Shown: piece by piece, positions 1 through 36,397 of the stretch
Layout: each line of letters opens with the position of its first letter
How positions within the stretch are numbered: position 1 is the stretch's first letter
NCBI RefSeq assembly: GCF_000426225.1
Contig: NZ_AUEY01000039.1
Span: 1 to 36,397 of the forward strand
From: Desulforegula conservatrix Mb1Pa
Lineage (GTDB): Bacteria > Desulfobacterota > Desulfobacteria > Desulfobacterales > Desulforegulaceae
DNA: 36,397 nucleotides
Reading direction: 5' to 3'
Made by a program: the position numbers and the translations under genes
Notes under the pieces: generated by a model
The model's database searches: none
The model's input: only the letters and a program-made list of their open reading frames with translations
Told to the model about the DNA's origin: nothing

Positions 1-2
1 CT

Positions 3-284
3 GGTTTCCAGCACGAACCCCATGTTACTGGAGGTGGTAAAGCAGCTGTAGAGCATCCATCCTTCAAATGGGTCAATATAATACTTGGTAACTTAAAAAA
101 TGCGCTCAAAGGTACTTATCATGCAATTAATCGCAAGCATGTTCCGCGGTACCTGGCAGAATTTCAGTACAGATTCAATCGCCGATATGATCTGCCGTCC
201 ATGATTCACAGACTGATTTATGTTGCTCTTAGGACTCCACCCATGCCATCAACCATGCTTTCTATGGCTGAAGCAGAGTGGTAA
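3..284 (+). CDS. IS1595-family (ISXO2-like) transposase, C-terminal part
   Basis: An open frame enters from the left border and stops at 282-284, giving 93 residues. The translation has the features of the C-terminal end of ISXO2-like DDE transposases: a His/Gly-rich start (GFQHEPHVTGGGKAA), then EHPSFKWVN, LGNLKNALKGTYHAI and an aromatic/basic stretch YLAEFQYRFNRRYDL. In this family the IS1595-type enzyme carries out cut-and-paste transposition, and the region seen here contains the last catalytic acidic/Asn-proximal part and the C-terminal helix. The 5' end lies outside the window, so it is unknown whether the gene is intact. I found no clear terminal inverted repeat in the ~260 bases that follow. 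The family call rests on pattern memory and is fairly secure; the subgroup is not. Confidence 0.8.
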   Translation, partial: GFQHEPHVTGGGKAAVEHPSFKWVNIILGNLKNALKGTYHAINRKHVPRYLAEFQYRFNRRYDLPSMIHRLIYVALRTPPMPSTMLSMAEAEW

Positions 285-546
285 TCAGATTGATTTTTAG
301 TCCTGTCATCCAAGTCTTCTAATTGGGGAATAGCAATAGTTTAATACCTGCTTAGTCCTTAAAAATAGCCATTTTGCATTCCTGGGGGCATAAAGCCGAG
401 TTTATAATCCAAACAACCGTTTAGAAAATCTTGTTTGCAATATGAATCCATGTTACAAAAAAATAACTACGATCACTATTGCTTGAATGGTTTTTTAAAT
501 AGCGAATTAATCTTCAAGTTTTTCGTTTTTAAATCCAGGGGAAAGT
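285..546. other. Intergenic stretch between transposase and TolC-like gene
   Basis: This 262-base AT-rich stretch should contain the right end of the insertion sequence and the promoter of the truncated outer-membrane gene. I see no convincing terminal inverted repeat, target duplication or promoter. A ribosome-binding sequence (AGGGGAAAG) lies just before the ATG at 547. Confidence 0.4.
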
Positions 547-1212
547 ATGCGGAAACTCATTTCGTTATTCCTTGTTATTCCGATGTTTTTCGGATTTCAA
601 AAAATTCCTGAATCCATGGCCGGAGAACGTCTTTCACTGAACAAGGCCATATCAATGGCGTATTCGGCCAGTCAGAGCATGAAAAAGACATCCGAGCAGC
701 TTGAGGGATCCATTCAGGCAGAAAAAAGCGTAAATGCTGATTTTCTACCCAAAGCAGAAGCTTCATATTCCCTCAGGCAGTATCAGGATGTCCCCTATGC
801 TCAGAACGGCGCCGTGATTCTGAAAAGAAGCGACAGAACCCATGCTGAATGGGGTGTCGGCCTGATACAGCCCCTTTTCACAGGATTCGCCCTTTCAAGC
901 AGGCTGGAGATCGCAAAACTTGGCACTGCAGCCATGGAAGAGGAAAGGGTGGCTACAAGGCTTAATGTAGTGGAAGGAGTGAAAAAGGCATACTATAATC
1001 TTCTTCTCACACGCAGGATTCTGGACGTTGCTGACGAAGCAGTGGAAAACCTGAAGGCCCACGAATCCGACGCTGCAAAATATTACGCCCAGGGCGTCAT
1101 TCCTTTGAACGATCTTCTAAAGACAAAGGTCGAGCTTGCCAATGCCATTCAGGAGAAAGAAAAGGCTGAGGCCGGAAGAAGAATGGCCGCCGCGTCCCTG
1201 CTCAAGCTCTAA
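547..1212 (+). pseudogene. TolC-like outer-membrane efflux protein, truncated
   Basis: The frame encodes 221 residues beginning with a signal peptide (basic start, hydrophobic core, about 25 residues ending near SMAG). After it comes a typical OEP/TolC N-terminal half: LSLNKAISMAYSAS, long amphipathic helices, the beta-strand segment around WGVGLIQPLFTGF, and the helical hairpin with KAYYNLLLTRRILDVADEAVENLKAHE and GVIPLNDLLKTKVELANA. Family members are about 420-480 residues with two such repeats; here the second OEP repeat is missing, because the frame stops just after AAASLLKL. The bases after the stop do not read as TolC in any frame I checked. A trimer built from this half alone is unlikely to form a working channel, so I call it a remnant. 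The nearby transposase end suggests rearrangement as the cause, which is an inference. Confidence 0.7.
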
Positions 1213-1373
1213 GGCTTGCGCACCAGATGAGAGTGTCGGCGGGTCTCTTTTTGGAAAAAGCTCCGCAAAAGCTTTATGGTTTATGATGCCTATATCAAAA
1301 AGTGGGAGCCAACACAAAAGCTCCAGCGAATTATTGTCTCTTTGAAATAGAATTTGGAATTATTCACTTCAAC

Positions 1374-1844
1374 TCAGATTGATCTGAATCGAATTGTAAT
1401 CCCCTTGATGAAATTTCTTAGAAACTGATCTCCGCAATCCTTGTAGTTTTTGTGCCCTTCTTTTCTGAAAAGCGCTGTGAGTTCTGATTTTGATACCTTC
1501 ATATCACTGAGTTCCATGATGTCCAGCATGTCCTCTTCCCTTAATTCCAGAGCAATTCTGAGTTTTTTAAGTATCGTATTGTTTGATAATTGGCTGGCCG
1601 GATTTTTCTCCTGGCCCTGTTTTGATTCGATTTTTCCCCTTCTTGAATAAATCAGGCCATTAAGAAAATACTCCATTATTATATCGCTGCATTCCACAAA
1701 CCCTGGCTCATCGTCTTTTTTAAGCAGGCGGACCAGCTCTGGTATAGGCATCTGGTAATCTGCCTGTTTGAATATCTCAATCATTGCGGAGTCATTAATA
1801 TTCAATGCGTATCTGACTCTTCTAAGTATGTCGTTGTTGATCAT
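1374..1844 (-). CDS. yehS: YehS-like DUF1456 protein
   Basis: 156 residues, the usual length of YehS/DUF1456 proteins. Two tandem copies of the family module are visible: residues 1-68 (NDILRRVRYALNINDSAMIEIF ... FVECSDIIMEYFLNGLI) and 88-150 (NTILKKLRIALELREEDMLDIM ... YKDCGDQFLRNFIKGI). Each has the leading N-x-I-L-[RK]-[RK]-[VL]-R-x-A-L motif and ends in a Cys/Asp-containing helix. The module is small, helical and soluble; its biochemical role is not established. The gene is divergent from metH across about 450 bases and stands alone. It starts with ATG, and AGGAAAA sits a few bases upstream. Family recognition is strong, function unknown. Confidence 0.88.
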   Translation of the reverse strand: MINNDILRRVRYALNINDSAMIEIFKQADYQMPIPELVRLLKKDDEPGFVECSDIIMEYFLNGLIYSRRGKIESKQGQEKNPASQLSNNTILKKLRIALELREEDMLDIMELSDMKVSKSELTALFRKEGHKNYKDCGDQFLRNFIKGITIRFRSI

Positions 1845-2290
1845 TGTTTTTCCTGTTTGGTATTTATTGAATAAGAATTAAATTTCTTATGCTTATTTTA
1901 TTAGAGAGTCTTTTGAAAGAGTTTCTCTTGGTTCAGTAAGCTAAAAGATAAGGCCACCTCTAAGACTGTCCTGATCAGTCGATGATATCAGATGGAATAA
2001 TAAAATATCATTTTTATTAATGGTAAAATGATATTTAGAGTCTTCTTCTTAATGTGTCAATTTGGCATTTTTTAGCGGATAAAATATTTTTATAAATGAT
2101 GCCCGGAATCGGAGTTTTATTCTGCGCTATCTGTATATGGCTTGGCAGGTATTCGGAATGTGTCTTTGAAGTGTTGGGTGGCCATAACCTTTTGCTTGAA
2201 ATTATTCCGAGGTTAATATATCCTATTATCTTGATATATTGAAGTTTAAATAAAAACAAATATTTATATATATAAAATGGAGTTTTGAAG
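1845..2290. other. Divergent yehS-metH intergenic region
   Basis: A very AT-rich 446-base region between divergent genes that must hold both promoters. I looked for a cobalamin or SAM riboswitch ahead of metH and saw no conserved B12-box-like or SAM-box-like core. The GGAG at 2279-2282 is the ribosome-binding site for metH and favours the ATG at 2291 over the in-frame TTG at 2285, which is only two bases from it. Confidence 0.4.
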
Positions 2291-5200
2291 ATGGATTTTC
2301 TTGAGGCTTTAAAAAAACAGGTGATAGTTCTGGACGGAGCAATGGGCACAATGATCCAGAATCTTGGGTTTGGAACTTCTGAGTTTGGCGGTGAGCAGTT
2401 TCAGATGCTGTCGGATCTTCTCAATTTTTCAAGACCTGATTCCCTTAAGGATATTCATATCGCCTATTTCAAAGCTGGATGCAATGCTGTCGAGACCAAT
2501 ACATTCGGGGCGAGTCCTCTTAGGCTGAAGGAATTTGATTTTTCCGGGATTGATACTTCAGCTTTTTACGCTGTTCCTGAAGGCTTTGATATTACGAAGA
2601 ATTCTTATGAAGATATGGCCTATCATTTGAGCAAAGCAGGATGTATTGCCGCCCGAAGGGCTGTTGAGGAATATTCAGCTCTTCCGGAATATGACGGTCG
2701 GCCTTTATTTGTTGTCGGTTCGATAGGGCCGTCGAATCATGTTCTAACCAGCACCAAGGCAGATCTTAAAATTTCTTTCTGGGAAGAAATCGAGGATAAT
2801 TTTTATCATCAGGTTTTGGGGCTTCTTGATGGCGGAGCGGATGTTCTTCTTTATGAAACCCAGCAGGACGCACTTGAACTGAAAGCAGCGGTTTCAGGCG
2901 GATTAAAGGCCATGAACGAAAAAGGAAAGAGAATTCCGATAATGGCCCAGATCACTGTCGATGCTTTTTCCAGAATGCAGATTTTCGGAACAGATGTTGT
3001 TGCCGCCCTTACTGCACTCCAGGGATGCGGAATAGACACTTTCGGAGTAAACTGTTCCATTGGTCCTGATTTAATGGAACCGACCGTTGAAAAATTATGC
3101 AGATTCAGCAGGATTCCTGTTTCTGTTCTTCCAAATGCGGGGATGCCGGAATCTGAAAACGGAAAAACTGTTTATAAGCTTCAGCCTGATGTGTTTGCGT
3201 CGTATCTGGAAAAATTCGTCACAAAATATGGAGTGAGCATTGTCGGAGGATGTTGCGGAACAACTCCAGCACATATAAAGGCAGCATGCGAGCTGCTGAA
3301 AAACGTAAAGCCAAAGGAGAGAACTCCTGTAAAGGGAACTTTTATCGCTGGGCCACAGAAGGCTGTTGAGCTTGACGGCTCCACTGGGCTTATACGAATT
3401 GGCGAGCGCCTGAATGTGCGTGGGTCAAAAAAAGTCAGGGAAGCAGTTGAAGGCGGCGCTGCATTAATAGATTTTGAAGCGCTCGAAGAGGTTGCTTCAG
3501 AGCAGATCAAGGATCTTGGCATATCAATTATAGATGTGTGCATGGATTCCAATGTCGTTGATACAAAAAAAGTTCTTCCAGAAGTCATAAAAGGCATGAC
3601 AGTTGATTTTGACGCAGCAATGTGCATCGACTCTTTTGACGTTGAGGCTCTTGTTGAGGCAGTAAAGGTCTATCCTGGGCGTCCGATCATAAATTCAATT
3701 TCACTGGAAGATCACGGAAATGGAAAGAGCAAGCTGGATGTTCTGGTTCCTGCGACCTCGTTCCATAACCCTGTTTATATTGCTCTTTGCGCTGATTCAG
3801 AAGGCCCTGCAACAACAGCTGAAGGTAAGGAAAAACTTGCTCGTCAAATTGTTGAAAAATGTGCCGTGTACGGCGTTGTGCCTGAACAGCTCATAATAGA
3901 TCTGAACGCATTCCCAATTGGTTCTGAGCCAGACCCGTCCATGAATTTTGCGCTTTCTTCCCTTGAGGGAGTTGCAAGGGTGAAGGCAATTCATCCTGAC
4001 CTAAGAACTTCGATGGGCGTCGGCAACCTTACAAACGGCCTTGCCAAGAAGCCATATATGAGGGTTGTTCTTACTTCAGTATTTCTTGCTGAAGCCAGAA
4101 AAAAGGGACTCGACGCAGCCATAGTCAATCCGAATCATTACGTGCCTGTTGAAACCCTTGATCCAGAAGACAGAGATCTTGCGCTTTCGATTATTTTCAA
4201 CAGGGACATGGACGCTTTTGCAAAGCTTGAGGAAAAGGCCGAGCTTAAAAAAGGCATAGTTACAGTTAAAAGAAGCAGTTACGAAGGATTTTCTCCAGAA
4301 GACGCCCTTTGCGAAAAGATAAAGGACGGATTTAAGGAAAGAACCAATGCTGTAATTGATGTGGATGGCTTCAACTATGAGTATCAGGACAAAATAATCG
4401 AAGATGCAGCAAAGGCAATCAAAACCGTGCCTCCGCTTGATCTCATAAATGATTATCTCATGAAAGCAATGCAGGAACTTGGAAACAAATTCGCTGCTGG
4501 CGAGGCTTCTCTGCCACATCTTCTAAAATCTGCGGATATTATGAAGCAGGTGATGGGATTTATAGAATTCTACATTAAGCAGAATGGCGGTGCTGCAACA
4601 TCAGCCAAAGGAACAATCGTGCTTGGAACAGTTCATCAGGATGTTCACAGCATTGGCAAGGATCTGGCAAAGACTCTTCTTGAGAATTACGGCTACAGGG
4701 TAATTGATCTTGGAGTTCAGGTTCCGCTTGCGTCATATATCGAGACAGCAAAGGCTGAAAACGCCACAGCAATAGGTATGAGCGCTCTTCTTGTCCAGAC
4801 TGCGAGCCATATGATCACTGTAGCAAAAATGATGAAGGAAGCTGGCCTTGATATTCCGGTTCTCATTGGAGGAGCTCCTATCAATCTGAGGCATGCGGCA
4901 ACAGTCGCAATGGCGGGAAAGGAATCTGAAACAGAAATAAAATCCGATGTTTTTTATTGCGCTTCTGCAATGGACTGCGTGAATGTTATGGAGTCTCTGA
5001 GCGGTGCAAGAAGGGATGAGTTTATAAAGAACAATAGGGAGCTGCTTCTTAAAAACCTTGTCAGGCAAAAGGAAAGGGATGAAAGAATAGAAAAGCAGGA
5101 GGCTACTCTTCCAAGAAGAACTGTCAGCTTTGACGATCATAATGCTCCTGAATTTGTTTCTGGTCCAAAGAGAATCGATATTGCCCTTAAATCGCTTGAG

Positions 5201-5863
5201 CTCGATGAAAAATCCCTTTTTTCCCTTAATTGGGCAATGGGGCCAGGGAAAGTGTCTTCTTTCAAGCCTGAGGATGCGCGAAAAGTAAAAGCGGATATGA
5301 TTGAAAAGGCAGACAAAAACGGCTGGATAACTCCAAGAGGAGCCTATGCAATATTGCCATGTGTCAGAAAAGGTTCGGAAATCATCATTTTTGATAAGGA
5401 AAACGACAAGGAACTGGGCAGAATTGCTTGTAACGATATGATTTCAGGAGACAGAAAAGAAGTTTTCTCCCTGGCTGACTATTACAAGGAGGGCGAGATC
5501 GACAGAATAGGTCTTCAGATTGTAACTGCAGGAATGGCATCAGCAGTTGCTGCAAAGGAACTGCGGGTAAAAGGCGATGAGGAATCAGCTTTTTTGCTTT
5601 ACGGACTTGCCGCGAGAACAGCCGAGGATCTTGCTGATGTTGTTCAGGAAATGATTATGAATGACGTCTGTATTGATAAAAAACGTGGTCAGAGATTCAG
5701 TCCTGGTTATCCAGGACTCAAGAATATTGAAAACAACAGGGTGATTTTTAATATCCTGAACGCAGCGGATCTTGGCGCGGTTATAACACCTGCATCCGCA
5801 TTTGAGCCTGTTGCAACAACTGCTGCTGTGGTGTGTTTTCATCCTGATGTCTGTTATTCATAG
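2291..5863 (+). CDS. metH: Cobalamin-dependent methionine synthase (5-methyltetrahydrofolate-homocysteine methyltransferase)
   Basis: 1190 residues, matching full-length MetH. It transfers the methyl group of 5-methyl-THF through cob(I)alamin to homocysteine. The modules appear in the usual order. The homocysteine/zinc barrel covers about residues 5-330, starting VLDGAMGTMIQ, with Zn-ligand Cys255 in VNCS and Cys321-Cys322 in GGCCGT. The pterin domain (about 350-620) opens with IRIGERLNVRGSKK. A helical cap (about 660-760) precedes the B12 Rossmann domain (about 770-900), where D784-x-H786-x-x-G gives the lower cobalt ligand, followed by SALLVQT and IGGAP. The C-terminal reactivation domain (about 940-1190) includes LFSLNWAMG, RGAYAILP and RFSPGYPG, so AdoMet-dependent reductive rescue is encoded in the same chain, unlike split forms. 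The start is ATG at 2291 because of the GGAG eight bases upstream. It is monocistronic, with a hairpin terminator following. Confidence 0.96.
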   Translation: MDFLEALKKQVIVLDGAMGTMIQNLGFGTSEFGGEQFQMLSDLLNFSRPDSLKDIHIAYFKAGCNAVETNTFGASPLRLKEFDFSGIDTSAFYAVPEGFDITKNSYEDMAYHLSKAGCIAARRAVEEYSALPEYDGRPLFVVGSIGPSNHVLTSTKADLKISFWEEIEDNFYHQVLGLLDGGADVLLYETQQDALELKAAVSGGLKAMNEKGKRIPIMAQITVDAFSRMQIFGTDVVAALTALQGCGIDTFGVNCSIGPDLMEPTVEKLCRFSRIPVSVLPNAGMPESENGKTVYKLQPDVFASYLEKFVTKYGVSIVGGCCGTTPAHIKAACELLKNVKPKERTPVKGTFIAGPQKAVELDGSTGLIRIGERLNVRGSKKVREAVEGGAALIDFEALEEVASEQIKDLGISIIDVCMDSNVVDTKKVLPEVIKGMTVDFDAAMCIDSFDVEALVEAVKVYPGRPIINSISLEDHGNGKSKLDVLVPATSFHNPVYIALCADSEGPATTAEGKEKLARQIVEKCAVYGVVPEQLIIDLNAFPIGSEPDPSMNFALSSLEGVARVKAIHPDLRTSMGVGNLTNGLAKKPYMRVVLTSVFLAEARKKGLDAAIVNPNHYVPVETLDPEDRDLALSIIFNRDMDAFAKLEEKAELKKGIVTVKRSSYEGFSPEDALCEKIKDGFKERTNAVIDVDGFNYEYQDKIIEDAAKAIKTVPPLDLINDYLMKAMQELGNKFAAGEASLPHLLKSADIMKQVMGFIEFYIKQNGGAATSAKGTIVLGTVHQDVHSIGKDLAKTLLENYGYRVIDLGVQVPLASYIETAKAENATAIGMSALLVQTASHMITVAKMMKEAGLDIPVLIGGAPINLRHAATVAMAGKESETEIKSDVFYCASAMDCVNVMESLSGARRDEFIKNNRELLLKNLVRQKERDERIEKQEATLPRRTVSFDDHNAPEFVSGPKRIDIALKSLELDEKSLFSLNWAMGPGKVSSFKPEDARKVKADMIEKADKNGWITPRGAYAILPCVRKGSEIIIFDKENDKELGRIACNDMISGDRKEVFSLADYYKEGEIDRIGLQIVTAGMASAVAAKELRVKGDEESAFLLYGLAARTAEDLADVVQEMIMNDVCIDKKRGQRFSPGYPGLKNIENNRVIFNILNAADLGAVITPASAFEPVATTAAVVCFHPDVCYS

Positions 5864-5897
5864 TCGTCCCATTCAGAAACTGTCAGATCAATAATAA

Positions 5898-5936
5898 TAC
5901 CGGAGCCCTTTTGAGTAAGGGGTTCCGGTATTTCTT
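5898..5936 (+). terminator. Rho-independent terminator after metH
   Basis: An 11-bp stem (5898-5908 with 5920-5930, one G-T pair) encloses an 11-base loop and is followed by a short T-rich tail (TTTCTTC). It lies 34 bases past the metH stop. The tail is imperfect, so strength is uncertain. Confidence 0.7.
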
Positions 5937-6374
5937 CATATCCATCCTCAATAATAACAAATGCCAATGCTTGAATGTGTATCGTAATATATTTTCTTGC
6001 TTTAAAAGCCAATGACCTTGGTTGTTAAATAAAGGACAGTAATCATGGAGTCCTGTCTTTCAAAAGTAAATAAATGAATCTTATTATGCGTTGGATACCC
6101 ATTGTTGCTTTGCCATAAAGAAATCATCGGTTTTGGAGCTCAGTGTTTTGTTTGATTTAAAAAACTCACTTATATTCAGCGTTTAATAAATATAATTAGG
6201 CGCTTTGTCTTTTGTGCATGGCAAATTACTCTTGGACTTTTTCAGCGCTTCATTATAAAAAAGAAAAGGTTGTTTTTACGGTTATAAATTCATTTTGAAA
6301 ATTAAAGATATAAGGATGCGGTCTGTCAGACAAGCTCATAATTCTGATAAAGGCTGTATGTGTGAGGAGGCAAT
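5937..6374. other. AT-rich intergenic region before the DUF3141 gene
   Basis: About 440 bases with no credible reading frame, repeat or RNA structure that I can recognise. The last bases hold a strong ribosome-binding site (GAGGAGG at 6363-6369) for the next gene. Confidence 0.4.
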
Positions 6375-8576
6375 ATGAATGTAGGTCTTGATGGGCTTAT
6401 ACCTTTTTCAGGTATAGCCAAGGAAGCTTATGACTATTTTCTGGATTCGGCCCAGCGCAGCATTCTGTTTATGGATGCTTTAAGGAAAAGAGGGAATACC
6501 TATATCCAGCATCTGGATGAACAGCAGCCACCTGTCCTTGTATTCAAATACGAAATCCTCATGGATGCACGGACATTTGAGAAGAATCCTGCAAACTATG
6601 CGCTGGCCAAAATCATCGATCGCCGAGCTCCTAAACCGGGCCAGAAAGGCACTTCAGAGAGGCGTTCGGATACAGTTGATGATTATCAGCCTGAGAGTCC
6701 AACAAAAAGACCCATAGTCATAATTGACCCCCGGGCTGGTCATGGTCCAGGAATTGGCGGAAGCAAGCAGGATTCAGAAATTGGTATGGCTCTTAGCCAT
6801 GGCCATCCTGTATATTTTATATTTTTCTATACAAATCCGATGCCGAATCAAACCCTTGCAGACGTTAAAAACGCCGAGGTCAAATTTTTGGAAGAAATCC
6901 GAAGGCGTCATCCTGCTGCACCTGCACCTGCCATCATGGGTAACTGCCAGGGTGGATGGGCATCAGCACTTCTTGCCGCGAGCAGGCCTGATCTTGCCGG
7001 GCCTCTTGTATTGAACGGTTCCCCCCTTTCTTATTGGTCAGGGGTCGACGGCAAGAATCCCATGAGGTACAAAGGCGGACTCCTCGGCGGTGTTTGGATG
7101 AACTCTTTATTGAGTGACCTTTCCGACGGGAAATTTGACGGGGCGAATCTGGTCATGAACATGGAGATGCTCAATCCTGCAAATACCAACTGGAAGAAGC
7201 TTTATAATGTATACGCTAATGTCGATACAGAAGAAGAGCGTTTTCTTGACTTTGAAAAATGGTGGGGCGGCTTTTTCTGGATGACCAAGGCCGAGATCCA
7301 CAAGATTGTAGACGGCCTTTTTATAGGCAATCATCTTGTAAAGGGTGATTTTACGCTTGATGACGGCGAGGTCATAAATCTTAAAAATTTTGGTCATCCT
7401 GTTGTTGTATTTGCATCAGAAGGCGATAATATTACTCCCCCTCAACAGGCTCTTAACTGGATTGTTCAAGTTTATGGAACTGTTGACGAGATCAAGAGAA
7501 ACCAGCAGGTCATTGTTTATATCATCCACCCCAAAATAGGCCATCTGGGGATTTTTGTAGCTTCTTCAATCGCAAAGAAAGAACAGAGCGAAATAATAGG
7601 CAGCGTCGAGATGATCAATTATCTGGCTCCTGGCCTCTATGAGATGATTATAGAGCATGATCCGAGCAAGCCTTGGCTCAATGATTATGAAGTTAAATTC
7701 GAGGAAAGAACCATCGCTGATTTGATGGCACTGGACGATGGATTTGGAGATGAAGATGCGTTTGGTCATGTTGCCGCTCTTTCAGAAATAAATGATAGTT
7801 TTTACAATGCATTTATCAGCCCTTTTGTAAAAGCAGTTACAAACCGTAATTCTGCTCTGGCTCTGAAGCTGCTTCATCCTTTGAGGGTTCAGAGGTATGT
7901 GGTGTCAGATGTTAATCCTTTCATGATACCAGTTGCCACTCTTGCTCCATACGTCAAGGAAAACAGGGGTGAAATAGGGGATCAGAATCGCTTCAGGCTG
8001 ATTGAGAAGGATATTTCGGATTTGATCGAAGAAAGCTGGAATCTTTATCGCGATTTGCGTGACATGAGGGATGAGGCGCTTTTTAAGGCAATATATACAA
8101 ATCCTCTGGTTACACTCATGATTCCGTCAAAGACACAGACTGCAACTGATGCGGTTGATGGCGTGCTTGCCGTTGCTTCTAGAAAAGACGATTTGAAAAA
8201 AGATAAGAAAAAATGGGGTCAGGCAATGGAGGATGGCGGTTATGCTGACGGACTTATACGGGTTCTCGCAGCCGTAATTGCCATAGACAAAACAATAGAG
8301 GAAATTGAGATTAAGGAAGCCGGGCAGATAATAAGGACAAGGCCTGAGTTCAGGGATATGACGATAGAGCAGTTCCGAGCTCTTGTGGCTGCGCAGTTCA
8401 GGATGATTCAGGTGGACAGCAAAAAGGCCCTTGCCGCACTTCCAAAACTTCTCAAGACTCCTGAAGAAAGAGCTGAAGCCATTAAATTTGCACATCAGGT
8501 TGCTGCGGCAGGCGGAAAAACTCCGGGAAAGCAGGAAAAAGAATTGATAGCAAAGATTGAAGCCATGCTTAAATAA
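6375..8576 (+). CDS. DUF3141 protein, PHA-synthase-like alpha/beta hydrolase
   Basis: 733 residues, in the usual size range of DUF3141 proteins, which are related to class I/II PhaC. The order is: a helical N-terminus with AQRSILFMDALRKRGNTYIQH; an alpha/beta-hydrolase core starting RPIVIIDPRAGHGPGIGG (about 115); a nucleophile elbow GNCQGG with Cys191 in place of Ser, as in PHA synthases; a lid-like insert rich in Trp; an acid in SEGD351NITPP; and a base in KIGH390LGIF. A long helical C-terminal extension (about 430-733) has no match I recognise and ends in a basic/Glu-rich tail. All three catalytic residues of a Cys-His-Asp triad are therefore visible. Whether it polymerises hydroxyacyl-CoA or hydrolyses another acyl substrate cannot be told from sequence. 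GAGGAGG precedes the ATG by five bases. A degenerate dispersed repeat begins just after the stop codon, ahead of a terminator. Confidence 0.88.
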   Translation: MNVGLDGLIPFSGIAKEAYDYFLDSAQRSILFMDALRKRGNTYIQHLDEQQPPVLVFKYEILMDARTFEKNPANYALAKIIDRRAPKPGQKGTSERRSDTVDDYQPESPTKRPIVIIDPRAGHGPGIGGSKQDSEIGMALSHGHPVYFIFFYTNPMPNQTLADVKNAEVKFLEEIRRRHPAAPAPAIMGNCQGGWASALLAASRPDLAGPLVLNGSPLSYWSGVDGKNPMRYKGGLLGGVWMNSLLSDLSDGKFDGANLVMNMEMLNPANTNWKKLYNVYANVDTEEERFLDFEKWWGGFFWMTKAEIHKIVDGLFIGNHLVKGDFTLDDGEVINLKNFGHPVVVFASEGDNITPPQQALNWIVQVYGTVDEIKRNQQVIVYIIHPKIGHLGIFVASSIAKKEQSEIIGSVEMINYLAPGLYEMIIEHDPSKPWLNDYEVKFEERTIADLMALDDGFGDEDAFGHVAALSEINDSFYNAFISPFVKAVTNRNSALALKLLHPLRVQRYVVSDVNPFMIPVATLAPYVKENRGEIGDQNRFRLIEKDISDLIEESWNLYRDLRDMRDEALFKAIYTNPLVTLMIPSKTQTATDAVDGVLAVASRKDDLKKDKKKWGQAMEDGGYADGLIRVLAAVIAIDKTIEEIEIKEAGQIIRTRPEFRDMTIEQFRALVAAQFRMIQVDSKKALAALPKLLKTPEERAEAIKFAHQVAAAGGKTPGKQEKELIAKIEAMLK

Positions 8577-8577
8577 G

Positions 8578-8640
8578 GTGGTCTCGCAAAAAGTCATAAA
8601 CGGCTTCAGCGTCATGCCGGACTTGGCTCCGCGCATGTCT
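8578..8640 (+). repeat. Dispersed MITE-like repeat, copy 1 (left end only)
   Basis: The stretch starts GGTCTCGCAAAAAGTC and runs through CGTCATGCCGGACTTG. It matches copy 3 (19821-19932) read on the opposite strand over about 50 bases, and matches the central part of copy 2 (14948-15052). The right half is lost. It begins two bases after the DUF3141 stop codon, between that gene and its terminator. Confidence 0.6.
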
Positions 8641-8713
8641 GATAAGGAATTATTCAAATGATGGTGCGCGTATTGTTTATATAGAGTTCTTGGATGCTTT
8701 AACTTTCAAATAG

Positions 8714-8746
8714 AAGCCCTTCGGGAATATCGAAGGGCTTTTTTGT
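8714..8746 (+). terminator. Rho-independent terminator after the DUF3141 gene
   Basis: A perfect 10-bp stem (AAGCCCTTCG at 8714-8723 with its complement at 8731-8740) has a 7-base loop and runs into TTTTTT. Textbook form, about 140 bases beyond the stop codon. Confidence 0.9.
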
Positions 8747-8881
8747 GCTATCAGAAATAGAGCTTTTGCTTTTTCCAATACGACGCATAAATTCATAATT
8801 CTTGATCATTTTTTTTGTTTGATATAAACGATGTTTTTATGGTGAGAAAATATTCTAAAATATGAATTCCTGGGAGGTAAT

Positions 8882-9487
8882 ATGAAGATGTTGAAGTCTG
8901 TAAAGAGTCTTTTTGTCATTCTTATTGTTGGCATGTTTTGCTCTGGGTATGTGTTTGCGGATGAAGTTACTGATTCAATAAATGAAGGACTCGAGCACTA
9001 CAAAAAAGGCAACCACGCCGAAGCAGTAAACAGCCTGAATTTTGCCTCTCAGAAGATAGCACAGCTTAAGGCTGAGAAGATAAAAACACTCCTTCCAAAG
9101 CCCCTTGACGGCTGGAAGGCAGAAGAGCCTTCTTCCCAGGCTTCAGGAGCGGCTGTTTTTGGTGGCGGAGTTTCAGCCGAAGGAAAGTACAGTAAAAAAG
9201 ATAAAGGTTCCGTTTCCGTAAAATTCGTAACGGATTCTCCAATGCTCCAGAGCATGATGATGCTCTTCAGCAATCCTATGTTTGCTACTTCTGATGGCGG
9301 TAAACTTGAAAAAATCAATAATCAGAAAGCCATTGTCAAATTTGATGCGGCAAACAAGAGCGGAAATATCAATATAGTCGTTGCAAACAAGATTCTCGTC
9401 ACAGTTGAAGGTAATGATATTACCCAGGACGATCTAATGGCTTATGCCAAGGCTGTAAACTACGACCAGCTTGCTGCTATGCCTTAG
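8882..9487 (+). CDS. Small exported protein of unknown function
   Basis: 201 residues. An N-terminal signal peptide is clear: KMLKSVKSL basic start, hydrophobic core FVILIVGMFC, and a likely cleavage after VFA near residue 26, giving a periplasmic product. The mature part opens with a short TPR-like helical pair (INEGLEHYKKGNHAEAVNSLNFASQKIAQLK), then LLPKPLDGWKAEE, a Gly/Ala-rich patch and a predicted beta-rich region (GKYSKKDKGSVSVKFVTDS ... KAIVKFDAANKSGNINIVVANKILVTVEG). I do not recognise a named family. A strong GGGAGG lies six bases before the ATG, and a terminator follows within 15 bases, so it is a single-gene unit. It might bind or sense an envelope component, but nothing in the sequence shows this. 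Confidence 0.8.
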   Translation: MKMLKSVKSLFVILIVGMFCSGYVFADEVTDSINEGLEHYKKGNHAEAVNSLNFASQKIAQLKAEKIKTLLPKPLDGWKAEEPSSQASGAAVFGGGVSAEGKYSKKDKGSVSVKFVTDSPMLQSMMMLFSNPMFATSDGGKLEKINNQKAIVKFDAANKSGNINIVVANKILVTVEGNDITQDDLMAYAKAVNYDQLAAMP

Positions 9488-9501
9488 TTTTATTACTTAT
9501 G

Positions 9502-9540
9502 CCGGGGAGAAGTTCGTTTCACCCCGGTTTTTTTCTTTTT
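9502..9540 (+). terminator. Rho-independent terminator after the exported protein gene
   Basis: CCGGGG at 9502-9507 pairs with CCCCGG at 9522-9527. After one A-A mismatch the stem continues GAA/TTC around the loop GTTCGT. A long T-rich tail (TTTTTTTCTTTTT) follows. Confidence 0.9.
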
Positions 9541-9604
9541 TTGGGGGCTAAAATAGCTGTCAGCCTATGCAGTAAATCAAGGGTATGTCCGAGTCCTCAA
9601 GGAT

Positions 9605-9997
9605 TCAGAGTTGTTCAAGGAGAGCCCGTAGTTCGCCTTTTATGGGGAGAGCCTTGCCTGAATCGTCCACTATGGCGAATGTGACTTCTGCATCAACGCA
9701 TACCGTGTCTGTGTTTGCGAGAACGATTTTCTGGCTGATTTTCCCGCTTTTGTTTCCGAATTTTATGATCTTGGACACGACTTCGATAAAGTCTCCGAGA
9801 ACGGCCGCTTTATTATAGTTAATATTGATATTCACTACATAGAAGGATCGACCGTTTTTACGCCATTCGTCAAGATCTATCTTGCCGTCGAACATGGTCC
9901 ATCTTCCTTCCTCAAGGAATTCTAAATATCGGGCATTATTAACGTGACCATATACATCAAGATGATATCCTCTGATTTGTATGACCGGGTTTTGCAT
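9605..9997 (-). CDS. fadM: FadM-like acyl-CoA thioesterase (4HBT hotdog fold)
   Basis: 130 residues from the ATG at 9997, the same length as E. coli FadM (thioesterase III, about 132). The segment RGYHLDVYGHVNNARYLEFL is nearly identical to FadM and carries catalytic Asp14 in the D-x-x-GHVNN-x-x-Y motif. Further FadM-like stretches are VVNININYNKAAVLGD, KSGKISQKI and the C-terminal GELRALLEQL. FadM hydrolyses long-chain acyl-CoAs, including unusual beta-oxidation intermediates. The frame can be extended upstream by about 50 residues, but that part is not FadM-like. The ATG at 9997 has an AGAGG about 11 bases upstream, so I prefer the short form. It is divergent from the sensor kinase across about 100 bases, which makes coupled control possible but unproven. 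Confidence 0.88.
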   Translation of the reverse strand: MQNPVIQIRGYHLDVYGHVNNARYLEFLEEGRWTMFDGKIDLDEWRKNGRSFYVVNININYNKAAVLGDFIEVVSKIIKFGNKSGKISQKIVLANTDTVCVDAEVTFAIVDDSGKALPIKGELRALLEQL

Positions 9998-10101
9998 CAC
10001 TAATAACCTCTGAAAAAATAATAGCTTTTTATTAAATAAAACAAGGCTATCAAGGGTAAAGTTTCTTGTCAAACTATCATGTTTTAAATTAGGAGGGATA
10101 G

Positions 10102-11112
10102 TTGAATAAGTATATGTCCAATCTTTGGTCAAGAAGTGATCTTCTTGCAAAAACTCCGTGGTTCTTCCATCCGGTTACAATTCTTGCTATTTCGATTGGC
10201 CTTATAGCCATGTTTCTTTTTCTGTCTTTGTACTGGTTCCTGAAGGTGACGACAGATCTTGAAAATCTTATACTCAAGTTCAATATCGAGGCCGGCCAGT
10301 TTCTTATATCAAGAACATGGCTTGTAGTTGTTGTCCTGTCGGTTCTTGTGGCTTTGACATCTGCCGGCATTTTCATAATTTTTTTGTATCTTCTAAAGAC
10401 AATACAGTTGTATAGATTGCAGCATAATTTCATCAATAATTTTACCCATGAGCTTAAAACCCCGGTGACATCTTTGAAGCTTTATCTTGAGACATTTCTT
10501 AAATATGATCTGTCAAAAGAGGATCAGCATAAATATATTAGGTATATGATTCAGGACGTAGGCCGGCTTTCTGATAATATATCCAGGATATTGAACCTCG
10601 CCAGGATAGAAAGCAAACATTATGCGGGCGAGTTTGCACCAAAAAATGTTTACGAGTTTATTCGTAATCTTGTTGATGAAAATAGACACGTATTTGTCGA
10701 TGCAGATGTCAAGGTGCTTCCTCCGAAACATGGGAGCATTGTGTGCCAGGTCAATGACGTCCTTTTCGAAATGCTGATAATGAATATCATAACCAACGGG
10801 ATTAAATACAATAATTCTGATAAGCCTGCGATCAGGGTTTCTTTCAAGCGCATCTCTCAAAGGGTTGAAATTTATTTCCAGGATAACGGAATAGGGATTA
10901 GGAAAAACCAGCTTAATAAAATATTTAAAAAATTTTATCAGATTGGAATTTCTGATAATATGACAGCCAAAGGCAGCGGACTCGGTCTGTACATTGTTAA
11001 TAATATCGCCAGAATCCATAGCGGTAAGATTATCGCGCATAGTCGAGGAGCCTGGAAAGGTTCCATTTTTACACTTGTTCTTCCAGTCTCAGATGATTCA
11101 GGAAGTTCATAG
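10102..11112 (+). CDS. Membrane sensor histidine kinase with a short periplasmic loop
   Basis: 336 residues from a TTG start that sits five bases after AGGAGG (10091-10096); the next in-frame ATG at 10114 would be too far from it. Two membrane helices (about 23-48 and 73-98) enclose only about 25 periplasmic residues, and no HAMP or PAS domain is visible. HisKA follows with the H-box NNFTH116ELKTPVTSL. The HATPase part shows the N-box MLIMN228IITNGIKYN, the G1 box QDNGIGI (261-266) and the G2 box GSGLGLYIV (291-299). It should autophosphorylate at His116 and pass phosphate to the OmpR-type regulator encoded 37 bases downstream. The small sensor loop suggests sensing within the membrane or through a partner; the signal is unknown. 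Gene order (kinase before regulator) is less common for OmpR-type pairs. Confidence 0.93.
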   Translation: MNKYMSNLWSRSDLLAKTPWFFHPVTILAISIGLIAMFLFLSLYWFLKVTTDLENLILKFNIEAGQFLISRTWLVVVVLSVLVALTSAGIFIIFLYLLKTIQLYRLQHNFINNFTHELKTPVTSLKLYLETFLKYDLSKEDQHKYIRYMIQDVGRLSDNISRILNLARIESKHYAGEFAPKNVYEFIRNLVDENRHVFVDADVKVLPPKHGSIVCQVNDVLFEMLIMNIITNGIKYNNSDKPAIRVSFKRISQRVEIYFQDNGIGIRKNQLNKIFKKFYQIGISDNMTAKGSGLGLYIVNNIARIHSGKIIAHSRGAWKGSIFTLVLPVSDDSGSS

Positions 11113-11149
11113 TTCCTGATTTTGTGTTTTCTATTCTCCGGAGGGTGAA

Positions 11150-11878
11150 ATGTCTGAAGATAAAAAAAGAATACTCGTTGTTGAAGATGAAAAGCATATC
11201 GCAGAGGGGCTGAAACTTAGTCTTTCTCTTGAAGGATTTGAGGTTGAAATCGCTTCGGACGGAGGCGCGGCAATGCAGTTATGGAAAAGCTGGGCGCCTG
11301 ATCTTATCGTTCTTGATATAATGCTTCCGGTAATCGACGGCATGGCGGTGCTGAAAGGTATAAGGCTCGAAGATCAGAAGATTCCCGTACTGATTCTCTC
11401 AGCCAAGGGAGACCTCGAGGACAGAATAAAAGGACTGAAATTCGGGAGTGATGATTATCTTGCAAAACCATTCAATCTGGAAGAGTTTCTTTTAAGGGTG
11501 AGGCGGCTTCTCAAAAGGTCAGGATGGGAAACTGAAAAAAGTATGGAAGAGGGAGAAAGAAACCCCTATGAAGATGGAATTTACGAATTTGGCCCTAATA
11601 AAATAGATTTTATATCAGGCCAAGCGTTTCATGGTTCTGAAAAGATAAGCCTTACTCAGCAGGAAATAAAACTTATAAAGCTTTTTGTCATCAACAAGGG
11701 TAAACCACTCTCAAGGGCCAAATTGCTTGAGATAGGATGGGGATATAGCAGAGGTATGTCCACCAGAACTGTTGATAATTTTATAGTCAGGTTAAGAAAA
11801 TATTTTGAAGAAGACCCCAAGAATCCCGAGTATTTTAAAAGCAGAAGATCTATTGGATATGTGTTTGAGCATGAATGA
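11150..11878 (+). CDS. OmpR/PhoB-family response regulator
   Basis: 242 residues. The receiver domain (about 7-120) has the acidic pair in VVED12E13, phosphoacceptor Asp56 in LIVLD56IMLP, switch Ser84 (LILSAKG) and Lys106 (DDYLAKPF). The C-terminal winged helix (about 145-240) has KISLTQQEIKLIKLF, the recognition-helix region RTVDNFIVRLRKYFEEDP, and the wing-forming FKSRRSIGYVFE. GGAGGG precedes the ATG by six bases. It forms a kinase-regulator operon with the preceding gene. Targets are not evident; the divergent fadM promoter region is one candidate, by position only. Confidence 0.95.
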   Translation: MSEDKKRILVVEDEKHIAEGLKLSLSLEGFEVEIASDGGAAMQLWKSWAPDLIVLDIMLPVIDGMAVLKGIRLEDQKIPVLILSAKGDLEDRIKGLKFGSDDYLAKPFNLEEFLLRVRRLLKRSGWETEKSMEEGERNPYEDGIYEFGPNKIDFISGQAFHGSEKISLTQQEIKLIKLFVINKGKPLSRAKLLEIGWGYSRGMSTRTVDNFIVRLRKYFEEDPKNPEYFKSRRSIGYVFEHE

Positions 11879-11987
11879 TTTTTAGTTCCAAATTAAGGAA
11901 TATTATTCATTTTAACTGACAAATTATTATCTATGGATAGATTGTAAATCAAGTGGCAGTTCGGAATTTTTTAGGATTTACAACTAT

Positions 11988-12038
11988 ATTGGGCTTCATG
12001 AATATAATATGAACGAGCTGACGACCCAATTTTTTTTC
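11988..12038 (+). terminator. Possible terminator after the response regulator
   Basis: ATTGGG at 11988-11993 can pair with CCCAAT at 12025-12030. An inner TTCAT/ATGAA pairing strengthens the fold, and eight T residues follow. The loop region is long, so this is less certain than the other terminators here. Confidence 0.45.
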
Positions 12039-12055
12039 TGTTGACTCATCTGGCT

Positions 12056-12400
12056 TTATTCGATTAATCCCTCATTTTCCTTGCCACCATAAGGTTTGTA
12101 AATTGAGAAAATTGCCCACCATTCAAGGTCATTATCAAATTCAACAGCTACTGTCTCATTTTCAATTCTGGCTATTCTGCCGCTTATTTCAAGGATCAGT
12201 CGGCTTGCTCTTCCTGGTATTATTATTTCTACATCACAGTTTTGACCACTTTGAAAAGGAATGCCGCTTGATGTCCCGCTTAAACCATTCATGCTGATGT
12301 CTGTCATGGATACCGAATAAGTATTTCCATTTTCTTTATCTATCAATCTTGTCTGGGCAGAAAAGTTGATTCTGAGCCTTTTTCTCTTATCCTTATCCAT
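12056..12400 (-). CDS. PilZ-domain protein
   Basis: 114 residues from the ATG at 12400, essentially a single PilZ domain. The c-di-GMP-binding signature is seen as RKRLR near the start (R-x-x-x-R) and D-I-S-M-N-G (D-x-S-x-x-G) about 25 residues later, followed by the beta-barrel strands CDVEIIIPG, LILEISGRIARIENETVAVEFDN. The upstream extension of the frame to 12514 is hydrophobic and unlike PilZ proteins. An AGGA eight bases before 12400 supports the short start. It probably binds c-di-GMP and acts through a partner; no output domain is fused. Confidence 0.88.
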   Translation of the reverse strand: MDKDKRKRLRINFSAQTRLIDKENGNTYSVSMTDISMNGLSGTSSGIPFQSGQNCDVEIIIPGRASRLILEISGRIARIENETVAVEFDNDLEWWAIFSIYKPYGGKENEGLIE

Positions 12401-12647
12401 TAAAAATCCTGTAAAACATAAAAAATCAAAAAATAATGCATGATTAAGACCGTAAAACCTTAGTTGTAATGACATTAGTCTTACAGTTTCTGCGTCTGTA
12501 TTGCGATGCAGCACTTGTTGAATGCGCAGCTATTCTGCAACATATAGGAATATGCTTTGGGGCGGGAATAAATACAGCTTTTGCTCAAATAAAGATGTTT
12601 GTCTGCTGAATAATTTGCAGATTATCCGTCCGCATCATTTGAGCGTG

Positions 12648-12827
12648 TCATTCCTGACAGTCTTTATTTCTTCTGTCTTTTTCCCGTCTGCATATCCAGC
12701 CTATAGTTGTAATATACATATGGCCAAGGCTTTTTCTTATTCTTCGTTCACAACCTTTTCTGCTGTCACTTTTTTCAGCAGCAGACTTTTCTTCTGACAA
12801 CACTTCATTTTTTCTTTCTTCTTCCAT
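12648..12827 (-). CDS. Small basic protein of unknown function
   Basis: 59 residues from the ATG at 12827, which is preceded by a strong GGGAGG with six bases spacing (12833-12838 on the plus strand). The first half is highly charged (EEERKNEVLSEEKSAAEKSDSRKG); the second is compact and basic: CERRIRKSLGHMYITTIGWICRREKDRRNK. Two Cys and the aromatic GHMY/GWICRR motif look selected rather than random, but I recognise no family. An in-frame upstream ATG at 12869 lacks a ribosome-binding site. It points the same way as the PilZ gene, 247 bases upstream of it. The strong ribosome-binding site is the main support. Confidence 0.55.
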   Translation of the reverse strand: MEEERKNEVLSEEKSAAEKSDSRKGCERRIRKSLGHMYITTIGWICRREKDRRNKDCQE

Positions 12828-12972
12828 GATAACCTCCCGGCATTTAGGTTTAATTGCAGGCATAAACATGGAAAAGTTGTCTGTTAATGGTTCTTGGTTT
12901 CAGTCAGCGTTCTTGCGGAAGAACATATGAAAACCATTGATTATCAGACTTCTTTTTAAATAAATTTTTTAA

Positions 12973-13015
12973 CTCTCTATATGCGTTATAAGCACCTTTG
13001 TCGGCATATAAAGAG
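12973..13015 (-). terminator. Hairpin downstream of the PhaC-like gene
   Basis: Arms at 12973-12984 and 13004-13015 form a 12-bp stem with one mismatch, just beyond the 3' end of the PhaC-like gene on the minus strand. The sequence after it (TTAAAAAATTTATTT) is not a clean T run, so termination is only a possibility. Confidence 0.35.
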
Positions 13016-13021
13016 CGCGTA

Positions 13022-14575
13022 TTATTTTTTAGGTGCTTCACTGTCAAGTTCAAGCTGGAAAAAAACCGGGCCCTTATTATTGTCAAATTTTTTGTGGAGC
13101 GCGTATTTCGAATCAGGATGAGACCAGGAAGTGGCTATAGCTACATGCCCTTTAGGGAAAGCTGCAACTTCTGCATTGCAATATTTTAAAGGTGCAAGAG
13201 CAGAATCTTTTTCAACAAGGTCGTCATTCTCTCCATAACAAATTAGCCATTTTATACCCTTTTCTTTAATATACCTGAAATCTATTTTTTTATCAAAAAG
13301 AGTTATTGGAGTTGTTCCATCATCTTTAATAGGGTTGTTATAGGAAAGAAAACTCATTCTGGTTATATCCATAGGCAGATCGGTTTTTTCGTATGTAAGC
13401 CAGTAATTAAGGGCCGCGGCAGTCTTGCTGATGGATGCATTTTCATTCCCGGGATAATCAAACATTGACATGTCCCTGTAGAGGGCAACGAGCGGAAATT
13501 CTAACTCTATGCTCTTCAGCTTGTATACCCATGCCATTATGTCACCATCAGCAACCTTGATGCCGTTTGGGAGGGCTTTTGCCCCGTATTCAAGTTTGTT
13601 GAATCTCGGCGGGAGGCTTTTAAGAAAATTGTTCAATCCAACACTGAGCGATCCGTCAATTGGCGCAACGCATGTGATGAGCGCATCTGCCAGTCCGTCA
13701 AGTTTGCCCGAGGCAATATTGAGAAATGCAAAGAAACCTCCCTGGCAATAACCGTTCAAGGTCACCATCTTGCCATTGTTTTCTTTGATTTTTTTACAGA
13801 AAAAAAACGTGTCGTTTACGTCGTCTTCAGGTGTCATTATCTGCACAGCTTCATGGAGCTTGATGTTCTTCATTATCCGTATGTAAGTCGGGATTCCTTT
13901 GTTGGAAAAACTGTGAACATAGCTTCTTTGCTCGTCAGGTAGAAAGGCGAGAATGTTCGGGCCAAGTACGTAAGGAGGAAGAATAAGCACAGGTTTGCAG
14001 GATGTATTAACTTCAACTCCGGGAATGGTTGGCATTACCTGATACATTATAAATCTGTCAGTTTCCGCTACCTTAATATCTCTGCCCTGTTCGAAGTGAA
14101 ATCCGAAATATTTTCCTGATTCTTTTATTGCTTTTGGGTAAACGTTTGTCAGCAGATGTATCATTCTTGCTTTTCTGTCCATGAAATTTTTGAGGGTTTC
14201 TCCATCTTTTATTTCAAAGACTGTATTGAGAAAAGCGTCTGTGGCATCCTTTATGTCTTTTGTCCCGTAAGTGCTTATGGCTTTTAAAACTCCCAGAAAA
14301 CTTCTTGCTGTCAGATCAAGGTTCATGTCTGCAAGGCTGACGTAGGAATGCAGATTCTCAAGAGGTGAGTTTGTGAGAATTTTTTCCTTTTCCACGTTGG
14401 TAAAATACTGGGAAGCGGAAAAGTAAGGAACTGCGAATTCGTTCATGTAAGCCAGCATGTCAAGAAAATAATTCTGGGCCACTTCCATTTGCTCTGTAAT
14501 GGTTTCAAAAGGGCATGCAATGTTTTTAGAGCCTGTCAGAGGATTTTCGAACTTATCGAAAAAGAAGTTGCGCAT
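13022..14575 (-). CDS. PhaC-like polyhydroxyalkanoate synthase / alpha-beta hydrolase
   Basis: 517 residues. After a helical N-terminus (1-170) the hydrolase core begins at KPVLILPPYVLGPNIL (about 194). The nucleophile elbow is GYC277QGG, the Cys form typical of PHA synthases; the acid is Asp451 in CYGENDDLV and the base His477 in PKGHVAIATS. The lid segment holds FLSYNNPIKDDG, and ALYRDMSMFD precedes it. It resembles PhaC more than the DUF3141 protein does, but no phaA, phaB, phaE or phasin gene is nearby, and the N-terminus is not the classical one. It may polymerise hydroxyacyl-CoA or hydrolyse an acyl-CoA or ester; sequence alone does not decide. AAGGA precedes the ATG by seven bases. It is a single gene followed by a hairpin at 12973. 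Confidence 0.8.
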   Translation of the reverse strand: MRNFFFDKFENPLTGSKNIACPFETITEQMEVAQNYFLDMLAYMNEFAVPYFSASQYFTNVEKEKILTNSPLENLHSYVSLADMNLDLTARSFLGVLKAISTYGTKDIKDATDAFLNTVFEIKDGETLKNFMDRKARMIHLLTNVYPKAIKESGKYFGFHFEQGRDIKVAETDRFIMYQVMPTIPGVEVNTSCKPVLILPPYVLGPNILAFLPDEQRSYVHSFSNKGIPTYIRIMKNIKLHEAVQIMTPEDDVNDTFFFCKKIKENNGKMVTLNGYCQGGFFAFLNIASGKLDGLADALITCVAPIDGSLSVGLNNFLKSLPPRFNKLEYGAKALPNGIKVADGDIMAWVYKLKSIELEFPLVALYRDMSMFDYPGNENASISKTAAALNYWLTYEKTDLPMDITRMSFLSYNNPIKDDGTTPITLFDKKIDFRYIKEKGIKWLICYGENDDLVEKDSALAPLKYCNAEVAAFPKGHVAIATSWSHPDSKYALHKKFDNNKGPVFFQLELDSEAPKK

Positions 14576-15083
14576 TTTTAAATCCTTATTTTTATCCTGT
14601 TCAAATCTTAAAATGGCCTATTCCATGTCAATTGGCCTAAAATTGTTGCATGGACAGCGCGACATGCTTTGTGATCTTAATTATATAAAGTAAGCAAATA
14701 AATGACCTATTTCAATATATACTTGTTAATTTTACATTTAATTACTGAAAAAAAGCAAGATTTGAAAAATAACGGTTGACTGAAACTTGGGGCGTTTCAA
14801 TTGCAATGTGTTTTGGTAGATGACTAATCTATTTGAATAGTCGCTTCATCATGGTCTTAATGGTATTTTTGTAAGGGAGCAGATATTGCCTGTTATCTTA
14901 AGGATTTTATCTGCCCTTGATTCTGTAGACAATTTCTAAAAAAGCCTTTTTATGCGTCAGAGTCATGCCGGACTTGATCCTGTATCTTTGTGTTTTCAGA
15001 TACTTTTGGATTCCGGTCTGCGCCGGAATCCAACTTTTTACGACCTTGTCAATTTTAAAAGTCACTCTGGAAAGTTAATAAAT
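14576..15083. other. Intergenic region holding repeat copy 2
   Basis: About 508 bases between the start of the PhaC-like gene and the 3' end of the YciA-like gene. The part near 14576-14947 is AT-rich with no gene I can support; the part at 14948-15052 is a dispersed repeat, listed separately. Confidence 0.4.
14948..15052 (+). repeat. Dispersed MITE-like repeat, copy 2
   Basis: The core reads GTCATGCCGGACTTGATCC, a short spacer with TTTTCAGA, then GGATTCCGG, CTGCGCCGGAATCC and ACTTTTTACGACC. The GGATTCCGG/CCGGAATCC pair forms a hairpin. The right end ACTTTTTACGACC is the inverse of the left end of copy 1 (GGTCTCGCAAAAAGT), which implies that the full element has terminal inverted repeats. 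It lies between convergent or tandem minus-strand genes, near the 3' end of the YciA-like gene. Confidence 0.7.
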
Positions 15084-15584
15084 TCAGCACTCATTAGGGT
15101 TTTCGCTGCAAGCCTTGAGCTGCTTTTTTTCGGCAAGACGCGCCTTTTTTCTTACAATGGCTTCTCTGTTTCTTCTTTTTTCATTGTCCGTCTCAAGTAT
15201 GAGTTGGGGCATGAGTCTTGGTCGCAGGTTTTCATCAAGAGAGACAAATGTAAGGTAAGCAGAGGCGACATGCCTTGTTTTTCCAGTCAGAACTGTTTCT
15301 GCTTCAACCCGAACTCCAACCTCGCATGATGAAGTCCCTACCAGATTAAGACTTGCTTTGATGGTCAGGATATCACCAATGAAAACGGGGCTATGGAAGT
15401 CCATGTGATCAATTGACGCTGTTACAGCATTGCTTCTGCAGTGTCTGATGGTGGCAACTCCGGCAGCATTGTCAATGGCCTTCATTATTACACCACCATG
15501 AACATTGCCCGCTATATTTGCATCCTGGGGAGACATCAGCTCTCTAAAAACCACACTGCTTTCACTGACCTTTTTGGGATTCAC
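15084..15584 (-). CDS. YciA/BACH-type acyl-CoA thioesterase
   Basis: 166 residues from a GTG start at 15584, with AGGAG eight bases upstream. It is a hotdog domain of the acyl-CoA hydrolase type: FRELMSPQDANIAGNVHGGVIMKAIDNAAGVATIRH, with the Asn-x-His-Gly-Gly and D-N-x-A-G motifs, then SIDHMDFHSPVFIGD and HVASAYLTFVSLDE. The C-terminal 35 residues are basic and likely extended. Such enzymes form oligomers and release free acid and CoA from short- to long-chain acyl-CoAs. It is the second hotdog thioesterase in the window after FadM; the two belong to different subfamilies. No operon partner is apparent. Confidence 0.88.
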   Translation of the reverse strand: MNPKKVSESSVVFRELMSPQDANIAGNVHGGVIMKAIDNAAGVATIRHCRSNAVTASIDHMDFHSPVFIGDILTIKASLNLVGTSSCEVGVRVEAETVLTGKTRHVASAYLTFVSLDENLRPRLMPQLILETDNEKRRNREAIVRKKARLAEKKQLKACSENPNEC

Positions 15585-16074
15585 TCAAATTTCTCCTTTT
15601 GAACAATTTACAGATAATAATCTGATTTGTACCTGGCAGGGCCAGGAACTAAATGGATGTGCTATTTCAAACTCGGTTTTCTGGCTGCGCTGCCTCGTAT
15701 TTCAGCACGAGTCTTTACCTTCAGGAAGGACATCAATGAAGGTCTGGTCACAATATATCAATGGGAATAATTTTTCAATATACATTATGTTGTATATTTG
15801 ATTTTGAATACGCATTTTTTTGATCTTTATGAACTAAGTCGATGCCGGTTTATTGCCGCGCCTCGTTGCCCACTATAAAATTCAGGATTGAAAGTGGGGG
15901 CAATTATGTTGCTGGGGGATGCGAAATGATGGCTCCGAAAAAAGGTGAGGCCACAAAAAGTCAGATTTTAGTTTCTGGATTCCTGTCCCTGGCTTCAACA
16001 GGGACAGGTCTTCTCTTGACTGCGGCTATTAAAGATCTATCACAAATGAGCTTTTATGTTTAATTGTCTGCTAA
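15585..16074. other. Intergenic region with a possible decayed repeat
   Basis: About 490 bases with no gene I can support. A short open frame at 15842-16063 lacks a ribosome-binding site and overlaps repeat-like DNA, so I do not call it. Confidence 0.4.
15944..16010 (+). repeat. Degenerate repeat-like segment with a perfect hairpin
   Basis: A GAGGCCACAAAAAGTCAG segment resembles the left terminus of the dispersed repeat. TCTGGATTCC follows, as in the repeat, but then comes a different hairpin: a 10-bp perfect stem (15982-15991 with 15999-16008) around GCTTCAA. It may be a decayed fourth copy. It lies 66 bases beyond the 3' end of the acyltransferase gene, but without a T run on that strand it is a poor terminator. 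Confidence 0.4.
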
Positions 16075-16968
16075 TCAGCTTGCGTTTTTCAGGGATTCTA
16101 TCAGTTCGTCTTTTTCACGCCAGAGGGTATTTACCCAGTTTTGAAATTCTTCCTTGAACTTAGGATCGTTGAAATAGTCTCCAAAAAGTTTTGCGTCTTT
16201 AGGTATGAATTCTGCCTTAACAACTATCCTGCTTGTGCCTCCGCAGATAAATTGCCAGAATGTGGGAATCCCTTCAGGATAATAAATTGTAACATTAATT
16301 ATGCCTGTGATGAATTCTTCCATTGAAGACAGTGCAAATGAAATTCCGCCGGCTTTGGGGAGCAGAAGGTTTTTGTAAGGAGATTTCTGGATTTTGTGTT
16401 TCCTGTGATGAAATCTTGTTCCTTCCATAAAGTTCATTATGGATACGGGCTTGTTTTTGTATTTTTCACAGGCTTTTTTAGTTGCCAGAATGTCTTTACC
16501 TGCCAGATGTGGGTTCTTTTTAATAAAATCGCTGCTGTATCTTTTCATGAATGGATAGTCCAGTGCCCACCATATTACACCCATTACAGGTACCCAGATC
16601 AGCTCTTTTTTAAGGAAAAATTTAAGGAAAGGGATCCTGAAGTTAAAGGTTTTTTGGAGCACGAGAATGTCAACCCATGATTGATGGTTGCATACCACAA
16701 GATACCATTCATTTCGATCAAGGCCGTCGAGTCCTGATACATCCCAGCTAATTTTATGGAAGAGGGCAAGATTGAAATTGTTTACTGAAATCCAGAGCGT
16801 GGCAATCAGATCTATTATTCTTGAAAGGATTTTTTTTGTTTTTGGAAATGGAATTACAAGTTTGAGAAAAGATACCGGGAGAAGAAAAAAGCCCCAGAAA
16901 ACGGTATTAACACAATAAAGCAGAAAAAGAATTGACCCCTTAACCGGGCCAGGAAAAAACGACAGCAT
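16075..16968 (-). CDS. yihG: YihG-type membrane acyltransferase (PlsC family)
   Basis: 297 residues, close to E. coli YihG (about 310). One or two membrane helices span about 12-40. The acyltransferase motifs are NH95QSWVD100 (catalytic His-Asp), then WWALDYPFMKRYS, and NFMEGTR185 for phosphate binding. Long stretches parallel YihG: DGLDRNEWYLVVCNHQSWVD, FLKKELIWVPVMG, GKDILATKKACEKY, and the C-terminal NTLWREKDELIESL. Proteins of this type use acyl-CoA or acyl-ACP to acylate lysophospholipid at the inner membrane; the exact acceptor of YihG-like enzymes is less certain than for PlsC. AGAGGAG precedes the ATG at 16968. It sits with thioesterase and PhaC-like genes but in its own transcription unit. 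Confidence 0.88.
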   Translation of the reverse strand: MLSFFPGPVKGSILFLLYCVNTVFWGFFLLPVSFLKLVIPFPKTKKILSRIIDLIATLWISVNNFNLALFHKISWDVSGLDGLDRNEWYLVVCNHQSWVDILVLQKTFNFRIPFLKFFLKKELIWVPVMGVIWWALDYPFMKRYSSDFIKKNPHLAGKDILATKKACEKYKNKPVSIMNFMEGTRFHHRKHKIQKSPYKNLLLPKAGGISFALSSMEEFITGIINVTIYYPEGIPTFWQFICGGTSRIVVKAEFIPKDAKLFGDYFNDPKFKEEFQNWVNTLWREKDELIESLKNAS

Positions 16969-17152
16969 GACTTACTCCTCTTAGATGGCATGTCTGTTTA
17001 ATAAAGTTAATAGCTTTCGATTATATATTGGCGGTTATCAAATATGTCAATGCCCTGAAGGCTCTTTAATGAAGATTTTGTATAAGATGTTATGCTTTGT
17101 TTGGGTATTACCCTGAATTTATGGTGTATACGGTGGCTGGGGCGTACAAAAA

Positions 17153-19348
17153 TCAATTGAGCGGTTTTATGACCATTTCATGCTGACTTCCTACCGGAGG
17201 AATTGTGACGATGACTTCCTGAACCCTAACTTTTTTTACAGTGTTCTGAACTACTGCCGAAGAGCCTTCTCCTGAAACAACCGTTCCAGCTGCAATTGCA
17301 CCCTCAACCTTGAGTATGGAAACCGGACTTATGCTATCCATCCACGCTTCGAAATCATGTTTTTCATTAAGTATTCTTTCAATCTCTTTATTTGTTTTTT
17401 CAAGTTCATGAGGCTCTTCATTCAGATGCTGTTCTAAAAGATCCTGATCTCTGAAAAGTAAAGCGATTCTTGATTCGGTCTTTTCAATAATGTCCTGAAG
17501 CTGCTTGATTCTTGTTTCAATGACGTTTTCTTTTGTCTTGTCTGATCCAGCTTCTGCAAGAGCGGTCTTGAGGCTTCTTATTTCGATGGATGCCCTGTCC
17601 TCAATGTGCGCAAGCTTTGTTTGCTCTTCCTGGTTTTTTTTGAGTTCATTTGCAATACTATAGATAAGCTTTTCAATCTTTTTTGCCCACGTCCTCTTGA
17701 ATTCAAGTCTGGATTCTATTTTCCTTAACTCCTGTTTCTCATGGTCAAGGGTTCCTATTTTAATTCTGCAGCTCCGGGAGGTTTCAGAACCTACTTCCCT
17801 TGCAATCATACCTCGTTTTGCAGAAATATCGGATGAAATTATTGTTCCCTTTTTGATTTCAACAGCTCCGCTGGTTATTATGGTTGAGTCAATTATCTCA
17901 TTTTTTACAAAGATATCACCATAGGAGTGTATATTTGAGCTGTTTATGAACTTGGCGGTTAAAATGCCCATGCATGATATCGTCGCGTCTGTTACACCTC
18001 CTGAAACGGTGACACTCCCGGTCGCTTCTATGATCCCGCCCGCAATTTCTGCCGCTGTTATATTTGCACCCTTAACTTTAAAGCCGTCCTGTATCGATCC
18101 TTTGATTATGATATTGCCTTCAAATACTATGTGACCGGTTTGATAACCTACGTCTCCCTTTATCTCTATCTCAGGAAGGATGCTGATTATTCCGCCAAAA
18201 GATAGAACTGGCTGGCCGCTTATCTGGGCAATGGCTTTCAGATTGCTTTCGTCCATAACTATGCCATTTCCTGCAAGCATGTTTACATCAATTGTCCTTG
18301 GAACCTGTATGACTTGCCCGAGTACGTCTATTCCGTCATTGCTGGGTTCGGCAGGAACTTTTTCTGCAACAATATCTCCTGCATTAACGAAAGGGATTGT
18401 GCCCCTGTCTCTGAAATCAATCTGATCACCCTCAACCACAGAACATGGTTTTAAGTATTCTGTATCAAAATAGTAGTTTATGACAGCATTTCTGCCCGGT
18501 TCCGTTTTGATGCCCTGGGCAAGCTTGAACAGCTTCTGGGTGCTTTTGTGGTATTTCAGAAAGCCTTCAATAAGGGAATTGTCGACAACACCATAGGATA
18601 TGCCAAGTCTGTCCAACTCTGTCAGAACATCATTTACAGTTATCGGAGCCTTGTCATTTTTAAGGATCAGATATGCTGAAATTTTATCTTCCGAGAGTTT
18701 TATTTCAAAGAGATCTGATTGATCTGTCTGATCCTGATTTTGCCCAGGATTTTCCTGAATGATTTCTTCCTCAATAAGTTTGCCGTCTTTAAATGAGTAT
18801 TTTGAATTTTTTCTGCCCTGTGATGCGAGGAGATCATCCCTCTTATTTTTTGTAAGAAGCCCCCCCGCAACCAGTATGTCTCCAACAAGAACTATCTCTC
18901 TTTTTTGATTGAAAATATTGACCTGGTATTTGAGAATTTTATCCACAACATCCTTTGCTATGAGATTGTTTTTTATAAGCAATTGGGCGAATTCGACCTC
19001 CATTTGTCTGAGATCCCACGCTTTTTCACTGTCTTCAATCAGCTGGAGCTGTTCACTGGTCAAAAGGCCCTGCTCACGGATAAAGGATTCGATATTGTTT
19101 TTTTTTCCGTTCTTCAATGCCTCATTGTACAGGTTTGCAATTAGTTGGACTGTGTTTTTATCTATTATTCCATATAGATATCCTATGGTCAGGATAATGG
19201 GTAAGCCTGTTTTTCCACTTTCCTTTGAGGCTGCCTGCTTGTGGCTGCATTTAGGACATTTGACCACCTTCCCGGATATGCTCGCAGGTGCTCTGTATCT
19301 TGATTTGCAGAGCTCGCATTGTATGATTATGTCCTGAGTTTCTGGCAT
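17153..19348 (-). CDS. FapA/DUF342-domain protein with N-terminal zinc ribbon
   Basis: 731 residues. The N-terminus has a zinc ribbon of the MJ0042 type (Cys11, Cys14, Cys31, Cys34: C-x-x-C ... CPKC). Residues about 50-190 are helical with repeated RDDLL/LLTxxQ-type segments resembling general-secretion N-terminal modules (GDILVAGGLLTKNKRDDLL). The DUF342/FapA region (about 215-520) contains DRGTIPFVNAGDIVAEK, GIDVLGQVI and a long series of Gly-Ile/Val turns of a right-handed beta helix (GDVGYQTGHIVFEGNIIIKGSI). A coiled coil spans about 545-665, and a small beta-rich C-terminus follows. FapA-family members are linked to cell-pole or flagellar assembly in Vibrio, but no flagellar genes are here, so the role is open. 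AAAGG precedes the ATG. Confidence 0.82.
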   Translation of the reverse strand: MPETQDIIIQCELCKSRYRAPASISGKVVKCPKCSHKQAASKESGKTGLPIILTIGYLYGIIDKNTVQLIANLYNEALKNGKKNNIESFIREQGLLTSEQLQLIEDSEKAWDLRQMEVEFAQLLIKNNLIAKDVVDKILKYQVNIFNQKREIVLVGDILVAGGLLTKNKRDDLLASQGRKNSKYSFKDGKLIEEEIIQENPGQNQDQTDQSDLFEIKLSEDKISAYLILKNDKAPITVNDVLTELDRLGISYGVVDNSLIEGFLKYHKSTQKLFKLAQGIKTEPGRNAVINYYFDTEYLKPCSVVEGDQIDFRDRGTIPFVNAGDIVAEKVPAEPSNDGIDVLGQVIQVPRTIDVNMLAGNGIVMDESNLKAIAQISGQPVLSFGGIISILPEIEIKGDVGYQTGHIVFEGNIIIKGSIQDGFKVKGANITAAEIAGGIIEATGSVTVSGGVTDATISCMGILTAKFINSSNIHSYGDIFVKNEIIDSTIITSGAVEIKKGTIISSDISAKRGMIAREVGSETSRSCRIKIGTLDHEKQELRKIESRLEFKRTWAKKIEKLIYSIANELKKNQEEQTKLAHIEDRASIEIRSLKTALAEAGSDKTKENVIETRIKQLQDIIEKTESRIALLFRDQDLLEQHLNEEPHELEKTNKEIERILNEKHDFEAWMDSISPVSILKVEGAIAAGTVVSGEGSSAVVQNTVKKVRVQEVIVTIPPVGSQHEMVIKPLN

Positions 19349-20056
19349 TGTTTGCCTTTCTTAGATCATGGCATTAATAGAGACGGCCGTGTTTTTTTTG
19401 CTGGTTTTCGTATCTATGCTTTACCAGCTCGTCAAATTGAGAAGCCTTACGATACATAGAATCATTTTATTTTTATATCGGTTTGTTTTAGATTTTTTTA
19501 AATAATAAATTGTCTTTATTATAAAATCTATATTTTTGTTTTGCTTGTTTTTATAAAAAACATTGTGTTTCGGTCATATCGCAATATGCGGTATGGTAAT
19601 TGTCTTGTTATACTGAATGATGTCTGGAAAATGGCGGGAGTGAGGGATTTATCCATGCCAGGGATTTCTGCTAAAAGTCTCAAATACATAAAATCACCTC
19701 TAAGAATTGTCTGCTTGCGCGTTAGCTGTGTCAGCGGCTTACACATCAAAATTCTGATTTATAGAGGTAGGTTAATATGTTTATAGAGCATTAATAATGA
19801 CAATATAGCAAGAAGTCCGATTTTCGTCATTCCGGCGCATGCCGGAATCCAGAACTGTCTGAAAATACTGGATACCGGATCGAGTCAGGCATGACGCTGA
19901 TACCCTTTTCTGACTTTTTACGAGATCATCAAGAATAATTTGGACTCTCCTTGATCATGTTAATTGACAATTCGTTTTTTTATAAAATAAGGTTATGGAC
20001 GGAATAAATAATTACTTTGACTGATACTTGAAAATAGAAACTCTTTGAGGTGACCA
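19349..20056. other. AT-rich divergent intergenic region with repeat copy 3
   Basis: About 708 bases separating the FapA-like gene from the flavoprotein gene on the other strand, so it must contain both promoters. Small open frames at 19528-19786 on both strands lack ribosome-binding sites. Apart from the repeat at 19821-19932, I see nothing more. Confidence 0.4.
19821..19932 (-). repeat. Dispersed MITE-like repeat, copy 3 (most complete core)
   Basis: Read on the minus strand it begins GATCTCGTAAAAAGTCAG, then CAGCGTCATGCCTGACTC, GATCCGGTATCCAGT, TTTTCAGACAG, and ends with TTCTGGATTCCGGCATGC and GCCGGAATGACG. The last part forms a hairpin (ATTCCGGC/GCCGGAAT). It shares the CGTCATGCC core and the TTTTCAGA spacer with copy 2, and the AAAAAGTC terminus with copy 1. 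Confidence 0.75.
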
Positions 20057-21760
20057 ATGGCTAAAAAGGTTGTTGTTATAGGCGCTGTGGCTCTGGGATC
20101 AAAGGCTGCATGCAGATTTAAACGCATAGATCCTGAATCGGAAGTGATTATACTGGATCAGGATGAGTATATTTCGTATGGCGGATGCGGCATTCCATAT
20201 TATGTATCAGGAGATGTAAGCGATTATAAGGAGCTTCAGAGTACAAGCTTTCATATGGTCAGGGATGTGGATTTTTTCAGGAAGGTAAAAGGCATTACCG
20301 CTTTTACTTCTACGAGGGTCACAAAGATCGACAGGGCAAGTAAAGAAGTGCATGCCATCAACAGGGACGGGGTTTTAACAATTTTCCCCTATGATAAACT
20401 TGTAATTGGCACTGGTACCATTCCGAGAAAACTTGATATCCCAGGAAAGGATCTTGGCAATATATACACAGTTGCAAATCTTCATGACGCCATTGCCATA
20501 AAGGAGAGGGTCGTTAAGGGCGAGGCCTCGTCAGTTGTTATAGTGGGTGGGGGGTTCATCGGTCTTGAGATGGCCGAGGCGTTTACTGATATGTGGGGTT
20601 TGGATACCGCAGTTATTGAACTCCGGGACCAGATAATGCCTGGATTTGTGAGCAAAGGCATGTCTGCCATGGCCAAGAATCTTATGAGCGAGAAGGGCGT
20701 CGTTTTTTATTTGGGAGAAACGGTCACTGCCTTTGAAGGCGAAGGCAATGTCGAAAGGGTTATTACTGATAAAAGAGCCATTGACGCGGATCTTGTTATT
20801 CTTGCGGCAGGCATCAAGCCAAATGTGGCACTTGCTGCTGAAGCAGGTCTTGATGTCGGGGAAACCGGAGGAATAGTTGTAAACAGATTTCTTCAGACCT
20901 CTGATCCTGACATTTATGCAGGTGGTGACTGCATAGAGCTTAAAAACCTCGTGTCTGGCAAAGCCGGATTTTATCCCCTTGGATCAATGGCAAACAGGCA
21001 GGGGCGGGTAATCGGAACAAATCTTGCCGGCGGCAAGGCTGAATTCCCTGGGGCGGTGGGAAGTTTTGTGGTGAAGATTTTCGATAATGCCCTTGCTGGT
21101 GCCGGGCTTACCATAGAAACGGCAAGGGCCTGCGGGTTTGATGCCATCAGTGTTCAGATGTGTCAGCTTGACAGGGCTCATTTTTATCCTGACAAGGAAC
21201 TCATGTTCCTTGAGCTTGTCGTTGAAAAGAATACTAAAAGGGTGCTTGGCATCCAGGGTATAAGTGGTAAAGGAGATGCTCTTGTGGGTCGCATAAATGC
21301 TGTGGCTGCTCTTCTTGACAGAAAACCTGTTATCCAGGATATAAGCAATCTTGAACTTGCCTATTCTCCGCCTTTTTCATCAGCCATGGATATAGTGAAT
21401 GCTCTTGCCAATGTGGCTGATAATGTTCTCGACGGTTATCTCGAGGCCGTTGATGCGGAATCCTTCGAAAAATACTGGGAACAAGTGCAGTCAGGAGATG
21501 TCTGTCTTATAGACTGCAGAGCCTTTCCTGACGCAAAGCCTTTTGTTGAAAAATATCCGGGCACTTGGAATAGCATACCCCAGGATGAGTTGAAGGACAG
21601 GATTTCAGAAATTCCTTCGGACAAAAAGGTTGTGCTTGTCTGCAATACTGGAGTCAGATCTTTCGAGGCCCAGTTGAATCTTCGCGAGCTTGGATTTGAT
21701 GATACTCTGAGTGTCCAGGGCGGTATGGCCATGCTTCGTAAATACGGACTCGGAAAATAG
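20057..21760 (+). CDS. CoA-disulfide-reductase-like flavoprotein fused to rhodanese
   Basis: 567 residues. The FAD-binding half starts KKVVVIGAVALGSKAAC, a variant of the G-x-G-x-x-G loop with Ala and Leu in it. The single redox Cys44 in YGGCGIPYYVSG is typical of CoA-disulfide reductase/NADH oxidase-type enzymes. The NAD(P)H site is VVIVGGGFIGLEMAE (about 160-175), and a second FAD motif is TSDPDIYAGGDC. A dimerisation domain (about 330-455) follows. The C-terminal rhodanese domain (about 470-567) has the active Cys529 in VCNTGVRS. Such fusions reduce CoA disulfide, persulfide or polysulfide; rhodanese would handle sulfane sulfur, which suits a sulfur-metabolising anaerobe. GAGGTGA precedes the ATG by three bases. 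A palindromic terminator follows. Confidence 0.92.
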   Translation: MAKKVVVIGAVALGSKAACRFKRIDPESEVIILDQDEYISYGGCGIPYYVSGDVSDYKELQSTSFHMVRDVDFFRKVKGITAFTSTRVTKIDRASKEVHAINRDGVLTIFPYDKLVIGTGTIPRKLDIPGKDLGNIYTVANLHDAIAIKERVVKGEASSVVIVGGGFIGLEMAEAFTDMWGLDTAVIELRDQIMPGFVSKGMSAMAKNLMSEKGVVFYLGETVTAFEGEGNVERVITDKRAIDADLVILAAGIKPNVALAAEAGLDVGETGGIVVNRFLQTSDPDIYAGGDCIELKNLVSGKAGFYPLGSMANRQGRVIGTNLAGGKAEFPGAVGSFVVKIFDNALAGAGLTIETARACGFDAISVQMCQLDRAHFYPDKELMFLELVVEKNTKRVLGIQGISGKGDALVGRINAVAALLDRKPVIQDISNLELAYSPPFSSAMDIVNALANVADNVLDGYLEAVDAESFEKYWEQVQSGDVCLIDCRAFPDAKPFVEKYPGTWNSIPQDELKDRISEIPSDKKVVLVCNTGVRSFEAQLNLRELGFDDTLSVQGGMAMLRKYGLGK

Positions 21761-21820
21761 TATTTTTGTCAGTCAGGATGATTTTGTGGCCAGAATTTCG
21801 GTGAAAACAGAGAGAGTTTG

Positions 21821-21858
21821 AAAAAATAAAAAAAGGGATTCTTGATCAAGAATCCCTT
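21821..21858 (-). terminator. Palindromic terminator for tRNA-Pro
   Basis: A perfect 26-base palindrome (arms 21833-21845 and 21846-21858, arm sequence AAGGGATTCTTGA) lies 22 bases past the tRNA on the minus strand. It is followed there by a run of T residues (plus-strand A tract 21821-21834). It may also slow transcription from the flavoprotein gene, whose end faces it. Confidence 0.85.
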
Positions 21859-21880
21859 GTGTTTTTGAATGATTCGTTTA

Positions 21881-21957
<77 letters not shown>

Positions 21958-22002
21958 ACTCGAAACTCGACTTAAATAACACCGCATAATAGAGATGTCA
22001 AT

Positions 22003-22914
22003 ATGGTTATCAATAAATCAGGGATGCAATTAAGCTATCCGCCCGGCCTAAAACCGGGAGATTCCATCGGTATTATCGCGGCTGGCGGAAAGGTTGAGGC
22101 GTCGGCCGTTGAAAAAGGATGCAGGGTAATAATTGAAAATGGTTTTGTTCCGGTTGTTTCTGGCACCCTGTTTCGTCAGAACGGATATTTTGCAGGTTCG
22201 GACAGAGATCGGGCCGAATCTCTGATGGAAATGTTTCTTAATCCAGAAATTAAAGCCATAGTATGCGCGAGGGGCGGATATGGCTGCATACGAATGGCGG
22301 AATTCCTTGATTATGACCTGATAGCCGCCAATCCTAAAATTTTCATGGGTTTCAGCGACAATACCCTGCTTCTTTCTGAAATAACCAGCAGAGGCGAATT
22401 CATAACCTGGCATGGCCCCATGGTTTCAAGCATTGCTTACTCTGATAAGGAGTCTGCTGATTCATTTTTCAGTGTTCTTTCCGGGACATGGAAAAGGCGC
22501 TGGATTTTGCATGACATGGTTAGTCTGTCCGGTGGAACCAGGCTTGAGGGCGAGGCGATATGTGGTAATCTAACAACTTTTTGCCATACGGCCGGTACGA
22601 AATATCAGAAAAACTGGTCTGGTTGCCTGCTCTTTATTGAAGATATAAACGAACCGGCATATAAGATTGACCGGATGATTTTCCACATGAGACTTGCTGG
22701 GATGTTTGATGGCCTAAAGGCTGTTATCTTGGGTTGTTTCGATGGCAGCGCTCCGCTTAGTGAGATTCATGATCTTTTTGTCAGGGAGTTTTCTTCAACA
22801 GAAACAGCTGTTATTGCCTGGCCTGGTTTTGGCCACGGCACACGCAATATACCTGTTCCTTTCGGGGCCAATGTTTTAATCGATCTGAACCAGGGTGTGG
22901 TCGAATGGATATAG
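22003..22914 (+). CDS. ldcA: Muramoyltetrapeptide (LD-) carboxypeptidase, S66 family
   Basis: 303 residues, almost the length of E. coli LdcA (304). It removes the terminal D-Ala from cytoplasmic murein tetrapeptides during recycling. The N-terminus has LKPGDSIGIIAAGG; CARGGYGCIRM leads to the nucleophile Ser118 in MGFS118DNT; Glu213 is in LFIEDINEPAYKIDR and His278 in GFGHGTRN, completing the Ser-Glu-His triad. No signal peptide is seen. The ATG at 22003 has only a weak upstream AGAG. It overlaps the next gene by ten bases, implying translational coupling with the serine hydrolase and one recycling operon. Confidence 0.93.
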   Translation: MVINKSGMQLSYPPGLKPGDSIGIIAAGGKVEASAVEKGCRVIIENGFVPVVSGTLFRQNGYFAGSDRDRAESLMEMFLNPEIKAIVCARGGYGCIRMAEFLDYDLIAANPKIFMGFSDNTLLLSEITSRGEFITWHGPMVSSIAYSDKESADSFFSVLSGTWKRRWILHDMVSLSGGTRLEGEAICGNLTTFCHTAGTKYQKNWSGCLLFIEDINEPAYKIDRMIFHMRLAGMFDGLKAVILGCFDGSAPLSEIHDLFVREFSSTETAVIAWPGFGHGTRNIPVPFGANVLIDLNQGVVEWI

Positions 22915-24002
22915 GCTTTCCTGATATCAGAAAGATGATGGACGATGCCGTTTCAGAAGGAATCTTCGCAGGTGGCTCCATACTCGTTTCGATCTGGGGG
23001 AAAAAAATTTTCCGCGCTGATTCAGGGCTTGCAAATATTTATAAGGGTACCCCCATTGGTACTGATACCATTTTCGATCTGGCCTCACTGACCAAACCAC
23101 TCGCAACTTCTTTATGTGTGATGAAGCTTGTGCTGGATGGTGTCATTCGTTTTGAAAGCACACTGGGTGATATGATCCCTGGGTTCACAGGGGGCAAAAG
23201 GAATATTAGCGTATTGGATCTTCTTTGTCATAAGTCAGGGTTTCCCGCGCACAGGCCTTACTACCAAGTTTTGTCAACGCTTGATCCTGAACACAGAAAA
23301 GCAGGTCTCAGGAAACTTCTTTTTGAAGAACAGCTTGAAAGCCCTGTTGGTAAAAAAACTGTATACAGTGACTTGGGCTTCATGATCCTAAGAATGATCG
23401 TAGAGGAAGTTAGTGGATTCTCTTTTGAAAAGTGTTTCATGGAATGGATAGCAGCCCCTCTTGGGTTGAAGAATATCTTTTTCTATGGCTCGTCAATGCC
23501 TGTTCTTCCTTCTGGGCGATTTGCCGCAACTGAAGACTGCCCCTTCAGGAGAAGGTTAATGCAGGGGGAAACCCATGATCTGAATGCTTATTATTCAGGA
23601 GGATATGACGGGCATGCAGGTCTTTTCGGGTCAATCAATGATGTTAATTCGATTATTGGCTTGTTATCAGATGTTTATAGAGGTGGTGATCAGACAGTGA
23701 TCTGTTGTTTAAAGTCCGAAGCGCGAAAGTTTTTCGAAATACCTTCTGGCTATGAGCGCGCTCCCGGATTTGATGCCCCTTCAAAGGAAGGATCAAGCAG
23801 CGGACATTTTTTTTCAGATATTTCAGTCGGGCATCTCGGCTATACAGGAACTTCATTTTGGCTGGATATTAAAACCGGGCTGTGCGTAATTCTTCTGACC
23901 AACCGGGTTCATCCTACTGCTCTGAATATCAATATCAGGCGCTTCCGCCCGCTCATTCACGATCGCGTGGTTCAATCCCTTTCTAAGTCAGGTCTTATTT
24001 GA
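22905..24002 (+). CDS. Serine hydrolase of the class C beta-lactamase / PBP4*-like family
   Basis: 365 residues, usual for this fold. Motif 1 is S61-L-T-K64 in FDLASLTKPLAT; motif 2 is Y154-S-D in TVYSDLGFM; motif 3 is probably HLGYTGTSFW near residue 313. GGYDGHAGLFGSINDV is also typical. There is no signal peptide, so a cytoplasmic place is likely, consistent with the ten-base overlap with ldcA and a role on muropeptides. Family members include esterases, DD-peptidases and beta-lactamases, and the substrate cannot be read from the motifs. No terminator is evident before mreB, 180 bases on. Confidence 0.85.
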   Translation: MDIGFPDIRKMMDDAVSEGIFAGGSILVSIWGKKIFRADSGLANIYKGTPIGTDTIFDLASLTKPLATSLCVMKLVLDGVIRFESTLGDMIPGFTGGKRNISVLDLLCHKSGFPAHRPYYQVLSTLDPEHRKAGLRKLLFEEQLESPVGKKTVYSDLGFMILRMIVEEVSGFSFEKCFMEWIAAPLGLKNIFFYGSSMPVLPSGRFAATEDCPFRRRLMQGETHDLNAYYSGGYDGHAGLFGSINDVNSIIGLLSDVYRGGDQTVICCLKSEARKFFEIPSGYERAPGFDAPSKEGSSSGHFFSDISVGHLGYTGTSFWLDIKTGLCVILLTNRVHPTALNINIRRFRPLIHDRVVQSLSKSGLI

Positions 24003-24166
24003 TTGTCACATCATAATGGCTTGGAATTTCGGTTATTTCTCTTGTAAAGATATCTGTTTTTTGATACCGATTGTCACTTGTTGCTGTACTTTGATATCTG
24101 TGAAATTCATCCTGTTTTTATTCAAAAATAAACACATGGACATGAATTACTTTTAATAATTCTTGA

Positions 24167-25222
<1,056 letters not shown>

Positions 25223-25225
25223 TCA

Positions 25226-26059
25226 ATGTTTTCAAAGAAAAATTTTCTGATCTGTTTTGCCGTCATCGTCCTGGCGGCTACAATAATAATTCTCTCAAGC
25301 AATATTAAGAATGACAAGAGTTCTTTGAGGGGCGGAGGCGGCTATTCTTTGGCTGTCATTGGACCGATTCAGGAGGTTTTGTCATATATTTCAAGCGGTT
25401 TTGGCTATTTGTGGAGTTCTTATTTTGAGCTTGTTTCCACTGTCGAAGAAAACCGGAATTTAAAAAAGGATCTTCAGGAAGCCAGGCAGAATGCAAGAAA
25501 ATGTGCAGAACTTGAAATAACAAATCAGAGACTCAGGGAATATCTCAATTTCAGGGAGAAAATTGACAGAGCCTCCATCGCTGCCGAAATAATAGGCCAG
25601 GATCCTTCTCCATGGCATAATTCCCTTTCCATCAACAGAGGCGAAGATGATGGCGTTGCCAAGGGAGACGCGGTCGTGGTTCCGGCAGGTGTAGTGGGCC
25701 AGGTGGTTGAAGTTTCATCCCGTTATTCCAAGATCATGCTCATTGTAGATAGAAACAGCGCTGTTGACGCTCTTGTTCAGCGAAGCAGGGCCAGAGGAAT
25801 TCTAAAGGGTGCCTCAGAGGGTCGGTGCCGCCTGGAATATGCACTTAGAAAGCAGGATATCCAGGAAGGGGACTCATTAATAACTTCCGGTCTTGACGGA
25901 GTTTATCCCAAGGGAATAAGCATCGGTACCGTTTCAAAGGTGATTGTGAAGGGGCCGGGCGTTTTCCAGGATATTGAAGTTCAGCCTGATGTGGATTTCA
26001 GCAAGATAGAGGAAGTAATAGTTTTTCTTAATTCAGGGCCTGGAGAGAGCCTGGAATGA
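25226..26059 (+). CDS. mreC: Rod-shape-determining protein MreC
   Basis: 277 residues. One membrane anchor (about 5-26: FLICFAVIVLAATIIILSS) is followed by a periplasmic coiled coil (about 70-115: VEENRNLKKDLQEARQNARKCAELEITNQRLREYLNF). The two-barrel MreC region is marked by GQDPSPWHNSLSINRGEDDGV, VVVPAGVVGQVVEVS and ITSGLDGVYPKGISIGTV. It links MreB to PBP2 outside the membrane. It starts three bases after the mreB stop, and its stop overlaps the mreD start (ATGA). Confidence 0.95.
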   Translation: MFSKKNFLICFAVIVLAATIIILSSNIKNDKSSLRGGGGYSLAVIGPIQEVLSYISSGFGYLWSSYFELVSTVEENRNLKKDLQEARQNARKCAELEITNQRLREYLNFREKIDRASIAAEIIGQDPSPWHNSLSINRGEDDGVAKGDAVVVPAGVVGQVVEVSSRYSKIMLIVDRNSAVDALVQRSRARGILKGASEGRCRLEYALRKQDIQEGDSLITSGLDGVYPKGISIGTVSKVIVKGPGVFQDIEVQPDVDFSKIEEVIVFLNSGPGESLE

Positions 26060-26601
26060 ATATTTTCCTCTATATCTCAATATGCATAGTGTCCGGGCTT
26101 TTTCAGACAATTGTTCGTCCTCATGTCCCAGAGTATCTGGCTTTTTATGATCCTCTCCTCATCTTCATAATTTATCTTGGGCAGAAATCAAATTTTTGGG
26201 AAGGCTGTATTTTTTCAATATTATCCGGTCTTTTCATGGACGGACTTTCAAGTGGTGGTATTGGTTTTTTTCTTGCGGCATATATATGGTTTTTTTTCTC
26301 TGTCAGATGGATCGGGATGTATTTCAGATTTGGAAGCGTGTTTATCGTAATAATAGTAGCTTTTATTGGGATAGCGATTCAAAATTTTGTTTTTTTATTG
26401 CCCGAGATTATTGAAAATCAGAATTTATTTCTCGGTTCCTCCAGAATATCTTTTATAAAGGCCCAGATGATGTGGGCTCTCTTTACATCTGCTTTTGTTT
26501 TCAGTCTAATTGCTAAGTTCATGACACGTTATGCAGGCCAATCAAAATCAGCCTTTGGCGCTGATGCCGATTCTGACAAACCTGAGCTGATCCGGGGGTA
26601 A
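26056..26601 (+). CDS. mreD: Rod-shape-determining protein MreD
   Basis: 181 residues with about five membrane helices (IFLYISICIVSGLFQTI, YDPLLIFIIYLG, CIFSILSGLFMDGLSSGGIGFF, FIVIIVAFIGIAIQNFVFLL, MMWALFTSAFVFSLIA). It has the family-typical GLFMDGLSSGGIGFFL turn. It overlaps mreC by four bases and lies three bases before mrdA, so it is firmly in the operon. Identity rests on topology, length and position more than on conserved motifs. Confidence 0.9.
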   Translation: MNIFLYISICIVSGLFQTIVRPHVPEYLAFYDPLLIFIIYLGQKSNFWEGCIFSILSGLFMDGLSSGGIGFFLAAYIWFFFSVRWIGMYFRFGSVFIVIIVAFIGIAIQNFVFLLPEIIENQNLFLGSSRISFIKAQMMWALFTSAFVFSLIAKFMTRYAGQSKSAFGADADSDKPELIRG

Positions 26602-26604
26602 CAC

Positions 26605-28491
26605 ATGGTCAATCTATTGAGAGGCCCTGACAGCGACTGGTTTAAAAACAGGATCAACAGAGCCATGTTGGTGGTTGTTCTTGGTTTTCTCATTCTTATG
26701 TCCAGGCTGTTTTATCTGCAGATTGCTGAAGGCGACAATTTCAGGAAACTGTCTGAAAACAACTGCATAAGGAAAAGAACAGTAACTTCTCCCAGGGGTA
26801 TCGTTTATGACAGAAACGGGATTCAGCTTGTAGACAACAGGCCTTCGTTTGATCTGCAGATAATTCCCCAGGACGCAAGACCTGTTGATTCGACGATTCA
26901 GAAACTTTCTGATTATCTTGGTATTCCGGTTGAAGAGTTCCGGGCGCCACTCGAAAAATCCAAGGGTTCTCCGTCCTACAAGCCGGTCGTTTTAAAGAAA
27001 GATATTGGCTGGGATCTAATGTCTGCTGTTGAAGTCAAGGGATTTGACCTTCCTGGGATCCAGGTGGCGGTCAAGCAGAGACGTTTTTATATGGAGGAGT
27101 CTGTTGCTTCCCATCTGCTTGGATACATAGGCGAAGTCAGCCAGGCAGAGCTTGATAATGAGAGTCTTTCAGAATACAAAAGTGGCGACTCTATTGGTAA
27201 GGCTGGCATAGAGAAGAGCTTCGAGAAGATTCTAAGGGGAAAGAGGGGCGAGGAGCTGGTCGAGGTCAATGCGGCTGGTATGGTTGTCAAGGTTATTAAC
27301 TCAAGGGAGGCCGGGCCAGGCGACAATGTTTATCTTGCCATAGATGTCAATCTTCAAAAGAGGGCCGAAGCACTTCTTGCAGGAAAAGCAGCATCTCTTG
27401 TGGCAATGGACATATCAACAGGTCAGATTCTGGTTATGGCAAGCAGCCCTTCATATGATCAGAATCTTTTTATTGGCGGAATCTCCGGGCCCGAGTGGAA
27501 AAATTTAGTGACCAATCCCCTTAGGCCTCTTGAGAACAAGGTTATTCAGGCAGAATATCCGCCAGCCTCAACATATAAGATTATAACAGCCATGGCAGGC
27601 CTCGAAGAAGGCGTAGTAGACAGGAATACATCTTTTTTTTGTGGCGGTCAGTTAAAGCATGGGGATCGCTATTTCAGGTGCTGGAAAAAAGGTGGACACG
27701 GCCAGGTTGATGTTATTGATGCAATGGCTGAATCATGTGATGTCTATTTTTATCATGTCGGTCAGAGGCTCGGAGTTGACAGGATTGCCTGGTATGCAAA
27801 AGCCGCCGGTCTTGGGCAGCTTACTGGTATTGACCTGGATCATGAGGAAAAAGGACTGATACCAAGTTCCATATGGAAAAGGCAGAAAAAAAAGGTGCCT
27901 TGGCATAGTGGTGAAACACTTTCGATTTCGATAGGTCAGGGTTATGACCTTACGACGCCCATACAGATGCTTGGCGTAATCGCTGCTGTTGGTAATGGCG
28001 GCGTTAGGCTGCGTCCCCATCTTCTTAAGATGGTAAAAGCCCCTGACGGTGAAGTGGTTTATGAATCAAAGCCAGAAATAATAGGCCATCTTCCAGTTTC
28101 ACAGGCTAATCTTCAGATAATAAAAGACGGCCTGTTCGAGGTTGTCAACACAAAACGCGGTACAGCCTCAATTGCGAGACTTCCTGATGCCACAATGTAT
28201 GGCAAGACAGGAACAGCCCAGGTTATTGGCAGAAAAGGAGATGGCCCTGAGAGATTTGCCGATGACCAGAAACCCCATGCCTGGTTTGTTGCTTTTGCCG
28301 AAAAAGAAGGAAAGCCTGGAATAGCGCTTTCCGTCATGGTTGAGCATGGCGAGCATGGCTCAAGCGGAGCGGCACCAATAGCAAGGGATATAATAAGACT
28401 TTATTTTGATGGGGAAGGTGAAGACAGCCCCAATACAAATGATAAGAGCGTGGATGGAAATATTGAGTCGCCCGAGCTGCTCATTTTTTAG
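26605..28491 (+). CDS. mrdA: Penicillin-binding protein 2 (elongation transpeptidase)
   Basis: 628 residues. A single N-terminal anchor (about 20-38) precedes the pedestal domain with RGIVYDRNGIQLVDNRPSFDLQI and the GKAGIEKSFEKILRGKRG dimer region. The transpeptidase domain has S322-T-Y-K in PPASTYKIITAM, the SxN-type motif S-C-D in AESCDVYFYHVG, and K534-T-G-T in YGKTGTAQVIG. The stretch GHGQVDVIDAMAESCDVYFYHVG and SIGQGYDLTTPIQML are typical of PBP2. It cross-links side-wall peptidoglycan together with RodA. It starts three bases after mreD with GGGGG as ribosome-binding site. Confidence 0.96.
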   Translation: MVNLLRGPDSDWFKNRINRAMLVVVLGFLILMSRLFYLQIAEGDNFRKLSENNCIRKRTVTSPRGIVYDRNGIQLVDNRPSFDLQIIPQDARPVDSTIQKLSDYLGIPVEEFRAPLEKSKGSPSYKPVVLKKDIGWDLMSAVEVKGFDLPGIQVAVKQRRFYMEESVASHLLGYIGEVSQAELDNESLSEYKSGDSIGKAGIEKSFEKILRGKRGEELVEVNAAGMVVKVINSREAGPGDNVYLAIDVNLQKRAEALLAGKAASLVAMDISTGQILVMASSPSYDQNLFIGGISGPEWKNLVTNPLRPLENKVIQAEYPPASTYKIITAMAGLEEGVVDRNTSFFCGGQLKHGDRYFRCWKKGGHGQVDVIDAMAESCDVYFYHVGQRLGVDRIAWYAKAAGLGQLTGIDLDHEEKGLIPSSIWKRQKKKVPWHSGETLSISIGQGYDLTTPIQMLGVIAAVGNGGVRLRPHLLKMVKAPDGEVVYESKPEIIGHLPVSQANLQIIKDGLFEVVNTKRGTASIARLPDATMYGKTGTAQVIGRKGDGPERFADDQKPHAWFVAFAEKEGKPGIALSVMVEHGEHGSSGAAPIARDIIRLYFDGEGEDSPNTNDKSVDGNIESPELLIF

Positions 28492-28526
28492 TCTTTTTGC
28501 CTGAGTGGAGGCTTAGATATTTGGTT

Positions 28527-29633
28527 ATGATAGGAAAAAGGGAAATAGACAATTTCAGCTGGGGGCTTATTGCTGTTATCTTTCTGTTAGGTATTGTCAG
28601 TACTTCTACTATATACAGCGCTCTGGCAGGAGATCCGTCCGGGGCAGGCGCCGGATTTGCGCTGAAGCAGGCCATCTGGTATTGCGCTGGTTTTGTTGCC
28701 ATGCTTTTTATTTCCCTATTTAATTACAGGATTCTGGAAAAATGGGGATACGCTGTTTTTATGGCGTGCCTGTTAATGCTCGTAGCAGTTCTTCTTTTTG
28801 GAAAACTCGTGGCTGGCTCAAGAAGGTGGCTTGATTTAGGTGTTTTTGCCCTTCAGCCTTCAGAGTTCGCAAAAATCGGGGCTATTATCGTTCTTGCAAA
28901 GTATTATTCCATTAGCATGACAGTCCAGGGATATAATATGCGCGATCTTTTCGCACCTGTTCTTCTGATGCTCTGCCCTTTCGTGCTTATTCTCGTTCAG
29001 CCTGATCTGGGAACAGCTCTTCTTATAGGCTTTATTTCGATATCAATTACCCTTTTTGTCAAAGTAGAGAAGAAAACGCTTATTATAAGCGTCTTGTGTG
29101 GAATAGTCGTTGTTATCTCGGCATGGTTTTTTCTTTTGAAGGAATATCAGAAGCAAAGGATAATGACCTTTTTGAATCCTGAGCACGATCCTCTTGGATC
29201 CGGGTATCATGTAATACAATCAAAAATAGCTATAGGCTCGGGCATGCTTTTCGGTAAAGGATATCTAAAGGGAACCCAGAGCCATCTTTCATTTCTGCCG
29301 GAACAGCACACGGACTTTATTTTTTCAGTATTTACGGAAGAATGGGGATTTGTGGGCGCTGTTACCCTTCTGGTGCTATATATGATACTTATTGCAATAG
29401 GCCTAAATATAGCAAACAATTCAAGGGATCATTTCGGGACAGTGCTTTGCATCGGCGTATTATCCATGATTTTTTGGCAGGTATTCATCAATGTGGGGAT
29501 GATCATGGGTCTACTCCCTGTCGTCGGGGTTCCGTTGCCACTGATAAGTTACGGAGGTTCGTCTGTCCTGACAACCCTTATTGGCTGCGGTATCATTCTG
29601 AATGTCGGAATGAGGCGCTTCAGTAATTCATAA
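28527..29633 (+). CDS. rodA: Peptidoglycan glycosyltransferase RodA (SEDS family)
   Basis: 368 residues from the ATG at 28527, with about ten membrane helices. SEDS features are FGKLVAGSRRWLDLGVFALQPSEFAKIG, QPDLGTALL, GSGYHVIQSKIAIGSG, FLPEQHTDFIFSVFTEEWGF and the C-terminal PVVGVPLPLISYGGSS. It polymerises glycan strands from lipid II with PBP2. The frame extends to a TTG at 28497; family members begin near MIGKRE. A GGAGG at 28507-28511 fits an in-frame TTG at 28521 slightly better (nine-base gap) than the ATG (15), so the start could be six bases earlier. It is 35 bases from mrdA. Confidence 0.94.
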   Translation: MIGKREIDNFSWGLIAVIFLLGIVSTSTIYSALAGDPSGAGAGFALKQAIWYCAGFVAMLFISLFNYRILEKWGYAVFMACLLMLVAVLLFGKLVAGSRRWLDLGVFALQPSEFAKIGAIIVLAKYYSISMTVQGYNMRDLFAPVLLMLCPFVLILVQPDLGTALLIGFISISITLFVKVEKKTLIISVLCGIVVVISAWFFLLKEYQKQRIMTFLNPEHDPLGSGYHVIQSKIAIGSGMLFGKGYLKGTQSHLSFLPEQHTDFIFSVFTEEWGFVGAVTLLVLYMILIAIGLNIANNSRDHFGTVLCIGVLSMIFWQVFINVGMIMGLLPVVGVPLPLISYGGSSVLTTLIGCGIILNVGMRRFSNS

Positions 29634-29693
29634 ATAAAGGCGTCAGCGGATGAATGAGCCAGGATTAGGTAAATGATTGGATGGGGGGGATAA

Positions 29694-30008
29694 ATGGAAA
29701 TTAAAGGAAGTTACATAGGTAAAGACACAAAGATTCAGGGAACGCTTTCATTCAGCGGAGACATAAGAATTGACGGTCATGTGGACGGTGCTCTTTCAGG
29801 TGGAACCACAGGCAGAATCCTGATTTCTGAAAAAGGTTATTTTGAGGGTAAAGCAGAGGCCGAGAGAATAGAAATTAGGGGAGTGTTTCGTGGTGACGCA
29901 AAAGTAGACGGCTTTTTTGTATATGCTCCGGGTGTGGCCAAGGGGTGTATTCAGAGTTCATCAATATTTGTTGAGGATGGCGCAAAAATTTTTAATTCCG
30001 GGGATTAG
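29694..30008 (+). CDS. Bactofilin (polymer-forming cytoskeletal protein)
   Basis: 104 residues, a short bactofilin. It opens MEIKGSYIGKDTKIQGTLSFSGDIRIDGHVDGAL, the family signature, and continues as a right-handed beta helix with Gly turns every 17-18 residues (GRILISEKGYFEGKAEAERIEIRGVFRGDAKVDG). The polar tails are very short. Bactofilins assemble into nucleotide-independent filaments at the membrane and often steer local wall synthesis, in keeping with its place just after rodA. A GGGGGGGATAA run precedes the ATG. It ends 221 bases before the ATP synthase genes. Confidence 0.93.
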   Translation: MEIKGSYIGKDTKIQGTLSFSGDIRIDGHVDGALSGGTTGRILISEKGYFEGKAEAERIEIRGVFRGDAKVDGFFVYAPGVAKGCIQSSSIFVEDGAKIFNSGD

Positions 30009-30229
30009 CCTTCAAATAAACACCTGTTCCGCTCATAACCTCGTTTTCTCGGCCAAATCAGCCATTATCCTAGTGATTTCAATGCCCAATCAACTAAAAA
30101 ACCTTTGACAAGCAGCGTGATATAAGGTAGTTGCCCTTTTTTGTATAGTAAATAATTTTATATTTTCTGGCAGACTGAGATTTTATCCGGGTCTGGTGTA
30201 ACCTTTTTTGTGTTTACAGGAGAGTCAAC

Positions 30230-30658
30230 ATGAAAATTGGTCTGGACATATCGGCGCTAATGCAAATTGCAAATTTTTTGTGCCTGATATTGATACTTGA
30301 CTTTGTACTCTATAAACCAATCAGAGGCATTCTGAGACAGCGCAAGGACAAGTTTGAAGGTCTGAAGGGCGATATCGGAACCTTGGCCGGTGAAGTAGAG
30401 GAAAAAGATGCCGCTTTCCGCGAGGCTGTGAAAGACGCGAGGGCAAAAGGCATGCAGGCAAAAGATGGCATCATTGGAGAAGCTGCGGCCGAAGAGAAAA
30501 GAATTGTTGAAGAGATCAATAAAAAGGCTCAGGCAGATCTTGCGGTTGTAAAGGCCAAGATATCGGCTGATGCCGAAAGCGCCAGAGCATCCCTGAAAAA
30601 AGAAGTTGAAGCTTTTGCTTATGCAATTTGTGAAAAAATCTTGGGGAGGGCTGTTTAA
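30230..30658 (+). CDS. atpF': ATP synthase F0 subunit b' (first of paired b subunits)
   Basis: 142 residues. A single N-terminal helix (about 9-30: LMQIANFLCLILILDFVLYKPI) is followed by a long charged helix that would dimerise with subunit b to form the peripheral stalk. The pattern NFLxLxxxLxxxLYKPIRxIL is typical of b-type subunits. It starts after AGGAGAG with seven bases spacing and overlaps atpF by one base. Two different b genes side by side are the rule in Desulfobacterota and phototrophs; deciding which is b' is by convention. Confidence 0.9.
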   Translation: MKIGLDISALMQIANFLCLILILDFVLYKPIRGILRQRKDKFEGLKGDIGTLAGEVEEKDAAFREAVKDARAKGMQAKDGIIGEAAAEEKRIVEEINKKAQADLAVVKAKISADAESARASLKKEVEAFAYAICEKILGRAV

Positions 30659-31272
30659 TGAAGTATTCCATGATCCGCCGCAGTAAGGCCAGGCTGGGTA
30701 AACAGCTGGCGCTTATCCTGCCTTTTCTTTTTGCTGCCACAGTCTGCTGGGCTTCCGGAGGCGGAGGTGGTGAGCATGGAGGAGAGGGTGGAGGTATAGC
30801 ATGGAGCAGTACGGACTGGGCAAGGGTGCTCAATTTTGTTGTGCTCGTAAGTGTATTGTTTTTCCTGCTTCGCAAAATCGTGAAAGATGCCCTGAAAAAA
30901 AGAATCGATGACATTTCCGACGAGCTCAGAACTCTTGAGTCCAAAAAGGACGAAGCTGAGTCCTCTCTAAAGGCATGTCTCGACAGGGTTGCCTGTCTCG
31001 AAGATGAGGCGGCAAAAATTATTGAATCTTATCGCAAACAGGGCGAAGAAGCCAGGACACGTATTCTTGAAGAGGCTAAGAAAGCCGCTGACAGACTCGA
31101 AGCTCAGGCAAAGAAGAATATTGAGCATGAATTCGAGAGCGCAAGAAAGGCGATAAAAGACGAAATAATTGCCGAAGCCCTTATAAAGGCGGAAGCTATT
31201 ATTAAAACCGGAATCACAACAGATGACCAGGACCGTCTTGTTGACGAATATCTCAAAAAGGTGGTGGCATAA
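30658..31272 (+). CDS. atpF: ATP synthase F0 subunit b with export-like Gly/His-rich N-terminus
   Basis: 204 residues. It begins with a hydrophobic, signal-peptide-like segment (LALILPFLFAATVCWA) ending in ASGGGGGEHGGEGGG, then the usual membrane anchor (DWARVLNFVVLVSVLFFLLRKIVKDAL) and a long stalk helix. The extra N-terminal segment would give two hydrophobic stretches or a cleaved leader and leave a Gly/His-rich tail outside. This form is known from Desulfobacterota. It overlaps atpF' and atpH by one base each, so the stalk subunits are translationally coupled. Confidence 0.92.
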   Translation: MKYSMIRRSKARLGKQLALILPFLFAATVCWASGGGGGEHGGEGGGIAWSSTDWARVLNFVVLVSVLFFLLRKIVKDALKKRIDDISDELRTLESKKDEAESSLKACLDRVACLEDEAAKIIESYRKQGEEARTRILEEAKKAADRLEAQAKKNIEHEFESARKAIKDEIIAEALIKAEAIIKTGITTDDQDRLVDEYLKKVVA

Positions 31273-31823
31273 TGAAAAAATTAGCGGTGGCAAGGCGTTA
31301 TGCCAAGGCACTTATATTTATCGGCAAGGATGACGGCCTGGCAGAGTCATATAAGAAAGAGCTGCAGGAGTTTTCATCACTCGTCGAAAGTAATAATGCC
31401 CTGGCCCAGGCCATTATGAATCCGCTCTACGCAAAGGAAGACAGGAGAAAGGTTCTCGTTGCGATAATAAAGAAAGCAGGCCTTTCCCAGATCATGTCTT
31501 CATTTGTGGTTCTTCTTTTTGACAAGGGCAGAATTCAGTTTCTGGATGATATAAACAGAGCTTACTCAAAGCTCTTTGATGAATTGAAGAATATAGCAAG
31601 GGCGAGTGTATTTGCTGCAACTGAGCTGTCAGCCGAAGCATTGGCCAAGATTCAGACAGGTCTCGGAAAGATGACTGGTAAAGAAGTCATTATAGACTTT
31701 AGCAGAGAACCTGAGCTCATTGGTGGCATAATAACCAAAATCGGGGATTTGGTTTTAGACGGCAGTGTCAGAACGCAGCTGCGCAACCTACGTGAATCCA
31801 TAAAAAGGGGTGAGAGTGTCTAA
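31272..31823 (+). CDS. atpH: ATP synthase F1 subunit delta
   Basis: 183 residues, the normal size for delta/OSCP. The N-terminal six-helix domain opens [17 protein letters not shown] and contains [21 protein letters not shown]; the C-terminal part has [33 protein letters not shown] and the conserved [31 protein letters not shown]. It caps the F1 head and holds the peripheral stalk. It overlaps both neighbours by one base. Confidence 0.96.
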
Positions 31824-33340
31824 TGGAAATCAGAGCTGAAGAAATAAGCCAAATAATTAAGGATCAGATCAAGGATTATGACAAAAAGGTCGAGCTTAGC
31901 GAGACCGGTGTCGTTCTGTCCGTAGGTGACGGTATCGCACGTGTTTACGGCCTTGAAAAAGCTATGACCATGGAGCTGGTTGAATTTCCAGGAAACATTC
32001 TTGGTCTTGTGCTTAACCTTGAAGAAGATAACGTCGGTGTTGCGCTCATGGGCGATGACACATATATCAAGGAAGGCGACATTGTTAAGCGTACCGGCAA
32101 GATTGCGCAGGTTCCGGTTGGTGAAGCGGTTCTCGGCCGTGTTGTCACAACCCTTGGTGAGCCTATAGATGGCAAGGGGCCGATCAATACACCTCATTCA
32201 AGCCGTATCGAAGTTGTTGCCCCTGGTGTTGTTCAGAGAAAGAGCGTTCACGAACCGATGTATACCGGTATCAAGGCTATTGATGCTATGATCCCAGTAG
32301 GCAGAGGACAGCGCGAACTTGTAATTGGTGACCGTCAGATCGGTAAAACCGCCCTTGCAGTTGACGCCATAATCAATCAGAAGGGCAAAAATGTAAAATG
32401 CGTTTATGTCGCATGCGGCCAGAAAAAATCCTCGGTTGCCCAGGTTGTTGCTGTTCTTGAAGCAAATGGAGCAATGGAATATACAACAGTTGTTGCTGCC
32501 TGCGCATCTGACCCTGCATCCCTTCAGTATCTTGCTCCTTACGCCGGATGCGCAATGGGCGAGTATTTCCGTGACAAGGGTGAGCATGCACTAATAATAT
32601 TCGACGACCTTTCAAAGCAGGCTGCTGCTTATCGTCAGGTTTCTCTTCTTCTTAGACGTCCACCAGGACGTGAAGCATTCCCTGGCGACGTTTTCTACAA
32701 TCACTCACGTCTCCTTGAGCGCGCTGCAAAGCTGAGTGATGCACTGGGTGCAGGTTCTCTTACTGCGCTTCCGATTGTTGAAACCCAGCAGGGTGACGTT
32801 TCCGCTTTCATTCCGACAAACGTTATTTCAATTACAGACGGCCAGATTTACCTTGAGCCAAACCTTTTCTTTGCGGGTACCCGTCCTGCGGTTAACGTTG
32901 GTATTTCAGTATCCCGCGTTGGTGGTTCCGCCCAGGTAAAGGCAATGAAGCAAGTCGCAGGCTCGCTCCGCCTTGACCTTGCACAGTATCGTGAACTTGA
33001 GGCATTTGCGGCTTTTGGTTCTGACCTTGATGAAGCGACCCAGAGACAGCTTACACGTGGCGCGAGACTCGTTGAAATTCTTAAGCAGCCTCAGTACAAA
33101 CCACTTTCAATGGAAAAGCAGGTAACAATAATTTATGCCGGTACCAAGGGGTATCTTGATAAATTTCCTGTGAGTGCAGTTTCCAAGTATGAAGCGGGCC
33201 TTTATGAGTTCATTGAAGGACGTTATCCTCAGCTTTTCACATCAATGGCGGAAAAGCAGATGATTGACGGTGACGTGGAAGCTCTTCTTCAGAAAGTACT
33301 GGCAGAGTATGAAGAAGAATTCAAGGACACTATAAAGTAA
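31823..33340 (+). CDS. atpA: ATP synthase F1 subunit alpha
   Basis: 505 residues. The N-terminal barrel has [14 protein letters not shown]. The Walker A motif is [13 protein letters not shown], with Ile where Thr is usual. Walker B ([38 protein letters not shown]) and the arginine-finger segment [13 protein letters not shown] are intact. It forms the alpha3beta3 head with AtpD. Arginine codons are mostly CGT/CGC here, unlike the AGG/AGA-rich neighbours, which fits high expression. It overlaps atpH by one base. Confidence 0.98.
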
Positions 33341-33391
33341 CCGGCCGTACTTGTAGTCGCCCGATTTACTAACGGACAAAGGTGCGAAAAT

Positions 33392-34276
33392 ATGGCTAAA
33401 CTCAAGGAAATAAAACTAAAAATTTCCGGTGTTAAAAAGACCAAACAGATCACCAAAGCAATGAATATGGTTGCTGCTTCCAGGCTTCGCGGCAGCCAGA
33501 GATCAATGGAACAGTTCAGGCCTTACGCAGCAAAATTTGCGGAGGTTCTTGGAAGTCTTGCGGCAAGATCCGGCAGTGTAAACAATCCGCTTCTGACTCC
33601 AAAGGAAGAAGTCAGGAAAGTACATTTTGTTCTTTGCACATCAGACAGAGGCCTTTGCGGCGGTTTCAACATAAACCTTGTCGAGGCTCTCGAAGATTTT
33701 GTGAAGGAAGAGTTTTCTTCTGATGTTCAGGTTACACTTTCCTGTTTTGGTAAAAAAGGAAGAGACTGGGCTTTGCAGAATGACTACAATGTTCTTGATT
33801 CACACGTTGGAGTGATTGGGTCAAGGATTGGATTCCATATTGCTTCGGGCGCCGGCCAGAATCTGGTTAACAGTTTTCTTCAGGGCGAATGGGATGAGGT
33901 TTACCTTATATCCTCTAAGTTCAAGAGTATGAGCAGGCAGATTGCTGAAGTTGAAAAAATACTTCCCATTCCGCCTATTGAAGCCAGTGATACTGAAGAA
34001 GCCGAAGGTTATGAGCCGGAACATATATGTGAGCCATCAACTGTAGAGCTTTTTAATGAAATGCTTCCAAAGAGTGTGTACATCAAACTCTTCAGTGCAT
34101 TTCTTGAAACCTCCACCAGCGAGCATGCTGCGCGTATGGTGGCAATGGATAATGCTACCAGGGCATGCAACGATCTTATCAAGGATCTTGTTATACTTTT
34201 CAACAAGGCGAGACAGGCTGCCATTACGGCTGATTTGATTGATATCGTCGGTGGTGCTGAAGCCCTTAAAGGTTAG
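33392..34276 (+). CDS. atpG: ATP synthase F1 subunit gamma
   Basis: 294 residues. N-terminal rotor helix LKEIKLKISGVKKTKQITKAMNMVAASRL, central Rossmann-like part with TSDRGLCGGFN, and C-terminal helix EHAARMVAMDNATRACNDLIKDLVILFNKARQAAITADLIDIVGGAEAL are all intact. It is the rotating shaft joining the head to the c-ring. AAAGGTG precedes the ATG by eight bases; 51 bases separate it from atpA. Confidence 0.97.
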   Translation: MAKLKEIKLKISGVKKTKQITKAMNMVAASRLRGSQRSMEQFRPYAAKFAEVLGSLAARSGSVNNPLLTPKEEVRKVHFVLCTSDRGLCGGFNINLVEALEDFVKEEFSSDVQVTLSCFGKKGRDWALQNDYNVLDSHVGVIGSRIGFHIASGAGQNLVNSFLQGEWDEVYLISSKFKSMSRQIAEVEKILPIPPIEASDTEEAEGYEPEHICEPSTVELFNEMLPKSVYIKLFSAFLETSTSEHAARMVAMDNATRACNDLIKDLVILFNKARQAAITADLIDIVGGAEALKG

Positions 34277-34289
34277 TCTGGCACATTGA

Positions 34290-35738
<1,449 letters not shown>

Positions 35739-35747
35739 GGGGGCTCT

Positions 35748-36170
35748 ATGTCTGCTAATATAAGGCTGGTTGTAGTAACACCAGAAAAGATAGTTATCGA
35801 TGAGGATGCCAGAATTGTAATGGCCCCAGGTTCATTAGGTGAATTTGGCGTACTTAACGGACATACTCCTTTTCTGACATCTTTGAACATAGGCGCTCTT
35901 AAGTTTGTGGATGAAGCAGGTAACGACAGACTGGTTTTTATTGGAGGAGGCTTTGCCGAAGCTCTTCCAGACAAAGTGACCATTCTTGCCGAGTCAGCAG
36001 AACGCCGCCGTGAGATAGATGTCGCAAGGGCTAAGGCTGCCTATGAAAGGGCTATGCAAAGATTTGAACAGCCCACAATGAACCAGGATACAATCGATAT
36101 TCTAAGGGCTAAGGCATCAATGCTTAGAGCTCTGACCCGTATTAATATTATCGAAGGCCGTGTAGTCTAA
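35748..36170 (+). CDS. atpC: ATP synthase F1 subunit epsilon
   Basis: 140 residues. The N-terminal beta-sandwich has IRLVVVTPEKIVIDEDARIVMAPGSLGEFGVLNGHTPFLTSL and FIGGGFAEALPDKVTILAESAERRREID; two C-terminal helices follow (ARAKAAYERAMQRFEQ and ILRAKASMLRALTRINI). It binds gamma and can regulate ATPase activity through the helices. It starts ten bases after atpD with GGGGG as ribosome-binding site and ends the operon. Subunits a and c (atpB, atpE) are not in the window; in this phylum they are commonly in a separate cluster. Confidence 0.96.
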   Translation: MSANIRLVVVTPEKIVIDEDARIVMAPGSLGEFGVLNGHTPFLTSLNIGALKFVDEAGNDRLVFIGGGFAEALPDKVTILAESAERRREIDVARAKAAYERAMQRFEQPTMNQDTIDILRAKASMLRALTRINIIEGRVV

Positions 36171-36189
36171 CCGATTGATTTGAGAATTG

Positions 36190-36224
36190 AAGGCAAGTCA
36201 CCATTCGGTGGCTTGCCTTTTTGT
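36190..36224 (+). terminator. Rho-independent terminator of the ATP synthase operon
   Basis: Arms AAGGCAAGTCACC (36190-36202) and GGTGGCTTGCCTT (36207-36219) form a 13-bp stem with one wobble pair, a 4-base loop and a following TTTTT. It is 20 bases past the atpC stop. Confidence 0.93.
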
Positions 36225-36239
36225 TTGCCCGGCAAAGCC

Positions 36240-36397
36240 GTGCCCCCGTCTGTTTGAAAGAAAGCAGAGATACCCCGTCCGAGGGGAAATCAATCCGAAT
36301 CGCAAGGGCGCTACTGGTAACGGTAGGGTTTGAAGGAAGCGACAGGAAGAGAATGGTACATAGCGAAAGCGAACCTGATACGGCTCGTGCAGAGGGT
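36240..36397 (+). mobile_element. Probable 5' end of a group II intron
   Basis: The last ~158 bases are non-coding and structured in a way typical of domain I of bacterial group II introns. The start is GTGCC, close to the GTGYG consensus. It is followed by the CCCC(GTCCGA)GGGG hairpin, CTACTGGTAACGGTAG (4-bp stem), and GGTTTGAAGGAAGCGACAGG. Next come AAGCGAAAGCGAACC and CTGATACGGCTCGTGCAGA, all familiar from intron RNAs that encode a reverse transcriptase downstream. The intron-encoded protein would lie outside the window. The exact 5' boundary is uncertain, and another structured retroelement is possible. It lies about 20 bases beyond the atpC terminator hairpin, as expected for introns that home to terminators, though the class is not settled. 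Confidence 0.58.

Follow-up and report, generated by a model that had tools for sequence, protein, structure and literature searches.

The window (the whole stretch of DNA analysed, 36,397 nucleotides) contains three scattered stretches with a common core, which raises the question of what kind of element they belong to and how it was spread. A sequence-only reading had described them as a dispersed, geneless MITE-like repeat, each copy of which had kept a single terminus. The three copies and their shared core proved real; the details given for terminus, length and a suspected fourth copy did not hold. With a probability of about 85%, the repeat is a non-autonomous MITE that has ends matching those of an IS1182-like IS of related genomes, was moved in trans and carries two CGTC REP hairpins.

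Copies of the repeat in the window

All three copies were recovered with a profile built from 24 full copies, and the common core, the motif TTTTCAGA and the hairpin on GGATTCCGG are all present. The copy at 19798-19931 (minus strand) is full-length in the consensus alignment, with both TIRs and both hairpins. It covers profile positions 1-134 (129.5 bits, E = 1.1e-39); being one of the 24 profile-building sequences, it has a partly circular score. Its left TIR, TGATGATCTCGTAAAAAGTC (19912-19931, minus strand), differs from TGATGGnCTCGCAAAAAGTC by 2 mismatches, and its right TIR (19798-19817, minus strand) is diverged and was placed by alignment with the consensus end. From the sequence, the first CGTC-type hairpin, with tag CGTC and tail CCA, lies at 19869-19896 (minus strand; consensus positions 36-63) and the second, inverted, at 19825-19851 (minus strand; consensus positions 81-107). 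This copy had been delimited as 19821-19932 and credited with one end; it retains both. The motif taken for the terminus, CTCGTAAAAAGTC, exists and forms the inner part of a 20-bp TIR.

The copy at 14936-15051 (plus strand; profile positions 20-134, 74.0 bits, E = 1.4e-22) has a shortened left TIR and an intact right end; in the consensus alignment, 9 bp are gone next to the right TIR. ATTT stands on both flanks (14932-14935 and 15052-15055), with an A before the first and a T after the second, as read by eye with the target rule already known. Its second hairpin (15006-15033, plus strand) directly precedes CTTTTT and was scored as terminator-like in a pattern scan. Between 8500 and 20100 the same scan gave 13 terminator-like sites, where shuffles gave 10.7, and thus no enrichment. 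Some copies may perhaps, by accident, act as transcription terminators.

The copy at 8576-8632 (plus strand) is truncated on the right; what remains is the left TIR with the greater part of the first hairpin (profile positions 3-58 at 8578-8632, 36.7 bits, E = 4.4e-11). Its left TIR, with 2 mismatches to the consensus, begins at 8576, on the final base of a stop codon (ORF 6375-8576). A decayed fourth copy had been suspected at 15944-16010. After the three copies this segment scores highest in the window, at E = 0.11 with filters off; it was rejected as a copy, 10 of 490 random window segments matching the consensus equally well or better. An Rfam scan of the window gave a tRNA as its sole match.

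The 134-bp element in its genome

The consensus is 134 bp long (134-135), somewhat longer than the ~110-130 bases first estimated; the inverted termini and the lack of a gene were described correctly. It has an imperfect 20-bp TIR, two inverted hairpins and TG...CA ends, the full copies in the profile having been chosen to end in TG and CA. A genome-wide search with a 19-base core (up to 2 mismatches) gave 369 matches, versus 0 for the reversed pattern. A 400-kb genome sample held 41 elements, 23 of them full or nearly full.

Exact 4-bp flanking duplications were found at 40 of 65 full copies, where 1.7 were expected, and exact 5-bp duplications at 7 of the remaining 25. The other 18 of the 65 have neither, which counts against the preferred reading. 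The target follows the rule A-N4-T: A precedes the duplication in 62/65 full copies and T follows it in 55/65. Element midpoints fall mostly in intergenic DNA (4 of 44 inside an ORF, versus 84% ORF coverage). The element is thus short, bounded by TIRs, flanked by duplications, present in many copies and free of a transposase gene. Its ends are shared with an autonomous element in related genomes; in its own, none was found. Many copies, consistent ends, target-site duplications and a transposase with the same termini together support the MITE reading.

A probable IS1182-like partner in related genomes

The TIR was found in 195 of 389 related genomes and the reversed pattern in 1. An IS with the ends of the MITE was detected in genome G024, and homologous transposases were present in 55/389. 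The IS measures 1879-1924 bp (~1.9 kb). TIR-like ends stand on both sides at 25 of 30 IS loci, on a thin margin: the threshold was 26 of 32, and unrelated ORF-internal stretches all scored 25 or less (n = 30). Duplications of at least 4 bp were seen at 16/30 loci, and all 11 IS copies with an exact 4-bp duplication sit at an A-N4-T target. Nine of the 25 two-ended copies have no duplication, which also counts against the preferred reading. At one locus (L229), an IS copy immediately adjoins a hairpin-bearing MITE that shares its ends.

One full transposase scanned exceeded the cut-offs of PF05598, PF13751 and PF01609 (DUF772 and DDE domains). Four of four proteins scored 149.7-169.5 bits with the NCBIfam IS1182 model, which was still the best model, and did not reach its cut-off of 270; the partner is therefore named IS1182-like, not IS1182. 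IS1182 family members measure ~1.3-1.9 kb, and the partner IS fits the family in size, TIR and short duplication.

Ends, duplications and target rule are common to MITE and IS; action in trans is what we infer. The DDE transposase of the IS1182-like IS most likely moved the MITE in trans, and the MITE would have inserted into AT-rich, mostly intergenic A-N4(or 5)-T sites, with duplication of 4-5 bp.

Searches of the window's own genome gave no transposase with the ends of the MITE and zero matches to PF13751. This counts against the preferred reading. Four DDE_Tnp_1 matches there are remnants and were rejected as partners; near one pair of them lies only a decayed MITE. An autonomous element starting at a TIR-like site (L137:1188) was rejected because no transposase ORF lies behind that site. 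Since the searches gave no such transposase, the copies look orphaned; judged by that absence, the several hundred copies in the genome probably date from an old burst and are now decaying remnants.

Alternatively, the same MITE could have been moved by another transposase, for instance one lost from the genome or lying in a missing part of the assembly (178 contigs, 96.41% complete). The lack of a partner in the own-genome searches would suit this, as would one hairpinless TIR-like site beside a MITE on contig 133. That lone TIR, however, has no transposase ORF behind it, and MITE and IS1182-like elements agree in ends, duplication length and the A-N4-T rule. Another mover is therefore improbable.

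CGTC-tagged hairpins as cargo

REP-like hairpins had been offered as an alternative to a MITE. This was partly true: both hairpins lie inside the MITE and, judged by the published description in the available part of PMC3733652, fit CGTC-tagged REPs. The consensus has the unpaired tag, CGTC (in the description also TGTC or CCTC), and a CCA tail. Both arms of the own-genome consensus fit the described stems of 8-9 bp that open with two A-T pairs and loops of 4-5 bases; relatives often have C-G as the second pair. Tags point outward and tails face each other. All 61 REP-like hairpin units in the 400-kb sample lie inside the element, so that, in the sampled part, CGTC REPs and the MITE have spread as one. 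Among relatives, 46 of the 121 elements bounded by TIRs have no recognised hairpin unit, a further count against the preferred reading.

In the scan of the relatives' contigs, one arm near a TIR had to read CCGG[A/C]ATGAC. Such arms are therefore over-represented, and stems CTCCGG, CCCCGG, CCCCGT, TACCGG, CACCGG and TTCCCG cannot satisfy the pattern. Among the matches listed, 23 distinct 27-base hairpins of related genomes showed two-sided changes at 5 of 7 stem pairs. These amounted to 27 cells versus 7.3 in shuffles (0/500 shuffles as high), in a kind of test that relatedness inflates. Further pair types (8 versus 6.2, reached by 56/500 shuffles) were the one unexceptional measure of five. 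The loop was GAAA in 80 of 98 units among the matches listed, with tag and tail fixed. Two-hairpin elements in relatives mostly measure 133-135 bp despite shifting spacers. Few compensatory stem changes occur within the own genome, unlike across genomes. The cross-genome changes could also stem from template-switch correction of palindromes.

Possibly, though we rather doubt it, the CGTC REP dimer is in its own right a selfish cassette that travels inside DDE-transposon MITEs, its hairpins kept by a structure-dependent step of the life cycle. The element around one dimer (L316:7762-7871) has ends of quite another kind, which would be expected if the cassette switches vehicles.

A REPIN, in which a pair of REP hairpins is mobilised as single-stranded DNA by a RAYT, would likewise have two inverted REP hairpins. 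The own genome has 24 Y1_Tnp matches, and the first-hairpin motif was found at 2 of 10 Y1 loci scanned, while the exact TIR core was found at 0/10. The Y1 protein scanned was of IS200 type (140.9 bits, cut-off 55) and fell short of RAYT (39.3 bits, cut-off 80). The conserved ends are a TIR that lies beyond the hairpins and comes with target duplications and a target rule, and the tag is CGTC, not GTAG. A RAYT/REPIN origin was rejected on these grounds and is very unlikely.

Regulatory hairpins that do not move (terminators or mRNA stabilisers), retained for function and alike by convergence, are scarcely credible: the intergenic placement, the terminator-like window copy and the stem pairing preserved between genomes would suit them, but the repeat has target duplications and conserved ends outside the hairpins, its window copies are decaying, the full copy folds barely better than shuffles (DNA z -0.78, RNA z -1.55), compensatory changes are few in the own genome, and gene orientations around elements resemble those around gaps generally.

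Comparison with known systems

The published systems are compared here by the available parts of the sources cited. IS1182-type MITEs were already known from MITEPye1 of Paracoccus yeei (PMC11578231), whose host belongs to another bacterial class and which is set beside the present element by description. MITEPye1 has 1-3 copies per chromosome versus 369 core matches here, and no CGTC REP dimer is mentioned in the available part of that source. No report of CGTC-REP cargo in IS1182-type MITEs was found in the literature searched. Searches for the motif strings of the element had no hits, and those for a MITE in Desulfobacter or for REP and MITE in Deltaproteobacteria gave nothing related.

Like the partner IS, the IS1182 family has a single-ORF DDE transposase (PMC3281130, PMC5678879), and its member ISPse1 combines perfect IRs of 16 bp with a duplication of 4 bp (PMC3281130). 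The partner transposases differ in not reaching the cut-off of the NCBIfam IS1182 model. When IS1272 replaces stem-loops, no duplication arises (PMC5678879), whereas duplications occur here.

QMITE2 of Coxiella burnetii is likewise a REP-containing MITE, but differs in its GTAG REP, length of 150-190 bp and duplications of 7-11 nt (PMC5896051). REPINs share the inverted REP hairpin pair and hundreds of copies (PMC3116915 and others); the present element differs in that no RAYT was found for it, in its CGTC tag in place of GTAG, and in its TIR and duplications outside the hairpins.

The CGTC-tagged REPs (PMC3733652) agree with the hairpins here in CGTC tag, CCA tail, inverted pairs and mostly intergenic position, and in 8-bp stems opening with two A-T pairs and 4- or 5-base loops. 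Dimer orientation is given in the paper as HH; the pairs here have their tags outward and their tails towards each other. The main text mentions neither Desulf nor Geobacter; the CGTC dimers inside 41-bp palindromes in H. neapolitanus are perhaps a parallel case. According to the available part of this 2013 survey, which defined them, CGTC REPs 'apparently lack a dedicated transposase' and mostly have no regular flanks, and their mobiliser was left open. For the bacterial order studied here a vehicle can be seen, namely a MITE bounded by TIRs for which a transposase group is recognisable and which has a target rule and duplications, and the question of CGTC REP mobilisation thereby becomes testable. 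The stem changes between genomes are a set of natural mutants through which the role of the hairpins can be studied, and the window's genome, where copies run to hundreds and the searches gave no partner, would serve well as an example of a MITE burst left orphaned. Where the surveyed REPs were described as having no transposase, those described here lie inside a TIR-bounded transposon.

Abundance and structure of the MITE

The three window repeats were confirmed by direct reading of the sequence. With the middle copy as query, at least 42 matches were obtained in the D. conservatrix draft genome (4.47 Mb, 178 contigs, completeness 96.41; the window is contig 39), with 40 of 461 candidates scored. 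The 19-base core GTCATGCCGGACTTGATCC (≤2 mismatches) occurred 369 times and its reversed control not once, so the family, for which the sequence-only reading had proposed a genome search for further copies, is real and abundant. A profile built from full copies was run on a 400-kb sample (20 stretches picked by position) and detected 41 elements, of which 23 were complete or almost so. Extrapolation gives approximately 450 copies in this genome.

The consensus of the genomic copies starts with TGATGGaCTCGCAAAAAGTC and ends with GACTTTTTGCGACCTTGTCA, an imperfect 20-bp terminal inverted repeat (TIR), and consistent ends were thereby found. It encloses two hairpins inverted relative to each other: the first reads CGTC-ATGCCGGA-CTTGA-TCCGGCAT-CCAG and the second, opposed to it, CTGG-ATTCCGGC-CTGC-GCCGGAAT-GACG. 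The comparison used 65 full copies, no two alike in sequence and chosen irrespective of their flanks: the sample supplied 11 and the window 1; 51 came from loci found by matching the core, the TIR or copy 2, and the other 2 from loci found via transposase families. Their mean pairwise identity was 79% (range 56–98%); most copies in this genome are therefore not recent.

Copies in the window

Each window copy had been described as retaining only one terminus, which does not apply to the minus-strand copy at 19798–19931: it is full length, with flanks TTCT and TTAT (3/4 alike). The plus-strand copy at 14936–15051 has a shortened left TIR and is flanked by A-ATTT and ATTT-T; because 9 bp were lost, its second hairpin abuts CTTTTT and scores terminator-like. 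At 8576–8632 (plus strand) the left end only is present; its first base is also the final base of a stop codon. The suspected fourth copy (15944–16010) was not supported by profile and alignment scoring.

A second palindromic repeat (19691–19772), with ends like CACCTCTAAgAATTG, adjoins the full copy; its two ends carry 3 and 5 mismatches. The related end GCCACCTCTAAAAATTG occurred 17 times in the genome (≤2 mismatches; control 0), and two elements of this type carry the 4-bp duplications ATAA and TTTA (L065:687–827 and L068:10800–10957). A tRNA gene (Rfam) is located at 21884–21957 on the minus strand. Elsewhere, on contig 133 (L137:1040–1207), a second TIR-like sequence comes immediately after a MITE; it has no hairpin, and no transposase ORF lies behind it.

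Insertion signature and placement

Target-site duplications, likewise proposed as a check, were observed: in 40 of the 65 full copies, TG...CA was flanked by an exact 4-bp direct duplication (1.7 with right flanks shuffled among copies). An exact 5-bp duplication was present in 7 of the remaining 25, and neither in 18. The left 4 bp were preceded by A in 62/65 copies and the right-hand 4 bp followed by T in 55/65; the target is thus A-N4-T. Duplications and this target are together a hallmark of transposase action.

With ORFs of at least 100 codons called by a simple greedy rule, the midpoint lay inside an ORF for 4 of 44 elements (sample and window), versus 84% ORF coverage of the sample. Flanking gene orientations (13 +/+, 11 −/−, 10 −/+, 4 +/−, 2 with one side unknown) did not clearly depart from those of sample gaps ≥100 bp (51, 63, 31 and 19, respectively).

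Search for the transposase

DDE_Tnp_1 remnants were rejected as partner (4 matches in the genome, none with fitting ends). Mobilization of paired REP hairpins by a Y1 tyrosine transposase (REPIN/RAYT) would be compatible with the first-hairpin motif, present in 2 of 10 Y1 loci scanned; the exact TIR core was absent from all 10. Of 24 Y1_Tnp matches in the genome, two were full-length and many lay at contig ends. Both full-length genes encode IS200-like proteins (judged by eye), and one protein scanned with models scored above the IS200 cut-off and below the RAYT cut-off. This IS200-like gene is full-length at two sites and broken at many contig ends, which suggests a recently active multi-copy IS200 that fragmented the assembly.

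The search in related genomes led to an IS1182-like insertion sequence (IS). 389 genomes of the class were searched, all except the D. conservatrix genome labelled as the same order. The TIR (≤1 mismatch) occurred in 195 and the reversed pattern in 1. In the related genome G024, TIRs approximately 230 bp from the starts of several contigs allowed an IS of ~1.88 kb to be traced, whose transposase ORF extends up to the TIR. Its product contains the Pfam domains DUF772, DDE_Tnp_1_6 and DDE_Tnp_1; the best NCBIfam model was IS1182, with a score under the model's cut-off. Homologues of this protein were found in 55/389 genomes. The D. conservatrix genome gave no match to it, nor to PF13751. A transposase gene with the same termini, as sought by the sequence-only reading, is hence present in relatives and was not detected in the own genome.

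Analysis covered the 30 IS loci returned among the matches listed. TIR-like ends (score ≥26 of 32) were present on both sides in 25; five failed at one side (17, 17, 18, 18 and 24), at least one being truncated by a contig end. Similar-length stretches within ORFs reached 18–25 at best, which leaves a real, if narrow, margin. IS length was 1879–1924 bp. Exact 4–6-bp duplications flanked 16 of the 25 two-ended copies, and all 11 with an exact 4-bp duplication had an A-N4-T target. MITE and IS thus agree in ends, duplication and target rule. At L229 (genome G088), an IS copy directly adjoins a hairpin MITE having the same ends.

Variation in related genomes

Loci outside the D. conservatrix genome yielded 121 distinct TIR-bounded elements of 60–450 bp, 50 of them 133–135 bp long (44 exactly 135). 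Two REP units were recognised in 41, one in 34 and none in 46, so the TIRs also enclose other interiors. Elements at L159, L161, L170 and L198, from several genomes, have the same TIRs around another interior (GACGGCAAAGTAAAAAGCTCC...) and are a different MITE family sharing ends. At L253, L274, L306, L321 and others, the hairpin loops contain further, nested palindromes, extending the length from 135 to ~158 or 180–188 bp. Among 40 tabulated two-unit elements, 34 were 133–135 bp long despite spacer splits of ~0/17/24 or 8–9/17/15.

The loop was GAAA in 80 of 98 27-base units from relatives; GCGAAAGC forms a DNA mini-hairpin of unusual stability. Units were picked by tag, tail and length, not pairing. 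Across 23 distinct units, pairing was kept in 98.1% of stem cells (82.1 in shuffles) and 27 cells carried two-sided changes (7.3 in shuffles, 0/500 as high; 0–7 in slid controls), in tests inflated by relatedness. Both sides had changed in 5/7 stem pairs (3.0 in shuffles, reached by 4/500); further pair types were unexceptional (8 vs 6.2, reached by 56/500).

All 61 REP-like units (≤5 mismatches) of the 400-kb sample lay inside the MITE (reversed control 0). A contig-database scan for hairpin plus TIR returned at least 120 stretches; of the 80 matches listed, 78 titles name Delta-/Desulfobacterota-type organisms and two read 'uncultured bacterium' and 'Proteobacteria bacterium'. The 120 stretches held 129 units with perfect 7-bp stems: 108 with both TIRs nearby, a proportion biased upward because stretches were chosen for this combination (the 61/61 figure is free of such bias), 6 with one, 8 at an edge and 7 with none. 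At L316:7762–7871, a CGTC REP dimer sits in an element of 110 bp whose ends differ (GGGAACCTCTAA...) and which is possibly another vehicle for it; this is the one clear example, and no duplication was seen.

Comparison with known elements

An IS1182-type MITE, MITEPye1 (PMC11578231), and a MITE with a GTAG REP, QMITE2 (PMC5896051), are already known. No report of CGTC REPs inside a TIR-bounded MITE was found in keyword searches of open-access papers. As described in PMC3733652, CGTC REPs have a CGTC tag, 8–9-bp stems opening with two A-T pairs, 4–5-base loops and a CCA tail, and form dimers. Both MITE hairpins fit this description in tag, stem, loop, tail and occurrence as a dimer, and the element combines a family-1-like with a family-2-like unit, as classified by stem and loop length alone.
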